A DNA stretch of 64,000 nucleotides from Ignavibacterium sp. (GTDB taxonomy: Bacteria > Bacteroidota > Ignavibacteria > Ignavibacteriales > Ignavibacteriaceae). Positions 1 through 64,000 of this stretch are shown here, piece after piece. A model generated the notes under the pieces. That model saw nothing but the letters and a program-made list of their open reading frames with translations, did not search any database and had not been told where the DNA came from. The DNA is taken from NCBI GenBank assembly GCA_032027145.1, contig JAVSMP010000001.1:2051116-2115115 (forward strand). Reading direction: 5' to 3'. A program made the position numbers and the translations under genes. How positions within the stretch are numbered: position 1 is the first letter of the stretch; the number at the start of each line of letters is the position of its first letter.

Positions 1-235
1 CCAACTGGGAACCTGATCTGACAAACATATATCTTGCGCCAAGTTCATCCAACTGAGAATTTGATCTGTTCTGAAAGATCATCTTATCAGCTGTTTCACC
101 TGAGTTAGATATACTGACTTGTTGTTCAATTAGAGTTGCTTCGCCCTGCACTCTATATCTTACTGCTTCTTCTACTTGAGCAAAAGATGCAATTGATAGA
201 ACAAACAAGATCAATATTATAAGGGATTTTTGCAT
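1..235 (-). CDS. Secreted repeat protein, C-terminus cut by window edge
   Basis: The reading frame starts at ATG 235-233, preceded by a good ribosome site (AAGGTGG). It opens with a Sec signal peptide (MQKSLIILILFVLSIASFAQ) and runs off the left edge after 78 residues. Near the cut the protein contains two copies of a 16-residue tandem repeat. Each carries the core R-S-x-S-Q-L, and the DNA repeats with a 48-bp period (CCAACTG at 1 and 49). I do not recognise the family. Asn/Gln/Ser-rich tandem repeats in exported proteins can be fibre subunits of the curlin type, but too little is visible to claim this. It lies downstream of the sigma-54 activator gene and behind a sigma-54-like promoter. Confidence 0.75.
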   Translation of the reverse strand, partial: MQKSLIILILFVLSIASFAQVEEAVRYRVQGEATLIEQQVSISNSGETADKMIFQNRSNSQLDELGARYMFVRSGSQL

Positions 236-333
236 AGCACCCACCTTATTATTGATGAAATAATTAGAAAAAAATATTTTTTTCTTAAAAGAAACTTTAA
301 CTAAAGTTTGCCCTCTTTTAAGTATTTATATTA

Positions 334-350
334 GACAATCGAAATGCCAG
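334..350 (-). promoter_or_regulatory. Candidate sigma-54 promoter for the secreted repeat protein
   Basis: Read on the minus strand the site is CTGGCATTTCGATTGTC. It matches the -24/-12 consensus TGGCAYRNNNNTTGC at the invariant GG and has exactly 10 bases between GG and the -12 G; the final C of TTGC is T. Transcription would start near 323, about 90 bases before ATG 235. Its position between a sigma-54 activator gene and a secreted-protein gene makes it plausible, but one near match by eye is weak evidence. Confidence 0.4.
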
Positions 351-480
351 TAAAATAGGTTTGAAAATTGAAAAGATAAGACAAAAACAAGAAATGGCGG
401 TAAAATTTACAATTTTTAATCAGAAATTATGTTTTTTATGTAAAAAATATTTACACAAAAAAGTTCAAAATAAAGTGATT

Positions 481-1866
481 TTATTTCTTTTTAGAGATTA
501 AAGAATCGAGTTTTGGTCTTGAAATGCCTAATAATTTTGATGCCTGTGATTTATTTCCGCCCACTTTATCTAAGACTTTCTGAGTATAGAATTTTGTTAG
601 CTTCTTTAAATCTGTTGTTCCAAAGTTTAAATCTAATCTGATTATATTATCCGGCAGTTGATTATTAGAATCCGAGTTAATTGATACAGCGGAGGCAGAA
701 TTTCTTAAATTTGAAAAGTCACTTAATTGTAAATTTCCATCGTCTGATAAAAGAACAGCTCGCTCAATAACGTTTTTTAATTCTCTTACATTCCCGGGCC
801 AAGGATATCCGAGAAAAAAGAATTTGAGTTCTTTATCTATCTTTTTTACAGATTTATTAAAACTTTTATTGAATTCTGAAATAAAGAAATCTGATAATGT
901 TATAATATCTTCACCTCTGTCTCTCAAAGGTGGTAATTCAATTGTAACTACATTTAATCTATGATACAAATCTCTTCTGAAAGAACCTTCAGCAACCATT
1001 TGCTCAATATTCTTATTTGTGGCAGAAATAATCCGGGCATTAATTGGTATATCAGTAACTCCTCCCAATCTTTTAATTACTTTCTTTTCAATTGCTCTAA
1101 GAAGTTTTGCCTGAAGACTTAAACTCATATCTCCAATTTCATCAAGGAACAAAGTTCCTTCATCTGCAATCTCGAACAGCCCAAGTTTACGAGTTCGGGC
1201 GTTTGTAAATGCACCTGCTTCATATCCGAATAATTCAGATTCCAGTAAACTTTCGGGAATAGCAGTACAAACTATATCAACAAAAGGCTGCTTTCTGTTT
1301 TTTCCATAATTATGAATAGCTCTTGCAAACAGTCCCTTACCTGTTCCGGTTTCCCCAAGTATTAAAATATTAGAAGCAGTTTGTTCGGACACTTTTTTTG
1401 ACAGTTCTATTGTTCTGGCAAATCTTTCAGAACTGCCTATGATGTTTGTAAGACTAAATTTATCCCACTTTGAATTTTCAGTTTCTTTATCGGATGTTTT
1501 AAACAGTCCATCAGATACAATTTCTTTTATGTAATTAGTAAATTTTAGTATCTCATAAGGGAAAACAAAAATATCTTTAAGTCCCATTTTAGCAATAGTA
1601 CTTACTAACAGCGCGTTATTGTTCCTTACAACAACAACTATTTTATTTTTTATATCTCTTTTTATCGGAAAGACTTCATTGAGTAAACCAGAAGCCAGCG
1701 AATCTATCTGAAGTATTATTATGGTATCATCTTCAGCAGCAAATGCTTTTGGATTAGTATATGCAATAGGTACACTTTCAAGTTCAACCTGTCGCAAAGC
1801 AGAATTGATAGTGCTTATATCCTCATTATCAGAATATATTTTAATGTTCACTTTGCTGGTATTCAT
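481..1866 (-). CDS. Sigma-54-dependent transcriptional activator with degenerate receiver domain
   Basis: This 461-residue enhancer-binding protein would remodel sigma-54 RNA polymerase. Residues 1-120 look like a receiver fold with D55 at the end of the third strand, but the usual lysine region reads FPYE, so phosphorelay is doubtful. The AAA+ domain (about 140-375) has Walker A GETGTGKG 171-178, Walker [11 protein letters not shown] 238-247, arginine-finger region [11 protein letters not shown] 296-306 and sensor [10 protein letters not shown] 356-363. A Fis-type helix-turn-helix closes the protein ([15 protein letters not shown]). The sigma-54 contact loop reads GAFTNA (218-223) instead of GAFTGA. 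The gene overlaps the 3' end of the upstream Ser/Thr kinase gene by 26 bp, so the two are very likely co-translated. The kinase may replace a histidine kinase as input (inference). Confidence 0.93.
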
Positions 1867-4800
1867 TAACTTGAATTTTATTCCCGATTAATAAAAGTTT
1901 TTCTAAAGTTTTTTTTCTTTCCGGATGATTAAAATATACTGATCTTAAATTATTATTTAAAATATTTTCACCAATCATATTTAGTAATTCATAAGAATAA
2001 AGACGAGGTTTCTTTAACTTAAAGATATTTCCTCTTTCATAATAAATAAGTGTTATCTCATACAGAACTTTCCAGGTTAATTCAGATATGCTATGATCTT
2101 CCAGAATATTATAAGCATCCTCAAAGTATTCAATTGATGATTTTTCGGGATTATCAGATTTTAATAAACAGATTTTCCCTAAGAAATAGTTTTTATATGC
2201 CAGTAAGATAATATTTTCTTCAATAAGTTCATTAGTGATTAGTGTGTTGAATAAACCTAGCAGCTTATCATATTGAGTAGTTCTTAATAGATAATCGCAA
2301 TAGATAATAATTATTTCAAGTTTATCTTCTTGCGTCCCATTAATTATCTGTTCAAAGAATTCTTCCAATTTAACATTCGGTTTAATAACACTCGCAGGAT
2401 TTAACTCAAGTAAAAACTTAAGAAAATTAAAATAGAAGTAATACTGCTCAGAGTTAGTTAAAGCCGTATTACTGAATTGCTCAATCTTATCTTGAGTCTT
2501 ATATAATTGTTCAAAGTCTCCCAGGATATACCATAATTTTCCAAGCGAAATAAGAGAGCGAATTTTTTCTTCAATATTGCCAAATTTATTGAATAGATCA
2601 TTAGCCTTAGTTAAATACTCATAGCTTTTCTGATAATCACAAATTTGAATATATACATTACCAATATTATACGAAGCATTCGCTATTTGAATTTTCAAGC
2701 CTATTGAGTTTAAAATATTTATTGCACTGAACCAGTTACTTAAGGCAGACTCATAGTTCCCTTTATTGCTGAAAAATACACCGTAATTAAAATATATGGC
2801 ACTTTCCTGTTCAAGGTTTCCAATTCTGGAATTAATTTTTAGAGCTTTATTCCAGTTTTCCTGTGCTTTAGTTTGATTACCCAGGATATCATAGTAATTC
2901 CCAATATTTACATACATACCAGCCATACGGCTTTTAAGTTGAGAAGACTCGTATTTCTGTAAGGCAAGCTCAGCAAGGTTCAAACTTTTTTCAGGATTAT
3001 TCTTTATTTGAAACTCGATAATTGATAATAAATTAAGCACTTTTCCGCATGCTTCGTCGCTAGAGTTTTTATTATTTATCACAAGGTTACAGTATTTCTC
3101 TGACTCAGAAATATTATTTAGATCAAGTTCTGCAAAAGCAAGATTAACATAAATATTTAATAAAAAATTTTCATCTGATATTTTTGATGCAAGACCTAGC
3201 AGAATTTTTTTCCCTTCAGTAGCCTCACCAAGTTCTATCAAACTGCTGCCTTTAATGGATAATATTTCGTTCAAATCTGATTCAGATAAATTATCAGTTT
3301 TAAGGCTGTAAATAATCTGCATAGCAGATGTATAATCACTTAACTTGAATAAAGTTTTTACTAATTCAATATATAATTTTTCGCGAGTATTATCGGAAAT
3401 AATCAGTTTAAGAGAGTTATCAAGAAGTGTACGTTTATAACTAAAAGCATTTTCTTTTTCAGCTTTTAAAATTTCTCTATTAATTATTTCAACTGCTTTT
3501 TCATTTTCGCCGGCTAATTCATATTGTCTTGCCAGTTCAATGTTGTTAAACTCAGGAAATAATTTCTTAATTGAGTTTGCGATTACAAGATGAAATCTTG
3601 CTTTATTATTTATTGTAGAATAAACATATCTTTTAAAACTAAAAGAATTTATCGCCGGCGTATAACTCTGATTTAATATTCTAATAATATTTTTTTTCTC
3701 AAGTTCGCTGAGGAGAAATTTTAATTTTTCATTTCCAACATCAACTAACGCCGATAGAACAGTTTGTTCTACAGAAATATTAAATGATGAAATAATTTGT
3801 GCAAGCTTTAACTCCAGACTGTCTAAATTGCTCAATCTTATGCGGTATATTTCTTCGTGTGAACTTTGAAGTGCTAAATTTGTTTCTTCGGAACAATCAA
3901 ATGAGCTTTTGCCATTGTTGAACTTTAAAACATTCAGCAGGATTAAATCTTTAATAAATTGCCTGATGTTCCCCGGTAATAGATCAGAGTATAATGCAAT
4001 ATACTTATGAAGTTCATCTTTCGGGAATGAAGAAATATAACTTAGATTCAGAAACTCTTTCAGGTGATGCTCTGTAAATGGATTGAGTTGGAATTCGTAA
4101 GTATTACTGATATTTAAGGAGCTTTGATCATAATCCGATGACTCAGTAATAATAACTTTTATACCTTTAATTTGAAAAATCCTGATCAGGTTTGTTAAGA
4201 CCTCAATTGTATAGCTGTCGTATAAATTATAATTATCAAATAGTATTATTAAATCAAATCCAGCCGTTAATGTATTAAAAACCGTTTTTGCAGATTGTAT
4301 AATCTCCGATGAATCCTTATTCATTGAATCCAAAACATATTGTATGTGATCAGCTTTATCCTTATAAAGAATTTCAGTAAACAATATTTTCTTCAAAATG
4401 AATTTGATACACTCAAGTCCTGTTTTTGTCCCAGGGTTTTCTATAAGTATTGAATTTTGATATTTCTCATGAATATAATTCAATAATGAGGTTTTACCTG
4501 CACCATCAAACCCCGTAATTGTAAATACTTCATTGCTGTTTTGATCATTAATATAAGTGTTGATAATATTTATAACATCTTTTCTTCCACTCAGTACTTT
4601 AGCAGGGATAAAATCCTTGGTCATATCCAAATCAATTTTAATATCTAAATCAGCAAGTACTTCTAATGCATTTGAATATCTTTCTAAAGGATCTTTCTTT
4701 AATAGTCTCTCAATTACTTTTAAAATTCTTTTAGAAAATATGCTCTCTCCAAACTCAATTTCTTCTTCCAGATGAGCTTTATAAATTTCAAGTTCATTTG

Positions 4801-5440
4801 AAGATTGATATGGGAATTTGTCATAAGTTATTTTATATAATAATACACCAAGCGCATACAAGTCCACTCGGTGATCGTGTGTTTCATTCTTTAAAACTTC
4901 GGGGGCTAAATAATTAGGTGTACCTCTGATTACAAAACATTCACTTTCGGATACTTTACCAACAAACCCAAAATCAATCAGCTTAATTGCTGGATTATTT
5001 TCTTTAACTGATACCAGTATGTTTTCAGCTTTAAGATCATAATAAATGTAATTGGATTGATGAAGATAAAACAACACAGAACAGATTTGTTTAATAATAG
5101 AATGAAGTTGTTTTTCATTGGTCAGGTTTTTGTAATTAAGCAGCTCTACTGAGTTAAAATATTCAATTAAAATAAAAGGTGAACCAACTTCAATTTCATC
5201 ATCTTCTTCATCCTTAATCAGAACTGAACTTATTTCAAACGGCTTTATAATATTGGGATGATCAAGAGACAGCAGAGTAAAATATTCTTCCCGAAAAAAA
5301 TGTTTTTCTTCATATGAAGAATCAACTGGCAAAAACTTTGCAGCAACTTCACGTTCAGGAAATTCAGTATCAATAATTCTAAATACTTTGCTTCTGCCTT
5401 GTCCGATTTTTTTTTGAATTATATATCTGCCATTAATCAT
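1841..5440 (-). CDS. Ser/Thr protein kinase fused to NTPase and TPR sensor region
   Basis: A 1199-residue multidomain signalling protein of the PknB-AAA-TPR type. The kinase domain spans about 1-265: glycine loop GQGRSKV 13-19, K35, catalytic loop YYDLKAEN 133-140 with D135, DFG 156-158 and APE 179-181. The residue before the catalytic Asp is Tyr rather than Arg (a non-RD kinase), so activation-loop phosphorylation may not be needed. An NTPase domain follows at about 280-560, with Walker A GFDGAGKTS 310-318 and Walker B LIILFDN 397-403. Residues about 630-1150 are helical TPR-like repeats. No membrane segment was seen, so it is probably cytoplasmic. It starts 21 bp after the permease gene and overlaps the sigma-54 activator gene by 26 bp. 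Phosphorylation or sequestration of that activator is the natural hypothesis, but is inference. Confidence 0.92.
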   Translation of the reverse strand: MINGRYIIQKKIGQGRSKVFRIIDTEFPEREVAAKFLPVDSSYEEKHFFREEYFTLLSLDHPNIIKPFEISSVLIKDEEDDEIEVGSPFILIEYFNSVELLNYKNLTNEKQLHSIIKQICSVLFYLHQSNYIYYDLKAENILVSVKENNPAIKLIDFGFVGKVSESECFVIRGTPNYLAPEVLKNETHDHRVDLYALGVLLYKITYDKFPYQSSNELEIYKAHLEEEIEFGESIFSKRILKVIERLLKKDPLERYSNALEVLADLDIKIDLDMTKDFIPAKVLSGRKDVINIINTYINDQNSNEVFTITGFDGAGKTSLLNYIHEKYQNSILIENPGTKTGLECIKFILKKILFTEILYKDKADHIQYVLDSMNKDSSEIIQSAKTVFNTLTAGFDLIILFDNYNLYDSYTIEVLTNLIRIFQIKGIKVIITESSDYDQSSLNISNTYEFQLNPFTEHHLKEFLNLSYISSFPKDELHKYIALYSDLLPGNIRQFIKDLILLNVLKFNNGKSSFDCSEETNLALQSSHEEIYRIRLSNLDSLELKLAQIISSFNISVEQTVLSALVDVGNEKLKFLLSELEKKNIIRILNQSYTPAINSFSFKRYVYSTINNKARFHLVIANSIKKLFPEFNNIELARQYELAGENEKAVEIINREILKAEKENAFSYKRTLLDNSLKLIISDNTREKLYIELVKTLFKLSDYTSAMQIIYSLKTDNLSESDLNEILSIKGSSLIELGEATEGKKILLGLASKISDENFLLNIYVNLAFAELDLNNISESEKYCNLVINNKNSSDEACGKVLNLLSIIEFQIKNNPEKSLNLAELALQKYESSQLKSRMAGMYVNIGNYYDILGNQTKAQENWNKALKINSRIGNLEQESAIYFNYGVFFSNKGNYESALSNWFSAINILNSIGLKIQIANASYNIGNVYIQICDYQKSYEYLTKANDLFNKFGNIEEKIRSLISLGKLWYILGDFEQLYKTQDKIEQFSNTALTNSEQYYFYFNFLKFLLELNPASVIKPNVKLEEFFEQIINGTQEDKLEIIIIYCDYLLRTTQYDKLLGLFNTLITNELIEENIILLAYKNYFLGKICLLKSDNPEKSSIEYFEDAYNILEDHSISELTWKVLYEITLIYYERGNIFKLKKPRLYSYELLNMIGENILNNNLRSVYFNHPERKKTLEKLLLIGNKIQVNEYQQSEH

Positions 5441-5461
5441 TTCTTAGGACATATATTTATT

Positions 5462-6709
5462 TCACAATTTTCTGCCGGCTTCATTTATCGCCAGTAGTGT
5501 AATTATTAAAACTGATCCAGGTGCCAGCACAAGCCACCAGGCTTCACTTAAGTATCGTTGACCGGATTGTATCATTTTTCCCCAAGAGGAATAATCATTC
5601 CCCGTACCTAAGCCTAAAAAACTTAATGCTGACTCGGCTAATATAACATTACTAAACTGGAAAATCAGATTTACTATAACAGGTACAATTATAACAGGCA
5701 GTATTTCTTTTATTAACAAATCTCTTTTACTTAAACCAATTAGTTTTGCAGTAAGAAAAAACTCTCTGTGCTTTACAGTAACCATTTCACTTTTTGTAAT
5801 TTTAAATAAACTCATCCAGCCGGTAAAACCTAAAACTAAAATAACTGTTAATAAATTATTTCCGAAAAATGCAAGAAAAAGCAGAACAAAGAAAATTGCC
5901 GGAACAGTTAAAAACAAATCAGTTATTCTTGATATTACAATATTAGTCAATCTACCGCTTTGTGTTGCTATATAAGCAAGAGTAATTCCGAATAAAAATG
6001 AAATCAACACGGCAAAAAATCCTACCAAAAGTGAAATCCGGGAACCAAATACAATTCTTGTAAACACATCTCTTCCAAACTCATCAGTTCCGAACAGAAA
6101 AAATTTGTTATATATCTGTATTCCTTTGCTGTTTGTCTCCAATAACGATTTATCAATCACTATCTCTTTACCAGCCTGATAATATTTAAACTCAGAGCCG
6201 GTGTTTGAACTATCAAAGAAAATTATTTTATTATCGTACGGTTTATAAATAATAGAATTATATAAAAACATCAACTTCTCTTTTTCGGTTACAGCAACAT
6301 TTTCATTGATTAGCTTTACATATTTAACTGATGAAAGCGGAGGTAATAGTTTTGTTACGGAAATATTTTTTTGAAAATCAGGATGTTGTGTGGTAATAAT
6401 CGGTGCAAATAAAAAACACATCAGTAATAGTGAAATTATAATATTGACAAAACTTATTTTCTGCTGAAGTTTTTTATTAATTGATTTTGATAAAACAATT
6501 GTAAAAAGTAATATGAACAGCAATAAAATTGAGATAATGTTATCTATAAATGAAAGGTCAATAATTTTAAGGACTTCACTGTCTTTTGTGAATAAATTTG
6601 TTATAAAAACATACATTAAATACAGCATACTTATTATGTAATTACTCCTCAATAGAATCAGAGACAACAGAAGAACCAGAATCAATCTTAACAATGTAAA
6701 TTTTTTCAT
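5462..6709 (-). CDS. Peptide/nickel-type ABC transporter permease (DppC/OppC-like)
   Basis: A 415-residue inner-membrane permease of the binding-protein-dependent family. The C-terminal half carries the permease domain with EAA loop TAKLIGLSKRDLLIKEILP, which contacts the ATPase, and a LAESALSFLGLG segment typical of DppC. The N-terminal third is unusually long for DppC: it has several extra hydrophobic helices and then a polar stretch of about 110 residues that would face the periplasm. It is 2 bp downstream of the DppB-like gene and 21 bp upstream of the kinase gene. Substrate is unknown; oligopeptide or metal-chelate uptake is the family role. Confidence 0.9.
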   Translation of the reverse strand: MKKFTLLRLILVLLLSLILLRSNYIISMLYLMYVFITNLFTKDSEVLKIIDLSFIDNIISILLLFILLFTIVLSKSINKKLQQKISFVNIIISLLLMCFLFAPIITTQHPDFQKNISVTKLLPPLSSVKYVKLINENVAVTEKEKLMFLYNSIIYKPYDNKIIFFDSSNTGSEFKYYQAGKEIVIDKSLLETNSKGIQIYNKFFLFGTDEFGRDVFTRIVFGSRISLLVGFFAVLISFLFGITLAYIATQSGRLTNIVISRITDLFLTVPAIFFVLLFLAFFGNNLLTVILVLGFTGWMSLFKITKSEMVTVKHREFFLTAKLIGLSKRDLLIKEILPVIIVPVIVNLIFQFSNVILAESALSFLGLGTGNDYSSWGKMIQSGQRYLSEAWWLVLAPGSVLIITLLAINEAGRKL

Positions 6710-6711
6710 TA

Positions 6712-7698
6712 CTACTCTATCAATTCTTTTATGAGTCTCTTATCAAATTTAACTTTTACTAAATCAGCTATCAGGTTAGTAAGAATCATTATCATACCAG
6801 CAATAAAAGTACAGCCGATTACTAATGGATAGTCGTGATTAATTATTGCTGATACTGTTAATCTGCCCATACCTGGCAATGAAAAAATCACCTCAGTTAT
6901 TAAGGCGCCGCCCATTAAAATACCAAACTCAATCCCCGCAGCAGATATCAACGGTTGAATTGCATTTGGCAAGATATGTCTGTTGAAGATTTCTTTTTCA
7001 GAAAATCCACTTGCTCTTAGATTAGTTACAAAATTCATTTTTGCAATTTGTGTGAATCCATCCCGAAGATATCTATAAAACAGGGCAGAGCCGGCTGCTG
7101 TTAAAGTAATCAAAGGTAAAATCAGATGGTAAAGATGATCTGACATTTTTTGAAGTATTGAAGCAGAATCATTGTGTATAGATTCTATTCCAGAAGTTGG
7201 AAACAAATTCAGACTGACAGAAAAAATAATGATCAAAAACAATCCCAGCACAAATGAGGGGATAGTGTAAATAATAACTGCAAAACGGTTTGTTATCCTG
7301 TCAATAAATCTATCTTTATACTTGAATGTAAATCGTGCGATTAAAAATGCAATCAAGAATTGTAAAAAGAAACTTATAGATGAGAAAATGAGAGTAAACA
7401 AAAAATAATTTTTAATAACAGTTAAAACCGATGTCCTGTATGTGTAGGAAATTCCAAAATCTCCGGTAAATATTTTTGTAAGGAATGAAAAATACTGAAT
7501 GTGGATTGGTTGATCTAAATTAAATGATTTTTCTATATGCGTAATAAGTTCAGGACTTAATTTTGGTGAAATAAATTTTTGTACCGGATTTCCGGGAGCT
7601 AATCTGATTAGAAGAAAGACAAGTGTAATTAATAAAAATAAGACAAGTATTGAAGTTAAAATTCTGTTGATAAAAAGTTTCGATAGTTCTGATTTCAT
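6712..7698 (-). CDS. Peptide/nickel-type ABC transporter permease (DppB/OppB-like)
   Basis: A 328-residue permease of normal length for DppB/OppB with about six membrane helices. It has the typical N-terminus (first helix, then LIRLAPGNPV) and the EAA loop NLRASGFSEKEIFNRHILP, followed by the GGALITEVIFSLPGMGRL signature. It is the first gene of the minus-strand run leading through the DppC-like permease to the kinase and sigma-54 activator. The ATPase genes of the same transporter start 119 bp away on the opposite strand, so the short gap must hold divergent promoters. Confidence 0.92.
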   Translation of the reverse strand: MKSELSKLFINRILTSILVLFLLITLVFLLIRLAPGNPVQKFISPKLSPELITHIEKSFNLDQPIHIQYFSFLTKIFTGDFGISYTYRTSVLTVIKNYFLFTLIFSSISFFLQFLIAFLIARFTFKYKDRFIDRITNRFAVIIYTIPSFVLGLFLIIIFSVSLNLFPTSGIESIHNDSASILQKMSDHLYHLILPLITLTAAGSALFYRYLRDGFTQIAKMNFVTNLRASGFSEKEIFNRHILPNAIQPLISAAGIEFGILMGGALITEVIFSLPGMGRLTVSAIINHDYPLVIGCTFIAGMIMILTNLIADLVKVKFDKRLIKELIE

Positions 7699-7817
7699 TT
7701 GTTAATGAACTTGTCTTAAAAATAAAAGCTTTTTATTCAATTAGGTTTTCTTACAGTAAATACTAATTATTCGTTTGTTAATTTATTAATTTGGATAACA
7801 AAACCAAAAAATTGTTT

Positions 7818-8528
7818 ATGCTTAAAACTGATATTAAAGAAATCTCGAGTGTTAAAGCGGATAAGAATTTTAATCTGCTTTCAAATATCAATTTCGAATT
7901 ATCAGAGGGTAAAGTTTATACAATACTTGGAAAAAACGGAAGCGGAAAGACTACTCTTATCAAATCACTTACAAAATTACTTGATTCAAAAACATTTAAT
8001 GTAAATGCTGATGTGTTCTGGTATGACAGAAATATTTATAAAATGAATGAAGATGAATTGCTGGGATTAAGAAAGAATCAGATTAGATATGTTTTTCAGG
8101 ATTTAACAAACAATTTTGATCCTTTGAAAAAACTGAGTTACTATTTTTCAAAAACTGAATTGGAATTAACTGCCGTTGATAAACTTCTGTCAGATTTTTT
8201 ATTACCGGAGTATAAAATTATATCCGAACTGTACCCTTATGAATTAAGCGGGGGTATGGCTCAGAGAATAAGTTTAATATTTGCTGTTATTCCTGCTCCA
8301 AAATTATTAATACTTGATGAACCAACTTCAGCTTTGGATTATATAAATACAAATCTTTTGAAATTTTTGTTTACTGACTATTGCAGCAAAGCAAATTCAG
8401 TAATTATTGTAACCCATGATATGGTATTTGCAAAAGCTGTATCCGATGAAATAGCAGTTTTAAAAAACGGTACTATTTCTGATTTTGTTAAAACTGAAAA
8501 TTTTTATGAAACTGCACTTGTTTTATGA
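7818..8528 (+). CDS. ABC transporter ATP-binding protein (DppD-like)
   Basis: An ATPase of 236 residues with Walker A GKNGSGKTT, Q-loop VFQDLTNNFDP, signature LSGGMAQRISL and Walker B LLILDEPTSALD. It is shorter than classical OppD/DppD (about 320 residues) because the C-terminal oligopeptide-transporter extension is missing. I chose ATG 7818. An in-frame TTG at 7791 would add nine Lys/Asn-rich residues, and neither start has a clear ribosome site. It overlaps the next ATPase gene by four bases (ATGA). With the divergent permeases it forms a complete two-permease, two-ATPase membrane unit. Confidence 0.9.
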   Translation: MLKTDIKEISSVKADKNFNLLSNINFELSEGKVYTILGKNGSGKTTLIKSLTKLLDSKTFNVNADVFWYDRNIYKMNEDELLGLRKNQIRYVFQDLTNNFDPLKKLSYYFSKTELELTAVDKLLSDFLLPEYKIISELYPYELSGGMAQRISLIFAVIPAPKLLILDEPTSALDYINTNLLKFLFTDYCSKANSVIIVTHDMVFAKAVSDEIAVLKNGTISDFVKTENFYETALVL

Positions 8529-9337
8529 AAGACACAATTTTACAATTAGAAAATGTTTCTTTTACAGCTAAAGATAACAGCCTGTTTAATCCTGAAATAA
8601 AAAGTATTCTGAAAGATATTTCATTCAGCTTTGAGCATAGAAGGATATATGGATTAACCGGTGAATCGGGCAGCGGTAAAACTACTTTGGCAAAATTAAT
8701 TACAGGAATTATTAGAGATTACTCAGGCAAAGTAACATTTAATTACAAGAATAACTGGAATGATGTTTTATCAAGCCCTGTCCAAATGCTTTTTCAGAAT
8801 GATGGATATCTGATTAACCCGTATAGAATAATCAAAGATATATTCAATGAAACATTCAGGGTAAAAAACAATTCCCGAAAAAATTATTTTAAGGAAATTG
8901 AAAGCTTATTTACTAATCTGGGTTTAGACCATAAACTTATTAACAGCAAAGGCTCTCAACTTAGCGGGGGAGAACAACAAAGAATTGCTCTTGCAAGGAT
9001 ATTAATAATTGAACCTGAGTTATTAATACTTGATGAACCATTTTCTTCTCAGGATATAGAAGCAAAATCATCACTTATAGAATTAATTGTAAATACAAAT
9101 AAAAAAGCACACACAACAATTATTTGTATATCACACGATATTTATGCGCTTAGAGAATTTGCAGAAGAGATAATAATTCTTTCAAATGGAAAGATCATTG
9201 AAAGCGGGGCAGCAAATCAGATCTTTAATAATCCTCAGATCGAACACACAAAATTCCTGCTTAGTGCACAGTCTTTAACTTTATCAAAAGAAGAGATAAT
9301 TTCTCACTTAAATGATGAGCAAAACAAACGCAATTAG
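8525..9337 (+). CDS. ABC transporter ATP-binding protein (OppF/DppF-like)
   Basis: A 270-residue ATPase, the second of the pair that energises the divergent permeases. Walker A is GESGSGKTT, the Q-loop lies in MLFQNDGYLINPY, the signature is LSGGEQQRIALAR and Walker B is LLILDEPFSSQD, followed by a switch His in CISHD. Translation is coupled to the preceding ATPase through the ATGA overlap. Its own end overlaps the start of the YbaK-type gene by 26 bp, so the three genes are one unit. No substrate-binding protein gene is adjacent; it must lie elsewhere or be shared. Confidence 0.9.
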   Translation: MKDTILQLENVSFTAKDNSLFNPEIKSILKDISFSFEHRRIYGLTGESGSGKTTLAKLITGIIRDYSGKVTFNYKNNWNDVLSSPVQMLFQNDGYLINPYRIIKDIFNETFRVKNNSRKNYFKEIESLFTNLGLDHKLINSKGSQLSGGEQQRIALARILIIEPELLILDEPFSSQDIEAKSSLIELIVNTNKKAHTTIICISHDIYALREFAEEIIILSNGKIIESGAANQIFNNPQIEHTKFLLSAQSLTLSKEEIISHLNDEQNKRN

Positions 9338-9782
9338 AATAGTTGAATCACTTAATATTAAACATAAAGTTGTTTCCTATGAAGTTGATGAGAGCGATTT
9401 AACCGGTGAAACTGCAGCATTTAAAACAGGAGCTGATCCGGAAAAGGTTTTTAAGACTCTCGTTTGTAAAGGTGATAAAACGGGGCATGTAGTTTTCTGC
9501 ATTCCTGTTACATCTGAACTAGATTTAAAGAAAGCAGCATCTGAAAGTGGAAATAAAAAAGTTGAAATGATAAAGTTAAAAGATCTTTTCTTACTGACAG
9601 GTTATGTAAGGGGAGGATGTTCGCCAATTGGAATGAAAAAACATTTTCCGACTTTTATTGATGAGACTGCTCAGTTGTTTGAACAGATTTATGTTAGCGC
9701 TGGTGTAAAAGGGACACAACTGATAATTGCACCTGACGACCTTTTGATTATTATAAAGGGAAGTTATGCTGATTTAATTTAA
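9312..9782 (+). CDS. YbaK/EbsC-type aminoacyl-tRNA deacylase (Cys-tRNA(Pro) type)
   Basis: A 156-residue single-domain protein of the YbaK/ProX/INS family, full length for YbaK. Family hallmarks are the conserved lysine in VFKTLVCKGD, the HVVFCIPVTSELDLKKAA strand-helix region and the GGCSPIGMKK loop. YbaK hydrolyses Cys-tRNA(Pro) made by mischarging prolyl-tRNA synthetase; this specificity is known for the family and assumed here. There are two adjacent start ATGs (9312 and 9315). The gene overlaps the upstream ATPase gene by 26 bp, although no functional link to the transporter is apparent. Confidence 0.88.
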   Translation: MMSKTNAIRIVESLNIKHKVVSYEVDESDLTGETAAFKTGADPEKVFKTLVCKGDKTGHVVFCIPVTSELDLKKAASESGNKKVEMIKLKDLFLLTGYVRGGCSPIGMKKHFPTFIDETAQLFEQIYVSAGVKGTQLIIAPDDLLIIIKGSYADLI

Positions 9783-10126
9783 ATAGTATCTTACCATATT
9801 TTTTGGTTCACACCCACAGAATATTTGGTGAGTGTGATTATTCAGTTTTATCAGTTTTCCAAAGCTACCTTTCATAAATATTAAATAGCTGAATATAAAC
9901 CTCAGTTTGATTATGTGAGAAATGAGAATTTTAAGAAATGCAATAATCATGAGGATTGAAGACCTTTAAAAGATTAAATGGGCTTTTAATTTTGAAAACA
10001 CCAGTATCAAATATCTTTTTTGTAAAACTAATTTGGTAGCATTTAATTTTTTTTTAACTTGAAGAAATAATTAATAGCTATTTTCGGTCAACATCTTTTT
10101 ACTAACTAATTGAAGGATTAAATTAT
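9783..10126. other. Intergenic region of 344 bp
   Basis: No open frame of note. It holds the imperfect hairpin at 9808-9837 just after the YbaK stop and then AT-rich sequence. The leader of the protease gene contains AAGGA ten bases before ATG 10127. Promoter elements for the protease gene are probably here, but I could not place them with confidence. Confidence 0.6.
9808..9837 (+). terminator. Imperfect hairpin, possible terminator of the ATPase-YbaK unit
   Basis: TCACACCCAC pairs with GGTGAGTGTGA around a ten-base loop, giving nine pairs with one C-A mismatch, 26 bp after the YbaK stop. The T-rich stretch downstream is broken (TTATTCAGTTTT), so termination would be weak. Confidence 0.4.
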
Positions 10127-12562
10127 ATGAGAACAACTTTTCGGTCTTTCTTCATATTGTTAACGGCAATTTATTTATTTATGCCGTTGATTACTTTAGG
10201 GCAAACTGCTCCACTTGAGTATTATATTCAGGACTTCAAACTTAATTCCGGCAGTAAAGATGGTAATGAAAATTACGGGTCCAATCCTGAACTTGCATTT
10301 TCGGCTGTAATTGAAATTCCTGATGCTCCCTGGATACAATTACATTTTGATAAAACTAATCTCGGTAAAGAAAGTTATGTGATTATTACTTCTTTATTCG
10401 ACCATCAATGGCAAAAGCTGAATGTAGCATCGCTAGAGCAATGGAATAATTACAGTGCATTCTTTAACGGCAATTCTGTTAAACTTGAACTTTTTGTCGC
10501 TCCCTTTGATAAAGAAATTTTAATAAATGTTGATGAAGTAATTGTTGGTAAATGGGCAAATGGTGTTGTAACAGAATCTCAATGCGGACCAACTGATGAC
10601 AGAGTATTATCAAATCAGCCAGCAACAGCAAGGCTATTAAATGTTGGCTGCACTGCCTGGATTATCCCTAACGGTAAGTTTGCAACTGCCGGGCATTGCC
10701 TTGATGGAAGTAGTGCAAATGTAGTTGAGTTCAATGTTCCATTATCTTTACCAAACGGAACACTTCAGCATCCCGGTCCTGAAGATCAGTATTCGGTTAA
10801 TGTTTCTACAAAAGTTTATCAGGATGGCGGGATAGGCAACGATTGGGGAGTATTTGAAGTTTATCCTAATTCAAATACCGGTTTAATGCCAAAGCAAGCT
10901 CAAGGTGCTTATTGGCCATTGGTTCAGAGTTATAGTCCTGATTCTATTAGAATTACGGGCTATGGAGTGGATTATGATAATCAAAACTATAATCAGGTTC
11001 AGCAGACACATGTAGGACCGAATGCAGGTTCAAGCGGCACAACAATGAGATATGTAACAGATACAGAAGGAGGAAATTCCGGAAGCCCTGTAATTGATGC
11101 ATTAAATAATGTTGCTGTAGGTATTCACACACACGGAGGTTGTACTACTTCGGGCGGTAATAATAATGGAACAAGTACATTTCATACTGCGTTCTGGGCG
11201 GCTGCTGATGAAGGAGCCGGCGGATGCCCGGTCGAACCTCCTTCAAATCCAAATCCTTCAAATGGTCAAACTAATGTTGCGCTTACTCTAAGTGAATTAA
11301 GCTGGACAAACGGTACCGGTGCGGTTTCAAATGAACTTTATTTCGGAACTGATCCAAATGCTCTTACACTTGTCCAAAGCGGAACATTAGCAAATAGCTG
11401 GACTATAACTGGTGTTACGTTTGTTTATGGAACAACCTATTATTGGAGAGTAGTAGAGATTGGTGATACCTGTAATACAAACGGATCTTTATGGAGTTTT
11501 ACATCTGTTCAAGACCCCAATTTAGTTGAGAATTGTGAGCCGTTTAATAATATAAGCAACTGGACTGCAGTAGGACCATTAGGTATGACAAATTGGACTG
11601 TAAGTAACTCAGCGAGTGCTGGAGGAACAGCTCCTGAATTAAGAATGGGCTGGTCGCCTTCATTTAACGGTAAGTCAGTAATTAGATCAGGTGTTTTGCC
11701 TTTGATAAATAACTATGAAACATCCTTTTCATTTAGATTTTTCCTTGACTGGTATGCTGACCCAAGCGGTACAGCAACAGTAAGCGTTACTTATGATGGC
11801 GGTGTTACAGAGCAGATATTACATCAGGTTGTTAATCCGACAGCTAATGTAGGTCCTACTCAGATTACAGGAACTTTTACAACTCCTGCTTCGGGTTCCG
11901 ATAGTGCTAAATTACAGATTTGGTTCGAGGGTAATTCATTTAATATCGATTATATATATTGGGATGATTTATGTATTGGTCAGATCATTCCCGTAGAGTT
12001 GACATCTTTTACAGCAACAAAACTCGCTAATGAAGTTCAGCTAAACTGGATTACAGCAACCGAAATAAACAATCAGGGTTTTGAGATTGAAAGAAAGAGT
12101 TTTGAAAACGGAACTCAAAGCTCAGAGTGGATTAAAATTGGGTTTGTTCCGGGATTTGGAACAACAATAGAAATGAAATCTTATTCTTATACGGATTCAA
12201 AACTTAATTCCGGGAAATATATTTATAGATTAAAGCAGATAGACTTTGATGGAGCAGTTAAATATTCACAGGAAGTAAACGCAGAGGTAACAGTTCCGTT
12301 GCAGTATTCACTTGAACAGAATTATCCAAATCCCTTTAATCCAAGTACAAATATAAAATTCTCTCTTCCTTCAGAAACGAAAGTAGTATTAAGTGTTTTT
12401 AATACTCTTGGAGAGCGGGTAGCTGAAATTGTAAACGGCACAATGAAAGAAGGATATCACGAAGTGGTATTTGATGCAAGCTCTATACCATCAGGAATAT
12501 ATTTTTACAGAATGGAAACAAATAAATTTACTGATGTGAAAAAGATGATAGTAATCAAGTGA
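10127..12562 (+). CDS. Secreted trypsin-like serine protease with T9SS C-terminal domain
   Basis: An 811-residue exported protease. Residues 1-25 form a signal peptide. The chymotrypsin-fold domain (about 150-360) shows all three catalytic residues: H190 in TAGHC, D239 in GNDWGVF and S318 in GGNSGSP. A fibronectin-III-like module (about 370-460), a jelly-roll-like stretch (about 465-620) and a linker domain beginning PVELTSFTA follow. The last 80 residues are a type A T9SS sorting domain starting SLEQNYPNPFNPST and ending in KKMIVIK. It should therefore cross the outer membrane by type IX secretion and be anchored or released after domain removal. A strong intrinsic terminator follows, so it is a single-gene unit. 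Confidence 0.93.
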   Translation: MRTTFRSFFILLTAIYLFMPLITLGQTAPLEYYIQDFKLNSGSKDGNENYGSNPELAFSAVIEIPDAPWIQLHFDKTNLGKESYVIITSLFDHQWQKLNVASLEQWNNYSAFFNGNSVKLELFVAPFDKEILINVDEVIVGKWANGVVTESQCGPTDDRVLSNQPATARLLNVGCTAWIIPNGKFATAGHCLDGSSANVVEFNVPLSLPNGTLQHPGPEDQYSVNVSTKVYQDGGIGNDWGVFEVYPNSNTGLMPKQAQGAYWPLVQSYSPDSIRITGYGVDYDNQNYNQVQQTHVGPNAGSSGTTMRYVTDTEGGNSGSPVIDALNNVAVGIHTHGGCTTSGGNNNGTSTFHTAFWAAADEGAGGCPVEPPSNPNPSNGQTNVALTLSELSWTNGTGAVSNELYFGTDPNALTLVQSGTLANSWTITGVTFVYGTTYYWRVVEIGDTCNTNGSLWSFTSVQDPNLVENCEPFNNISNWTAVGPLGMTNWTVSNSASAGGTAPELRMGWSPSFNGKSVIRSGVLPLINNYETSFSFRFFLDWYADPSGTATVSVTYDGGVTEQILHQVVNPTANVGPTQITGTFTTPASGSDSAKLQIWFEGNSFNIDYIYWDDLCIGQIIPVELTSFTATKLANEVQLNWITATEINNQGFEIERKSFENGTQSSEWIKIGFVPGFGTTIEMKSYSYTDSKLNSGKYIYRLKQIDFDGAVKYSQEVNAEVTVPLQYSLEQNYPNPFNPSTNIKFSLPSETKVVLSVFNTLGERVAEIVNGTMKEGYHEVVFDASSIPSGIYFYRMETNKFTDVKKMIVIK

Positions 12563-12579
12563 TCTTTTAGTAACCGATT

Positions 12580-12606
12580 AACCCCTCTGATTGAGGGGTT
12601 TTTTTA
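12580..12606 (+). terminator. Intrinsic terminator after the T9SS protease gene
   Basis: AACCCCTC and GAGGGGTT form a perfect 8-bp stem around the loop TGATT, followed directly by a run of T. It lies 17 bp after the protease stop codon. This is the clearest terminator in the window. Confidence 0.92.
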
Positions 12607-12691
12607 TTATAAATGAGATTAATTAAGAGAAATGCTTAATTTAACATCAGTTAAATAAATTTTTCATAATAAACTAAAATGAGTTTTAGAA

Positions 12692-14383
12692 ATGAAAATT
12701 TTTTTTCTCCTCCTTTTTCTTTCTTTTTCATTTGTTAATATTAATTCCCAGGTACCTTTTAATCAAAGTCCGGATTGGATATCTGCTGATATCTCAAATG
12801 TAGCTACAGGAGGAGCATTTGCAGATATTAATAATGATGGCTGGCTGGATTTTGTTGTTGCAAACGGTAACGATATTTCTATCCAAACACTTGTTGTTTA
12901 TTATAATGATGGAACAGGAAAATTTCCTTCAGTACCATATTGGCAGTCAGTTGATTCAGATTATCATGGTCACTTAGCGGTTGGTGATGTAAACGGAGAT
13001 GGATGGGCTGATGTAGCTGTCTCGGTTTATATAGGAAAAGGCGGCTTTTCAACTCCCGGAAAAGTTAAATTATTTTTGAATAATAACGGAACGCTTTCTT
13101 CAAATCCGGATTGGGTATCAGCTGAATTATTTTATACTTTCAGTTGTGCATTTGGTGATGCTGATGGTGACGGTGATCTCGACCTTGCTGTTGCTGCTGG
13201 TGAAGCTTATTATGTCAATCCTGCTCAGTTAAGGATTTTTTATAATGAAAATGGAAATCTGGAATCAATTCCTTCATGGAAGAGTCAGATTTCTTTTTAC
13301 AGCTATGATGTATGCTGGGCTGATTTTGATAATGATGGAGACCTTGATTTAGTATGTGCAGGAGAAAGTAATCCGAATTATATTTTTGAAAATTATGGTG
13401 ATTCAATAAGCGTTACTCCAACCTGGCAATCTGCCGATGCAAGTAAATACGCAAATTCTTTATTTGCAGGTGATGTTAATAATGATGGTTTTCTTGATCT
13501 GGCAATTTCAGATAACAATCAGCTTGGCGGAACGGGCAGATTTAAAATATATCTTAATAATAACGGTACTTTGGAAACGACTCCTTTTTGGTCTTCATCT
13601 TTTTCAGGAATGGGTTCAGGGATAAATCTTGTTGATATTGATAATGATGATGATCTGGATCTAATTACTGGCGGCTGGTGGGAGCCGGTCAGAATTTATT
13701 TAAATGATGATGGAAATTTCAGTTCAACTCCTGATTATGTTAGTACAAGCTCGAGTGTTGTTGAAGTAATAGTATGTGGTGATGTTGATAATGATGCGTT
13801 GATTTCAGAAGTTATGTATGATGTGGGTCCGAATAAATTATTTTATCTGCCCCAGAATCATATACAAAAGATCAACAGAATAATTGTTGCAGGAGACACT
13901 TTACAGTTAAATGAGTACTGTTATAATCTTGAAAATGGCTGGATCAGTTTGGCAGCTAAGCCGGATTCAGCAGCAGAAATTATAATTGAGTATGTTTATT
14001 CAAAAGATATAGATATAGGAGTAACAAACTGGGATCAGAATATCGGGAATTATGTTTTCCTGAATAAATCAAATCCGGTTTCCATTGAAAGTGAAACAGA
14101 ACTTCTCAACAGTTTTATTTTATCTCAAAACTATCCTAATCCATTTAACCCTGCAACACAAATACGATATACAATTAACAGCAGGCAATTTGTTTCACTG
14201 AAAGTTTTCGATGTTTTAGGAAACGAAATAGCTGTTCTGGTTAATGAAGAAAAACCTGCCGGTAAATACACAATTGAATTTAATTCAGAATCAAGAGCTA
14301 ATAATCTTTCAACGGGAATTTATATTTACCAATTGCGTGCAGGTACATTTGCCGAATCAAAAAAAATGTTATTGCTCAGATAG
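12692..14383 (+). CDS. Secreted FG-GAP/VCBS repeat protein with T9SS C-terminal domain
   Basis: A 563-residue exported protein. After a signal peptide (residues 1-19) it contains about seven FG-GAP/VCBS-type blades. Each is recognisable by a calcium-binding D-x-D/N-x-D-G loop, such as ADINNDGWLDF, GDVNGDGWADV and FGDADGDGDLDLAV; the last blade (GDVDNDALISEV) is degenerate. Together they should make a beta-propeller like integrin alpha or fungal-type lectins. The C-terminal 85 residues are a T9SS type A sorting domain (SQNYPNPFNPATQ ... KKMLLLR). No enzymatic residues were recognised; adhesion or polysaccharide binding is the usual assumption for this architecture. Confidence 0.9.
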   Translation: MKIFFLLLFLSFSFVNINSQVPFNQSPDWISADISNVATGGAFADINNDGWLDFVVANGNDISIQTLVVYYNDGTGKFPSVPYWQSVDSDYHGHLAVGDVNGDGWADVAVSVYIGKGGFSTPGKVKLFLNNNGTLSSNPDWVSAELFYTFSCAFGDADGDGDLDLAVAAGEAYYVNPAQLRIFYNENGNLESIPSWKSQISFYSYDVCWADFDNDGDLDLVCAGESNPNYIFENYGDSISVTPTWQSADASKYANSLFAGDVNNDGFLDLAISDNNQLGGTGRFKIYLNNNGTLETTPFWSSSFSGMGSGINLVDIDNDDDLDLITGGWWEPVRIYLNDDGNFSSTPDYVSTSSSVVEVIVCGDVDNDALISEVMYDVGPNKLFYLPQNHIQKINRIIVAGDTLQLNEYCYNLENGWISLAAKPDSAAEIIIEYVYSKDIDIGVTNWDQNIGNYVFLNKSNPVSIESETELLNSFILSQNYPNPFNPATQIRYTINSRQFVSLKVFDVLGNEIAVLVNEEKPAGKYTIEFNSESRANNLSTGIYIYQLRAGTFAESKKMLLLR

Positions 14384-14496
14384 ATTTTTCATTACACAGA
14401 TGGATAATTTCCAAACTGCAAAAATCTGTTTGGTAATATCGTTTACATTGCAGTTATTCTTTTTTATCTTTGATTTAAATAAGAAAGGAGAAAAGT

Positions 14497-15486
14497 ATTA
14501 AATACAGAAAACTTGGCAATTCAGATGTAAGTATTTCTGAAATCAGTCTTGGCTGCTGGACAATGGGCGGATTAAACTGGGTAGATGGAGTTCCGAATGG
14601 CTGGGCTAATGTTGAAGAAAAAGAAATATCTGAAGCGATAAATTATGCGATTGATAACGGTGTAAATCATTTCGATAATGCAGATGTCTATGGTAACGGC
14701 AGAGCAGAACGTATGCTTGCCCGGATACTTGGAAAACGATCAAACAATTTTATTATTGCAACTAAAGTCGGATGGTTTCCCGGAACAGCAGAACACTCCT
14801 ATGAACCCGGACACATTCGCCATCAATGTGAACAGTCTTTAATAAATCTTAAAAGAGAGTACATTGATATTTATTATTTTCATCACGGTAATTTTGGTGA
14901 AAACGATATGTATCTTAATGATGCTGTAGAAGTTATGTATAGGCTGCGTGAAGAGGGGAAAATAAGACTGATTGGACAATCTGCATACAAACATGAAGAA
15001 TTTGTAAAACTGATCCCGAAGGTAAAACCGGATGTTATTCAAAGTTTTGCCAGTGCACTTGATGATAGATTCTTAGCAGATGAATCACCCACAAGAAAAC
15101 TGCTTGATAAACACAATATTTCCTTTATTGCTTTTGGACCGATTGCACAAGGGTTGCTGCTCGGTAAATATCATCATCGAAATCCGCCTCAATTTGAAGA
15201 AGGTGATCATAGAGCGAAAAAGAAAATCTTTTATTCAGAAAATCTTGCAAGACTGGAACCTAAAATTGAACAGCTGAAAATAAAATTTGGACCATCAAAT
15301 CAGGAGTTATCAAGAGCTGCTTTGCAGTACATATTATTTTATAAACAAGCAGGTGCTGTAATTCCGGGTTTCAGAAATCTTGATCAGGTTAAATCAAATT
15401 TAAGCGGTATGGATAATCCGTTAACTTTAGAAGAGTTTGAATTTATTAAACAATTATTTGCAGACTATTTACAAAACAAATTATAG
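14497..15486 (+). CDS. Aldo/keto reductase, apparently starting at ATT
   Basis: A 329-residue NADPH-dependent oxidoreductase of the AKR superfamily. The conserved first strand (KYRKLGNSDVSISEISLGC) begins at codon 14500, where no ATG, GTG or TTG exists. The frame is open only back to the TAA at 14476. A perfect ribosome site AAAGGAG (14484-14490) lies six bases before ATT 14497, so ATT is the probable start. Starting at ATG 14563 would delete the first beta-strand. From ATT the catalytic tetrad is D60, Y65, K90 and H129. The C-terminal half has the expected Q-S-F-A and GPIAQGLLLGKY segments. The GH20 hexosaminidase gene begins 8 bp downstream, suggesting a sugar-related operon (inference). 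Confidence 0.88.
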   Translation: MKYRKLGNSDVSISEISLGCWTMGGLNWVDGVPNGWANVEEKEISEAINYAIDNGVNHFDNADVYGNGRAERMLARILGKRSNNFIIATKVGWFPGTAEHSYEPGHIRHQCEQSLINLKREYIDIYYFHHGNFGENDMYLNDAVEVMYRLREEGKIRLIGQSAYKHEEFVKLIPKVKPDVIQSFASALDDRFLADESPTRKLLDKHNISFIAFGPIAQGLLLGKYHHRNPPQFEEGDHRAKKKIFYSENLARLEPKIEQLKIKFGPSNQELSRAALQYILFYKQAGAVIPGFRNLDQVKSNLSGMDNPLTLEEFEFIKQLFADYLQNKL

Positions 15487-15494
15487 GTGTGAAT

Positions 15495-17771
15495 ATGAAA
15501 ATTTTATTTATAACTGTATTGGCAGTATTTGTATCGGGAGTAAATCATTGGACATTTTCACAGATGACAGACAACAATATAAATCTGATTCCAAATCCCA
15601 AAAGTATTGTAATTAATGAAGGCTCATTTACTCTGAGTAGTAAAACAAAAATTTGTTTTGATCAATATTCAAAAAGAGTTGCTGATTATTTGGCAGAGGT
15701 TATCAATCCGGTTACCGGATTTAATATAAAACCTGAAATCTGGAATGGTATGATGGAAACAAATTCAATCATACTTTCATTAAAAAGTAAAACGAATGAA
15801 TATGGTAAAGAAGGATATACACTTGTAATAAATCCATTTAATGTTCTGATTGAAGCAAACGAGCTGAACGGATTGTTTTATGGCGTTCAAACATTACGAC
15901 AGCTTTTTGATCCTTATATAAACTCACCAGTAAGAGTAGAAGGTATTGAGTGGAATTTACCAGCAGTGGTAGTTTTTGATAAACCGGAATTTGAATGGCG
16001 CGGATTAAATCTTGATTGCTGCAGACATTTTATGGAGAAAGATTTTATAAAAAGATATATAGACCTTCTGGCTTATCATAAGTTTAACACTTTACACTGG
16101 CATCTTACAGAAGATCAGGCATGGAGGATTGAAATTAAAAAATATCCTGAGTTAACAAAGAAAGGTGCTTACCGAAGTTATGAAGATGGCACTGTTTACG
16201 GCGGTTACTATACACAGGCAGATATAAAAGAAATTGTTGAATATGCTGCCAGCAGATTTATAAATGTTGTTCCTGAAATCGAAATGCCCGGACATTCACT
16301 TGCCGCACTGTCCTGCTATCCGGAAATTTCCTGCACAGGCGGACCATTTGATGTCGGAACTCTTTGGGGAATTTATCCTGATATTTATTGTGCCGGTAAT
16401 GAAAAAACATTTCAGTTTTTGGAAGATGTGATAAGTGAAGTAGTTGAATTATTTCCCGGTAAATATATTCATGTTGGCGGTGATGAAGCACCGAAAACAA
16501 GATGGCAAAACTGTCCGAAATGTCAGCAAAGAATTAAGGATGAAAACTTAAAAGATGAAAATGAATTACAAAGTTATTTTGTAAAGCGTATGGAAAAGTT
16601 TATCAACTCAAAAGGGAAAAAGATTGTTGGATGGGATGAAATATTGGAAGGAGGGCTTGCACCGGCAGCAACTGTTCAATCCTGGCGCGGTCTTAAAGGC
16701 GCAATTGAAGCCGCTAAGATGGGACACGATGTAATTGTTTCGCCAACAACACACTGTTATTTTGATTATCCGGTTGAAACTACTGATTTACAAAAGGCGT
16801 ATTCTTTTGATCCGGTTCCGCCTGAATTGAGTTTTGATGAGCGGAAACATGTTCTTGGCAGCGAAGGATTGATGTGGACAGAATATGCACCACAGGAATT
16901 AGTTGATGACCGGTTATTTCCGAGAATGTTAGCTCTTAGCGAGATAATATGGAACTATCCGCAGGAAAGAGATTTTGAATCCTTCAGACAAAGAGTCCAG
17001 AATCATTATAAAAGATTAGACTTACTTGGTGTTAACTACGGTTTGGAAGCAAAGCCCTTTGATATTACTAAAACTTTTAATCCTTCAAAAAAAGTTTATG
17101 ATATTAAAGTAACTCAATTACAAAAAGATATTGACCTTAAAATCGGTTCATTCGTCAGCGAACTAATGATAAATAAAATTTCGGATAACGAATATCAATT
17201 TGAAATAGATAGATCAAATCTGGTAAATATCTTTTTACAAAAAGGTGAAAAGAAGGTTGGTAAAACTTATGCTTTTGGGATTTCTTTTAATAAAGCCAAC
17301 AGAAAACCTGTTAAACTTTCTTATCCTTACAGCGAAAAATATTCTGCAGGCGGAATCGAAGCTTTAACAGATGGTATCAGAGGTTCAGATAGTTTTAGAG
17401 GCGGCGATAATACCTGGCAGGGTTATTATGGAACTGATTTTGAAGCAATAGTTGATTTAGAAAAGCCGTTCACTTTTAATCAAATATCGCTTGGAATATT
17501 TCAAGCCTCTTCTTCATTGGTAGTATTTCCTTTGTATGTTGAGTTCTATACTTCAGTTGATGGATATGAATATAAGAATGCCGGGAAGGTAGAAATCCCT
17601 TCTACATTAAAAAATCCGGATTGGATTCAAAAAGATTTTAGTGTTCAGTTAAATGATACTTATGCAAGATATATTAAAATCTTTGCAAAGAATTATGAAC
17701 AATTACCAAAATGGCATCCGGTTGCACATGGAAAACCCTGGCTAATGATTGATGAGATAATAGTTGAGTAG
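15495..17771 (+). CDS. Beta-N-acetylhexosaminidase, GH20 family, secreted
   Basis: A 758-residue exported glycoside hydrolase that removes terminal GlcNAc or GalNAc by substrate-assisted catalysis. I chose ATG 15495 (ribosome site AGGTG five bases upstream) over an in-frame GTG at 15489. Order of parts: signal peptide (1-24), GH20b accessory domain (about 28-160), TIM-barrel catalytic domain (about 165-505) with the acid pair D330-E331 in HVGGDEAPKTRW, a chitobiase-type C-terminal segment, and a final F5/8-type C discoidin-like module (about 625-758). It follows the aldo/keto reductase gene by 8 bp. Chitin or glycoprotein glycan degradation in the periplasm or outside is the likely role. Confidence 0.94.
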   Translation: MKILFITVLAVFVSGVNHWTFSQMTDNNINLIPNPKSIVINEGSFTLSSKTKICFDQYSKRVADYLAEVINPVTGFNIKPEIWNGMMETNSIILSLKSKTNEYGKEGYTLVINPFNVLIEANELNGLFYGVQTLRQLFDPYINSPVRVEGIEWNLPAVVVFDKPEFEWRGLNLDCCRHFMEKDFIKRYIDLLAYHKFNTLHWHLTEDQAWRIEIKKYPELTKKGAYRSYEDGTVYGGYYTQADIKEIVEYAASRFINVVPEIEMPGHSLAALSCYPEISCTGGPFDVGTLWGIYPDIYCAGNEKTFQFLEDVISEVVELFPGKYIHVGGDEAPKTRWQNCPKCQQRIKDENLKDENELQSYFVKRMEKFINSKGKKIVGWDEILEGGLAPAATVQSWRGLKGAIEAAKMGHDVIVSPTTHCYFDYPVETTDLQKAYSFDPVPPELSFDERKHVLGSEGLMWTEYAPQELVDDRLFPRMLALSEIIWNYPQERDFESFRQRVQNHYKRLDLLGVNYGLEAKPFDITKTFNPSKKVYDIKVTQLQKDIDLKIGSFVSELMINKISDNEYQFEIDRSNLVNIFLQKGEKKVGKTYAFGISFNKANRKPVKLSYPYSEKYSAGGIEALTDGIRGSDSFRGGDNTWQGYYGTDFEAIVDLEKPFTFNQISLGIFQASSSLVVFPLYVEFYTSVDGYEYKNAGKVEIPSTLKNPDWIQKDFSVQLNDTYARYIKIFAKNYEQLPKWHPVAHGKPWLMIDEIIVE

Positions 17772-17869
17772 CTTACTTGCTGCTTTAATAAAAAAATAAT
17801 TGAATTTTAATTACTGCTGGTTTCTTAGCTGTTACCGGTAATTGAAAATTTTATAAAAGATTATGGGAA

Positions 17870-18526
17870 ATGAAAACCGCAATTGTAATCGGTGCAACAG
17901 GTTTGGTCGGAAGTTTTATTACACTGCAGCTTCTTGATGATGAGCGATATGAAAAAGTTAAAGTATTTGTTCGCAATCGCCTGGGAATAAAGCATACAAA
18001 ACTTGAAGAGAATATTGTGAACTTTGATTTATTGAAAGACTGGAAAGTAAAAGTATCGGGTGATGAGCTTTTTTCTGCACTTGGAACAACAATTAAAAAA
18101 GCAGGAAGCAAAGAAACACAATATAAAATAGACTTTACTTATCAATTTGAAACTGCCAAAGCCGCACTTGAAAACGGAGTTAAATCATTTTTTCTGGTTT
18201 CATCACTTGGTGCAAATTATAAATCAAGTAATTTTTATCTGCGATTAAAAGGCAGCCTTGATGAAAAAGTTCAGCAATTTGATTTTGAAAAAATTAGGAT
18301 TTTCAGACCTTCAATATTAGTTGGATTAAGAAGTGAAAAGAGAGTTGGAGAAGCAATTGGAATAAAAGCAGCAGAAATTGTTACTTCAGTTATTCCAGTA
18401 TTAAAAAAATACAAACCAATAAAAGCCTCTGTTGTAGCTGCGGCAATGATTGAAACTGCAAATTCAAATACGCCAGAAAGAGTAATAATTTATAATTCAG
18501 ATAAAATAACTGAGTTAGTAAAGTGA
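17870..18526 (+). CDS. Small NAD(P)-binding oxidoreductase-like protein (NmrA/HTATIP2 type)
   Basis: A 218-residue Rossmann-fold protein with the dinucleotide loop VIGATGLVGSF near the N-terminus and a short-chain-dehydrogenase-like central sheet (LFSALGTTIKKAGSKE, then FFLVSSLGA). It lacks the full Tyr-x-x-x-Lys catalytic pair of classical SDRs at a convincing position. This fits the atypical NAD(P)H-binding group that includes HTATIP2/TIP30 homologues, whose bacterial role is unclear. It is a single gene 98 bp after the hexosaminidase gene, convergent with typA. Confidence 0.8.
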   Translation: MKTAIVIGATGLVGSFITLQLLDDERYEKVKVFVRNRLGIKHTKLEENIVNFDLLKDWKVKVSGDELFSALGTTIKKAGSKETQYKIDFTYQFETAKAALENGVKSFFLVSSLGANYKSSNFYLRLKGSLDEKVQQFDFEKIRIFRPSILVGLRSEKRVGEAIGIKAAEIVTSVIPVLKKYKPIKASVVAAAMIETANSNTPERVIIYNSDKITELVK

Positions 18527-18651
18527 TTACCTAAATTACGATACCCCATCTTTGTCCGGAAAGAAAATATTAATAGTTTTTTAACTTGTTACATTTTGGT
18601 TTTGCAACCAGCAACAATGAAGAATAATTTTAACCAGGTTATTATACATAA

Positions 18652-20463
18652 TCACTTATTGAGTTTGCCGAGATTAAATCTCTTTCTTTCATTCGTATCA
18701 AGATAGAGTTTTCTTAAACGGATTGATTTGGGAGTAACCTCCACCATTTCATCATCATCTACATATTCAAGAGCTTCTTCAAGCGAGAACTTAACTGCGG
18801 GGGTTATCTTGATTGCTTTATCAGCGCCCGAAGCTCGCATATTTGTAAGCTTTTTACCTCGCTGAATATTTACTTCGATATCGTTTTCTTTGGTATGCTC
18901 GCCTATGATTTGACCTTTGTAAACAACATCTCCCGGGTCTATAAAAAATTTTCCACGATCCTGTAAACTGTCAATAGCATAAGCGGTAGAAGGACCTTCA
19001 TCCATAGAAATAATTACACCATTTTTTGAACCGTTAATAGAACCTTTGAAAAATTCATACTGATAAAAACGATGATGCATTACTGCTTCACCCTGTGTAG
19101 CATTTAAAACTTTTGTCCTCAATCCCATAATTCCGCGGGAAGGAATATGAAAATGAATCTTAGACATATTACCTTTCTTTTCCATCTTCATAAGTTCGCC
19201 GCGCCGCTGACCGACAAGTTCAATTACTTTACCCGAAAGTTCCTCCGGCACATCTACTACCAATACTTCAATTGGTTCTGCTTTTTTCCCGTCAATTTCT
19301 TTGTATATCACTTTTGGTTCGCGGATCTGGAGTTCAAAACCTTCGCGCCGCATATTTTCAACAAGTACCGAAAGGTGAAGAATTCCTCTGCCTGATACTT
19401 TAAAAGAATCAGGTGAACTTGTTTCCTGAACTTTGAGGGCAACATTATGTTCAAGCTCCTTAAATAATCTTTCTCTGATCTGACGTGATGTTACGGATTT
19501 TCCTTCGCGTCCATAAAACGGTGAATTGTTTACGGTAAATGTCATACTTATTGTTGGTTCATCAATAGAAATATTGGGCAGTGGTTCAGGATTTTCGGAA
19601 TCAGTGATAGTATCACCGATATCCACATCATCAATTCCGACAATTGCGCAAATATCACCGCAAAAAACTTCCTCGGTTTCTGCTCTCTGCAGTCCTTCAA
19701 AAACCAATAACTGCTTTATCGAAACAGGATGAACAATTCCGCTGCGTTTAATGATAGAAAGTTTATCAGAATCTTTAAGCTTACCTCTGAATACTCTGCC
19801 TATTCCAATTCTTCCGACATAATCATTATAGTCCAAAGTTGTAATCTGCATTTGAACGCTGCCTTTTTTAATTATCGGAGCGGGGACATCTTTAATAATT
19901 GAATCGAGCAATGGAATTAAATTTTCACGTTTATCATTTAAATTTCTTATCGCCCAGCCGTTTCTTCCGCTTGCATAAATAACAGGAAAATCCAATTGCT
20001 CATCATTTGCGTCAAGATCAATAAACAAATCGTATATCTCATTAAGCACTTCTACAGGGCGGTTATCTGTCCGGTCTATTTTATTTATTACCACAATAGG
20101 TTTAAGGTTTAGAGAAAGTGCTTTTTCAAGCACAAATCTTGTCTGCGGCATTGGTCCTTCAAATGAATCAACTAAAAGTAAAACACCGTCAGCCATTTTA
20201 AGAACCCGTTCAACTTCTCCGCCGAAATCGGCATGTCCCGGTGTATCAATTACATTAATTTTATAATCTTTATAAGTAATGCTTATATTTTTTGCAAGTA
20301 TGGTAATTCCTCTTTCGCGTTCGAGGTCATTTGAATCGAGGAATCTTTCCCTTACTATCTGATTTGATCTGAAGATTGAACATTGTTTTAATATCTGATC
20401 TACAAGTGTGGTCTTTCCATGATCAACGTGAGCAATGATTGCTATGTTTCTGATTTTTTTCAT
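18652..20463 (-). CDS. typA: Ribosome-associated GTPase TypA/BipA
   Basis: A 603-residue translational GTPase, normal length for BipA. The G1 motif is AHVDHGKTT (11-19), switch II is DTPGHADFGGEVERV, G4 is NKIDR, and the C-terminal BipA-specific region contains HFHIPSRGIMGLRTK. It binds the ribosome and supports 50S assembly and growth under stress, especially cold (family knowledge). It is monocistronic, with a 76-bp gap to the quinone oxidoreductase gene upstream; no strong ribosome site precedes ATG 20463. Confidence 0.97.
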   Translation of the reverse strand: MKKIRNIAIIAHVDHGKTTLVDQILKQCSIFRSNQIVRERFLDSNDLERERGITILAKNISITYKDYKINVIDTPGHADFGGEVERVLKMADGVLLLVDSFEGPMPQTRFVLEKALSLNLKPIVVINKIDRTDNRPVEVLNEIYDLFIDLDANDEQLDFPVIYASGRNGWAIRNLNDKRENLIPLLDSIIKDVPAPIIKKGSVQMQITTLDYNDYVGRIGIGRVFRGKLKDSDKLSIIKRSGIVHPVSIKQLLVFEGLQRAETEEVFCGDICAIVGIDDVDIGDTITDSENPEPLPNISIDEPTISMTFTVNNSPFYGREGKSVTSRQIRERLFKELEHNVALKVQETSSPDSFKVSGRGILHLSVLVENMRREGFELQIREPKVIYKEIDGKKAEPIEVLVVDVPEELSGKVIELVGQRRGELMKMEKKGNMSKIHFHIPSRGIMGLRTKVLNATQGEAVMHHRFYQYEFFKGSINGSKNGVIISMDEGPSTAYAIDSLQDRGKFFIDPGDVVYKGQIIGEHTKENDIEVNIQRGKKLTNMRASGADKAIKITPAVKFSLEEALEYVDDDEMVEVTPKSIRLRKLYLDTNERKRFNLGKLNK

Positions 20464-20539
20464 CGTTTTAAAATAGTGATTAAAAATTAAGGTGCTAATT
20501 TAATTAAGCGGGACTGAAAGCAGAAAATATTTTTATACT

Positions 20540-21568
20540 TTATTTTTCATCATTAATGTTTATCACAACTTTGCCAACTGTCTGCCTTGATTGAAATTTT
20601 CTTATGGCATCAATCAGATTGCTAAAATTAAACCGCTCTCCAATTACTGGTTTAGCTAAGGATAAATTTTGAATTTCAGATAAATATTTTTTCAGAATTT
20701 CAGCTTTACTCCATAAATAGATAAGATTAAAACCCATCACACTTTTATTACTGTCAGTAAGCTTTAGCGGATCAATTTTAGGACGCATAAAATATTTGCC
20801 AATAACTTTCAGGTAATTGGGTGAAAAACTTCCGGTTGAAAAATGTGCTGCACCATAAACAATTACTCTTCCGCCTGCACTTACTTGCTTAAAACTTTGT
20901 GAAAAAATCTTACCGCCAATGCTCTCAAGAACAAGATCAAGATTTCTGTTATTAATACTTTCTTTCAGTTGTTGACTGAAATTACTATTGCGGACTATAA
21001 CTTTGTCGTAGCCTTCTTTTATCAGTAAGTCAGTTTTGTTCGAATTACCTACAGTGCCGATTGTAAAAGCATTAAACTTCTTTGCAATTCTGTTAGCATA
21101 AATTCCTACTCCGCCGGCAGCCGAATTAATCAACACTGTCGAATCAGTCTGGATATTTCCTAAAATAACAAGAGAGTAATAAGCTGTTAAAGAATGAACT
21201 ATAAATGAAGCTCCTTCTTCAAAGCTCCAGTTTGAAGGTAACGGAGTTACATAGTTCTTATTAATATTAAGATGTGTTGCGTATGCACCAAATCTGATTA
21301 CACCCATTATCTTATCACCAGGTTCAAATTCAGTAACATCTTTACCTTTATTAATTATTATACCCGAATACTCTAAACCCGGGATAAAACTTCCTTTTGG
21401 AGTTGCAGAATACAGACCTTGAATAGCAAATACGTCGGCAAAATTTAAACCAATAGCTTTAACTTCAACAGTAACTTCGTCCGGTGCAGGTTGTGAAAGG
21501 GTTTCAGTTAATAATTTCAGATTTTTGAGTGAACCAGAACTATCAATCCGGTAAACTGATCTTTCCAT
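20540..21568 (-). CDS. Zinc-independent MDR oxidoreductase (quinone reductase type)
   Basis: A 342-residue medium-chain dehydrogenase/reductase of the quinone oxidoreductase/VAT-1 group. The N-terminal GroES-like domain has GLNFADVFAIQG and PGLEYSG. The Rossmann domain has the NADPH loop AAGGVG (150-155). The cysteine and histidine ligands of zinc alcohol dehydrogenases are absent from the usual sites, so it should use NADPH to reduce quinones or enones without zinc. It stands alone between typA and a divergent LTA-synthase-like gene. Confidence 0.88.
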   Translation of the reverse strand: MERSVYRIDSSGSLKNLKLLTETLSQPAPDEVTVEVKAIGLNFADVFAIQGLYSATPKGSFIPGLEYSGIIINKGKDVTEFEPGDKIMGVIRFGAYATHLNINKNYVTPLPSNWSFEEGASFIVHSLTAYYSLVILGNIQTDSTVLINSAAGGVGIYANRIAKKFNAFTIGTVGNSNKTDLLIKEGYDKVIVRNSNFSQQLKESINNRNLDLVLESIGGKIFSQSFKQVSAGGRVIVYGAAHFSTGSFSPNYLKVIGKYFMRPKIDPLKLTDSNKSVMGFNLIYLWSKAEILKKYLSEIQNLSLAKPVIGERFNFSNLIDAIRKFQSRQTVGKVVININDEK

Positions 21569-21748
21569 AGAATTTCTTATTTTAATTGCGAGTAAAATTT
21601 TAAAATTATTTAACCGATTAAATCATTGGGAAGTCAGGTTTTTCAGAAGAATAACATCAGTTAATAATTAAATATTCAATACAAATATAAAAAGTATGCT
21701 TAATGTTAGAAAGCATTTCCATTTTCTGCATTTAAGATTGGTTTGGTA

Positions 21749-23692
21749 ATGACATTTAAATTAAAGCTTAACAGACAAGTAAAATTAACACTTATAATAG
21801 TTTTCTCTCTGTTGTTATTATATTTTTTAATAAGAACCGGTTTTTTGATTTATAATTATAACAGGTTTAGTCAGTTTTCGGCAAGTGAAATATTCTCAGC
21901 TTTCCTGATTGGATTAAGATTCGATATCAGCTCAATCTTTTTTATTAATATCTTCCCCTTAGTTCTGTTAAATCTGCCGGGTAAAATTTTTAGAAATAAA
22001 TATTATGAAGGAACAATTTTTACTATACTCGTCGCAGCTAATCTTTTAATGATTATTATATCGTTTTCAGACTATGGTTATTATAATATAACGGAGCGCC
22101 GTTTAAGTTATGAATTGTATTTTATGATTTCGGATATAATAAGCATTTTGCCCGGACTTATTATTTCCCATTACATTATTTCAATTATAATTTTGTTAAC
22201 TGCTGCGGCAATCATTTACTTTAGCAGTAAGTTTATTAAATCATTTCATATAAAGCATCCGCGGAAATCTACATTTGTTAAAGAATTATTATTCCTGATA
22301 GTCCTGATAATCTGTTCAATTATTGCAATAAGAGGCGGATTACAATTAAAGCCTTTAAGGCAGGCAAATGCGTTTCCAAATGAAAATCTGGAACTTGGAT
22401 ATCTTGCACTTAATACATCATATACTGTTATCAGAAGTTATTTTCAGAATAATATTAAAGTTATAGAGAATCTTGATTACGATGATGCATTAACAACAGT
22501 ACGAAAAATGATATCAACTGACAAAGATAAATTTATTGATGACGGATTTCCGTTTTTAAGGATTACCGAAGCTGATTCAGGAATAAACAAAATGAATGTT
22601 GTAATATTCATAATGGAAAGTTGGTCTGCTAATTTTTGCGGAAGTATAACTGGTAAAAATTCTTTTACACCTTTTTTTGACAGCCTTGCTGAACACTCAA
22701 TTTTGTTTACCAGCTTTTTTGCAAACGGTCAAAGATCAATAGAAAGTGTTCCTTCAATTACAGCTTCAATTCCTTCATTGTTTGATATTTCAATAATCGG
22801 ATCAAGAGCCGAGTTAAATAATATTAAAGGATTAGGATCAATACTAAAGAGAGAAGGATATACCACATCATTTCATCATGGAGCAAAAAGCGGTTCGATG
22901 GGTTTTGATGGATTTACAAAACTTGCCGGATTTGATAATTATTTTGGGAAAGAAGATATGAGTGAATATGATGATGATGATACTGATGGAATGTGGGGCA
23001 TTTGTGATGAGCCGTTCTTTATTGAATCTGCTAAAAATATAGATAAGTTTAATCAGCCTTTTTGTTCTGTTATCTTTTCACTTTCATCACACGATCCGTT
23101 CAGAATCCCTGATAAGAGAAAATCTTTGTTTGAAAAGTACAGCGGTGAAACAGAGCTTGAAAGGTCAATAAGATATTCGGATTTCAGCCTGCAGAAATTT
23201 TTTGAATATGTAAAAACAAAAAGCTGGTTCGATAATACTGTCTTTTTAATAACCGCTGATCATACTTTATATAATACCCGAAAAGATTTTGAATCTACTT
23301 TTCATATTCCGTTACTCATCTTTAATCCAAAAAATTCAACAGGAACAAAATATGATAAACCTGCTTCGCAGATAGATATAGTTCCATCGTTGATTGATAT
23401 GCTTAATATTACAACAAAACATTCGTCAATGGGCAAATCAATTTTTGATACGGAAAAGCGGTTTGTTGTTTTTAAGTTTCATAGCGAATATACTATTCTT
23501 ACAGATCAATACAGATTAGGGAATACTTTGGAAAAAGCTCCAACTTTATACTTTAATAATGATTCCTCTAATATTGATCTTTCTGAGGATAAACCGGAAA
23601 TAGTTTCTGAGCTTAATAAAAAACTATTAGCATATTTACAGCTTGTGTCTTATTCCGTAGCTCACAACAAAATATTCATTCCGGATAGATAA
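21749..23692 (+). CDS. LTA synthase-like membrane sulfatase-fold enzyme
   Basis: A 647-residue protein with about five N-terminal membrane helices (residues 10-195) and a large extracytoplasmic sulfatase/alkaline-phosphatase-fold domain. Metal-site residues are E290 in MESW and the D-H pair in TADHT. The nucleophile position reads G-Q-R-S-I-E with S330, where Gram-positive LtaS uses Thr. In Gram-negative members this fold transfers phosphoglycerol or phosphoethanolamine to envelope glycans or lipids. I chose ATG 21749; an in-frame TTG six bases upstream is less likely. The gene is monocistronic. Confidence 0.87.
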   Translation: MTFKLKLNRQVKLTLIIVFSLLLLYFLIRTGFLIYNYNRFSQFSASEIFSAFLIGLRFDISSIFFINIFPLVLLNLPGKIFRNKYYEGTIFTILVAANLLMIIISFSDYGYYNITERRLSYELYFMISDIISILPGLIISHYIISIIILLTAAAIIYFSSKFIKSFHIKHPRKSTFVKELLFLIVLIICSIIAIRGGLQLKPLRQANAFPNENLELGYLALNTSYTVIRSYFQNNIKVIENLDYDDALTTVRKMISTDKDKFIDDGFPFLRITEADSGINKMNVVIFIMESWSANFCGSITGKNSFTPFFDSLAEHSILFTSFFANGQRSIESVPSITASIPSLFDISIIGSRAELNNIKGLGSILKREGYTTSFHHGAKSGSMGFDGFTKLAGFDNYFGKEDMSEYDDDDTDGMWGICDEPFFIESAKNIDKFNQPFCSVIFSLSSHDPFRIPDKRKSLFEKYSGETELERSIRYSDFSLQKFFEYVKTKSWFDNTVFLITADHTLYNTRKDFESTFHIPLLIFNPKNSTGTKYDKPASQIDIVPSLIDMLNITTKHSSMGKSIFDTEKRFVVFKFHSEYTILTDQYRLGNTLEKAPTLYFNNDSSNIDLSEDKPEIVSELNKKLLAYLQLVSYSVAHNKIFIPDR

Positions 23693-23798
23693 AATCAGAT
23701 ATTAAATACTTTAATTATCTTTACGGCACTGATTTAATTTCTGTTTAATTAAATTACATTTACGGTATTTAACAAAGCAAAATAGTTAAAGGATAAAT

Positions 23799-25631
23799 AT
23801 GAATGATCAAATAATTGAATGTGTTCCAAACTTTTCTGAAGGACAGCGTCCTGAGATCATCAAACAAATTACTGATGAAATTGAGAAGGTTGAAGGGGTA
23901 AAACTGCTTGATGTTGATCCCGGCTACGATATGAACCGGACTGTTGTAACATTTATCGGCAATGCAAAGGGTGTAAAAGAAGCCGCATTTAATGCAATTA
24001 AAAAAGCTTCTGAACTTATTGATATGAGCAAACATAAGGGTTCACATCCAAGAATGGGTGCTACAGATGTCTGCCCGTTTGTTCCGGTAAGCGGAATAAC
24101 GACAGAAGAGTGTATCGAACTTTCCAACGAAGTTGCAAAAAGAGTTGGACAGGAGTTAAATATACCTGTTTATCTTTATGAAAAATCAGCCGTTAAGCCT
24201 GAAAGAGAAAATCTTGCTAAGATAAGACAAGGAGAGTATGAAGCACTCGAAGAGAAATTAAAAAAACCGGAATGGAAACCTGATTATGGACCCTCTGAAT
24301 TTAATGCAAAAGCCGGCGCAACAGTAATGGGCGTGCGTGAGTTTTTAATTGCATATAATATTAATCTGAACACACGTGAAGAAAAATATGCTTCTGATAT
24401 TGCTTTTGAACTCAGAGAGAAGGGAAGAAGTGCAAGAGAGGGAAGCAAAGGTCCGTTTTATTTTAAAAGTGAGAAAATATTAAAATATGAAAAAGATAAA
24501 TATCCTTGCGGCAGTTGCGATTTTACAGGAAAAACAATTTCTGAAACTGTTAAACATTGTAAAGATTCACATAATTATGATCTGACTGAACTGCTGGAAT
24601 TAAATGGAATTGATCCATCCAAACCCGAAGGACAATCCGTTAAAATTCCAGGCTTGTTTAAACATTGTAAAGCAATTGGCTGGATGGTTAATAAATTTGA
24701 TCGCGCACAGATATCAATAAATCTAACAAATTATAAAATTACTTCTATGCATGATGTTTTTGATGCAACAGAAAAACTTGCTGCCGATAGAGGTTTACGT
24801 GTAACAGGAAGTGAGATAGTTGGGATGGTTCCTTATCCGGCTTTACTTGAAACCGGTAAATATTATTTAAGAAAACAACATCGCTCAATCGGTGTTCCGG
24901 TAAAAGATATTCTTAATACCGCAGTTCAATCTCTTGGATTAAATGATGTATCGGAGTTTAATATTGAAGAAAGAGTATTGGGGCTGCCTGAAAATCCTGA
25001 TACAGCTTTAGTTGAAATGAAACTGACTGATTTTGTTGATGAGGTCTCGAGAGAAACCCCTGCCCCCGGAGGTGGTTCTGTTGCTGCATTAGCAGGTGCA
25101 CTTGGCGCTGCATTATCTTCAATGGTGGCTAATCTTACAGCAAACAAACGCGGCAGCAGTGTCGAAACAGATAAGATTCTTAACGGAGCGGCGGATAAGT
25201 GTCAGGAAATTAAAAATGCTTTAGTCAAAGCTGTAGATGATGATACAAATGCTTACAATGATTTTATTATTGCAAAGCGTTTACCGAATAAAACTTCTGA
25301 AGAAAAAAAATTGCGTGAAGAAGCAATGCAGAATGGATTGAAACATGCAGTGCTTGTTCCATTACAAACTGCACAGTTAAGTTATCAGATAATCGAAATT
25401 GCAGAAGAAGTTGCAAAGCATGGAAACCCAAGTTCTATTACTGATGTTGGAGTTGGTGCACAAAGTGCTTTTACCGGAGTGTTTGGCGGTGTTTATAATG
25501 TACTTACAAATCTTAAAGATATTAAGGATGATAAGTTTAATGCTGATATGAGAAATACTTGTAATGAACTGAAAATGCAGGCTAAGGAAAGATTAAATAA
25601 AGTACTGGAGCTTGTGGAAAGCCATCTTTAA
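23799..25631 (+). CDS. ftcD: Glutamate formimidoyltransferase / formimidoyl-THF cyclodeaminase with inserted zinc finger
   Basis: A 610-residue bifunctional enzyme of histidine degradation and one-carbon metabolism. The transferase N-terminal part carries the catalytic region KGSHPRMGATDVCPF with H83. The transferase C-terminal part resumes at PGLFKHCKAIGWMV (about 284). The cyclodeaminase domain (about 420-610) contains the loop ETPAPGGGSVAALAGALGAAL. Between the two transferase halves there is an extra stretch of about 55 residues (229-283) with C237-x2-C240-x12-H253-x4-H258, the exact spacing of a C2H2 zinc finger. The protein is longer than the mammalian enzyme of about 540 residues, largely because of this insert. 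hutH, hutU and hutI are not in the window. Confidence 0.93.
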   Translation: MNDQIIECVPNFSEGQRPEIIKQITDEIEKVEGVKLLDVDPGYDMNRTVVTFIGNAKGVKEAAFNAIKKASELIDMSKHKGSHPRMGATDVCPFVPVSGITTEECIELSNEVAKRVGQELNIPVYLYEKSAVKPERENLAKIRQGEYEALEEKLKKPEWKPDYGPSEFNAKAGATVMGVREFLIAYNINLNTREEKYASDIAFELREKGRSAREGSKGPFYFKSEKILKYEKDKYPCGSCDFTGKTISETVKHCKDSHNYDLTELLELNGIDPSKPEGQSVKIPGLFKHCKAIGWMVNKFDRAQISINLTNYKITSMHDVFDATEKLAADRGLRVTGSEIVGMVPYPALLETGKYYLRKQHRSIGVPVKDILNTAVQSLGLNDVSEFNIEERVLGLPENPDTALVEMKLTDFVDEVSRETPAPGGGSVAALAGALGAALSSMVANLTANKRGSSVETDKILNGAADKCQEIKNALVKAVDDDTNAYNDFIIAKRLPNKTSEEKKLREEAMQNGLKHAVLVPLQTAQLSYQIIEIAEEVAKHGNPSSITDVGVGAQSAFTGVFGGVYNVLTNLKDIKDDKFNADMRNTCNELKMQAKERLNKVLELVESHL

Positions 25632-25934
25632 ATTATTTCTTAATAATATTGACAAGGTTTGAATTAACTTTACACTTTTACAAAGCAGAGTTGAGATATA
25701 TTTTTTACTAACAAATCATTGAATGGTATTTCTTAACTCTGCAATAAGTGGATGAGAATTGAGTAAGCGTTATTATCAGGCTAAACACAGTTGAAGTCTG
25801 ACAAAATATTTACTTCTAAAACATAATCTTATTTATCTGCGGGCAAAAACAACTCAAATTATTATTGATTCTAATCTAAACTACTTTTAATTTCCTTTCA
25901 GATTTTTTCCACAAACTAAAATTCAGGAGTTTAT
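25632..25934. other. Intergenic region between ftcD and acs
   Basis: No gene. It holds the inverted repeat at 25685-25742, AT-rich sequence, and the ribosome site CAGGAG six bases before the acs ATG. A promoter for acs must lie here but was not pinned down. Confidence 0.55.
25685..25742. repeat. Inverted repeat upstream of acs
   Basis: GCAGAGTTGAGA at 25685 pairs with TTCTTAACTCTGC ending at 25742, giving about 12 pairs including one G-U, around a loop of roughly 30 bases. It could be the ftcD transcript end or an operator/leader element for acs. No T-run follows the stem, which argues against a simple terminator. Confidence 0.45.
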
Positions 25935-27824
25935 ATGTCTGATAGGAAATTAAGCGGTGAAGTCTTTTATCCAAGTAAAGAAGTTCTTGATCGTACACAA
26001 GTACAATGCGAAAGTATTTATCAATCTGCTGAAAAAGATTCATTGTCATTTTGGGAAAATGAAGCAAATAAGCTTCATTGGTTCAGGAAATGGGATAAAG
26101 TTCTCGATGATTCAAAAAAACCTTTCTTCAAATGGTTTATTAACGGAAAGACAAACATCGCTTATAATTGCCTGGATGTTCACTGCGAAACTTACAGACG
26201 TAATAAAGTTGCTTTAGTGTGGGAAGGAGAAAACGGTGACTTTAGATCCTTGTCTTACTTTGCTTTAAGAAGAGAAACCTGCCGCTTTGCAAATGTACTT
26301 AGAAGTCTTGGTGTTAAAAAAGGTGACAGGGTTACGATTTATATGGGCAGAGTTCCTGAAATTGTAACTGCTATGCTTGCCTGTGCACGAATCGGTGCTA
26401 TTCATTCGGTTGTTTACGGAGGCTTTTCTGTAGAATCACTGCACGAAAGATTAGAAGACAGCCAGTCAAAAGTTTTGATAGTAGCTGATGGAGCTTATCA
26501 AAGAGGCAAAATTGTTGAGTTAAAAAAGATTGCCGATGAAGCTTTGCAGCGGGCAGCAACAGTTGAAAGTGTTCTGGTTATTAAAAGAACTGGTCACGAA
26601 ATCAATATGGAGTTTGGCAGGGATTTTTGGTATCACGATTTAATGTCCTCTCCGATAGCCGGAAACTCCTGTGATATTGAAATAATGGATTCAGAAGATC
26701 CTCTTTACTTACTTTATACTTCAGGAACTACCGGAAAGCCTAAAGCGATTATGCATACTCATGGCGGTTATATGGTTGGAACATATTCAACAACAAAATA
26801 TGTTTTTGACCTGAGTGATGAAGATAGATTCTGGTGTGCTGCTGATCCCGGTTGGGTAACAGGGCACAGTTATATTGTTTACGGTCCTTTGTTAAACGGG
26901 GCAACTTGTTTTATGTATGAAGGAGCACCGAACTTTCCTAATCCCGGCAGATGGTGGAGTATGATTGAAAAATACGGAATCAATATACTATATGCCGCTC
27001 CTACTGCTATCAGAGGATTTATGAGATACGGTGATGCATGGGTTAAACGATACAATCTTTCATCTTTAAGACTACTTGGAAGCGTTGGCGAACCGATTAA
27101 CCCTGAAGCCTGGAGATGGTATCACAAAGTAGTTGGCGGAGAAAGATGTCCGATTATGGATACCTGGTGGCAAACTGAAACAGGAGTTGTTATGATTTCT
27201 CCATTACCCTGCACGCCTTTAAAACCCGGATCAGGAACAAAACCTTTTCCCGGAATTCAGGTAGATATTCTTGATGAAAAAGGTATGCGTACCGATGATG
27301 ATGAAGAAGGTTATTTGGTTATTAAAAATCCATGGCCCTCAATGTTAAGAACTATCTGGAACGATCCTGAAAGGTACATACAGCAATACTGGAGCCGCTT
27401 CCCGGGTATGTATCTTACAGGCGATTCTGCAAGGCGGGATGTAGATGGATATTATTGGATTATCGGAAGAGTTGACGATGTAATTAAAGTTTCAGGATAT
27501 CGTTTAGGAACTGCAGAAATTGAAAGTGCGCTTGTTAGTCATCAGGCAGTTGCCGAAGCTGCTGCAATTGGATTGCCCCATAGTGTTAAAGGGCATGCTA
27601 TACATTGCTATGTTCTGTTAAAAGCAGGGTTTGAAAAATCTGATAAGCTTATTGAAGAACTAAGACAGCACGTTGGTCACGAAGTTGGTCCAATTGCAAA
27701 ACCTGAAAGCATCGAAATTGTTGATTCGCTTCCTAAAACAAGAAGCGGAAAAATTATGCGAAGAGTACTTAAAGCAAAAGCACTTGGAATTGATCCGGGA
27801 AATTTATCTACGCTGGAAGAATAA
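25935..27824 (+). CDS. acs: Acetyl-CoA synthetase (AMP-forming)
   Basis: A 629-residue adenylate-forming enzyme that turns acetate, ATP and CoA into acetyl-CoA. The P-loop-like motif TSGTTGKPKAIMHTHGG (about 262) is followed by DTWWQTETG and the hinge GRVDDVIKVSGYRLGTAEIE. The acetylation-controlled lysine motif PKTRSGKIMRR lies near the end. Length and motifs match Acs. A strong ribosome site (CAGGAG) precedes ATG 25935. It could recycle acetate made by the citrate lyase encoded at 53-56 kb (inference). Confidence 0.97.
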   Translation: MSDRKLSGEVFYPSKEVLDRTQVQCESIYQSAEKDSLSFWENEANKLHWFRKWDKVLDDSKKPFFKWFINGKTNIAYNCLDVHCETYRRNKVALVWEGENGDFRSLSYFALRRETCRFANVLRSLGVKKGDRVTIYMGRVPEIVTAMLACARIGAIHSVVYGGFSVESLHERLEDSQSKVLIVADGAYQRGKIVELKKIADEALQRAATVESVLVIKRTGHEINMEFGRDFWYHDLMSSPIAGNSCDIEIMDSEDPLYLLYTSGTTGKPKAIMHTHGGYMVGTYSTTKYVFDLSDEDRFWCAADPGWVTGHSYIVYGPLLNGATCFMYEGAPNFPNPGRWWSMIEKYGINILYAAPTAIRGFMRYGDAWVKRYNLSSLRLLGSVGEPINPEAWRWYHKVVGGERCPIMDTWWQTETGVVMISPLPCTPLKPGSGTKPFPGIQVDILDEKGMRTDDDEEGYLVIKNPWPSMLRTIWNDPERYIQQYWSRFPGMYLTGDSARRDVDGYYWIIGRVDDVIKVSGYRLGTAEIESALVSHQAVAEAAAIGLPHSVKGHAIHCYVLLKAGFEKSDKLIEELRQHVGHEVGPIAKPESIEIVDSLPKTRSGKIMRRVLKAKALGIDPGNLSTLEE

Positions 27825-28054
27825 ACATTGAACACTGATTAGCTAATTGAAAATTAAAAATAAGAATAGATAAGAGTTAGAAATAAAGTAGAAATCATTA
27901 AGTGTAATTTAAAGATCAAAAGTACAACAAAACCGAAAAAAGAACTATGTTAAATTAAAAGAATTATTTTTTTCAAATTATTAAAATATTATCTATTAAT
28001 ACTTTAATAAAAATTATTTAGTTAATTTTCGTAAACAATAAAATGGAGTTAAAA

Positions 28055-29245
28055 ATGAAAAACCTTTTTTTTAAAAGCATTTTTTCTTTATTTGCCCTTA
28101 CTTTGTTTATTAGTATTCCTGGTTATGCACAACTTGGACAATGGAACGGATCTCAGACAATCTACAATTTCATTTATCGAATGGGACCAGTCGGGATTAA
28201 CAATGTTAAACCAATTGAGATGCTTGAAGTCGATGGTAGAATTCGGCTTTCTGATTCACACGAGGACCCCAAGCCTGGGACTATTCGTTTTTACTCAGCT
28301 AATTCTGATTTTGAAGGATACAATGGCAGTAGCTGGAAGTCTATGACTTCTAAATGGACTTTATCGGGTAACAATATTATTAATAATAATAGTGGATACG
28401 TTCAATTAGGATTGACAAGTAAGCTTGGAATTGGAAAGACACCAAATTCTAAATTGGAGATTTATACTGAGAATGCTGCTAATAGTTGGACAGAAGGGTT
28501 GCAGCTTACTTCAAAATACTATAGTGAATCTACCCCCAGTAATTATGAGACTTATATGATTCAGCGTATGGACGGATTTTATATTAAATCTCACGGGGGT
28601 TATAATTTTATGAGTGGTGATGGTAATACAAATTTTGTGCGTATCAGCAATACAGGAAATGTTGGAGTTGGTATTGCAAATCCTACTCAGAAACTTCACT
28701 TGAACGGAAAGATTTTTATTGAATATACAGGGATTGCAGATGATATTTTTAAGATTAGTGAATACAATGAATTAGGAATAAAAGAAAATGGCCCATCAAA
28801 ACAAGGATATTTAGCCCTATATAACAAAGATCTTGAAATTGTGCCTCCTGTTTTATCAAAAAACTTAGTGTTAAATGCAGGCGGGACATCTTATATACTA
28901 GGTGGGTTGGCACTGGGGAAAACAACGATCAGTTCAGGATATAAGTTTGATGTAAACGGTAAGATCAGAGCAAATGAAATAGTTGTAAACTCAACAGGTG
29001 CTGATTTTGTTTTTGAAGCTGATTACAATTTAAAATCTTTGGAAGAGGTTGAATATTACATAAAAGAAAATAAACATCTTCCCGGTATTCCATCAGCAAA
29101 AGAAGTTGAAGAGAACGGAGTTAGTCTTGGAGAAATGCAGACAAAACTGCTGCAGAAGATTGAGGAGCTAACGTTGTATGTGATAGAATTGAAAAAGGAG
29201 AATGACATTCTTAATACAAAAGTCAATGGATTAGATAAAAGGTAA
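28055..29245 (+). CDS. Secreted tail-fibre-like protein with C-terminal coiled coil
   Basis: A 396-residue exported protein starting at ATG 28055 (ribosome site TGGAG six bases upstream; an in-frame ATG at 28043 overlaps that site). Signal peptide 1-22. The middle repeats a tail-fibre-like theme (VGIGNVKPIEMLEVDGRIR-like segments and GNVGVGIANPTQKLHLNGK). The C-terminal 90 residues contain KHLPGIPSAKEVEENGVSLGEMQTK-type sequence and a coiled coil, a module common in Bacteroidota next to RHS genes and related to intramolecular-chaperone tails. It ends 50 bp before the large rhs gene and is probably co-transcribed. Precise function is unknown; surface display or fibre trimerisation is likely. 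Confidence 0.78.
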   Translation: MKNLFFKSIFSLFALTLFISIPGYAQLGQWNGSQTIYNFIYRMGPVGINNVKPIEMLEVDGRIRLSDSHEDPKPGTIRFYSANSDFEGYNGSSWKSMTSKWTLSGNNIINNNSGYVQLGLTSKLGIGKTPNSKLEIYTENAANSWTEGLQLTSKYYSESTPSNYETYMIQRMDGFYIKSHGGYNFMSGDGNTNFVRISNTGNVGVGIANPTQKLHLNGKIFIEYTGIADDIFKISEYNELGIKENGPSKQGYLALYNKDLEIVPPVLSKNLVLNAGGTSYILGGLALGKTTISSGYKFDVNGKIRANEIVVNSTGADFVFEADYNLKSLEEVEYYIKENKHLPGIPSAKEVEENGVSLGEMQTKLLQKIEELTLYVIELKKENDILNTKVNGLDKR

Positions 29246-29295
29246 ATCATAAAATCATCGCATTATCGGTAAGAAAAAATAAAAAGGGTAATACT

Positions 29296-32200
29296 ATGAT
29301 GAAAAAATATATTTCTTTTTTAATACTAAGTGTTTTATCAATTGTTTTTTATCAAAATATATTTGCAGAAGGTCAATCATCAACAGCAAAACCAAAAGCT
29401 GCAAATACGCCTTCAATAGGCGGCGGTGATGGAGATTTTAGTAATGAAAGTCTTTTTACTGGTGATGTTGCTTTTTCTGTACCTATTACAAATATAGGTG
29501 GGATTAGTGTCGCATTAAATTATACTAGTAATGTGCATAAACTGGTAAGAGCTGATAATAAAGATGCGCAAGCAGGTTGGGTTGGGCTTGGCTGGTCTTT
29601 AAATCTTGGGAGTATTGTTGCGGATATAAATGGGACAAGAGATGTTTCAGACGATAAATATTTTTTTGTAAGTGCTTCTGGATCTTCAGAAATGATTCTT
29701 ATTTCCGGAAATGATTTTATGTTAAAAGAATATCAGTATTGGAAAATTACTAGAAGCGTGGATGGTAATGGTAATTTGATTGGATGGACTATAATTCTAG
29801 ATGATGGTACTAAAATGAGATTTGGAAATTATAATAAAACAACAAACAACTTTCTCTTTGATACTACACTAACAAAGGCAACGCGTTTTATGCTTGGCTG
29901 GGATGGAGTTGTTTGCAATCCATTAAATAACAAATACAACTCTGCAAGCTTTATTGCTTATCAGTGGGACTTGTCGGATTTAGAAGATATTGCCGGCAAT
30001 CATACTACAATTTCATACCAGGGTGTTGCTGAGGTATTAAGCGCAAATTCACTCTCAACAACTCTAAAGTATACCCAGGAATCGCATCCTTTAAAGATTA
30101 CTGATTGGACTAACAGAAGTGTTGAATTTGTTCTAGGTAATCTTACGACTGCAGAGTACGTTACACCTCCTGATAAAATTATCCAACGTCTGTTTGAACG
30201 AAAGTATTTGAATAAGATCCTGATAAAAGACGCTACTAATTCGATAATACAGCAGACTGTTTTTGATTATTCAGTACTGGATATTTTTAATCTGTCAGCT
30301 TCAAAAAGATATCTAACATCAATTACTGTTCAGGATGCAAATATTAATTCACTTACTCCAACAAACTTTAGTTATTATACAACAAGCGGAAGCTTAGGCG
30401 AAAATCCCGGTGCATTAAAATCAATAACCTATCCTGATGGCGGCAAGGTTGAATATACTTATGCTTATCATACACTTAGTAACGTTGAACTTAATTTTAG
30501 TCAGATTTACACAACAAATGAACCCATTGTTGACCTATCTTTATTACGAACTCTAATGTCTGGATCGGATTTCTATGTAATAAAAAGAGCTGACAACAAA
30601 CTTGAAGTCTATAGATGGGGAACAATAGGATGGTTTGTTGATAGTAATTTTCCAATTTCTACTTCAGTTTCAAATTTTTGGGTACGAAATGATTACATTG
30701 TTGCTTATATGGGAAGTAATACATTAAAAATTGCAAAAAGAAAAAATGATGGATGGACTGTCTCAACTATAACATTAAGTAACAGTAGAGATCCTGGTAG
30801 TATGAAAGTAATCGCTGTATCAAGCAATTTTTTCTTGGTTGCACATAATCTGGAAAAGTATAATTATAACACACAAGAGCATAAATGTAGAAGGAGAGAA
30901 AATCTTTCTGTTATACGATTAGATGATGCTACATGGAGCAGTTATTCCTTGGGTGATTTTGATCTTGGAAGACATGATATTGATTGGGACATTCATATTG
31001 AAGCTGCATCTGGTATTGATTTTTTTGCAATTAGATATTCCGATAATCCTGACAGCGATCAAAGATCTAGATGCAGGTTATATGTAAAAGATGGATTGAG
31101 CTGGTCAGAAAAATTCAGTTTTTATCCGGATGACATTACACCGTCAGATTTCCGACTTTATGCAGGACCTAATTATTTTATTGCTCATGCATATATAGGT
31201 CACTTAATTAATTGGGTATTTTATCCCCCCAATATTAAAGTTTTTTCTTGGCCGTTTACTTCTGCTAATGATTTTAAAAAGCGTGATATTTTTACCGACG
31301 ATATTTATACTCATTCAAATTTTTTTGTTACAAAGAAGGATGATGAAAGTTCTTCCTCTATTTTTATTCACAGTTTTAATAATGATGGTTCTAATTATCC
31401 TTATACAGTTACTAATATTGAAAATGTATTAACAGGTTCATTTTATAATAGTAGATTAGCTCTTGGGAAAGATTATGTTTGTGTTGGCTGGATAGAGGGA
31501 TCGAGTCCTTATAGCGGAAAATTGGGAGTCGTAAAAAATGTTGATGGTTTGTGGTCAACTGGATCATTAATTGAAACTATAAGTGATATGCAATATGATA
31601 GTTACGTTACTCCTGTAAACAATGGAATGACACTTTTTGCAGAGTGGTATTCGCCTTTTGATTATCATAGTGTAAGAACATATAAAGCGCAAAATAACAA
31701 CTGGATATTCATTAGCGAACTTGATAATGTTTCACTTGGAAGTGGAAATGCTTCTTTTACTCAACCTGGTTTTCAACTTTTAGGAGATATTATTCAGCCA
31801 GGAACTGCAGACGATATTGTCTCTCATAGTTTTATGGAAGGAAACACCCAGGGTGGAGACGCTTTGTTTTTAGGCAATCCCGCTGATTATCCTGTTTCAA
31901 CTAAAACTATAACTGATGGAATGGGTAACAGCTACCAGACAATTTATACATTTGAAAATGGTGTCTATGATCACGAAATTAATTTTGCAAAATATAACAA
32001 AGTTACTGTAGAACTCCCACAGCAAGATAGCGGAAAAACTATTACTTATTTTTATAACCATTTAGGTCCTGGTCAGGCAGAAGAGTTTGTCTATTCTCTT
32101 AACTATAAAGAACTGGATGGGCTGCCATATAAAATAAAGGTTTATAACTCAGCAATTAATGAAATTGCAACAACAACGAATTACTGGGCTGCTTTTGATA

Positions 32201-35200
32201 TTGATGCAGCTAATGGAGTTTATCATAAAAGACTAACTAAATCTGTAAATATCAACGACGGAATAACAAGTACTGTTGAGTACGAATATAACAACACAAA
32301 TGGACAGATAAAGAAAATTACCGAACCTGCTAAAGTCGCTTCTGATCTTTACGGTTTACGGGACAGAGTAACTGAAATTACATATGCTTACGAGCAGTAT
32401 ACTGCTATGCAAAATTTGAATATGGTATCACAGATATATGAAAAGAAAACAATATCAAAAGGAAGCAGCAGTAATACTGTAGCAGTTCTTGCTGATGGAC
32501 CCGAAATAACCGATTACAACCAATTTAGTGTACTTTATAATCAAACCGTTACCTATGAAGCTATAGTTTCAGGTGGTTATTTTTGTGTTGGCACAACTCA
32601 AGGCGGAGATGATATCATCTCTAAAAAATATTCTGACGCAAGCGGGTCGTTTCACGCAAATACCGGAATAACATATTATCTAACCGCACATACATACCCT
32701 TGTTCTCCTCCGCCGCATCCTTGTGAAGCTTGGGTTATTGGTCGGGTCACATATCATCAATCGAACGATCCAGATGAGGTGATTATTTCTCAGGAGCGTA
32801 CAGAATTCGACCCAAATAACAATTACGTATCATTTAGGAATTCAGTTTACAATGGCACAAATTGGATTGTAACAAATGCTATTACTGGACGTAATGATAA
32901 TGGAAATGTAACCGAAAGCTATAATGTGGACAATGTTTATTCATCCACAAAATATGGATATGATAATGTTCTTCCAATTGCACAGGTATCAAACTCAAAA
33001 GACGGTGAATCCGGTTATACGGGTCTGGAAAGCGGGTGGCAGGATTGGGAAACCGGCGGCAGCACAATTGTAAGCAATTTAAAACATACAGGGATTTTTA
33101 GTGCTTATTCGCAAAACAATTATGGACCTACCAAGAATTTTTATTGTGCCAATGGCGTAGATAAAATTAAATCTTACATACTTGAAGCTTGGGTAAGAAG
33201 AACAAGCGGAACCGGTAAAATTACGATTGAACTTCGCGATGCTAATAATAATGTATTATCAATTGTATCACAAGATATTACAGGCGGTACGGACTGGCAA
33301 CTTGTTTCACTTCCTATTACTCCACAGCAAATGACGAATCTTCCTTCCAATGGTTATTTGCGAGTATGGTGCGGATTTCCTAACTCAACTTCTAATTTCG
33401 GCTACGTTGACGATGTAAGATTTTATCCCGCTGATGCAATGATGACAACTTATACTTACGATCCTCTTACTCTGCAAGTTACAAGCGGAACAGATGAAAA
33501 CAACGTAACTACTTTTTATGAATATGACAGCTTTGGTCGTTTGACTCAGACAAAAAATGATGACAGTGATGTATTATCACAGACAACATATTATATATCA
33601 AGAGAACATAACGCCGGTAATTTCAATCCAAACGATCCTAATTATATCAGAACTTCGGCTTATCCAGATGGAATTGGTTCTACACCTATTGTTACAACTA
33701 ACTTTACTGATGGTCTCGGACGAACTTTACAGCAACATTCCCAGGACGGAAGTAATGATATTATCTCAGCAGTAAGCTACGACAATGCAGGACGAATAAA
33801 TAAAACTTATAATCCTTATTCTCTCAGCAATCCAAGTCATAACTACGATCCAAATTATTCATCGGGTTCATCGGGTTATATTGAAACGCAATATTATTCC
33901 GATCCGCTTGGAAGAGTACAATGGAGAATTCCACAGGGTTCAAACCCATCAACACCGAATAAAAATATCGAGAGTGTTTACGGCAATGCAACGCTTAGCG
34001 GAGTTTCCTGCTATACCAACGATATCAAACAGAAGCCAGCAACTAACAGTGTTAACTGGATTACTTCGAGGAGTTACAGGGATAGGTTAGGCAACGTTGT
34101 TAAATCTTCTGTGCTTGATGGATCCTCCGAAATACAAACCTCCACAACACTTTACAATATGCTTGGGCTTCCTGTACAGGTTACTGACCCGAAAGGAATG
34201 CTGCAGAATTTTACTTATGATTTTCTCGGGCGTTTGAAAGTAAAAACAACTCCTGATGCAGGAACTTCTAAGTACATTTACGACATAGCCGGACGACTTA
34301 GATTTATGCTCGATGTTGACGGCGATGCTGCAAATCCCGATAACATCTTGTATTGGAAGTATGATACATTTGGGCGCGTAACTGAAAAAGGTTATATCGT
34401 GATGAACTGGAATGAAACATTATTGCAGGATGAAGCAAATACAGATCCTGATTACCCAACAACTCCCGATACCTGGCGTAAAAAATTTACTTACGATACA
34501 GATGCAACGTCGCAATATCTAAAAGGCAGATTATATAAAGTAGAAACCAACAACGATAATAATACAGATGTGGAAACTCAGGAAACTTTTGCTTATAATA
34601 AATACGGATTTATTACTGCAAAGAATTTAACCGTTATGGAAGTAAGTACGCAGATGCAATCTACGCTTTATGATTATGATAATCTTGGAAGAGTTACAAA
34701 GATAACCTATCCTTCCCGTCCAGGTAATTTAACTTTGCAGAATGAAACCATCTCAGGCACAACCCCGACGCAGTATGAAGCAAATAATAATATAGATGCA
34801 GGACCTGATGTAACAATAAACTCCGGAGCCAGCGCAACATTTAAAGCCGGAACTAGCATACATCTTAAGCCCGGGTTTACGGCAAGTAACGGAAGCAACT
34901 TTAGGGCTTATACAGGTACATTCACAGACGGAGGAACTCCTACAGAAGTTGTTTACTCTTACAACCAGCGCGGACAAATTTCCGGCGTAGGTACAACCAC
35001 TAACCCGACTTTTTATGCTTCATACACTTATAAGCCATCGGGACAAATAGAAACTGAAACTCTTAACAACGGGCAGAAAGTAGTGCAGGCAACTTACGAC
35101 GTTAAAAACCGTCCCACACAGATTTCATCTCCTCTGTTTACCGAATCGCTTACTTACGAAACAGGCGGTTACGGCGGAGTGGGATATTATCACGGCAATA

Positions 35201-36966
35201 TTGCGTCTGCAAGTTTTTCTTATTACTCCGGCGGACCTGCTGCTTACCAAACTCTGTACCAGTACGATAACCTTGGACGGTTGAAGATAGCAGATAACAA
35301 TATTACTGCACTAAACCCTTATGATATTTCCAACATCAGTTACGATCTCAATGGAAATATTATAAGCATAAACAGAGGCGGTACGAATTACACTTACAAT
35401 TATTATACTGGTACAAACAAACTCAAGAATACCGGGGGAAGTAATAACGATTACGAGTATGATTTAAATGGTAATATAAAAAAGTCATTACCGAAAGGCT
35501 TAGATCCTTTAGTTTATGACCCATTTACACAGATGACAAAAAGCATAACTGTTACCAGAACTCCTAACAAGATGATGTCATTTCAGTATTCTGCCGACAA
35601 TGAACGTATACTGAAAAATGAAAAACAAGGAACGACGAATAATTTGAATCTTTATATCCGTGGAGCTAGCGAGTATCCTGTAATAGAAAAAATAAACACA
35701 AACAATACTCTTACTGACAAAGTTTACATCTACGGACCAACTGGTTTGATTGCATTTAAAGATGCAACGGCAACTTACTTTGTAATTAAAGACCATCTCG
35801 GCTCCACAAGAGTGCTTTTTAGAAGTACTGGAACTCAATACGCAACTTACGATTACTCACCATTTGGCAGCTTAATGAGAGCAACGATAAACGGCGATGT
35901 AGTTTATAAATTTACCGGACAGGAGTACGACAGCGAGTTTGGCTTATACAACTTTAGAGCAAGATTATATGATGATGAGCTTGGAATTTTTTATGCGGTT
36001 GACCCAAGCGGACAGAATTTTTCTCCATTCAGTTATGCAGGCAATAACCCTGTTATCAGGGTAGATAGAGATGGCCGAATTTGGTGGATACCGCTTTTAA
36101 TTGGTTTCTCAACTGGGTATTTGTCACATGCTTTAACTTATGATGACTGGGGTTGGGGAGCAATTGGTCAAGGACTTATTTCAGGGTCAATGTCGTTTGT
36201 TGGTTGGGGCGTTACTTCAGCACTTTCGCCATACTTTAGTTCAACATTGGGACTATCGCAAGGACTCTCGACAACTCTCGCCGGTGGTTTATCCGGCGGA
36301 ATAACAAGTTCACTCTTCACTCCTTGGGTAGGTGGAAACTTTGGGACTAATTTCCTATCTGGATTTGTAGGTGGTGCTTTAGGAGGAGCTGCTCAGTTGG
36401 GGGCATCTTCATTGTCAATTTCATCGGACATTCAATTTGGATTGAGGGTCGTGGGCGGTGGTATTTCCGGTGGGTTAACATCGTCTGTTTTTGGTGGTAC
36501 ATTTATGCAGGGTTTTGCAGGTGGGGCTATGGGTGCTGCAATGTCTGGCGTTGCAGCTGAAATTATTGATGAAGTCTACTCGGGTAAAATGACTATTGAA
36601 GAAGCCAAGAAAATTCTGGGTATTACAGATGAGGAATGGGCTGCCCTTGAATATGCTAATGGTGAATATCCAGAAGGTACTTATCCAGAGTTAACTAGAG
36701 AAATTGGCACTGAGGAATTATGGGCAAAACTACAACAATTACAGCAAAATGAAATGATAGGTCCACGAACAACATCTCAATCTTTGGGCAATTTTCAACT
36801 CGGGGTTGAAACATTGCGTTTTGGAGGTGATTTACATGTGCGATATCAAAGTGGAACAATAAGTTTTCATCGTGATCTTATTAGTATTGTTAGAAATCCA
36901 ATTCTTCATCTGTGGGATGATTATAAGCATCCTTATTCTGTACCCGCAATAATCAGGGGAAGATAA
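29296..36966 (+). CDS. RHS-repeat protein with polymorphic C-terminal toxin-like domain
   Basis: A 2556-residue exported RHS protein. Signal peptide 1-24, then an SpvB-like start (GGDGDFSNESLFTGDVAFSV). Residues about 400-850 resemble propeller blades, a carbohydrate-binding-like module lies near 1235-1380, and RHS/YD repeats of the YDxxGR type fill about 1385-2100. The core ends with DHLGSTRVLFRS, YDYSPFGSL, FTGQEYDSE and NPVIRVDRDGR (about 2250-2262), where RHS proteins switch to a variable C-terminal domain. That domain (about 294 residues) has a long glycine-rich hydrophobic part (2270-2420), then a charged tail with FHRDLISIVRNPILHLWDD. A beta-propeller gene follows after 26 bp. No known nuclease, deaminase or ADP-ribosyltransferase motif was seen in the C-terminal domain. 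Confidence 0.92.
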   Translation: MMKKYISFLILSVLSIVFYQNIFAEGQSSTAKPKAANTPSIGGGDGDFSNESLFTGDVAFSVPITNIGGISVALNYTSNVHKLVRADNKDAQAGWVGLGWSLNLGSIVADINGTRDVSDDKYFFVSASGSSEMILISGNDFMLKEYQYWKITRSVDGNGNLIGWTIILDDGTKMRFGNYNKTTNNFLFDTTLTKATRFMLGWDGVVCNPLNNKYNSASFIAYQWDLSDLEDIAGNHTTISYQGVAEVLSANSLSTTLKYTQESHPLKITDWTNRSVEFVLGNLTTAEYVTPPDKIIQRLFERKYLNKILIKDATNSIIQQTVFDYSVLDIFNLSASKRYLTSITVQDANINSLTPTNFSYYTTSGSLGENPGALKSITYPDGGKVEYTYAYHTLSNVELNFSQIYTTNEPIVDLSLLRTLMSGSDFYVIKRADNKLEVYRWGTIGWFVDSNFPISTSVSNFWVRNDYIVAYMGSNTLKIAKRKNDGWTVSTITLSNSRDPGSMKVIAVSSNFFLVAHNLEKYNYNTQEHKCRRRENLSVIRLDDATWSSYSLGDFDLGRHDIDWDIHIEAASGIDFFAIRYSDNPDSDQRSRCRLYVKDGLSWSEKFSFYPDDITPSDFRLYAGPNYFIAHAYIGHLINWVFYPPNIKVFSWPFTSANDFKKRDIFTDDIYTHSNFFVTKKDDESSSSIFIHSFNNDGSNYPYTVTNIENVLTGSFYNSRLALGKDYVCVGWIEGSSPYSGKLGVVKNVDGLWSTGSLIETISDMQYDSYVTPVNNGMTLFAEWYSPFDYHSVRTYKAQNNNWIFISELDNVSLGSGNASFTQPGFQLLGDIIQPGTADDIVSHSFMEGNTQGGDALFLGNPADYPVSTKTITDGMGNSYQTIYTFENGVYDHEINFAKYNKVTVELPQQDSGKTITYFYNHLGPGQAEEFVYSLNYKELDGLPYKIKVYNSAINEIATTTNYWAAFDIDAANGVYHKRLTKSVNINDGITSTVEYEYNNTNGQIKKITEPAKVASDLYGLRDRVTEITYAYEQYTAMQNLNMVSQIYEKKTISKGSSSNTVAVLADGPEITDYNQFSVLYNQTVTYEAIVSGGYFCVGTTQGGDDIISKKYSDASGSFHANTGITYYLTAHTYPCSPPPHPCEAWVIGRVTYHQSNDPDEVIISQERTEFDPNNNYVSFRNSVYNGTNWIVTNAITGRNDNGNVTESYNVDNVYSSTKYGYDNVLPIAQVSNSKDGESGYTGLESGWQDWETGGSTIVSNLKHTGIFSAYSQNNYGPTKNFYCANGVDKIKSYILEAWVRRTSGTGKITIELRDANNNVLSIVSQDITGGTDWQLVSLPITPQQMTNLPSNGYLRVWCGFPNSTSNFGYVDDVRFYPADAMMTTYTYDPLTLQVTSGTDENNVTTFYEYDSFGRLTQTKNDDSDVLSQTTYYISREHNAGNFNPNDPNYIRTSAYPDGIGSTPIVTTNFTDGLGRTLQQHSQDGSNDIISAVSYDNAGRINKTYNPYSLSNPSHNYDPNYSSGSSGYIETQYYSDPLGRVQWRIPQGSNPSTPNKNIESVYGNATLSGVSCYTNDIKQKPATNSVNWITSRSYRDRLGNVVKSSVLDGSSEIQTSTTLYNMLGLPVQVTDPKGMLQNFTYDFLGRLKVKTTPDAGTSKYIYDIAGRLRFMLDVDGDAANPDNILYWKYDTFGRVTEKGYIVMNWNETLLQDEANTDPDYPTTPDTWRKKFTYDTDATSQYLKGRLYKVETNNDNNTDVETQETFAYNKYGFITAKNLTVMEVSTQMQSTLYDYDNLGRVTKITYPSRPGNLTLQNETISGTTPTQYEANNNIDAGPDVTINSGASATFKAGTSIHLKPGFTASNGSNFRAYTGTFTDGGTPTEVVYSYNQRGQISGVGTTTNPTFYASYTYKPSGQIETETLNNGQKVVQATYDVKNRPTQISSPLFTESLTYETGGYGGVGYYHGNIASASFSYYSGGPAAYQTLYQYDNLGRLKIADNNITALNPYDISNISYDLNGNIISINRGGTNYTYNYYTGTNKLKNTGGSNNDYEYDLNGNIKKSLPKGLDPLVYDPFTQMTKSITVTRTPNKMMSFQYSADNERILKNEKQGTTNNLNLYIRGASEYPVIEKINTNNTLTDKVYIYGPTGLIAFKDATATYFVIKDHLGSTRVLFRSTGTQYATYDYSPFGSLMRATINGDVVYKFTGQEYDSEFGLYNFRARLYDDELGIFYAVDPSGQNFSPFSYAGNNPVIRVDRDGRIWWIPLLIGFSTGYLSHALTYDDWGWGAIGQGLISGSMSFVGWGVTSALSPYFSSTLGLSQGLSTTLAGGLSGGITSSLFTPWVGGNFGTNFLSGFVGGALGGAAQLGASSLSISSDIQFGLRVVGGGISGGLTSSVFGGTFMQGFAGGAMGAAMSGVAAEIIDEVYSGKMTIEEAKKILGITDEEWAALEYANGEYPEGTYPELTREIGTEELWAKLQQLQQNEMIGPRTTSQSLGNFQLGVETLRFGGDLHVRYQSGTISFHRDLISIVRNPILHLWDDYKHPYSVPAIIRGR
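35518..35556 (+). repeat. 39-bp exact repeat, RHS core copy 1
   Basis: Bases from GACCCATTTACACAGATGAC onward are identical to 38102-38140. It encodes DPFTQMTKSITVT in both copies and lies near the start of the region shared by the full rhs gene and the orphan cassette. It is a likely crossover point for C-terminal domain exchange (inference). Confidence 0.9.
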
Positions 36967-36992
36967 AAAATGCATAATAGTAAAGGACTGTA

Positions 36993-38039
36993 ATGTCTAA
37001 CTCTATAAAATTGATTCTATTTTTTTTCTTATTCCAAATAGTAGGTTCGTCACAAGATGTTTGGAATACTAAAAACAATAATATGAATAACATAAGGTCT
37101 CTTGGCTTCACACCTGAATTTGTGGTTGGGGTTTGTGACTGCGGAGGAATAGGAACAGTCGTAAAGACATGGTCATTATCAGATGGGGAAGCAGATTCGC
37201 TTTTTCGAGCTCGGATACAAGAAATATGCATAAGCAATAACGGAAACTACCTAGCAATAAGATCATTCAAAGATAGTATAATGCTACAGACTTTTTTCAT
37301 AGAAGGCAAAAAATGGTTATGGCAATACACAGGATCACATTATAATTCTATCGCATTCTCTGAGGATGATGAATATTTAATTGCGATAAATGAAAATGCT
37401 ATTGAAGAATTTGAAGTGCAGTCAGGAGATAAAAATATATTGAAAACTCCTCTTGAGGATAAACTCTCGGATTATGCTGAAAGTAAAAAAAGAGTTCTGA
37501 GACAAAAACTCAGTCCTGATGGTAAATATATGATAATATGGAATGACAAGATAAATTATGAGTGGGGTATTTCTTTTCTATTTTTATTTAGTGCTTCCCC
37601 TAATCCAAACATTGCTGTATGGGATATTTTAGAAAATAAACTTATATCAGAGATTCAGAAGCCATTATCAAAGATTGTTTCGGTTGCTTTTTCTCCCGAT
37701 GGAAAAAAAGTGTTCCTTGGTTGTGAGGATAAAAAAATTAGAGTATGGTCTCTACTTGCAAATAAAATCATCAAAGATTTTGAAGGGGATCCATCTTACA
37801 TAGATGTTTCAAACAGAAATAACCTGCTTGGAATTGGTGGAGATCATCTACGCATTTTAAATTCTTTGACGTTTACACTAATAAAGGATTTTGGAAAGGT
37901 TGGTGATAAAGTTGGAAGACTTAGCGAATGGAGTTTTAGCAGCGATGGTAAGTATTTCGCTCTTGAGGTAGAAGGCATTCTTTATCTTCATGAAACTAAT
38001 ACCTGGGAAGTACTATGGAGTATCCCTACTTGTCCCTGA
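36993..38039 (+). CDS. Exported beta-propeller (WD40-like) protein, candidate immunity partner 1
   Basis: A 348-residue protein with a good ribosome site (AAAGGA) and signal peptide MSNSIKLILFFFLFQIVGSSQ. The mature part consists of WD40-like blades, for example VAFSPDGKKVFLGCEDKKI followed by RVWSL, and INV-type strands ending in TWEVLWS. It starts 26 bp after the rhs gene, the position normally held by the immunity gene of an RHS toxin. A second, clearly paralogous protein at 39556 follows the orphan rhs cassette in the same way. The export signal suggests that it acts in the periplasm or at the inner membrane. Immunity or chaperone function is inferred from position only; WD40-like propellers are general binding scaffolds. 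Confidence 0.78.
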   Translation: MSNSIKLILFFFLFQIVGSSQDVWNTKNNNMNNIRSLGFTPEFVVGVCDCGGIGTVVKTWSLSDGEADSLFRARIQEICISNNGNYLAIRSFKDSIMLQTFFIEGKKWLWQYTGSHYNSIAFSEDDEYLIAINENAIEEFEVQSGDKNILKTPLEDKLSDYAESKKRVLRQKLSPDGKYMIIWNDKINYEWGISFLFLFSASPNPNIAVWDILENKLISEIQKPLSKIVSVAFSPDGKKVFLGCEDKKIRVWSLLANKIIKDFEGDPSYIDVSNRNNLLGIGGDHLRILNSLTFTLIKDFGKVGDKVGRLSEWSFSSDGKYFALEVEGILYLHETNTWEVLWSIPTCP

Positions 38040-39526
38040 TTGCAGGTCCAAACAGAAATATTACTTCTTCATTTCATAAAGAATTAAACCCGATAGTTTA
38101 CGACCCATTTACACAGATGACAAAAAGCATAACTGTTACCGGTTCACCGACAAAAGCAATGACATTTAACTACTCTGCAGATAATGAAAGAGTATTAAAA
38201 ACGGAAAGTTATGGCACTACGAAAAATTCCAATCTTTATATCAGAGGTAATAACAATTATCCAATTACGGAGAAGATTAATTTAAACTCAGTATTGAATG
38301 ATAAGATTTATATCTATGGACCGACAGGATTAATTGCATTCAAGGATGCAACGGCAACTTACTTTGTAATAAAAGACCATCTTGGTAATACAAGATTACT
38401 TTTTAGAAGTACCGGAACACAATACACAACTTATGATTACTCTCCGTTTGGTAGTTTAATGCGTTCATCAATAAGCGGAGATACAGATTATAGGTTTACT
38501 GGACAGGAATTTGACAGCGGAACTGCTCTGTATAACTTTAGAGCGAGACTTTATGATGATGAGCTTGGAATTTTTTACGCAGTTGATCCGGGTGGACAAA
38601 ACTTTTCGCCATTTTCTTATGCTGGTAATAACCCGGTAATATATGTAGATAAAGATGGGAGATTATTTTGGTTGATTCCCGCCATAGTTGGATTTGTTAC
38701 AGGATATGTAAGTCACGGTATAATCCAGCACGATTGGGGTTGGGGAGCGTTAGGTAGTGGTTTGCTTGGAGCTGTCTCATCTTTGGTTGGTTACCAAACT
38801 GCTGCTTGGGCTTCATCGCTTGGTCATAATATTGGTTTATCTCAAGGACTTAGTACTGTAATCTCCAGCGGTATAGGAGGAGGTACATCTGGGGCGTTTA
38901 GCAATTTATTACAAGGACAAAATGTTGGTCGTGGATTTTTAGCTGGTTCACTTGCAGGAACTCTGGGAGGAGCGTTTAGTCTTGGTGCTGGTAACCTTTC
39001 AACAACAGGACAATTTATAAGTAGAACAGTTTCTGGGGGATTTGTAGGAGGATTAGTAAGTGATGTAATGGGAGGTAGTTTTATTGGTGGTTTCGGAACT
39101 GGAGCACTTTCTTCAAGTGTTTCGTTCTGGGCAACAGAACTTACAAATTATGTTTACAAAGATGGCGGAAGCTTAGCAGAAAAAACTTATGGTTTAACTG
39201 AAAGTGAAAAAGAATTACTTAAGTATGGTTTGGAAGAATATAAGAAGGGTAGTGTAACTCCCGAACTTTTGCAGAAATTGCAGGAACTTCATGCTAAGCT
39301 TTATCCTCATGATAATTCAGCTACCGGTATTTTATCAAGATTAAGGGATTGGAGTGTAAATGATTTACGCTTCGATGAAATTCATATAATGACTGAAGCA
39401 GGAAACGTTAATTTTCACTACGACCATTTTAGTTTAGTAACAAATCCTTTTATGCACATTTTAGTTGATGAAGTAATAGTGAACCGAATAATTGGTGGAC
39501 AAGGTATATATACAGTCCCAAGATAA
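38015..39526 (+). CDS. Orphan RHS C-terminal cassette
   Basis: The frame encodes the last part of an RHS core plus a different C-terminal domain. Homology to the full RHS protein begins around codon 38050 (NRNITSS..., then LNPIVYDPFTQMTKS) and runs through YGPTGLIAFKDATATYF, DHLGNTRLLFRS and NPVIYVDKDGR. After that (from about 38665) the 288-residue C-terminal domain is diverged but still related: a glycine-rich hydrophobic part, then FHYDHFSLVTNPFMHILVDE. There is no signal peptide and no convincing ribosome site. ATG 38015 lies inside the preceding propeller gene and is probably not a real start. It looks like a silent donor cassette that could be recombined onto the full gene. Confidence 0.85.
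   Translation: MEYPYLSLIAGPNRNITSSFHKELNPIVYDPFTQMTKSITVTGSPTKAMTFNYSADNERVLKTESYGTTKNSNLYIRGNNNYPITEKINLNSVLNDKIYIYGPTGLIAFKDATATYFVIKDHLGNTRLLFRSTGTQYTTYDYSPFGSLMRSSISGDTDYRFTGQEFDSGTALYNFRARLYDDELGIFYAVDPGGQNFSPFSYAGNNPVIYVDKDGRLFWLIPAIVGFVTGYVSHGIIQHDWGWGALGSGLLGAVSSLVGYQTAAWASSLGHNIGLSQGLSTVISSGIGGGTSGAFSNLLQGQNVGRGFLAGSLAGTLGGAFSLGAGNLSTTGQFISRTVSGGFVGGLVSDVMGGSFIGGFGTGALSSSVSFWATELTNYVYKDGGSLAEKTYGLTESEKELLKYGLEEYKKGSVTPELLQKLQELHAKLYPHDNSATGILSRLRDWSVNDLRFDEIHIMTEAGNVNFHYDHFSLVTNPFMHILVDEVIVNRIIGGQGIYTVPR
38102..38140 (+). repeat. 39-bp exact repeat, RHS core copy 2
   Basis: Identical to 35518-35556; the surrounding core sequence is homologous but diverged. A crossover here would move the orphan C-terminal domain and its propeller gene onto the full-length rhs gene and delete about 2.6 kb. 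Confidence 0.9.
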
Positions 39527-39555
39527 ATGTTATATCTGAAAAATGGAGAACAATA

Positions 39556-40722
39556 ATGCTTTATGCTATATTTTTTATTTTGTTAATTATGGTTGGGGAT
39601 GTGTACGATGGATCTTTCGTAGGTCATTACCCAAGTGTAGGTAAAAATAAATTAACATCTAATGATACATCAATATACAACTCAGATTCATTAAGAGCAG
39701 ATATGAATTCTAATCATCTGAGTTTTTTACATATTCTGAATAAACGTTCAGAGATAATTGCAGAGCCCGTTTCAGATGATATCAAAGGAGGAACAATTTA
39801 TAGGTGGAACCTTTTTGACGGTAAACGTTCTATTTTGGCATATTTGGGAGATCGTGTTTGGATAGCCTATATGACGGTCAGCCATAATGAAGACTTCATA
39901 GTAGTCGCAACCTTAGATAATGATCCTACACGTTTAAAATATTTCTCAATTAAAGAAAAAAAGTGGTTATGGGAAATTCAAGATTTAGATCATTACTGGT
40001 GGTTAGGTTTTTCTGATAATGATAAGGAAATAATAGCTTTTGGGAATAATGCTGTGTATAGAGTTAACGCATATAACGGTGTTATATTAAGTAAAACTAA
40101 AGCTATACATAATGAATATTCTCTTAGTGTGCACAAAAGCACAGGTACTTTTATAAGCCCAACTGGTAAGTATTTGGTTATATGGCAAGTGCAAGAGACA
40201 TGGGCACTACTTGATTTATTCAGGAGATCTGCAAATAAAAATATTTCAGTTTGGGATATAGAAGAAGAAAAAATTGTAGCATCAATGTCATTGCCTGAAA
40301 AAGGAGTAAGAACTGCAACTTTTACTTCGGATGAGAAAAATGTTTTTCTTGGCTGTGGTGATGAGACTATAAAATTATGGTCATTAGAGAAAAACAAAAT
40401 AGTTAACGAAATTCCAGGGTTAGCTACTTATTTAGTGACAAGTAATAAACAAAATTTTTTAGCATCTGGAATTATGGAAGAAGATCGTCTTTCCAAAGTA
40501 AAAATATGGAAGTACCCTGAAATGACACTAATACATACTATAGAACCATATTCGAAAAACTATATCAATCGAGGGAGAATGCCAGTTAATTTTGATAAAA
40601 CTGGTAAATATTTCGGAGTTGAAAGAGATGGAAAACTCTATTTGTATGATACTTCAAATTGGGAAGTGTTATGGTCTTTTAATACAGATGTAAGTGACTC
40701 AAAACAAAACTCTGAGAAGTAA
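39556..40722 (+). CDS. Exported beta-propeller (WD40-like) protein, candidate immunity partner 2
   Basis: A 388-residue paralogue of the protein at 36993. The ribosome site GGAGAA lies five to six bases before ATG 39556; the N-terminus MLYAIFFILLIMVGDVYDG is a signal peptide or anchor. Shared blades include DEKNVFLGCGDETIKLWSLE and KNKIVNEI and the end NWEVLWSF, matching FLGCEDKKIRVWSL and TWEVLWS in the first copy. It starts 29 bp after the orphan rhs cassette. The matching order toxin-domain, propeller, toxin-domain, propeller supports a cognate relationship (inference). Its stop codon abuts the decayed third rhs fragment. Confidence 0.78.
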   Translation: MLYAIFFILLIMVGDVYDGSFVGHYPSVGKNKLTSNDTSIYNSDSLRADMNSNHLSFLHILNKRSEIIAEPVSDDIKGGTIYRWNLFDGKRSILAYLGDRVWIAYMTVSHNEDFIVVATLDNDPTRLKYFSIKEKKWLWEIQDLDHYWWLGFSDNDKEIIAFGNNAVYRVNAYNGVILSKTKAIHNEYSLSVHKSTGTFISPTGKYLVIWQVQETWALLDLFRRSANKNISVWDIEEEKIVASMSLPEKGVRTATFTSDEKNVFLGCGDETIKLWSLEKNKIVNEIPGLATYLVTSNKQNFLASGIMEEDRLSKVKIWKYPEMTLIHTIEPYSKNYINRGRMPVNFDKTGKYFGVERDGKLYLYDTSNWEVLWSFNTDVSDSKQNSEK

Positions 40723-41417
40723 CAAACAAGCTGCAGAACACAGACGGAAGCGGAAATGATTAGATATATGATGCTAATGGAAATATAACTACTTCTATAC
40801 CGAAAGGATTAAACCCGATAGTTTATGACCCGGTTAATAACAAAGCGAAAGTGTTTAACATTTTTGGAAACGGTTTGATTAGCAAAGTTGTAACAGGTGC
40901 TTATGATAATTTGTATTTAACAAATACAATACTTGAAGGCACGTACGAAGCACAGAACACTATCACTGCTGAAACAAATGTAATTGTAAACGGAACGGCA
41001 ACACTTAAAGCCGGAAACACAATAAGTCTTAAACCTGGTTTTCACGCAGCTTATGGAAATAATTTTACAGCAATGATTGAAGCAGTACCAAACACAGCAA
41101 AACGCTTTTACTATTTGAAAGACCACCTTGGCAGTATTAGAGTTGTAGTAAATGAATTGGGCGAGATAGTAAGCAGCGACGACTACGATCCTTGGGGAAT
41201 GATATTAAACGGAAGAAGTACTAACAGTGCTTACACAAATTCAAAGTATAAGTTTACCGCTAAAGAAAGAGACACAGAGACCGGCTACGACTACTTCGGT
41301 GCAAGGTATTACGACAGCAGGATTGGAAGATGGCTGCAGGTAGATCCGCTTGCAGAAAAATATTTTGGATGGAGTCCGTATAATTATACTTTAAATAATC
41401 CATTAAAAAAGATTTAA
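40723..41417 (+). pseudogene. Decayed third RHS fragment
   Basis: Directly after the second propeller gene the sequence translates as TNKLQNTDGSGND, a TAG stop (40761-40763), then IYDANGNITTSIPKGLNPIVYDP, collinear with the full RHS protein. It then enters another segment (TYEAQNTITAETNVIVNG with KPGFHAAYGNNF, a 3-coathanger-stack-like repeat also present in the full RHS protein near residues 1820-1860). The RHS core that follows is of a different subtype (DHLGSIRVVVNELGE, FTAKERDTETGYDYFGARYYD, WLQVDPLAEKYFGW). It stops at NNPLKKI, exactly where a toxin domain should begin. No C-terminal domain remains. Confidence 0.88.
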
Positions 41418-41481
41418 AAAATAAAAACTTATTACTTTATATTAGTTCCGCATTAATTTTTTATTTATACACTGGACAACA

Positions 41482-43722
41482 TTGCGGAATATTTTCTTAT
41501 TCACTTTTCAGATATTTATAATATCCATTTCACTTTTGAGCTTTAACTCGCAGGCACAGGCACCTGGCAGACTGCGTGGAGTAGTTACTGATTCAACAAA
41601 TGGTGAAGTGCTTGCTTTTTGTAATATAGTTATTGAAGATTTAAAAATCGGAGCTGCTACTGATAAGCGGGGAATGTTTGTTCTGAATAAACTTCCGGCT
41701 AATACCGAGATGACCGTTATGGTATCTTACATCGGATACAAAACAAAAAAAATTTCTTTTCTGTTAAAGCCTGATGAATTATTAGATCTCAAAATACAGA
41801 TGACTCCATTAAATATTGAATTAAATGCTGTAGAAAAAATCGGGGAAAGATATGTTGATAAAAATGTAACTGATCTTGGGCTTGAAATTATTTCTATGAG
41901 GCAGCTCGAAGTTATACCCAAAGGTGTTGAAACAGATGTTATGAGATCTCTTCAATATTTATCTGGAGTAAGTTCTACCGGGGATATCTCTGCAAGATAT
42001 TATGTACGGGGCGGAAGCAGTGATCAGAATCTTGTTTTACTTAATGGGATTACTTTATATGCACCATTCCATTCACTCGGTTTGTTCAGTTCAATAGAAC
42101 CTGATATGATAAATTCAATTGAGTTTTTTAAAGGAGGATTTACATCAGAATATTCAGGCAGATTGTCTTCAATTTTGAATGTGATTACAAAAGATGGAAA
42201 TAAAAACGCATTTAACGCATCTGCCAGCGCAAGTTTTTTAACAGGTAAAGGAATGATTCAAGGTCCGATTCCGAATGGTTCTTTTATGCTCTCAGGTAGA
42301 TTCAGTTATTCGGACAAAATCCTGAAAAGTTTTTTAGATCAAAAAACTGTTCCTGTAAATTTTTATGATATAGCAGCCAAAATTAATTATTCAAGTCCTG
42401 ATATTTTTAACAATGCAAAGTTCAGTTTGTTTGCATTTATAACTGATGACAAAATAAAATATTCTGATCCGTTAAGAGAATCTTATTTATGGAAAAATAA
42501 TTTATTAGGATTTGAATGGCTTCAGGTTTATGATGCCCCGGTTTTTTCCAGACTCGGGATATCTTTAAGTAAATTTGAAGGTAAAATAATTCCTAACGGA
42601 AGTAATTTGAAACCTTTAGTGAATAATCTGCAGGATATTTCAATTTCTTTCGATTTAAATGCTGTGTTTGATAGTAAAGATCAGATTGATATTGGTTTGT
42701 TAATTAAGCTGATGGATTCTGAATTGCGTTTAGAAAACAAAAGCGGAATTGAATCCGATATTTCCAGATTTACAGGCAATATCAGTGCTTATGCAAAGTA
42801 TAAACTTTTAAGATTTGAAAATTTTGGTCTTGATATTGGATCGAGAATTAATGTATCAGGATTAAATACAAATTCCTCCGGCAAATTGGAACCAAGAGTC
42901 AGCTTAACTTATAACCCAATCGGAGATTTAATAATTAAAGGCTCAGCCGGAATTTATCTGCAAGAGATGACAACAATATCTGATGAAGATGAAATCATTT
43001 CTGTTTTTGATCCGTGGATTATAATTCCTGATTATCTGAATCCAGCAACGGGATATAGTCTTTCAGGCGGTATTCAATATAACTTATCTTCAAATTCAAA
43101 TATCCAGATTGAAGCCTATCACAGGAATTCAAATAATACTCCGGTCTTAAATGATGAAAAGTACTTTAATTTTGATCCTGATTTAGTAGAAGGCAGTCAG
43201 GAATCCTACGGCTGGGAATTTACTTACGATTTAACTGAAACAAGTTTTAGTTTATCTGCTTCTTACTCTTTAAGCTGGGCTTATAAGAAAATTGACAGCT
43301 ATATATATTATCCAAAATACGATTCAAGACATTCAGGTAATTTAATGTTTAGCTGCAATCCCGGAGCAGGCTGGAATCTTACTTCCATTTGGTCGGTTTA
43401 TTCCGGATTACCATTTACCGAAATAATTTCTTACTATGATAAATATAATCTTGTAAATCCATTTGAAATAACACCAGGTGCGTCTGATTATGTTCCCTAC
43501 CTTATTCTTGCTGATAAGAATCTTGGCAGGCTGCCATCTTACCACAGATTAGATATTGGTTTATCAAAAAAGATCGCAATTGCATCAACTATTATTACCT
43601 TAAGTATCGATGCAATTAATGTGTATAACAGAAAAAATATTTTTTATTATGAACGTGATACAGGAAGAAGAGTAAATATGCTGCCATTCCTGTTAACCGG
43701 AACTGTGAAGATAGAGATATGA
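41482..43722 (+). CDS. TonB-dependent outer-membrane receptor
   Basis: A 746-residue receptor. Signal peptide RNIFLFTFQIFIISISLLSFNSQAQ; a carboxypeptidase-regulatory-like domain (about 30-115); plug domain (about 130-250) with YYVRGGSSDQNLVLLNGI; then a beta-barrel ending in an aromatic-rich strand. No ATG is in frame near the start. TTG 41482 is the only usual start after the stop at 41443, so the 5' end may have been rearranged when the neighbouring rhs fragment was lost. It overlaps the lipoprotein gene by ATGA and heads a three-gene operon for uptake of an unknown ligand. Confidence 0.88.
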   Translation: MRNIFLFTFQIFIISISLLSFNSQAQAPGRLRGVVTDSTNGEVLAFCNIVIEDLKIGAATDKRGMFVLNKLPANTEMTVMVSYIGYKTKKISFLLKPDELLDLKIQMTPLNIELNAVEKIGERYVDKNVTDLGLEIISMRQLEVIPKGVETDVMRSLQYLSGVSSTGDISARYYVRGGSSDQNLVLLNGITLYAPFHSLGLFSSIEPDMINSIEFFKGGFTSEYSGRLSSILNVITKDGNKNAFNASASASFLTGKGMIQGPIPNGSFMLSGRFSYSDKILKSFLDQKTVPVNFYDIAAKINYSSPDIFNNAKFSLFAFITDDKIKYSDPLRESYLWKNNLLGFEWLQVYDAPVFSRLGISLSKFEGKIIPNGSNLKPLVNNLQDISISFDLNAVFDSKDQIDIGLLIKLMDSELRLENKSGIESDISRFTGNISAYAKYKLLRFENFGLDIGSRINVSGLNTNSSGKLEPRVSLTYNPIGDLIIKGSAGIYLQEMTTISDEDEIISVFDPWIIIPDYLNPATGYSLSGGIQYNLSSNSNIQIEAYHRNSNNTPVLNDEKYFNFDPDLVEGSQESYGWEFTYDLTETSFSLSASYSLSWAYKKIDSYIYYPKYDSRHSGNLMFSCNPGAGWNLTSIWSVYSGLPFTEIISYYDKYNLVNPFEITPGASDYVPYLILADKNLGRLPSYHRLDIGLSKKIAIASTIITLSIDAINVYNRKNIFYYERDTGRRVNMLPFLLTGTVKIEI

Positions 43723-44675
43723 AGTACTTGCGAATAATAATCGTGGTAAATATTGTTTTATCATTTTCAGGTTGTGATGATTCTTTTAATCCTTATACAA
43801 CCTTCAAAGAGAAGTATTCTCTGGTCAGCATATTAAGATCTGATACTACTTTGCAGATTGCAACGATTACTAAAAATTATCTTGATGAAAATAATAACTC
43901 AGCACATAAATTATTATTTGAAAAAAATGCAGATGTAAGAATTTGGTACGGTGATTCTGTTTATAGATTAAGAGATACAGTCTTGACTTCTGATGCAGGC
44001 GAGGATTCAATACAATGTTACTATACTCAAAAATTTTCTGTTGGAACCGAAAAGTTAATTGAAATTGAGGCTTTGCTTTCAAATGGAAAAAGACTGAAAG
44101 CGATTTCTGAAACTCCATCTAAAATAGAATTTAAAAATACAAGCGAAGTAATTATCCCGCCAATCGGAAAAAATGTTGTTCAGGTTTACTGGACACCTGC
44201 AGGAAGTCAGAACTTTTATCAGGCTCGTTTGAAAATGAAATGTGAGTTTGTTGAAAACGGGATCAATAAAATATTTTATAGAGTATTACCAAATTCAATT
44301 TCAGTCAGTGAAGGAAAACAATATGCTGTTTTTCCAAAAGCTTCCAGAAATAATTATGTCGTTTATAATCTTGATGCAATCAACTGGTACCTGCAAGCTT
44401 TAGCTGATTCACTATCGGAACCTGTTAAATTCAGTATCCACCAGAATTTAGTTTTGGAATTACTGACATTTGATCTGGAACTATCTCGATATATTTCAAT
44501 ATCTACAAGCAGTATCGATAATTATTCGATTAGATTTGATGAAGGCGACTATACAAATATAAATGGCGGACTAGGAATTTTCGGCTCGCAGATAAAAACG
44601 AATTATTCTAAGCTGAAGTTTATTGATAGTTATATAAGAGGTTTCAAGTTTAACTTTATTTATGATACAAAGTAA
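43719..44675 (+). CDS. Outer-membrane lipoprotein, DUF4249-like
   Basis: A 318-residue lipoprotein with lipobox VLSFSGC (lipid anchor on the Cys). The body resembles DUF4249 proteins: an early SLVSILRSDTTLQIATITK strand pattern, then repeated immunoglobulin-like strands. DUF4249 proteins regularly follow TonB receptors in Bacteroidota and are thought to act as surface-exposed partners, comparable to SusD. The start overlaps the receptor stop by four bases, indicating coupled translation. Confidence 0.78.
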   Translation: MKYLRIIIVVNIVLSFSGCDDSFNPYTTFKEKYSLVSILRSDTTLQIATITKNYLDENNNSAHKLLFEKNADVRIWYGDSVYRLRDTVLTSDAGEDSIQCYYTQKFSVGTEKLIEIEALLSNGKRLKAISETPSKIEFKNTSEVIIPPIGKNVVQVYWTPAGSQNFYQARLKMKCEFVENGINKIFYRVLPNSISVSEGKQYAVFPKASRNNYVVYNLDAINWYLQALADSLSEPVKFSIHQNLVLELLTFDLELSRYISISTSSIDNYSIRFDEGDYTNINGGLGIFGSQIKTNYSKLKFIDSYIRGFKFNFIYDTK

Positions 44676-44682
44676 AGAAATT

Positions 44683-46125
44683 ATGTTTCTAAACCGATTA
44701 AGAAATAGTTTATCATCTGTTTTAATTTTGTTATTGTTATTAAGTTGTGATAAAGAAGTATCCGTCAGTCCAGAAGAACCACAACCGTTTAAAGGTAAAT
44801 TAATTGTTCATTCTGAACCGGCAGGATTTTCGATTTTTTTAAATCACAAAAATACTGGTTCAATAACTCCTGATAGTTTACTGTTTATGGATCCGGGCAA
44901 TTATCAAATTACATTGAAGAAAAAATATTTCAGAGATACATCTATTGTAATTCACTTAGATATAGATCAGGAAGTATTGTTAGATGTTGATCTGTTGAAT
45001 AATCAGGCTATGTACGGAAAGTTAAACATATTTAGTATTCCTGCCGGTGCTGCAATCTATATAAACGATTCTCTAACTCAAAAAGTTACTCCATTTACTT
45101 TTACTCATTTATTACCTGGTGAGTACAAAATTAAATTAACTTATCCTCAATTCCGGTCAATATCATTTGATGTTGCAGTAACAAGCAGTCAAACAAGCTC
45201 TTATTCAAAAGCATTACAGGATACTTCTGTGTGGGTTGATTATCTGGTATCAAACTCGGGGCTTACAAGTAATATTCTCAGCAGTATTGCAATTGATGAT
45301 TTCGGAAATAAATGGATTGGCTCAATTGATAAAGGTTTAATAAAGTTTGATGATGTTGAATTTATTAATTACAACACATCTAATTCAGGGATCCCAAGTA
45401 ACCGAGTTTTGACTGTTGAAGTTGACCAGTTTAATATTGTATGGGTCGGTACTCAAAATGGAATTGGAAGATTTGATGGCACAAGCTGGATTGTTTACAA
45501 TAAAAATAATTCAGGACTTCGCTCAGATGAAGTATATTCTGTAAAAATTGATCCGCAAAATACACTTTGGGCAGGAACTTCATCCGGTCTTTATAAATTC
45601 GATGGTAATTCATGGAACAGATATAATGATTCGTTATTATCAATCTGGGCTAATGATATCGAATTAGATGATAGTAATATTTGGATTGCAACCAATGATG
45701 GAATTGTTAAGTTTACTGATGGAGCATTTCAGTATTATCAACAGCCCGATTATAATTATCCTTCAATTATCGTTTCATCAACTGCTAAAGATATGATTGG
45801 TAATATTTGGTTCTGTCATAAAAATTATAAAACATCAAGAAATGGAATCTCATATTTTAACGGAACTCAATTTGTTAATTTTTATCCCGGTTCAAACTTA
45901 AACTCAATGAATCATATAAGTGTTGATATGTTTAATAACAAATGGATTTCTACTAATGAAGGTTTGGTAAAACTGAGTTCAAATAATAATATGCTTATAT
46001 ATAATAGATCTAATTCACTGATTAGTTCAGATATAGTCTCTTCGTCTGCAATAGACAAGAACGGCATTCTTTGGATTACTAATGCTTTTAACGGATTAAA
46101 TAAGTTTAAGTTTAATACAAATTAA
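44683..46125 (+). CDS. Lipoprotein with two PEGA domains and a sensor-type beta-propeller
   Basis: I chose ATG 44683 (480 residues) because it gives a compact lipoprotein signal peptide ending LLLLLSC. ATG 44662 lies inside the upstream gene. Two PEGA domains occupy about 40-180 (GKLIVHSEPAGFSIFLN and GKLNIFSIPAGAAIYIN). The rest is a propeller of the two-component-regulator type with W-I/V-G-T blades (KWIGSIDKGLIKFDD, VWVGTQNGIGRFDG, LWAGTSSGLYKFDG). No kinase follows, so it may be a stand-alone surface ligand-binding protein of the TonB receptor operon. Confidence 0.8.
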   Translation: MFLNRLRNSLSSVLILLLLLSCDKEVSVSPEEPQPFKGKLIVHSEPAGFSIFLNHKNTGSITPDSLLFMDPGNYQITLKKKYFRDTSIVIHLDIDQEVLLDVDLLNNQAMYGKLNIFSIPAGAAIYINDSLTQKVTPFTFTHLLPGEYKIKLTYPQFRSISFDVAVTSSQTSSYSKALQDTSVWVDYLVSNSGLTSNILSSIAIDDFGNKWIGSIDKGLIKFDDVEFINYNTSNSGIPSNRVLTVEVDQFNIVWVGTQNGIGRFDGTSWIVYNKNNSGLRSDEVYSVKIDPQNTLWAGTSSGLYKFDGNSWNRYNDSLLSIWANDIELDDSNIWIATNDGIVKFTDGAFQYYQQPDYNYPSIIVSSTAKDMIGNIWFCHKNYKTSRNGISYFNGTQFVNFYPGSNLNSMNHISVDMFNNKWISTNEGLVKLSSNNNMLIYNRSNSLISSDIVSSSAIDKNGILWITNAFNGLNKFKFNTN

Positions 46126-46151
46126 TTTTCAAATTAATTTATTGAGGTAAT

Positions 46152-47429
46152 ATGAAAACCATTAGATTCATTTTAATCATTATCCTATTTCAATCAGCAG
46201 TATTTGCTCAGGATTCTGACCTGCTAAAGTGGTTAAAAAACCAGCCTGATATTGAAGTAGTAAATAAACTTGATTCAAAAAACTTTTCTGAAGTATATGA
46301 AATATTTGTTACACAGCCAGTTGATCACAATAATCCTGATGGATTAAAATTTAAGGAGCAAATATTTTTATCGCATATTGATAAAGATAAACCGATGGTG
46401 ATTGAACTTGATGGTTATGCTGTTGAAAACAGACCTGCAGAGCTGGCAAAAATATTGGATTGTAATCAGATAATGGTTGAGCATAGATATTTTGGTGAAT
46501 CAGTTCCCGCTCCGTTTGATTGGAAATATCTTACTATTGAACAGGCAGCAAATGATCATCACAGAATAATCGAATTGTTTAAAAAATATTACGCAGGCAA
46601 ATGGATTACTACAGGTATCAGTAAAGGCGGCTCTTGTGTAATATTTCACAGCTATTTTTTCCCTGATGATGTAGATGTTTCTGTGCCTTATGTTGGTCCG
46701 TTAAATTATTCTATTGATGATAATCGTGTTTATGAATGGATAAAATCTGTATCAACTCCTGAATGCAGAGAAAAAGTATTTAATTTTCAAAAATTATGTT
46801 TTGAAAAAAGAGATGAGCTTTACCCGATGTTTTTGAAGAATGCTGAAAATAAAAAACTAACTTATGATATTGTTGGTAATGAAAAAGCTTATGAGTACGC
46901 GGTACTGGAATTCTCTTTTGCATACTGGCAATGGTCTGATGGTGATTGTTCGAAAATACCGGATAATAATTCCTCACTTGAAGACATCTGGAATGAATTA
47001 TCAAACTACGGAGGTGTTACTTATTTTGATGACGCAAGTATTACAGGAATCTATCCTTTTTTCTATCAGTGTTATACTGAGTTTGGATATTATGCTTATG
47101 ATGTAGCTCCATTTAAAGAATATATTAAATATGCTGATGGACAGACTCCATTCTTTATTCCGAAAGACTCAAATCCAACTTATGATCCGAGACTGCTAAA
47201 GAAGATAAATGATTGGGCTTCGAACAAAAGTAAAAATTTTATTTATATCTATGGCGGCAATGATCCATGGACATCTACAGGTGTTCAATTAACCGGAAAA
47301 ACAAATTCAATTAAAATGGTTTGTCCTAATGGTTCTCACGGTTCAAAAATAAGAAGCTTTTCCAGAAAGGATCAGGAATTAATTTATTCACGGTTGGAGA
47401 ACTGGCTGGGTATTCAAATTGAAAGATAA
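46152..47429 (+). CDS. Secreted S37-family aminopeptidase
   Basis: A 425-residue exported peptidase with signal peptide MKTIRFILIIILFQSAVFAQ and ribosome site GAGG. Family-S37 signatures (prolyl-specific tripeptidyl aminopeptidase of Streptomyces) are EHRYFGESVPAPFDWKYLTI, the nucleophile elbow GISKGG with S157, and SYFFPDDVDVSVPYVGPL. The late Asp (YGGNDPW) and His (NGSHGSK) complete the alpha/beta-hydrolase triad. It should release short peptides from protein N-termini in the periplasm. It is 26 bp after the PEGA-propeller gene and may belong to the same operon. Confidence 0.87.
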   Translation: MKTIRFILIIILFQSAVFAQDSDLLKWLKNQPDIEVVNKLDSKNFSEVYEIFVTQPVDHNNPDGLKFKEQIFLSHIDKDKPMVIELDGYAVENRPAELAKILDCNQIMVEHRYFGESVPAPFDWKYLTIEQAANDHHRIIELFKKYYAGKWITTGISKGGSCVIFHSYFFPDDVDVSVPYVGPLNYSIDDNRVYEWIKSVSTPECREKVFNFQKLCFEKRDELYPMFLKNAENKKLTYDIVGNEKAYEYAVLEFSFAYWQWSDGDCSKIPDNNSSLEDIWNELSNYGGVTYFDDASITGIYPFFYQCYTEFGYYAYDVAPFKEYIKYADGQTPFFIPKDSNPTYDPRLLKKINDWASNKSKNFIYIYGGNDPWTSTGVQLTGKTNSIKMVCPNGSHGSKIRSFSRKDQELIYSRLENWLGIQIER

Positions 47430-47757
47430 TTGATTTGATTTTATTGTAAGAGGCTTCTGAAAAATTGTTGTTTAAGTCATTCTGAACTGATCAATATTTA
47501 TATTGTGTTCATTTAGGGATTGATGTGATTTTATGATTAATGTTAATAATTTCTGAAATAATCAGCCTTTGATGAACAGTATGACGCTCTGCTTTTCTTA
47601 ATTATTAGAATAATTTTTCAGAAGTCAGTTTAAGTTAAAGCTGGCATATATTATTCTCTTTTTTTCGTCCACCATTTAAAATTACCTTTCATCATTGTAT
47701 TCTTTGTAAAGTATCACCGGTTAAATATTTTTCACTCAACAAAATCAAACTAATCTG
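47430..47757. other. Intergenic region containing an inverted-repeat-ended element
   Basis: 328 bp without a gene between the S37 peptidase and the efflux adaptor. It contains the 171-bp element at 47454-47624. The remainder is AT-rich and probably carries the promoter of the efflux operon. Confidence 0.55.
47454..47624. repeat. MITE-like element with 13-bp terminal inverted repeats
   Basis: CTTCTGAAAAATT at 47454-47466 and its exact reverse complement AATTTTTCAGAAG at 47612-47624 bound a 171-bp segment without a gene. The size and ends resemble a non-autonomous miniature element. No clear target-site duplication was seen and no second copy lies in the window. Confidence 0.45.
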
Positions 47758-48939
47758 ATGGATACAAAAAACGCAGACTTATCGTCTCTAAAGATTAATA
47801 GATCTAATAGAGAAGATGGGAGTACTTACAAGACTGGAATTTATATTGCAGCAGTGGTAATCCTACTTATTGTAATTGGATATTTTATTGTTCCCAAACT
47901 TATAAGTAGTGCTGTTCAGGTCAAATTATCAACTGCAGTTTTACAAAGACCAGGTCAGACGGCTGCCTCATTAAATGCAAGTGGTTATGTTGTTGCTCAA
48001 AGAAAAGCTGCTATTGCTTCAAAGGGAACCGGCAGATTGATTTATCTTGGAGTTGTAGAAGGTGATAAAGTAAAGAAAGATCAAATCATTGCTCGTCTTG
48101 AAAATACAGATATACTTGCTCAGCTTGATGAAGCAAAAGCCAATCTTGATTTAGTACAAGCAGATTTGATAAATGCTGAAAATACTTTTGATCGTGAACG
48201 TGAATTATTTAATAAAGGTTTAAGCTCTCAGCAGCTGTTTGATCAGGCTGAGGCAAATTATAATAGATTTCTTGCATCAATTGAAGTAGCCAAAGCCAGA
48301 ATAAAACAATATGAAGTTGCACTTGAGAATACTTTAATCAGGGCACCGTTTGATGGAACTGTTTTAACTAAGAATGCAGAAGTCGGTGAAATTGTTGCAC
48401 CATTTGGCGGAAGCACAACTTCTAAAACTGCTGTTGTTACAATTGCTGATATGAGCTCGTTACTTGTTGAAGCTGATGTTTCTGAGTCAAACATTGAGAT
48501 GATCCGGTTAAATCAGGATTGTGAAATAACTCTTGATGCATATCCTGAAAAAAGTTACGCTGCTTATGTATTTAAAATTGTTCCAACTGCTGATAGGTCA
48601 AAAGCAACTGTGCTGGTTAAAGTCGGATTCAAAAATTATGATTCAAGAGTTTTGCCTGAAATGAGCGCTAAAGTTTCTTTCTTTACAAAATCTATTGATA
48701 CTTCAGTTGTAAATCAGAAACCGGTTTTGGTAATTCCTGCTTCATCCGTTAGAAGTGAAGATGGTAAAAGTTATATCTTCACAATCTCTGATAATAAAGC
48801 TGTTAAGAACGAAATAACTGTCGGGCAGAAGTTTGACTCTTATGTAGAAGTGATTTCAGGTTTACGATCAGGGCAAAAAGTAATTTCTGAACTTAATGAT
48901 AAAATAAAAGATGGTGTTGAAGTAAAATTAGCTGAGTAA
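47758..48939 (+). CDS. Efflux periplasmic adaptor (HlyD/MacA-like)
   Basis: A 393-residue membrane-fusion protein. Short cytoplasmic N-terminus, one membrane helix (about 27-50), lipoyl-like half (ASGYVVAQRKAAIASKGTGR), alpha-hairpin coiled coil (about 118-175), second lipoyl half (NTLIRAPFDGTVLTKNAEVG), then beta-barrel and membrane-proximal domains. It would bridge the MacB-type permeases to an outer-membrane channel that is not encoded here. It is the first gene of a four-gene efflux set. Confidence 0.9.
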   Translation: MDTKNADLSSLKINRSNREDGSTYKTGIYIAAVVILLIVIGYFIVPKLISSAVQVKLSTAVLQRPGQTAASLNASGYVVAQRKAAIASKGTGRLIYLGVVEGDKVKKDQIIARLENTDILAQLDEAKANLDLVQADLINAENTFDRERELFNKGLSSQQLFDQAEANYNRFLASIEVAKARIKQYEVALENTLIRAPFDGTVLTKNAEVGEIVAPFGGSTTSKTAVVTIADMSSLLVEADVSESNIEMIRLNQDCEITLDAYPEKSYAAYVFKIVPTADRSKATVLVKVGFKNYDSRVLPEMSAKVSFFTKSIDTSVVNQKPVLVIPASSVRSEDGKSYIFTISDNKAVKNEITVGQKFDSYVEVISGLRSGQKVISELNDKIKDGVEVKLAE

Positions 48940-48945
48940 AACATT

Positions 48946-49027
48946 GTCATTGCTAATCCCATTTGGGATGAGGCAATCTGACAAGGAATTTTATGATTGC
49001 TTCACTCGAAGACTTGTTCGCAATGAC
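48946..49027. repeat. REP-like palindromic element
   Basis: Begins GTCATTGC and ends GCAATGAC, with inner arms GAGGCAATCTG and GATTGCTTC. It sits between the adaptor and ATPase genes and would form a long hairpin in their transcript. The same family recurs at 50907-50978 and as separated halves at 60818-60876 and 61271-61304. Confidence 0.85.
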
Positions 49028-49056
49028 TTTATTAAATTAATAATTATGGAGTTTAA

Positions 49057-49734
49057 ATGTCATCAATAATAACAATTCAAAATGTTTTCAAATCTTATTC
49101 GCGGAATAAAATTGAAATTCCTGTTTTAAATAATATTAGTTTAAATGTTGAAAAAGGCGAATTTTTAGCTTTGATGGGTCCTTCAGGTTCAGGTAAAACT
49201 ACTTTGTTAAATATGATTGCAGGAATTGATAAACCAAGTGCCGGAGAAATTATTGTCAATGATACTGTTATTTCTTCTCTTGGAGAATCAGCTCTTGCAA
49301 AATGGAGGGCAAATAATGTCGGATTCATTTTTCAGTTTTATAATTTGATTCCGGTTCTGACTGCTTTTGAAAATGTTGAACTGCCTCTGTTTTTGACTAA
49401 ACTAACTAAAGCAGAAAGAAAGAAGCAGGTAGAAACTGCATTAACACTTGTTGGTTTGGGTGACCGGATGCATCACTCGCCAAAACAGCTTTCTGGCGGG
49501 CAGGAGCAGCGGGTTGCAATTGCAAGAGCAATTGTTACAGATCCTGTTTTAATTGTTGCAGATGAACCTACAGGTGATCTTGACAGAAATTCTGCAGAAG
49601 AAATATTGATATTACTTGGAAGACTTAACAGGGAGTTCCAAAAGACAATTATTATGGTAACACACGATCCCCACGCTGCTGAAAGCGCAAAGCTAATTAA
49701 GCATATTGATAAAGGTGATTTGGTAGGAGCATAA
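49057..49734 (+). CDS. MacB/LolD-type ABC transporter ATPase
   Basis: A 225-residue ATPase with Walker [10 protein letters not shown] (41-49), Q-loop [19 protein letters not shown], signature [14 protein letters not shown] and Walker [14 protein letters not shown], the typical MacB/LolD/FtsE set. The permease gene starts 1 bp after its stop. It powers the two FtsX-type permeases for efflux of a small molecule or peptide; the substrate is unknown. Confidence 0.93.
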
Positions 49735-49735
49735 A

Positions 49736-50896
49736 ATGAAAATCCTGAAAATAATTTTTGCAAATGCATTGCGACACAAGTTAAGAACAACACTTACAAT
49801 TCTTGGAATTGCTATTGCAGTGATTGCTTTTGGTGTTTTAAGAACTGTTGTTACGGTTTGGGATTCTAGTGTTGATGCCGCAGCTGCAAATAGACTGATT
49901 ACACGACAGGCAGTCTCGTTTATCTTTCCGTTGCCTTATGCATATAAAGAAAAAATAAAAAGTGTTGAGGGTGTTAAAGAAGTTAGTTTTGCTAATTGGT
50001 TTGGCGGAGTTTATAAAGATAAAAATAACTTTTTTACAAGAATGTGTGTAGATGCTGACACTTATTTTGATGTGCTGCCTGAATTTTTAATCTCTCCTGA
50101 GGAACTTGAAAATTTTAAGAAAGAGAGAAACGCTTGTGTTATCGGGCAGGAAATTGCTACTCAGTATAATCTGAAGCTTGGAGATCAAATGGTTCTGGAT
50201 GGTGATATTTTCCCAGGAAGATGGGAGTTTGTTATACGAGGAATCTATAAGCCAAAAAATAACAATACAGATGGCACACAAATGCTTTTTCACTGGGATT
50301 ATATTGATGAAAGAATGAAAGTTGAATCTCCCGCACGTGCTGGCAGTGTTAACTGGTATATTGTACAGATTTCAGACCCTAACAATGCGGCAGAAGTATC
50401 TGAAAAAATTGATGCATTGTTTAAAAATTCATCTGCTGAAACTAAAACTGAAACTGAAAAAGCTTTTACCCAGGGATTTGTATCTGCTTCGGGGGCAATA
50501 ATTACTGCAATGAATTTTATGTCGTTTGTAATTATCGGAATTATAATGCTTGTTCTGGCTAATACAATGATTATGGCTGCAAGAGAACGAACTCGTGAAT
50601 ACGCAGTGTTAAAAACACTCGGCTTTTCAGCTTTTCATATTGTTGGCTTAATTTTAGGAGAATCGTTAGTTATTGCTATGATTGGCGGCGGAATTGGAAT
50701 TTCTTTAACTTATCCAATTGTTGCAGGATTTGAACAAGCAATGCCAAAAGGATTCTTCCCATTCTTTTACATCGAACCAATTACTACCATACTGGCTTTA
50801 AGTGCAGCTATTATTATAGGAATCCTGGCTTCAATTTTCCCGATTCAACGCGCATTAAAAACCAGCATTGTTGATGGTTTTAGATTTGTTGGATAA
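49736..50896 (+). CDS. MacB-like FtsX-family permease 1
   Basis: A 386-residue permease of the FtsX/MacB family. There is one N-terminal helix, a large periplasmic MacB-type domain (about 45-245), and three C-terminal helices with the [12 protein letters not shown] motif that connects to the ATPase. It follows the ATPase gene by one base, so translation is probably coupled. It is paralogous to the next permease, suggesting a heterodimer. Confidence 0.9.
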
Positions 50897-50906
50897 AATA
50901 TGAATC

Positions 50907-50978
50907 GTCATTGCGAGTCACATTTGTGACGAAGTAATCTATTTAATTGTCAGACTGCTTCACTTTGTTCGCAAAGAC
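50907..50978. repeat. REP-like palindromic element
   Basis: Starts GTCATTGCGAG, contains GACGAAGTAATCT and GACTGCTTCACTTTGTTCG, and ends GCAAAGAC (one change from GCAATGAC). It fills almost the whole gap between the two permease genes. Confidence 0.85.
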
Positions 50979-50994
50979 AAAACGAAAATGAATT

Positions 50995-52164
50995 ATGAAA
51001 ATACCATTTAAATATACTTTTAGAAGTTTTAAATCCAGAAAGCTAACTGCTATTATAACTGTATCCGGAATTGCACTGGTTGTTTTTGTATTTGCTGCTG
51101 CATTAATGATGGCTTACGGTGTTGAGAAAACACTGGTATCAACCGGATCACCGGATAATATTAAAATATTTCGTCAATCTTCTCAGGGTGAAATCACAAG
51201 TATAATTGACGGAGATACACAGGGCATTATTAGAGCTTTGCCGCATATTGCAAAGGGAAGTGATGGAAATTTACTTATCTCTGCAGAACCAGTTGTTATA
51301 ATTAATTTGGAGATAAAAAGCGGAGGAATGAGTAATGTAACTGTCCGCGGAGTATCACAATCTGTTTATCAGTTAAGACCACAGATTAAATTAATTAGCG
51401 GCAGATTATTTAATCCTTCTTTGCGTGAATTAATTGTTGGGAAATCAATAAATACTAAATTTAAAGGCGCTGAAATCGGCAGTAAGGTTAGATTTGCCGG
51501 CGATGAGTGGAAAGTTGTAGGAATATTTGAAGCTGATGGAAGCGGATTTGAATCCGAAATGTGGGGCGATAGCCAGCAATTGTTAAATGCTTTTAACCGT
51601 GGTTCTAGTGTATCAACACTTACACTTAAACTGGATGATATGGCTAATTATGAAGAGTTTAAGAGAGCATTTGAAACTGATAAAAGATTAAAAGAATTTG
51701 AACCTCAGATCGAGCAGAAATATTTTGAAGAACAATCAGAGTATCTTGCTACTTTTATCAGAGTTTTAGGAATTTTCATCACAGTAATTTTTAGTTTTGG
51801 TGCAATGATTGGGGCAACAATAACTATGTATTCAGCAGTAGCAAATAGAACAGTTGAAATAGGCACTATGCGTTCATTAGGATTTAGCAGAAGAAACATT
51901 CTAAGCGCATTCTTGTTTGAAGCACTTTTAATTTCAAGCATTGGTGGAATCATCGGATTGTTTCTGGCATCATTTTTACAATTCTTTTCAATATCTACTT
52001 TAAACTGGAATTCATTTTCAGAATTGGCATTTAGTTTTTCACTTTCACCTGCAATTATAATTTCATCAATGATATTTGCAGTTGTTATGGGAATTATTGG
52101 CGGATTTTTCCCTTCTGTGCGCGCAGCAAGATTAAATATTGTAAAGGCTTTAAGAGCCGGATAA
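50995..52164 (+). CDS. MacB-like FtsX-family permease 2
   Basis: A 389-residue FtsX/MacB permease with the same layout as the preceding one: N-terminal helix, periplasmic domain (about 45-255), and three C-terminal helices with VEIGTMRSLGFSRRNIL. Being a different sequence, it likely pairs with permease 1. It is last in the efflux operon and converges on the patatin gene, 25 bp away. The gap shows only the short inverted repeat AACAAA/TTTGTT. Confidence 0.9.
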   Translation: MKIPFKYTFRSFKSRKLTAIITVSGIALVVFVFAAALMMAYGVEKTLVSTGSPDNIKIFRQSSQGEITSIIDGDTQGIIRALPHIAKGSDGNLLISAEPVVIINLEIKSGGMSNVTVRGVSQSVYQLRPQIKLISGRLFNPSLRELIVGKSINTKFKGAEIGSKVRFAGDEWKVVGIFEADGSGFESEMWGDSQQLLNAFNRGSSVSTLTLKLDDMANYEEFKRAFETDKRLKEFEPQIEQKYFEEQSEYLATFIRVLGIFITVIFSFGAMIGATITMYSAVANRTVEIGTMRSLGFSRRNILSAFLFEALLISSIGGIIGLFLASFLQFFSISTLNWNSFSELAFSFSLSPAIIISSMIFAVVMGIIGGFFPSVRAARLNIVKALRAG

Positions 52165-52189
52165 AAAATTGTTTAGAACAAACAAAGTA

Positions 52190-53026
52190 TTATTTGTTAA
52201 CTCTGTTTGAAATCAATTTGTCAAGTTGTCGTTTTAATTCTTCTTTTGCCGGTTGAGCTTGTTTAAATATTGAATCGGCTTTTAAAAAATCAAACACTCT
52301 TACATCATAAATTTCCGGTCTGATATAGATGTCAGGTTTATAGAATTTCAGTCTCTCTTTTATAATAGAATTCTGCATAGTTTGATATGTTGTAAAAACC
52401 GAATCAAAGGTTGGCGGAATATCGTTTTCAGTATGTGATTTAGAAGCAGTTACATCTATAGCAATTGTTATGTCACATTTATCTTTCAATAAATCATAAG
52501 GCAAAGGATTAACTGCACCTCCATCAATTAAGACTCTGTTTTTAATTTTAACAGGTGTAAATAATCCGGGCAGTGAATAGCTTGCCTTTATTGGATTTAA
52601 TAAATCACCTTTATCAAATATTACTGCTTCCTTTTTCCAATAATCTGTTGCAACAACTATTAATGGAATTTTTAATTCTTCAAATCTGGAAATATTCAGA
52701 TTAGACTTCATATAACTCTGAAACTTTTCACCCTTAATGAAACCAGATTTAATAAATTGCGGATCAAACATTGTGAACATTTTTACAATATCTGATTTTA
52801 GCAGAAAATCAAAAACCGAATCACTCTTTGGATTGATAAGCTGATTAAGAATTTCTTTCATCTCTTTTGAAGAAAATCCTGCAGCACAAAAGGCTCCTAC
52901 TACCGCACCAATACTTGAACCAGAAATAACAGAAGGCTTAAGACCTAATTCATCTAAAGCCTCTATCATCAACAAATGTGCAATACCCCGCGCACCACCA
53001 GCACCAAAAGAAATTCCTATCTTCAT
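52190..53026 (-). CDS. Patatin-like phospholipase
   Basis: A 278-residue lipid acyl hydrolase of the RssA/patatin type. The oxyanion loop GAGGARG (8-14), nucleophile elbow GSSIG with S38, and catalytic Asp D168 in IDGG are all present, so it is probably active. There is no signal peptide, so it should be cytoplasmic or membrane-associated. It follows citF by 79 bp across a degenerate repeat (ATCAGTTTAAATCCGTTTAA), and may be read with the citrate genes. Confidence 0.9.
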   Translation of the reverse strand: MKIGISFGAGGARGIAHLLMIEALDELGLKPSVISGSSIGAVVGAFCAAGFSSKEMKEILNQLINPKSDSVFDFLLKSDIVKMFTMFDPQFIKSGFIKGEKFQSYMKSNLNISRFEELKIPLIVVATDYWKKEAVIFDKGDLLNPIKASYSLPGLFTPVKIKNRVLIDGGAVNPLPYDLLKDKCDITIAIDVTASKSHTENDIPPTFDSVFTTYQTMQNSIIKERLKFYKPDIYIRPEIYDVRVFDFLKADSIFKQAQPAKEELKRQLDKLISNRVNK

Positions 53027-53105
53027 TTGGAGTCCACATCTGTTTTATTCATTCAATTTTCCTGATCAGTTTAAATCCGTTTAATCAGTAATATCCGTGT
53101 ACCAT

Positions 53106-54662
53106 TTATTTTTCAACTTGAAAAACTGAATCCAACACAGTGCCATCAACCCACTTAACAATTGCAACAACTTTATCTTTATTAACTTTTGGTTTTGCAG
53201 GAGAGCCGCCGCATATTATATCAATTTCTTTCTTTAATTCTTTTATATCTATAATCGGAATCGAAGAATTTTTCATTGCCTTCAATAGATCTTTTCGCTT
53301 TGGATTAATGCAAAGTCCTCTTTCAGTTGCAATCACATCAATTAGTTCTCCAGGTCCGCAAAGTGTTGTTACTTCATCAACAATAACAGGAATTCTATCT
53401 CTGAAAGTTGGAATCGCAAGTATTGTGCATTTAGAGAAGAGGCAATTCTGCCAGCCGCCGATTCCGTGAAGTAAATACCCATCTGAATGTGTTACAACAT
53501 TTGCATTGAAGTTTACATCAACTTCAGTTGCACCAAGAACAGCGGCATCAACCATTGAAGCAAAATTTCCTTTTCCGTGAAAGTTGTAGCTTGTAAAAGG
53601 AGAAGTGTTTACGTGTCCAATATTTTCTCTCATACTTCTTACGCCTTCAAGATCAAAAGTTTGACCATCGAGGATGTAGTCGGTTAATCCTTCTTCAAGC
53701 ATTTGAACAAGATATTTTGTTGAACCGCCTCTAATAAACCTTGCTTTTACATTTTTCTTTTTCATCCGTTCTTTCAGATAAACTGCAAAAGCAAGAGTTG
53801 TACCGCCTGCACCAGCTTGAAATGAAAATCCGTCTTTCATTATTCCTGCTTCATCAAGAAACTGCGCCACGTATTCTGCAATTAACAAACGATCGGGTGA
53901 TTTGGTTACTTCAGTTGTTCCGGAAACAATTTTTGAAGGATCGCCGAGTGTTTCAACTTCAACTACATAATCAACATTGTTGCCCTGAATCTGCCAGGGA
54001 ACGCAAGGGAAGGGAACAAGATTATCAGTAACGATAATAGTTCTGTCTGCGTATTCAGAATCGCCTAATCCGAATCCAATTAGTCCGCATGCAGATTTGC
54101 CGCGATCCCCGGTTGCATTACCAAATGGATCCGCCGTTGGTGCGAGTAAAACCGCGATATCAACATGAACCTCTCCATCCTGTAATGACTGATATCTTCC
54201 GCCGTGTGAACGAAGAACCCCAACACCTTTCATTTTTCCTTCGGTTGTAAATTTGCCGAGAGGTCCGTTCATACTTCCTTCAATATGATGAATTGTTCCA
54301 TCTTCAAGATATTTTATCAGATGTGAATGAACAGGAAATGAAGCCGAAGGGAACCAGCGAATATTTTTTATTCCCATTTCTTTAACAGCATCAAACAACA
54401 TATTTGTAACTGCATCACCATTGCGCAAATGATGATGAGTTGAAATTGTCATTCCGTCTTTTAATCCTGCTTTTTTCAATGCTGTCTTTAAATCCTTAAC
54501 AACTTTATTTCCGTCTGAAGGATAATCCACACACGAACGAATTGGCGGTTTTGCTTTCACTCCTGTTGGTTTGTATTTGTTAACTCCTTTAAAAGGAATT
54601 TGTGATTGTCCGTTTACTTCTGTCGGGACTAATCTTCCTGCTGCATTTTTTATTAGTTTCAT
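53106..54662 (-). CDS. citF: Citrate lyase alpha subunit
   Basis: A 518-residue CitF, normal length. It carries out the acyl exchange step in which citrate replaces acetate on the thioester of the acyl carrier domain. Characteristic segments are STHHHLRNGDAVTNMLFDAV, HGGRYQSLQDGEVHVDIAVL, the central GAGGTTLAFAVYL loop and HSDGYLLHGIGGWQN. The partner beta and gamma functions are fused in the gene just upstream. CitC, CitX and CitG, needed to make and charge the prosthetic group, are not in the window. Confidence 0.93.
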   Translation of the reverse strand: MKLIKNAAGRLVPTEVNGQSQIPFKGVNKYKPTGVKAKPPIRSCVDYPSDGNKVVKDLKTALKKAGLKDGMTISTHHHLRNGDAVTNMLFDAVKEMGIKNIRWFPSASFPVHSHLIKYLEDGTIHHIEGSMNGPLGKFTTEGKMKGVGVLRSHGGRYQSLQDGEVHVDIAVLLAPTADPFGNATGDRGKSACGLIGFGLGDSEYADRTIIVTDNLVPFPCVPWQIQGNNVDYVVEVETLGDPSKIVSGTTEVTKSPDRLLIAEYVAQFLDEAGIMKDGFSFQAGAGGTTLAFAVYLKERMKKKNVKARFIRGGSTKYLVQMLEEGLTDYILDGQTFDLEGVRSMRENIGHVNTSPFTSYNFHGKGNFASMVDAAVLGATEVDVNFNANVVTHSDGYLLHGIGGWQNCLFSKCTILAIPTFRDRIPVIVDEVTTLCGPGELIDVIATERGLCINPKRKDLLKAMKNSSIPIIDIKELKKEIDIICGGSPAKPKVNKDKVVAIVKWVDGTVLDSVFQVEK

Positions 54663-54684
54663 AATTCTTAAATCTCTGTTATTA

Positions 54685-54747
54685 TCATTCCGAACTTGTT
54701 TCGGAATCTTCTTTATTTTTTAGATGCTGAAACAAGTTCAGCATGAC
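54685..54747. repeat. REP-like palindrome of a second type, overlapping the citDE stop
   Basis: Two small hairpins: TCATTCCGAACTTGTTTCGGAAT and GATGCTGAAACAAGTTCAGCATGAC. The second one encodes the last residues of the upstream gene on the minus strand. Together they fill the citDE-citF gap. Confidence 0.85.
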
Positions 54748-55936
54748 CATTTAGTTTAGCTAAATGTAAAGTCCTTAATGCCCGTTTCACAACCGGCGGA
54801 TCAATCATTTTGCTGCCAAGTGATACAACACCAAGTCCTTTTTTCTCTGCTTCTTCAAATGCGAGAACAATTTTCTTTGCTTTTTCTATTTCATCTGTTG
54901 TTGGAGCAAATGCTTCATGAACAACCTGAATTTGTCGTGGATGAATACATCCTTTGCCTTCAAAGCCAAGTGACTTTGCTTCGATTACACTTTGACGAAG
55001 TGCTTCCATATCAGATACATCAGAAAAAACAGTATCTATTGCCTGAATACCTGCTGCCTTAGCAGCATTGACTAACATCTGTCTTGCAAAAATACTTTCA
55101 CGACCTTCATTTGTTCGTTGAGTTCCGATATCGGCTGTGTAATCTTCAAGTCCGATTGCAAGTGCGCAAATATTTTTTGATGCTGAAGCAATCTCGTAAG
55201 CTTTAATAACTCCGAGTGCACTTTCAATTATGGGCATAAAGAAAATATCGCTTTTAACTTTGAATTGCTTTTTAAGTTTCTCAACTTCCTTTTCAAGTTG
55301 ATGGATTTGTTCTGCTGACTCGCACTTTGGAACAAGTATGACATTAACATTGTGTGGTATAATATATTTCAAATCATCCAAACCTTTAGGAAGCTGATTG
55401 ATACGAACCATTCTTTCAGCATTATAAAAATCAACTGAACGCAGTGCATTGCGTACTAGCAATTGTGCTGCATCTTTTTCTGTTGGCGCTACGCTGTCTT
55501 CAAGATCCAGAATTATTCCGTCAGGTGCATGAAGTCCGGCATTCACAAAAAACTTCGGCTCATTGCCGGGAAGATATAATCTGCTTCTTCTTAGTTGATC
55601 TTTTTTAGTTGAGTATAGATTTTTTTTGTGAAAAGGAAGAAGATATTCCTTTTTGATTTCAGGAAATAATCTTCTCACTGCAAGCTCAAACCTTGCAGCA
55701 AGAACAAATGGTAAGGCTCCATAATCTTCGCAAAGTATTTTTGCATCTTTAAGAGCAAAGTATTTGCACATATCAAGAATCATCTGTTTAATTGATTCTC
55801 CATACATTGTATCTACCTTACTCTTTAGATCGATTTTAATTCCGCCAGAATTTTTCAATTCAATTTCAAAATAGCAATCGGAGCGCACTGAATCGCCGCG
55901 TTTACCACTAATTACCTTATTTATTTTTTTTGCCAT
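54713..55936 (-). CDS. Fused citrate lyase acyl carrier protein and beta subunit (CitD-CitE)
   Basis: A 407-residue fusion. Residues about 8-95 match CitD, the acyl carrier gamma subunit (SGGIKIDLKSKVDTMYGESI, then EDYGALPFVLAARFELAV). S19 in VRSDCYF is the best candidate for the phosphoribosyl-dephospho-CoA attachment site. Residues about 115-395 match the CitE/HpcH TIM barrel: RSRLYLPGNEPKFF, DGIILDLEDSVAP, RINQLPKG, PIIESALGVI and GFEGKGCIHPRQI. CitE cleaves citryl-ACP to oxaloacetate and acetyl-ACP. The protein ends GHAELVSASKK, encoded by a REP-like palindrome and not part of the family. An adjacent citF argues for citrate lyase rather than a malyl- or citramalyl-CoA lyase. Confidence 0.88.
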   Translation of the reverse strand: MAKKINKVISGKRGDSVRSDCYFEIELKNSGGIKIDLKSKVDTMYGESIKQMILDMCKYFALKDAKILCEDYGALPFVLAARFELAVRRLFPEIKKEYLLPFHKKNLYSTKKDQLRRSRLYLPGNEPKFFVNAGLHAPDGIILDLEDSVAPTEKDAAQLLVRNALRSVDFYNAERMVRINQLPKGLDDLKYIIPHNVNVILVPKCESAEQIHQLEKEVEKLKKQFKVKSDIFFMPIIESALGVIKAYEIASASKNICALAIGLEDYTADIGTQRTNEGRESIFARQMLVNAAKAAGIQAIDTVFSDVSDMEALRQSVIEAKSLGFEGKGCIHPRQIQVVHEAFAPTTDEIEKAKKIVLAFEEAEKKGLGVVSLGSKMIDPPVVKRALRTLHLAKLNGHAELVSASKK

Positions 55937-55993
55937 AAAAAACTCATTAATTATTTAATATGAATATGGTTAACAACATAGTTTCATTGATAG

Positions 55994-56402
55994 ATTGTTT
56001 CATTGTTATTCAGACAATTTTGAATTAGTAAATTTGATCCGCTGATGAATTAATTTAGGGAGCTTTTGAAGTTCGCTATAAATGTAATCATAATCAGTTT
56101 TTGAGATCAACTTTCTCATTAAAGCTTTTTCATTCCAATCTAATGATTCATACATAGATCCAAAACCGATACGAAAAAATTTAACTTTATCCTTCTTTGA
56201 ATATCTTCCAAGACCTTCTGCTATATTTGCTGAGATTGAATCAATCGAACGGACGAATTGTATTCCTAAAGTATCTTTACTAAACCGATCCAACTTTACA
56301 ATTAAATCCCAAACATAATTACTCAAATTAAACGCAATCTTGTAAGCATCAATATCATTTAATTTTAAATATTTCTTTTCCATTTTATAACAATGTAACA
56401 AT
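55994..56402. repeat. Inverted repeats flanking a four-helix-bundle gene
   Basis: ATTGTTTCATTGTTAT at 55994-56009 and, on the opposite strand, ATTGTTACATTGTTAT at 56387-56402 match at 15 of 16 bases and bracket the gene tightly; its stop codon lies inside the left copy. Looser similarity continues outward. A transcript of the operon could fold with the whole gene as the loop. Confidence 0.75.
56006..56383 (-). CDS. Four-helix-bundle protein (S23/IVP family)
   Basis: A 125-residue protein of the S23/intervening-sequence-protein family: helical throughout, with LNDIDAYKIAFNLSNYVWDL at the start, RSIDSISANIAEGLGRYSKKDK in the second helix and EKALMRKLISKTDYD later. I chose ATG 56383; an upstream TTG lies in the flanking repeat. 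Family members were first seen inside 23S rRNA intervening sequences and have no settled function. Here it interrupts the gap between prpD and citDE and is flanked by inverted repeats. Confidence 0.85.
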   Translation of the reverse strand: MEKKYLKLNDIDAYKIAFNLSNYVWDLIVKLDRFSKDTLGIQFVRSIDSISANIAEGLGRYSKKDKVKFFRIGFGSMYESLDWNEKALMRKLISKTDYDYIYSELQKLPKLIHQRIKFTNSKLSE

Positions 56403-56423
56403 TAACAATTGAACAACGAAAGA

Positions 56424-57857
56424 TCAGATTATCATCTTCTTCATAAATTCTCTTGCTGTCATCAGCTCAGCATTAAAGATAGCATCCTTAATTTCTTTTC
56501 TTCTTCCAGCAACAAATAATTGTGAAGATAATCCATCAAATTTATTGTCAAGATCTTCCATTGTCATTGGTTCTCTTGGATCGCCTTTAGGATATTCGAG
56601 ATATTCTGAAAATTCTCTTCCGTCTTTTGTTTTTACAACAACTTTACTTGGCTGTTTTGCAGGGAACATTTTTTCAAATTCAATTGATGGCTCACCTTTA
56701 ACCCGGTCAATTACTTCCCAGATTCTCGGGTCTTTTAATTTTTCATCTGAGAAAGATTGTGTAGTAACTTTATGATCTACCAGAGCCGCAGCAATGCAGT
56801 AGGGAAGTGAATGATCTGCAGTTTCTCTTGATTCAGGACGATACTTGTGCGGATCAAAAAGAATATCATAAGCCTGTGCAAGTGTTGTAAGCGTTACAGT
56901 ATCAATCTGATCGTAACTGATGTTATTCTTTGTAACAACTTTTAAAGTTGCAGAAAGGTGCGTATGAGTTAAAGCTTCAGTTGGGAAAGCTTTCATACTG
57001 CATTCAAGAATTTTGTAGGATTCACCCAGTCCGCCAATTAATTTATCAATATTCCATTTCCATTCAGAAACACCATCACGTCCTTTCATACTTACTGGTT
57101 CAACTTTTTGTTCTTTAGCATTCCATCCGAGAAATGTATCCATAAATCCTTCTTTTCCTTCAAAGACAGCTTCTGTGCCTGTATAGCCTCGTTGAGCCAT
57201 CAATGCAGCAAAAACTCCAGCTTGTGTAGCCATAGGATCAACAGTGTTTTTCATCATCGTAAGTTTGCCTGCAGTTGGACAGCCGATTGTGTGATTGTGG
57301 CTTCCGCTTATTCCTATCGCATTTACCATTTGATCAACACTTAGACCAAGGATTTTTCCTGCAACAATAGGGGAAACAAATTGTGTTAGAGTTGCATGAT
57401 GCCATTTTCGTTCACGGACACCTGGTGAAGCAAATAAGCATAGCCGCTGTTCAAATTCGTAAGCAAGAACTATAGCTGTAATTACATCCTCCATTGAAGC
57501 ACCGACTAATTCAGCAGCTGCAAGCGCAGCAGGAATAATGTCCGATGGATGAGAAGGATCTTCTTTCCAATAAATGTCGTTAAAATCAAGCGCACGAATC
57601 ATTAGTGAATTTACAAGGGTGGCATTTACTGCAGGAATTTTATCTCCGTAACCAATAATTGTTGCCTCTTCTGTTCCACCCATATCGTGATAGATATTGC
57701 GGATTATTCTCACATCTTTTGTATGATAACCGCCAAATGCACATCCAAAAGAATCGTAGAGATATCTTTTTACTTCGTGCACAACGTTTTGTGGTAAATC
57801 TTTGTATTGCAGATTAACTGCGAACTCTGACATTATTCTTGAGATTGATTTGCTCAT
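56424..57857 (-). CDS. MmgE/PrpD family protein (2-methylcitrate dehydratase-like)
   Basis: A 477-residue PrpD-family protein of full length. Hallmarks are YLYDSFGCAFGG, RALDFNDIYW, HPSDIIPAALAAAEL (with the HPSD motif), GISGSHNHT and the late FPTEALTHTHLSATL. The family includes 2-methylcitrate dehydratase, cis-aconitate decarboxylase and iminodisuccinate epimerase. In this citrate-gene setting a dehydratase or auxiliary aconitase-like reaction is plausible, but prpB and prpC are absent. A clear ribosome site (GAAAGGAAAG) precedes the start. Confidence 0.9.
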   Translation of the reverse strand: MSKSISRIMSEFAVNLQYKDLPQNVVHEVKRYLYDSFGCAFGGYHTKDVRIIRNIYHDMGGTEEATIIGYGDKIPAVNATLVNSLMIRALDFNDIYWKEDPSHPSDIIPAALAAAELVGASMEDVITAIVLAYEFEQRLCLFASPGVRERKWHHATLTQFVSPIVAGKILGLSVDQMVNAIGISGSHNHTIGCPTAGKLTMMKNTVDPMATQAGVFAALMAQRGYTGTEAVFEGKEGFMDTFLGWNAKEQKVEPVSMKGRDGVSEWKWNIDKLIGGLGESYKILECSMKAFPTEALTHTHLSATLKVVTKNNISYDQIDTVTLTTLAQAYDILFDPHKYRPESRETADHSLPYCIAAALVDHKVTTQSFSDEKLKDPRIWEVIDRVKGEPSIEFEKMFPAKQPSKVVVKTKDGREFSEYLEYPKGDPREPMTMEDLDNKFDGLSSQLFVAGRRKEIKDAIFNAELMTAREFMKKMII

Positions 57858-57899
57858 TTGCTTTCCTTTCTAAAAAATTAAATTCGTTTAATTGATAAT

Positions 57900-58087
57900 G
57901 GAACACTGATTTAACGGATCAAACTGATTTAAACGGATTTTTTATCTGTTCCAATCTGTCTAATCAGTTCGATCTGTGTTCCAATTTACTTTGTTTATGT
58001 TATTGAAACACTGATTTAACAAATCAAACTGATTTAAAAGGTTTTTTTATCTGTTCCAATCTGTCCAATCTGCTCGATCCGTGTTCC
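57900..58087. repeat. Two copies of an 83-bp palindrome-ended repeat
   Basis: Copy A is 57900-57982 and copy B 58005-58087. Each begins G(G/A)AACACTGATTTAAC and ends TCGAT(C/T)(T/C)GTGTTCC, so the ends are inverted repeats (GGAACAC/GTGTTCC). The copies differ by several substitutions and no indel. A weaker relative lies at about 53070-53100. Confidence 0.8.
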
Positions 58088-58116
58088 AATTATTTTTTTT
58101 CTAATTAAAGATTCTT

Positions 58117-58170
58117 TTATACCCATTCTTCCAATCCGCCGGTAACGATTAGCTCTTGTACTGCTTCTCC
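58117..58170 (-). pseudogene. Remnant of an aconitase 3' end
   Basis: Translates as GEAVQELIVTGGLEEWV and stop, against GEAAQELIVTGGLEEWV in the intact aconitase. Bases 58121-58170 match 58844-58893 at 43 of 50 positions, including 26 identical in a row, and most differences are synonymous. The rest of that gene copy is missing. It lies on the far side of the toxin-antitoxin pair from the intact gene. Confidence 0.88.
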
Positions 58171-58186
58171 AAAAGTTTATAACAGA

Positions 58187-58554
58187 TTATTTTCTGATTC
58201 TTAATTTCTTATCCTGGTAAACCGAAAAATTTCCTGCAATATCTTTTGAATGTGTATTAAAAATTTCTAAGAGAACATCAATTTTTTGTTGCCATCTTGC
58301 ATTTTCCATTCTTAACAGAAGTATTCCTGCGTGAGGTCTCATAGAGTTGAATACCAACTCACCAAAATCTTTATCCATCGTTATAATTACTCTTGCTTCT
58401 TTAACGGCGAGTTCAAGTCTATCAGCATCTATCATTGAAGCATTAATGTCTCGTACAGATAGTACATCAAAACCGATTTCCTTAAAATATAATTCAGCTT
58501 TTTTACTTACTCCGGCATCAAACAATAGTTCAGGCTGGTTTTATAATCAGGCAT
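58187..58554 (-). pseudogene. DUF5615 PIN-like toxin gene with a one-base frameshift
   Basis: The long frame encodes LLFDAGVSKKAELYFKEIG, SVRDINASMIDADRLELAV, RVIITMDKDFGELVF and HAGILLLRMEN, a DUF5615 (PIN-like nuclease) protein with the expected acidic residues. It has no ATG. ATG 58554, overlapping the antitoxin end by 8 bp, reads MPDYK and then runs into a stop in the wrong frame. Adding one base to the AAAA run at 58539-58542 would give MPDYKNQPELLFDAGVS, a perfect family start. The gene is therefore frameshifted, uses slippage, or contains a sequence error. Confidence 0.8.
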
Positions 58555-58768
58555 TAATCGTATATATTTTTTCTGATTCTAAAACTTTGGAAGCATAAAG
58601 CAGTGCAGCTTTAATATCATCCTTTTTTAATTCAGGGTAATCTTCAAGAATTTCTTCTTGTGTTAATCCTGCTGCTAACGCTTTAATTATTTGGTCAACA
58701 CTTATCCTTAAACCACGGATAGTTGGTTTACCAACAAGAATATCTCTGATTATTGTTATTCGCTGCAT
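58547..58768 (-). CDS. DUF433 antitoxin
   Basis: A 73-residue protein starting at ATG 58768 (MQRITIIRDILVGKPTIRGL). The signature continues RISVDQIIKALAAGLTQEEI and LEDYPELKKDDIKAALLYA, a small helix-turn-helix-like domain. DUF433 proteins pair with DUF5615 PIN-like toxins as type II toxin-antitoxin modules and probably autoregulate. A longer start at 58849 would overlap the aconitase gene and exceed the family length. It is transcribed with the aconitase gene upstream. Confidence 0.9.
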   Translation of the reverse strand: MQRITIIRDILVGKPTIRGLRISVDQIIKALAAGLTQEEILEDYPELKKDDIKAALLYASKVLESEKIYTINA

Positions 58769-58824
58769 TAAGTCCAGTTTTAAACCTCTTTTTTTGCAAA
58801 TTAATTTACAAAGGTAATCAATTA

Positions 58825-60798
58825 CTATTTCAGTTTTCTCTTCACCCATTCTTCCAATCCGCCGGTAACAATAAGTTCCTGTGCAGCTTCACCGACAGGA
58901 TCAATTGAATAGGTCCTGTTATCAAATGTTAAAGATGAATTTTCAAAATCTATTTTAATCTTCATTCCAGATTTTACTGTAAGCTTATCTTTCCCATATT
59001 TAGATTTTAAATCATTTACAAGCTGCGGGCATTCAATAAGTAAATATCCATTGTTAAGTGCATTACGCTTATAAGTTTCATTAAAAGTGCCGGCAACAAC
59101 AAGCTGTATCCCTTTATACTTTAGTGCAGTTGCTGCCTGTTCGCGTGAAGAACCCGTTCCAAAATTAAAACCACCGACCAGGATATCACCTGATTTTGCT
59201 ATCTTAACGAACTCCGGATCATAATTTTCCATAACAACTTCAGCCTGCTGCTGCGGAGTAAAATCATCAATGTAAGTGTATTTACCGGGATAAATTCCGT
59301 CAGTATTCATATTATCCTGATGACAGAAAAGTAATTCACCTTCAAGAACCGGTTTGAATCCAGTAATAATTTTAACTGATACTTTCGCATCTGATTTTTT
59401 AGGATTAACTTTTACTGTGCCTTTAATTTCACGAAGATCTTTGTTACTCCAGTCAAAATCAATCTTACCGGAAATAGCTGATGAAGCGACAACCGCAGGT
59501 GAAGCCAAATAAGCCTGAGCATTTGGTGAGCCCATTCTGCCTTTAAAGTTTCTGTTGGTTGCAGAAATTCCGATTTCACCATCTTCCAGCAAACCTGTTC
59601 CAAGACCGATGCAAGGTCCGCATCCGGAAGGAAGTGGAATTGCACCAGCTTCGATAAGCGACTGCCAATAACCGTATCGTTCAGCTTCTTTCTGTACTTC
59701 ACTTGATGCAGCAGCAATATAAAATTTAACATTCGGATCAACTTTCTTACCTTTAACAACTGCAGCAGCTTCAGCAATATCATCAAGTCTGCTGTTAACA
59801 CAGGAAACAAGATAAGCTTTGTTGATCTTGATTTCTTTTCCCTTAAGCTCGGAAACAGAGGCATAAGTTTTAACAGTATTGGGTCCCGAAACATAAGGTT
59901 CGACAGTTGTTAAGTCTAATTTTAATTCTTTTGCATAGAAAGCCTCTGCATCGGCTTTAGGAATATTATGTTCCAGTTCTTCGATTCTTTTATTATTAAT
60001 TCTTGGATGTAGTCCATTTCCATCAACATCGGAAAAGACGCCCTGAAGTCCGCGATGTTCAATAAATCTCTCTCGTTTCTTCAGCCAAAGAATTGCTGCA
60101 AGATCAATTGGAAAAACTCCTGCAAGCGCACCCCACTCAGTTGTCATATTTGCGATTGCCAGTCTTTCATCAATAGTTAAATATCTAACTCCATCTCCAA
60201 CGAATTCAATTGCGTGGTTTAACACTTCATCCTGATTGAAGAATCCACAAAGTGCAATGATAACATCTTTACCTGTTACACCTTGTCGTAAGCTGCCTTG
60301 CAATTCAACTTTTGCAATAGGCGGAACCTGCCACCAGGTTCTTCCGGTTGCCCAGATTGCTGCAGCATCAGTACGAACAATTGGAGTTCCGAGACAGCCA
60401 AGCCCGCCGTACATATTTGAGTGTGAATCTGAAGCAACAACCATTGTTCCGGGCCAGGCATAACCTTCTTCGCACATTATCTGATGTCCGATTCCTCTTC
60501 CGGCAGGATAGAAGTCTGCACCCATTGATTTAGCAAACTCTTCAATCTTTCTATACTTTTCAAGATTTTTTTCGGAAGTATCCTGTACATTATGATCGAG
60601 AGTATTTACAACCTGTCGTGGATTGAAAAGTTTTGTAGCTCCGATTGATTTAAATTTTGGAATGACTGCACCGGTGTTATCGTGTGTCATTACATACGCA
60701 GGTTTGATTGATAAATAATCACCTGCTCTAACTTCGTGTTTTGGATCTAATCCAACTGCGAACTTTTGTGCTATTTTTTCTATTAGTGTTTGTGACAT
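58825..60798 (-). CDS. Aconitase / homoaconitase-family hydratase
   Basis: A 657-residue iron-sulfur hydro-lyase starting at ATG 60798 (ribosome site GGAG; a longer start at 60822 lies in a REP element). Cluster cysteines are seen in SCVNSR and in SGCGPCIGLG; substrate motifs include MTHDNTGAVIPKF, ASDSHSNMYGGLG, NTDGIYPGKYTYIDD and GFNFGTGSSREQAAT. Overall the sequence resembles fungal mitochondrial homoaconitase (Lys4) more than AcnA or AcnB, as judged from memory of that family. Neighbouring isocitrate dehydrogenase and citrate lyase genes favour citrate-isocitrate isomerisation. Its 3' end is partly duplicated at 58117-58170. Confidence 0.9.
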   Translation of the reverse strand: MSQTLIEKIAQKFAVGLDPKHEVRAGDYLSIKPAYVMTHDNTGAVIPKFKSIGATKLFNPRQVVNTLDHNVQDTSEKNLEKYRKIEEFAKSMGADFYPAGRGIGHQIMCEEGYAWPGTMVVASDSHSNMYGGLGCLGTPIVRTDAAAIWATGRTWWQVPPIAKVELQGSLRQGVTGKDVIIALCGFFNQDEVLNHAIEFVGDGVRYLTIDERLAIANMTTEWGALAGVFPIDLAAILWLKKRERFIEHRGLQGVFSDVDGNGLHPRINNKRIEELEHNIPKADAEAFYAKELKLDLTTVEPYVSGPNTVKTYASVSELKGKEIKINKAYLVSCVNSRLDDIAEAAAVVKGKKVDPNVKFYIAAASSEVQKEAERYGYWQSLIEAGAIPLPSGCGPCIGLGTGLLEDGEIGISATNRNFKGRMGSPNAQAYLASPAVVASSAISGKIDFDWSNKDLREIKGTVKVNPKKSDAKVSVKIITGFKPVLEGELLFCHQDNMNTDGIYPGKYTYIDDFTPQQQAEVVMENYDPEFVKIAKSGDILVGGFNFGTGSSREQAATALKYKGIQLVVAGTFNETYKRNALNNGYLLIECPQLVNDLKSKYGKDKLTVKSGMKIKIDFENSSLTFDNRTYSIDPVGEAAQELIVTGGLEEWVKRKLK

Positions 60799-60817
60799 AT
60801 TTTTCTCCGTAATGATT

Positions 60818-60876
60818 GTCATTGCGAGTTACGATTTGAGTTGCCATTAGGGAACCAATCGTGACGAAGCAATCTG
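60818..60876. repeat. REP half-site, left of the GIY-YIG pseudogene
   Basis: Begins GTCATTGCGAGTTACGATTT and ends GACGAAGCAATCTG, the left half of the REP family seen at 48946 and 50907. The right half is displaced to 61271-61304. The gap it lies in (60799-61314, about 500 bp) otherwise holds only the pseudogene. Confidence 0.8.
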
Positions 60877-60963
60877 TAAAATTGTTTTCTACATTTATTT
60901 TTTTTGAAATACTATATTGAAGATTGTTTCACAAAAGACTCTTTACCAATAACAGTTATATTA

Positions 60964-61261
60964 TCATTTATAAACTTCTTCAAAATTATATAAGTCTTTC
61001 CAATCAGGATTTAATTTATTAATAAGTTCTATCTTCTTTTTTCTAGAACCAGCTTTTATTTGCTTTTCTCTTTTGATAGCATCTCTGGCATTATCAAATG
61101 ATTCAAAGTAAACAAGCTTATCTACATTATATTTTTTTTGTAAAACCTTCGATTAACTTAGCTTATTGCTCCCACACTCTTCTCATCAAACTATTAGTCA
61201 TTCCTGAATAAAGTACAGAATTATTTTTATTAGATAATATGTAAATGTAATAATTCTTCAT
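60964..61261 (-). pseudogene. Decayed GIY-YIG endonuclease-domain gene
   Basis: From ATG 61261 it reads MKNYYIYILSNKNNSVLYSG and MTNSLMRRVWEQ, then a stop (TAA where the family has a Lys-like residue). The frame continues AKLIEGFT and shifts at an eight-A run (61132-61139 on the plus strand, as T). In the next frame it continues YNVDKLVYFESFDNARDAIK and REKQIKAGSRKKKIELINKL, ending at TGA 60964. This is the single-domain GIY-YIG family (about 95 residues) common as intergenic inserts in Bacteroidota-like genomes. Two lesions make it inactive. Confidence 0.88.
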
Positions 61262-61270
61262 TTATCATAG

Positions 61271-61304
61271 AGATTGCTTTACTCGAAGACTCGTTCGCAA
61301 TGAC
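61271..61304. repeat. REP half-site, right of the GIY-YIG pseudogene
   Basis: AGATTGCTTTACTCGAAGAC, then TCGTTCGCAATGAC: the right half of the REP family. It matches the right half of the element at 48946 (GATTGCTTCACTCGAAGACT) almost exactly. Confidence 0.8.
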
Positions 61305-61314
61305 CTTCACTGTG

Positions 61315-61848
61315 TCAAGCTTTAAACGGATCAAAGGAAACAAAATCTGCATGATGAACAATTATTGCTTCAACATTGCGTTTTGCAAGGTCGCCTTCTT
61401 TTGCATGATAAGCAATTATATGCTGAACTTCATAAGGTAATCCAAATCTATCAGCAATTGAAACGCCGCTGAAAGGATGACGAAGCAAATGTCCGGCTTT
61501 GCTTGTTACAAGCTTACCGTCAACTTTATCATACTCAATAAGTTTTCCAATATCAATTAAGATTGCACCGGCGATAAGTAAATCCATATCAATTTTTATT
61601 TCACTGCCGAAATTTTCTTTCATTCTTTTTGCGATATCAACAGAAAGTTGAACAGCTGTCCGTTTGTGATTCATAAAAGAAATTTTGCAATCCTTAATCA
61701 ATAATGAAAATGGAATGACTTCAAGATCTTCAGGAGTTAAAACTGAGTTTTCGATTGCATAGACCCAGCAGTTTAAAACTTTCTCTCTGAGCTGGTGATT
61801 TTCAATCCAATTAATTTCTGGCCATATTTTTAATACTTTTTCTTTCAT
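61315..61848 (-). CDS. HD-domain-like protein with altered metal motif
   Basis: A 177-residue helical protein resembling small HD phosphohydrolases: H61 in NHKRTAVQLSVDIA, then GAILIDIGKL where the HD doublet should be, and H120, H124, H143, H148 and H165-H166-x-D168. The doublet reads I98-D99, so the metal-binding His is lost and hydrolase activity is doubtful. It lies between icd and the aconitase gene on the same strand. A binding or regulatory role in citrate metabolism is possible, but nothing in the sequence names it. Confidence 0.75.
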   Translation of the reverse strand: MKEKVLKIWPEINWIENHQLREKVLNCWVYAIENSVLTPEDLEVIPFSLLIKDCKISFMNHKRTAVQLSVDIAKRMKENFGSEIKIDMDLLIAGAILIDIGKLIEYDKVDGKLVTSKAGHLLRHPFSGVSIADRFGLPYEVQHIIAYHAKEGDLAKRNVEAIIVHHADFVSFDPFKA

Positions 61849-61868
61849 TGATCCTCCGTAATAGGAAA

Positions 61869-62313
61869 GAAGCGAGATACAAGACGATTCATCGCAACTT
61901 TAATCATTTTTAATTTTTTTTAATAAATTTTGATAACATCGCAAAAGAATGTTTAATCATTTCTGCGAGTTGTTTAATATCTGTACAGTTTAAATAATCT
62001 AACTTAACTGCAATTTCAATCCTAGTATCCAATTCAACTGCTGATGCTCTTGCAATATCCAGAAATCTTAATGTTTCTAAATTTGAGCTTCTGATATTTC
62101 TCTCAGAAATATTTAAAGGAATCGAAATAGCAGCTTGCCTGATTTGAGAAGTAAGAGCAAAGTGTTCTTGTGACAGAAATTTTGAAGTAAACTTGTAAAC
62201 TTCTGAAACGAGTTCAACGCTTTTTTTCCATACATCCAGTTTTTTATGACTAAGATCTAACATTTATTTTCTGATTTATTTTCCTCTTGCGTTTAGGTCT
62301 TTCGTCTTACTTC
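61869..62313. repeat. Imperfect inverted repeats around the second four-helix-bundle gene
   Basis: GAAGCGAGATACAAGAC at 61869-61885 and, on the opposite strand, GAAGTAAGACGAAAGAC at 62297-62313 match at 12 of 17 bases. They bracket the S23-family gene at 61910-62263 as the better-preserved pair brackets the one at 56 kb. Confidence 0.5.
61910..62263 (-). CDS. Four-helix-bundle protein (S23/IVP family)
   Basis: A 117-residue helical protein of the same family as that at 56006 but clearly diverged. Family features are HKKLDVWKKSVELVSEVYKF, LTSQIRQAAISIPLNISER and FLDIARASAVELDTRIEIA. The usual NIAEG motif of helix two reads NISER. It sits between icd and the HD-like gene. Its flanks carry short sequences (GAAGCGAGATAC and relatives) in inverted orientation, consistent with an inserted element. 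Confidence 0.87.
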   Translation of the reverse strand: MLDLSHKKLDVWKKSVELVSEVYKFTSKFLSQEHFALTSQIRQAAISIPLNISERNIRSSNLETLRFLDIARASAVELDTRIEIAVKLDYLNCTDIKQLAEMIKHSFAMLSKFIKKN

Positions 62314-62320
62314 TTTCGTC

Positions 62321-63502
62321 TCACAATTTAGCAATTATTTCATCTGTCATTTGCTGTGTTGTGCAGGCACCTTTGCTGAATACATCAGGTCCGCCCCGCA
62401 GTTTCATCATATCATAAGTTTTAACTTTTCCTTCTTCAACCACTTTAGCAATTGCTTTTTTGATTTTTTCAGATTTTTCTGTTTCACCAATATGGTCAAG
62501 CATCATACAGGCACTCATAATCATTGCTATTGGATTTACGATTGAAGGATTTAACTCCTGATACTTTGGTGCACTTCCATGAGTCGGTTCAAAAACTGCA
62601 ACCTCATCACCAATATTTGCACTGCAGGCAAAACCAAGTCCGCCAATCAGACCAGCAAAACCATCAGAAATAATATCTCCAAACATGTTTTCTGCAACTA
62701 CAACTCCGTAATCCTCGGGATTTTTAGTAAGCCACATCATTTGTGCATCAATATTGGTATCCCACAAAGCAATTCCGGGATACTCTTTTGCTAATTCTTT
62801 TCCAATCTTTAACATCATTCCTGAAGTTTCGCGAAGCACATTTGGTTTTTCACAAACGGTAACATTTTTATAGCCGAATTTTTTTGCATACTCAAAAGCA
62901 GCGCGGATAATTCTTGTTGCAGCATGTTTGGTAACTATTCTTGTTGAAATTGCGAGCTCCTCATTGGGAACATCTTTAAATGCTTTCCATTTTGGATGAG
63001 ATTCAAATGCAGCACGAACATTGGCAGGAGGATTTGTCCATTCAATTCCTGCATAAAGTCCTTCTGTATTTTGTCTGAAAATAACTGAGTTGACAATCGG
63101 TTCTTCATAGCTGCCTTTACCATCTTTTCTGATAAAGTTAAGCGGGTTTCCTTTGAATGCAATACAAGGACGAATACAAATATCAAGATTAAATATTTGT
63201 CTCATAGAAACTATTGGTGAAAAATAAACATAACCTTTCCCTTTTAATGAAGGATCAAGTTCTTTATCAGCTGCATCTTTTGGTTTAGAAGTAATAGCGC
63301 CAAAAAGCCCGAGTTTATGTTGTTTTAACAAATCAATTGTACGCTGTGGAAGTGCATTTCCTTCACTGCACCAGAAATCCCAGCCAATATCTCCATGGAC
63401 ATATTCGGCTTCAAATCCGACTGCGTTTAAAACTTTGATTGCTTCTGGTAATACTGTTTTACCAATGCCGTCCCCGGGCATTGAAACGATGGTTCTCTTC
63501 AT
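62321..63502 (-). CDS. icd: Isocitrate dehydrogenase family protein
   Basis: A 393-residue beta-decarboxylating dehydrogenase. I chose ATG 63502 (MKRTIVSMPGDGIGK) with AGGA upstream; a longer frame from 63553 adds residues that do not fit the family. Substrate and metal motifs are RQNTEGLYAGIEW, the TKHAATRIIRAAFEYA helix, NIDAQMMWL and ENMFGDIISDGFAGLIGGLG, then EPTHGSAPKY. Neighbouring aconitase and citrate lyase genes support isocitrate as substrate. Isopropylmalate or homoisocitrate cannot be excluded, the latter because the aconitase looks homoaconitase-like. It is the first gene of the citrate run. Confidence 0.88.
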   Translation of the reverse strand: MKRTIVSMPGDGIGKTVLPEAIKVLNAVGFEAEYVHGDIGWDFWCSEGNALPQRTIDLLKQHKLGLFGAITSKPKDAADKELDPSLKGKGYVYFSPIVSMRQIFNLDICIRPCIAFKGNPLNFIRKDGKGSYEEPIVNSVIFRQNTEGLYAGIEWTNPPANVRAAFESHPKWKAFKDVPNEELAISTRIVTKHAATRIIRAAFEYAKKFGYKNVTVCEKPNVLRETSGMMLKIGKELAKEYPGIALWDTNIDAQMMWLTKNPEDYGVVVAENMFGDIISDGFAGLIGGLGFACSANIGDEVAVFEPTHGSAPKYQELNPSIVNPIAMIMSACMMLDHIGETEKSEKIKKAIAKVVEEGKVKTYDMMKLRGGPDVFSKGACTTQQMTDEIIAKL

Positions 63503-63689
63503 AAAAAAAATTCCTGTATAATTAGAAAAAATTGACATCTCAAACTTAGCCATTTGATGATGATCAAAGCAAGGATTAAAGCCCCTATTTGGCTGAAACA
63601 GGATAAGAAAATTTAGTTTTAATCGGCAAAAATATTAAATTAGTAAGGAATTTGACGATAATAAGATATAATCGAACAAAACTATCAAA

Positions 63690-64000
63690 ATGCCTGAAAA
63701 TCTATCTGAAAAATCATTAGAACAAGCTAATCTCGAATCATTATTAGATTCTTCAATTGATGTTATTATTCGGATTTCTGATAGTGCAGTTATCTATTAT
63801 TTGAGTGCTTCTTCTATTAATTTAATTGGATATTTGAATTCAGATTTATATGGTAAATCACTAATTGCGTTTATCAGTGAAGAACAAACTGAAGAGTTTA
63901 AATTGTGGCTTACAGAAGTTTTCCAATCTGATAAAACTAAAAGCTTCAGATCTGATTTAATTGACAATAAAAATAAAAAAGTTGCAGTCGAGTTTTCTCT
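63690..64000 (+). CDS. PAS-domain sensor protein, C-terminus cut by window edge
   Basis: ATG 63690 opens a frame (MPENLSEKSLEQANLESLLD) that is open to the edge, 103 codons. Residues about 18-100 form a PAS domain: SIDVIIRISDSAVIYYLSAS, then GYLNSDLYGKSLIAFISEE and FRSDLIDNKNKKVAVEFS. Such starts usually belong to sensor histidine kinases or diguanylate cyclases; the output domain is outside the window. It is divergent from icd, with 187 bp between them. Confidence 0.8.
   Translation, partial: MPENLSEKSLEQANLESLLDSSIDVIIRISDSAVIYYLSASSINLIGYLNSDLYGKSLIAFISEEQTEEFKLWLTEVFQSDKTKSFRSDLIDNKNKKVAVEFS

Follow-up and report, generated by a model that had tools for sequence, protein, structure and literature searches.

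In the window, by which we mean the entire 64,000-nucleotide stretch of Ignavibacterium sp. DNA under analysis, part of a complete 3.67 Mb genome with IGN3 (CP053447.1) as a near relative, we found a gene for a full-length RHS protein followed by smaller genes that appear to be cassettes of the same kind (Table 1). The variable C-terminal domain of the large protein (CTD1) is preceded by RHS/YD repeats and an Rhs-associated core, as indicated by TIGR03696 and RHS_repeat matches, and a propeller gene follows after a gap of 26 bp. Next comes an orphan cassette, in which a core fragment is fused to a second C-terminal domain (CTD2), with its own propeller gene after 29 bp. The third core fragment, at 40851-41417, is perhaps the remnant of a lost cassette. 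Immediately upstream of the RHS gene, at 28043-29245, lies the gene of a secreted 400-aa protein that has a coiled-coil-like stretch at its end and no match in a Pfam search. We take its C-terminal LPGIPSAKEVEENG-type segment to resemble tail-fibre/endosialidase chaperone ends.

Table 1. Features of the RHS locus, numbered from the first nucleotide of the window
Feature	Position	Strand	Basis
N-terminal Sec-type signal peptide of the full-length RHS protein (MMKKYISFLILSVLSIVFYQNIFA)	29296..29367	+	sequence
Full-length RHS/YD-repeat protein, 2556 aa (RHS_repeat, DUF6443, GCX_COOH, Rhs_assc_core)	29296..36966	+	profile matches
Putative aspartyl self-cleavage motif DPSG-x17-DRDG (D2236, D2257), predicted cut R2261/I2262	36001..36078	+	motif as in Tse5/Rhs (PMC10684867)
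CTD1 glycine-rich module, pre-toxin, putative membrane association	36079..36552	+	
CTD1 tail, putative payload, about 137 aa, outside known families	36553..36966	+	
FHRDLISIVRNPILHLWDD segment named in the earlier note, in the CTD1 tail	36865..36921	+	
WD40 beta-propeller protein with signal peptide, 348 aa, putative CTD1 immunity	36993..38039	+	
Orphan cassette, 503 aa, RHS core fragment without signal peptide fused to CTD2	38015..39526	+	
CTD2 glycine-rich module, behind DPGG-x17-DKDGR	38663..39133	+	
CTD2 tail, putative payload	39134..39526	+	
FHYDHFSLVTNPFMHILVD segment named in the earlier note, in the CTD2 tail	39413..39469	+	
WD40 beta-propeller with hydrophobic N-terminal export signal or anchor, 388 aa, putative CTD2 immunity	39556..40722	+	
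Third RHS core fragment, truncated, without CTD	40851..41417	+	

The full-length protein matched no PAAR domain and carries a Sec-type signal peptide instead, and profile searches found no T9SS sorting domain on it; T6SS VipA and T9SS SprA have genes at other places in the genome. The orphan lacks a signal peptide and is therefore probably a stored spare. Both CTDs begin behind a variant (DPSG-x17-DRDG and DPGG-x17-DKDG) of the aspartyl self-cleavage motif of Rhs toxins, DPxG-x18/19-DPxG (PMC10684867), in which both aspartates are kept and the second proline is replaced, and on the strength of this motif we predict self-cleavage at the CTD boundaries. Tse5 of P. aeruginosa shares with the window protein a YD-repeat shell, a motif of this type (DPxG-x(18-19)-DPxG in Tse5), and a hydrophobic CTD that is membrane-directed, putatively so here. 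It has, however, a T6SS/PAAR N terminus rather than a Sec signal peptide, and Tse5-CT consists of 149 aa without a separate tail; we have not seen a propeller immunity protein described for Tse5.

An earlier note on this DNA had described the two CTDs as alike, with a glycine-rich part and a tail whose conserved H, D, N-P, and H looked like an active or metal site. The segments quoted there, GF(S/V)TGY(L/V)SH, DWGWGA, GLSQGLST, FHRDLISIVRNPILHLWDD, and FHYDHFSLVTNPFMHILVDE, were all found, and the CTDs proved to be true homologs, with about 40% identity from end to end, far above shuffled sequences. In 500 shuffles each, the local scores were 348 for the glycine-rich half (shuffle mean of 71; z of 27), 122 for the tail (mean of 28; z of 19), and 81 for the final 55 to 59 residues (mean of 23; z of 11). 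Conservation is higher in the glycine-rich halves of about 155 aa (45% identity) than in the tails (34%).

Between CTD1 and CTD2, FHxD, NP, H, and D agree exactly and keep constant spacing, and the tail has a size that suits a small enzymatic payload, both of which speak for an enzyme with its catalytic or metal site formed by the HxD...NPxxH...D residues. We nevertheless consider such an enzyme unlikely, since conservation at these residues does not exceed that of the tail as a whole: in the alignment of the two divergent sequences, 3/7 H, 2/10 D, and 2/7 P columns are conserved, all near the tail average of 34% (Fisher p of 0.44 to 0.91). Nor does the motif stretch form a conservation peak, the best 36-column window having 14 identities against a mean shuffled maximum of 14.4 (P of 0.72). 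With only two divergent sequences, conserved H, D, and N are indistinguishable from shared ancestry, and IGN3 adds nothing on the motif because its CTD1 differs from that of the window by two residues. The active or metal site proposed for the tail thus lacks support and could not be confirmed from these sequences. The AlphaFold2 model of CTD1, built on a four-row alignment (mean pLDDT of 44), hints at strands near the motif, though with very low confidence; helices run through its glycine-rich half (pLDDT of about 45 to 58), and its last 100 residues score 23 to 36. The CTD2 tail modeled alone from three rows gave a pLDDT of 47, with the first 40 residues helical at 65 to 76. In both models the motif stands at a pLDDT of about 30 (range of about 23 to 34), too low to judge whether its residues cluster in space or to weigh for or against a site.

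No match to the tail was found in Pfam, NCBIfam, PHROGs, or the PDB, a further point against the enzyme, and known toxin models did not match the CTDs, in agreement with the earlier statement that no known toxin motif was recognized. Within all searches made, the tail is known only from this genome (two copies) and from IGN3 (one copy); there was none elsewhere in 80 genomes of the family, 164 of the order, 391 of the class, and 395 of the phylum and none in viral contigs. With whole CTDs as query, genome contigs yielded the tail in these two genomes only, and phages and plasmids yielded nothing. Several candidate relatives were rejected. Weak genome matches of the tail were unrelated frames when read by eye. 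Ntox23 has a similar HR..N.P ending by eye, but the tail had no Pfam match to it and an hhalign probability of 0.2%. A relation to the tails of the second cassette of IGN3 and G040 was unsupported, the aligned stretch having fallen outside the CTD. In genome G071, an antisense stretch beside the propeller gene resembles NPILHLWDDYKH; its score was 53 where shuffles reached at most 51, the CTD2 tail does not match it, and it overlaps the propeller stop codon. We attributed this likeness to chance.

The glycine-rich part had been suggested to insert into membranes. By composition it is plausibly membrane-associating: its first 150 residues contain 23 to 25% Gly and 5 charged residues, and each copy has 13 GxxxG motifs versus about 8.3 in shuffles (p of about 0.035). 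The insertion part of the claim holds less well, as the best 19-residue hydropathy is 1.3 to 1.5, below the usual transmembrane-helix threshold of 1.6, so that these are not classical transmembrane helices. Insertion might still be expected by likeness to GxxxG effectors, Tse5-CT, and a hydrophobic teneurin CTD. The Rhs CT of Tse5 is pore-forming (PMC10684867), and the hydrophobic bacterial teneurin CTD is toxic only when exported with a signal peptide (PMC13018210). In the effector Tde1, a GxxxG motif is required for delivery (PMC10240207); this glycine-zipper effector likewise has a GxxxG-rich segment before its toxin domain and a proposed action on the target membrane, but it is a DNase of the T6SS whose target is cytoplasmic, whereas the exported partner found here suggests a target in the envelope.

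The same module precedes different tails within the genus and family, in G040, the second cassette of IGN3, G056, and G035. The G056 tail has a C...HVG(I) pattern, papain/NlpC-like by eye, and no profile match. A profile of the module found three more copies in G215, a genome of another Bacteroidota family (E values of 3.6e-36, 9.1e-18, and 3.2e-16); these are independent, while the six module sequences used as profile builders match by construction. Two of the G215 copies precede Ntox23 (PF15528; E of about 5e-15), the shared module reading WFxxDDL...GY..H....DWGW, and the third precedes an NlpC-like tail. The two Ntox23 CTDs hardly differ in their first 80 residues and diverge thereafter, a pattern expected if one module is combined with varying payloads. 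In a set of 55 RHS CTDs from related genomes, the median length is 294 aa with the module and 187 aa in the 38 without it, which indicates an added domain. Since the module recurs before Ntox23, NlpC-like, and untyped tails, it is not specific to the toxin in the window.

This reuse bears on the possibility that the toxin is the glycine-rich half, acting as a pore former or membrane permeabilizer in the manner of Tse5-CT or the teneurin CTD of B. inaquosorum, and that the tail is only a segment for folding, anchoring, or immunity recognition. The glycine content, the scarcity of charges, the GxxxG enrichment, and the higher conservation of this half would all fit such a toxin, and membrane-permeabilizing hydrophobic Rhs/teneurin CTDs are known (PMC10684867, PMC13018210). 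We think it a rather less probable account, because the hydropathy stays under the transmembrane threshold and because the module stands before Ntox23 and NlpC-like tails with a different partner gene each time, which argues that it is not the specificity-bearing part.

Comparison with IGN3 shows that the CTDs move together with their partner genes. From 36082, the start of the CTD, to a point near 38120 shortly beyond the propeller gene, the window and IGN3 are 98 to 100% identical, whereas the RHS core ends that flank this block of CTD1 and propeller are 62 to 92% identical. In the second slot, the core fragment is common to both up to 38659, after which IGN3 has a different CTD and partner. 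IGN3 has no full-length RHS gene, including its start, at the position of that in the window. In a third strain this site, next to genes for an acyl-CoA ligase and a TonB receptor, is occupied by just one cassette, and a different one. CTD and partner thus swap as cassettes between strains, with an orphan cassette present, as in polymorphic toxins, of which exchange through RHS cores is a hallmark (PMC3482391, PMC10684867). As separate observations, IGN3 carries seven RHS cores in about 15 kb, and a Mutator-family transposase (PF00872; E of 9e-36; locus L011, 10862-12097) lies within its RHS cassette array.

The two partner proteins are paralogs of the WD40 beta-propeller type (36% identity over 300 residues), and a simple rule assigns each a hydrophobic export signal at its N terminus. 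They matched WD40/beta-propeller-type models only and none of the described Imm profiles. Immunity proteins of polymorphic toxins are mostly cytoplasmic, and secreted ones go with surface-acting toxins (PMC3482391). A propeller gene with an export signal stands directly behind each CTD, and this makes the envelope the likeliest place for the payload to act. The G035 CTD, too, is directly followed by a small signal-bearing ORF. The partner has an export signal in 9/9 scored module cassettes versus 28/41 cassettes without the module (Fisher p of 0.09), by a rule that 46% of the genes in its own background set pass. Export signals are therefore common on the RHS partners of this clade and do not prove a module-specific link; the glycine-rich module as a marker of exported partners was set aside as a trend only.

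Homologs of the propellers occur without an adjacent RHS gene in G417 (49% identity) and G071 (26% identity), and these could be orphan immunity genes or have a different function. They would be in line with a nontoxic role, in which the CTDs would be surface-display or structural RHS ends and the propellers ordinary secreted proteins. We regard this as quite improbable, given three features that polymorphic toxins typically show: the orphan layout of core, CTD, and partner, the precise cassette swapping between strains, and the joint duplication of a CTD with its partner (PMC3482391). The exported propeller of G417 (locus L026, 10998-12822), which is the homolog 49% identical to the CTD2 partner, has no RHS gene in the 20 kb examined and lies beside two small membrane proteins.

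Our preferred explanation, which we hold with belief and doubt in about equal measure, is that the locus carries polymorphic RHS toxin-immunity cassettes, each composed of a membrane-associating pre-toxin module, a private envelope-acting payload, and an exported propeller immunity protein. The two CTDs would be the variable ends of one polymorphic RHS toxin, CTD1 being in use on the Sec-exported 2556-residue shell and CTD2 stored alongside as an orphan cassette. Once cleavage has released the CTD, its helical and nearly charge-free module of about 155 residues would probably mediate contact with a target membrane or entry into it, and the private tail of about 135 residues would be the payload, most likely acting in the target envelope, either periplasm or membrane. 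The exported propeller would be an immunity protein that works outside the cytoplasm, probably protecting the producer. Bacterial teneurin-like proteins (BiTLP; PMC13018210) are organized similarly, with a large YD-shell, a cleaved hydrophobic CTD (cleavage being predicted in our case), and an immunity gene directly downstream, but their CTD sequences and immunity proteins differ from those found here.

If confirmed, these cassettes would enlarge the RHS repertoire of a little-studied branch of the phylum by an unassigned toxin-immunity pair, and the reusable glycine-rich module would become a marker, such that any sequence behind it in an RHS protein would be a toxin candidate, probably envelope-acting. 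More unusual is that a secreted WD40 propeller would serve as the immunity protein; we found no WD40 immunity protein described in a literature search with most subscription journals outside its reach. More tentatively, and as a possibility we would back only with reserve, this may be a genus-restricted family of envelope-acting toxins with a payload whose fold and chemistry differ from those of all described toxins, neutralized by a secreted WD40 propeller of an immunity class undescribed in the literature searched.

Other RHS CTDs were noted along the way. By the module cassettes of G215, a CTD at locus L038, 1593-2615, has a weak phospholipase A2-like match (PF08398; E of 0.1), and its partner gene encodes a multi-pass membrane protein. 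At locus L086, in G013, a CTD has a GDTPTGE stretch, L,D-transpeptidase-like in look, with an exported 154-aa protein encoded behind it.

Follow-up and report, generated by a model that had tools for sequence, protein, structure and literature searches.

Complete WD40 propellers as putative exported immunity proteins of RHS-type toxins in an uncultured Ignavibacteria genome

In the survey by Zhang and co-workers (Zhang et al. 2012, PMC3482391), as far as its account of RHS toxins and immunity proteins goes, all but a few immunity proteins are cytoplasmic, and beta-propellers were not found among them. Propeller-like immunity proteins that act in the periplasm have been described in other systems. 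For instance, Tsi1 of Pseudomonas aeruginosa and X-Tfi XAC2610 of Xanthomonas are directed against peptidoglycan enzymes (PMC3391265, PMC10933484). The locus analysed here comes from an uncultured Ignavibacteria genome and contains two RHS-type toxin genes, each directly followed by a propeller gene. With the RHS systems described in the 2012 survey it shares the RHS core, a variable C-terminal toxin end (CT) past the conserved core end, a partner gene directly downstream, orphan cassettes and the joint exchange of CT and partner (PMC3482391).

The open reading frames (ORFs) of the window, that is, the whole stretch of 64,000 nucleotides that was analysed, give the array order RHS-CT1, propeller 1, core-CT2, propeller 2 and a core fragment. 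Signal peptides were called with our own rules (charged n-region, hydrophobic core, -3/-1 site) rather than with a trained predictor of the SignalP type, and the hydrophobic maximum within the first 30 residues was compared with that of 5000 whole-protein shuffles. Cleavage sites are marked by an arrow, and the cut-off for the TIGR03696 RHS core preceding the variable end is 32.5 bits. The features are as follows.

29296 to 36966, forward strand: full-length RHS protein of 2556 amino acids, bearing toxin end CT1 (TIGR03696 60.2 bits, 3-coathanger domain, PF05593 RHS repeats)
29296 to 29367, forward strand: predicted Sec signal peptide of the RHS protein, MMKKYISFLILSVLSIVFYQNIFA↓EG (rule-based; hydrophobic maximum reached by 11 of 5000 shuffles)
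36028 to 36552, forward strand: RHS core end and glycine-rich pre-toxin module of CT1, common to CTs with other tails (22% Gly)
36553 to 36963, forward strand: toxin tail of CT1 with conserved H..FH.D..S.V.NP..H...D positions (alignment)
36993 to 38039, forward strand: propeller 1, a WD40 beta-propeller and the putative immunity protein for CT1, predicted to be exported (PF00400, AlphaFold, Foldseek)
36993 to 37052, forward strand: predicted signal peptide of propeller 1 (rule-based)
38015 to 39526, forward strand: orphan RHS core tip with toxin end CT2 (TIGR03696 64.6 bits)
38659, forward strand: exchange point relative to the sister genome IGN3, at the RHS core end (blastn of the window against IGN3)
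39131 to 39523, forward strand: toxin tail of CT2 (alignment)
39556 to 40722, forward strand: propeller 2, a WD40 beta-propeller and the putative immunity protein for CT2, probably targeted to the membrane (homology to propeller 1, WD40 profiles)
39565 to 39597, forward strand: N-terminal hydrophobic segment of propeller 2, residues 4-14 (rule-based)
40851 to 41417, forward strand: RHS core tip fragment with no toxin end, last in the array (TIGR03696 63.3 bits, 3-coathanger domain)

The orphan core-CT2 ORF, whose first bases overlap the 3' end of the propeller 1 gene, is 55% identical to the C-terminal part of the RHS protein, and by our rules it has neither a signal peptide nor another N-terminal export segment. 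The core fragment that closes the array has a counterpart at the end of the IGN3 array. A Pfam scan of the RHS protein revealed no PAAR domain, and the protein has a Sec-type N-terminus instead; its identification as a type VI secretion system (T6SS) RHS effector was rejected on these grounds. PADLOC returned a single match (E 0.029).

Propellers 1 and 2 are WD40 paralogues sharing 33% identity across 308 residues. Propeller 1 matches PF00400 with 38.4 bits, above the cut-off of 27; propeller 2 stays under this cut-off with 20.4 bits, yet is homologous to propeller 1. The AlphaFold model of propeller 1 (pLDDT 66.9, pTM 0.67) resembles WDR5-type propellers in Foldseek (best E 3.4e-15, TM about 0.5). 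Its N-terminus, MSNSIKLILFFFLFQIVGSSQDVW, has an n-region with a net charge of +1, a hydrophobic core beginning at residue 8 and acceptable -3/-1 cleavage sites at IVG↓SS, VGS↓SQ and GSS↓QD, and its hydrophobic maximum was matched by 63 of 5000 shuffles. With all three rule-based features of a Sec/signal peptidase I substrate, propeller 1 carries a predicted signal peptide of the textbook type. Propeller 2 begins with MLYAIFFILLIMVGDVYDGSF, and its hydrophobic core is stronger than that of propeller 1 (7 of 5000 shuffles). The n-region has a net charge of 0, no site satisfies the -3/-1 rule, and the 28 codons over which the frame is open upstream contain no ATG, GTG or TTG start. A standard cleaved signal peptide, of which only the hydrophobic core, one of three features, is present, was rejected for this protein; the segment may target propeller 2 to the membrane as a weak signal peptide or as an uncleaved anchor. 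The sequence-only reading had assigned a hydrophobic export segment to both paralogues, which was borne out by the full Sec signal of propeller 1 and, for propeller 2, by the core only.

The comparison with the sister MAG IGN3 links the propellers to the toxin ends. The flanks are 99-99.7% identical to the window, and IGN3 shares CT1 and propeller 1, the latter being 98.6% identical at the protein level. According to blastn, homology ends at the exchange point; beyond it, the window contains CT2 and propeller 2, whereas IGN3 carries a different CT followed by a lipobox protein. Toxin end and partner were exchanged jointly at the core end between near-identical strains. When compared codon by codon, propeller 1 and CT1 differ from their IGN3 counterparts by 7 and 9 bases, respectively, which is too few to judge selection. 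The alternation of CTs and partners, which for the propellers comprises two cassettes and one nearly identical IGN3 copy, together with the joint swap, makes the reading of the propellers as cognate immunity proteins for the RHS toxin ends well supported at the sequence level.

Relatives of the propellers bear on whether these could be ordinary exported WD40 proteins, active in adhesion or as scaffolds, that were caught in the array. At 1e-14, matches were found in 4 of 391 class genomes (the own genome, IGN3, G207 and G346), and at 1e-10 in 5 of 80 family genomes, two of them being short generic WD40 matches. None were found in 295 genomes of another class, a set without a positive control, and the matching plasmid records (13) were all generic WD40 proteins with 22-30% identity. 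Signal peptides are clear in the distant homologues from G207 and G346 (IYG↓QV and VAS↓NL; 13 and 3 of 5000 shuffles, respectively, reach the hydrophobic maximum). No RHS core lies within the 20 kb examined around the G207 gene, and none scores above threshold anywhere in the G346 genome, as would be expected of ordinary WD40 proteins. However, toxin-free immunity gene loci are known in general, namely the polyimmunity loci of the 2012 survey (PMC3482391). Moreover, the two paralogues occupy the same slot behind two paralogous CTs, and in IGN3 this slot is filled by another exported protein. A role outside immunity is therefore very improbable.

The toxin ends CT1 and CT2 are 43% identical over their whole length, and among 48 CTs a regular expression for the H-D-P-H-D pattern hit none but these two and the copy in IGN3. 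CT1 and CT2 gave no Pfam match (at 0.01) and no NCBIfam match beyond the core, sequence comparison with the PDB returned chance-level matches only (best E 0.028), and the AlphaFold model of the CT1 tail was unusable (pLDDT 40.7). No relatives were found in IMG/VR, GTDB contigs contained one locus, that of IGN3, and the CT1 tail had no plasmid match. At class level, toxin-end matches occurred in 2 of 294 genomes, and within the family in 5 of 80; apart from those in the own genome and in CT1 of IGN3, they span only the core end and the glycine-rich part. Among 395 phylum genomes, the own genome alone gave convincing matches, and three others (E 0.003-0.009) had internal stop codons. Another class gave none in 345 genomes, a set without a positive control.

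The start of the toxin domains had been described as hydrophobic and glycine-rich, and this was taken as support for an envelope target. The second attribute stands, as 110 residues of CT1 and CT2 contain 22-23% Gly and 9 GxxxG motifs. The first does not, because the mean Kyte-Doolittle value is just 0.44-0.49 and no 19-residue window exceeds 1.6, hence there is no classical transmembrane helix. The same stretch is common to CTs whose tails and partners are unrelated (T03, T07/T19, T20/T23, T34), and it is a modular pre-toxin segment shared by different toxins. It is thus unlikely to be the recognition site of the partner. Glycine content does not follow partner export either, with means of 0.106 and 0.105 for CTs with exported and non-exported partners (p = 0.52), and the segment was dropped as evidence for the target. 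These data also bear on the idea that the segment enters the inner membrane, either to form a pore or to act in translocation, with the propeller capping it from the periplasmic side. The GxxxG motifs would suit such a role: EsxX is described as having a glycine-zipper motif in its toxin end, which depolarises membranes (PMC12744356), and the RHS toxin Tse5 is described as a pore former (PMC9637101). However, given its occurrence ahead of unrelated tails and the missing transmembrane window, we regard a membrane-active segment as improbable.

A survey of the bacterial family was used to put the exported partners into context. Of its 80 genomes, 15 contained RHS cores, 65 in total; after exclusion of 2 cores off contig, 15 ends shorter than 170 residues and 3 without a gene in reach, 45 pairs remained. 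The partner was the longest ORF of at least 60 amino acids starting between 75 bases before and 150 bases after the stop. Export was classified by our own hydropathy and lipobox rule, which labels as a lipoprotein at least one protein (I00, SAMA↓Q) with what looks like a normal signal peptide. An N-terminal export or membrane segment was found in 35 of the 45 genes directly following RHS CTs vs 61 of 166 background ORFs (Fisher p 1.2e-6), the latter being ORFs of at least 100 amino acids picked by greedy choice, among which spurious ORFs and other immunity genes may occur. After removal of four homologous members and one RHS ORF, the proportion was 31 of 40 (p 5e-6). Exported partners look like the local rule for RHS toxins in this family. 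Full-length relatives at a BLAST E of 1e-4 formed five groups of homologous CTs. Homology extends to the downstream genes in four of these groups (T20/T23, T26/T27, T29/T49, T58/T59), and it was not detected between those of T07/T19. The Pfam scan covered 40 of 48 CTs (omitting 4 represented in the set by a homologue, 3 lacking a partner and 1 preceding another RHS ORF), 19 of 45 partners and the two window propellers. Toxin ends of the YkuD and M15/VanY types have signal-bearing partners, as do all three M91-like ends (35.1, 25.1 and 19.8 bits; cut-off 25), whereas the partner of a DUF4258 toxin is non-exported. Imm26 and Imm53 account for 2 of the 9 non-exported partners scanned vs none of the 10 exported ones.

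It had been argued that exported immunity proteins imply toxins acting in the periplasm or inner membrane. This argument is favoured by the exported partners of cell-wall and protease toxins and by the non-exported Imm26 and Imm53; it is weakened by export being the local default (35 of 45), which makes an exported partner less informative than assumed, and by the incomplete signal of propeller 2. The addition that the toxins do not act on DNA or RNA went too far. Since the RHS protein itself carries a Sec signal, an exported partner could guard the periplasm of the producer whatever the target, and partner location is no strict guide to it. Export may thus reflect the route rather than the target: the Sec-exported toxin crosses the periplasm of the producer, where the propeller would trap it before entry, and the target in competitors could be cytoplasmic. 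Sec signals are predicted for about 87% of the TANFOR toxins of Bacteroidetes, although these toxins carry nuclease ends, according to the description of that family (PMC7073777). However, the 10 of 45 partners without an export segment, the Imm26 and Imm53 types among them, indicate that the route alone does not force export, and most surveyed cassettes are core fragments lacking a signal whose partners nonetheless keep theirs. Such a route-based explanation appears unlikely, and an envelope target remains likely. The spare CT2, having no signal, would stay in the cytoplasm if made, beyond the help of an exported partner; this fits a toxin that is harmless in the cytoplasm, or a silent gene.

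Taken together, we consider it reasonably probable that the propellers are exported and neutralise their cognate CTs in the periplasm or at the membrane face, thereby guarding the envelope. Propeller 1 would cross the inner membrane via its cleavable Sec signal, and propeller 2 would perhaps be anchored by its N-terminus. The RHS shell would take the toxin out through Sec, and we infer that binding of the toxin ends by the propellers at these sites keeps incoming or own toxin from harming the envelope. CT2 and propeller 2 may remain a spare pair, awaiting a recombination event at the core end that would link CT2 to the full-length RHS protein. The broader proposal, that complete WD40 propellers are exported RHS immunity proteins and that the RHS arsenal of Ignavibacteria is mostly aimed at the envelope, with partners exported by default, has in our view an even chance of being right. 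If so, a widely used protein-binding scaffold would join the toxin-neutralising folds, and the compartment to which the 2012 survey, in the account cited above, assigned few immunity proteins (PMC3482391) would gain members. Moreover, partner localisation would become a cheap predictor of the site of action of uncharacterised RHS toxins, and the 31 of 40 non-redundant export or membrane partners would point to many undescribed envelope-targeting toxins.

New here are complete WD40 propellers as putative exported immunity proteins. In contrast to the 2012 survey, as far as its account of immunity proteins goes, most partners in the family of the window are of the exported or membrane-bound type, with WD40 propellers in two cases (PMC3482391). 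Tsi1, X-Tfi XAC2610 and the lysozyme inhibitor PliI are alike in being described as envelope-located, propeller-like neutralisers of a toxin or enzyme (PMC3391265, PMC10933484). However, Tsi1 is described there as an incomplete propeller, fragmented and most similar to DPP IV, whereas the window propellers consist of WD40-type repeats; and those three proteins target peptidoglycan enzymes, whereas the window propellers would pair with RHS-delivered toxins whose ends have no Pfam match at the threshold given above. PefE of the Proteus mirabilis pef operon is likewise a predicted bladed propeller at a competition locus, but it belongs to a T6SS operon and its reported fold comes from Phyre only (PMC5714391). 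The TANFOR toxins, as described for Bacteroidetes, are also large and Sec-exported, with variable ends and a downstream immunity gene; they differ in their TANFOR N-terminal domain, whereas Pfam and NCBIfam scans identify the window protein as RHS (PMC7073777).

The RHS locus is laid out as follows:

29296-36966, + strand, RHS protein with the variable toxin end CT1
36993-38039, + strand, propeller 1
38015-39526, + strand, orphan RHS core tip with the variable toxin end CT2
39556-40722, + strand, propeller 2
40851-41417, + strand, final RHS core fragment, closing the locus

All three RHS cores detected in the window's genome at the threshold applied lie within this locus. Immediately upstream of the RHS gene, a 400-aa protein with a signal-like start is encoded (28043-29245), in which no Pfam domain was found; it possibly serves the RHS protein as a helper or as a partner at the surface. 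The nearest named record is the Ignavibacteriota MAG IGN3 (CP053447), which matches the left flank of the locus at 99.7% identity and the right flank at 99.0%. At the site equal to window positions 27825-41243, this near-identical sister strain (stretches L008 and L050) has a longer array, with seven RHS cores and a transposase-like gene among them; the N-terminal portion of the RHS protein is missing there. Lying between an acetyl-CoA synthetase gene and a TonB receptor gene, the site is a hypervariable slot for toxins.

CT1 and propeller 1 are both present in IGN3. Past propeller 1, the homology continues through the next core and ends at 38659, beyond which IGN3 encodes a different CT followed by a lipobox protein. 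RHS cassettes are usually exchanged at such a point, the end of a core. CT1 and CT2 share 43% identity and the two propellers 33%. Among 48 CTs of the family Ignavibacteriaceae, five groups of toxin ends are related over their full length, and the downstream genes are also related in four of them. Judged from sequence comparison, the propeller partners, i.e. the genes directly following the toxin ends, follow their toxins, and these putative immunity proteins very probably act as such. Propeller relatives with clear signals also occur in other genera:

L088 7997-9265, - strand, propeller relative in genome G207, clear signal
L080 9814-11007, propeller relative in genome G346, clear signal

The former, a relative of propeller 2, lies beside three small genes (201, 121 and 81 aa; L088 7997-10529), and the 20 kb of sequence covered there showed no RHS core; the arrangement looks like an orphan immunity cluster. 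The latter is solitary, its neighbours are unrelated, and no RHS core in its genome exceeded the threshold. Both relatives may be orphan immunity genes, or genes of another kind.

The sequence-only reading had assigned an export segment to both paralogues. This holds for propeller 1, whose N-terminus shows the complete three-part structure of a Sec signal and is the same in the IGN3 copy; propeller 1 is very likely exported. The hydrophobic core of propeller 2 is strong, but both a charged start and a cleavage site are absent under the rule applied here, and this propeller is probably targeted to the membrane. Two acidic residues directly past the core and the uncharged start would, by the positive-inside rule, favour an N-in/C-out anchor, which still places the propeller domain outside the cytoplasm. 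A hydrophobic start was present in all four distinct propeller family members seen, three of which have a convincing signal peptide.

The gene after every RHS toxin end was tallied across 80 family genomes, in which 65 cores (15 genomes) yielded 45 usable pairs. An N-terminal export or membrane segment was found in 35 of the 45 partners (21 with a single segment, 6 with a lipobox and 8 with additional membrane segments) and was absent from 10, compared with 61/166 background ORFs (Fisher p 1.2e-6). After removal of four homologous members and one RHS ORF, the count was 31/40 (p 5e-6), and single-segment and lipobox calls alone gave 24/40 versus 46/166 (p 1.8e-4). Partner export is thus the default in this family, and a single exported pair shifts the odds on the toxin's target only moderately.

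The earlier deduction that exported partners imply a periplasmic or inner-membrane target, not DNA or RNA, stands in part. The window's RHS protein bears its own Sec signal, so the periplasm of the producing cell is exposed to the toxin whatever its target. Nearly all other RHS cores in the set are signal-less fragments or cut by the stretch taken, for which reason Sec export of full-length RHS proteins cannot be generalised from these data. Pfam, NCBIfam (beyond the core) and PDB-sequence searches assigned no activity to CT1 or CT2. The few toxin ends named by Pfam agree with the deduction: partners are exported for YkuD and M15/VanY (cell wall), for M91 (35.1, 25.1 and 19.8 bits; cut-off 25) for a weak M13 match and for Ntox44, and non-exported for DUF4258. 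Named immunity domains, Imm53 and Imm26, occurred in 2/9 scanned non-exported versus 0/10 scanned exported partners. These counts are small, point in the same direction and fit a statement in Zhang et al. (2012). Granted immunity function and export of the partners, an envelope target seems rather likely. The genes after the YkuD (L064:928-1497, - strand) and M15/VanY (L060:5067-5663, - strand) toxin ends each encode a signal-peptide protein in which Pfam recognises no domain; these proteins are candidate new immunity families against cell-wall toxins. Another toxin end (L052:3008-3922, - strand), without a Pfam match, has a Cys/His arrangement (DCKAF...HVGIGIG) resembling by eye an NlpC/P60 or CHAP-like peptidase.

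The glycine-rich toxin start, which had also been cited for such a target, lends it no support. The first 100-150 residues past the core of CT1 and CT2 match other family toxin ends (T03, T07/T19, T34) with differing tails and partners, and in the glycine content of this stretch the 35 CTs whose partners are exported show no difference from the 10 whose partners are not. The stretch is a pre-toxin module. Within the long glycine-rich group (T03, T07, T19, T20, T23, T30, T34), every partner has an export segment, although the gene assigned to T34 encodes 65 residues and starts 144 bases downstream.

As a system, the locus is ordinary; some interest lies in the immunity fold and in the lineage-wide habit of partner export. 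The propeller 1 model (pLDDT 66.9) has WDR5 as its best Foldseek match, and a Pfam profile also identifies WD40. In a full-text search of one literature collection, no listed title or abstract named a WD40 protein as the immunity partner of an RHS toxin. Zhang et al. (2012; PMC3482391) stated that no β-propeller domain had turned up among immunity proteins, of which all but a few were said to be cytoplasmic. Tsi1 and X-Tfi XAC2610 are described as propeller-like periplasmic immunity proteins, both directed against peptidoglycan enzymes (PMC3391265, PMC10933484), and a propeller is predicted for PefE (PMC5714391). The RHS cassette kind itself is known; what looks new is the presence of exported WD40 propellers inside it.
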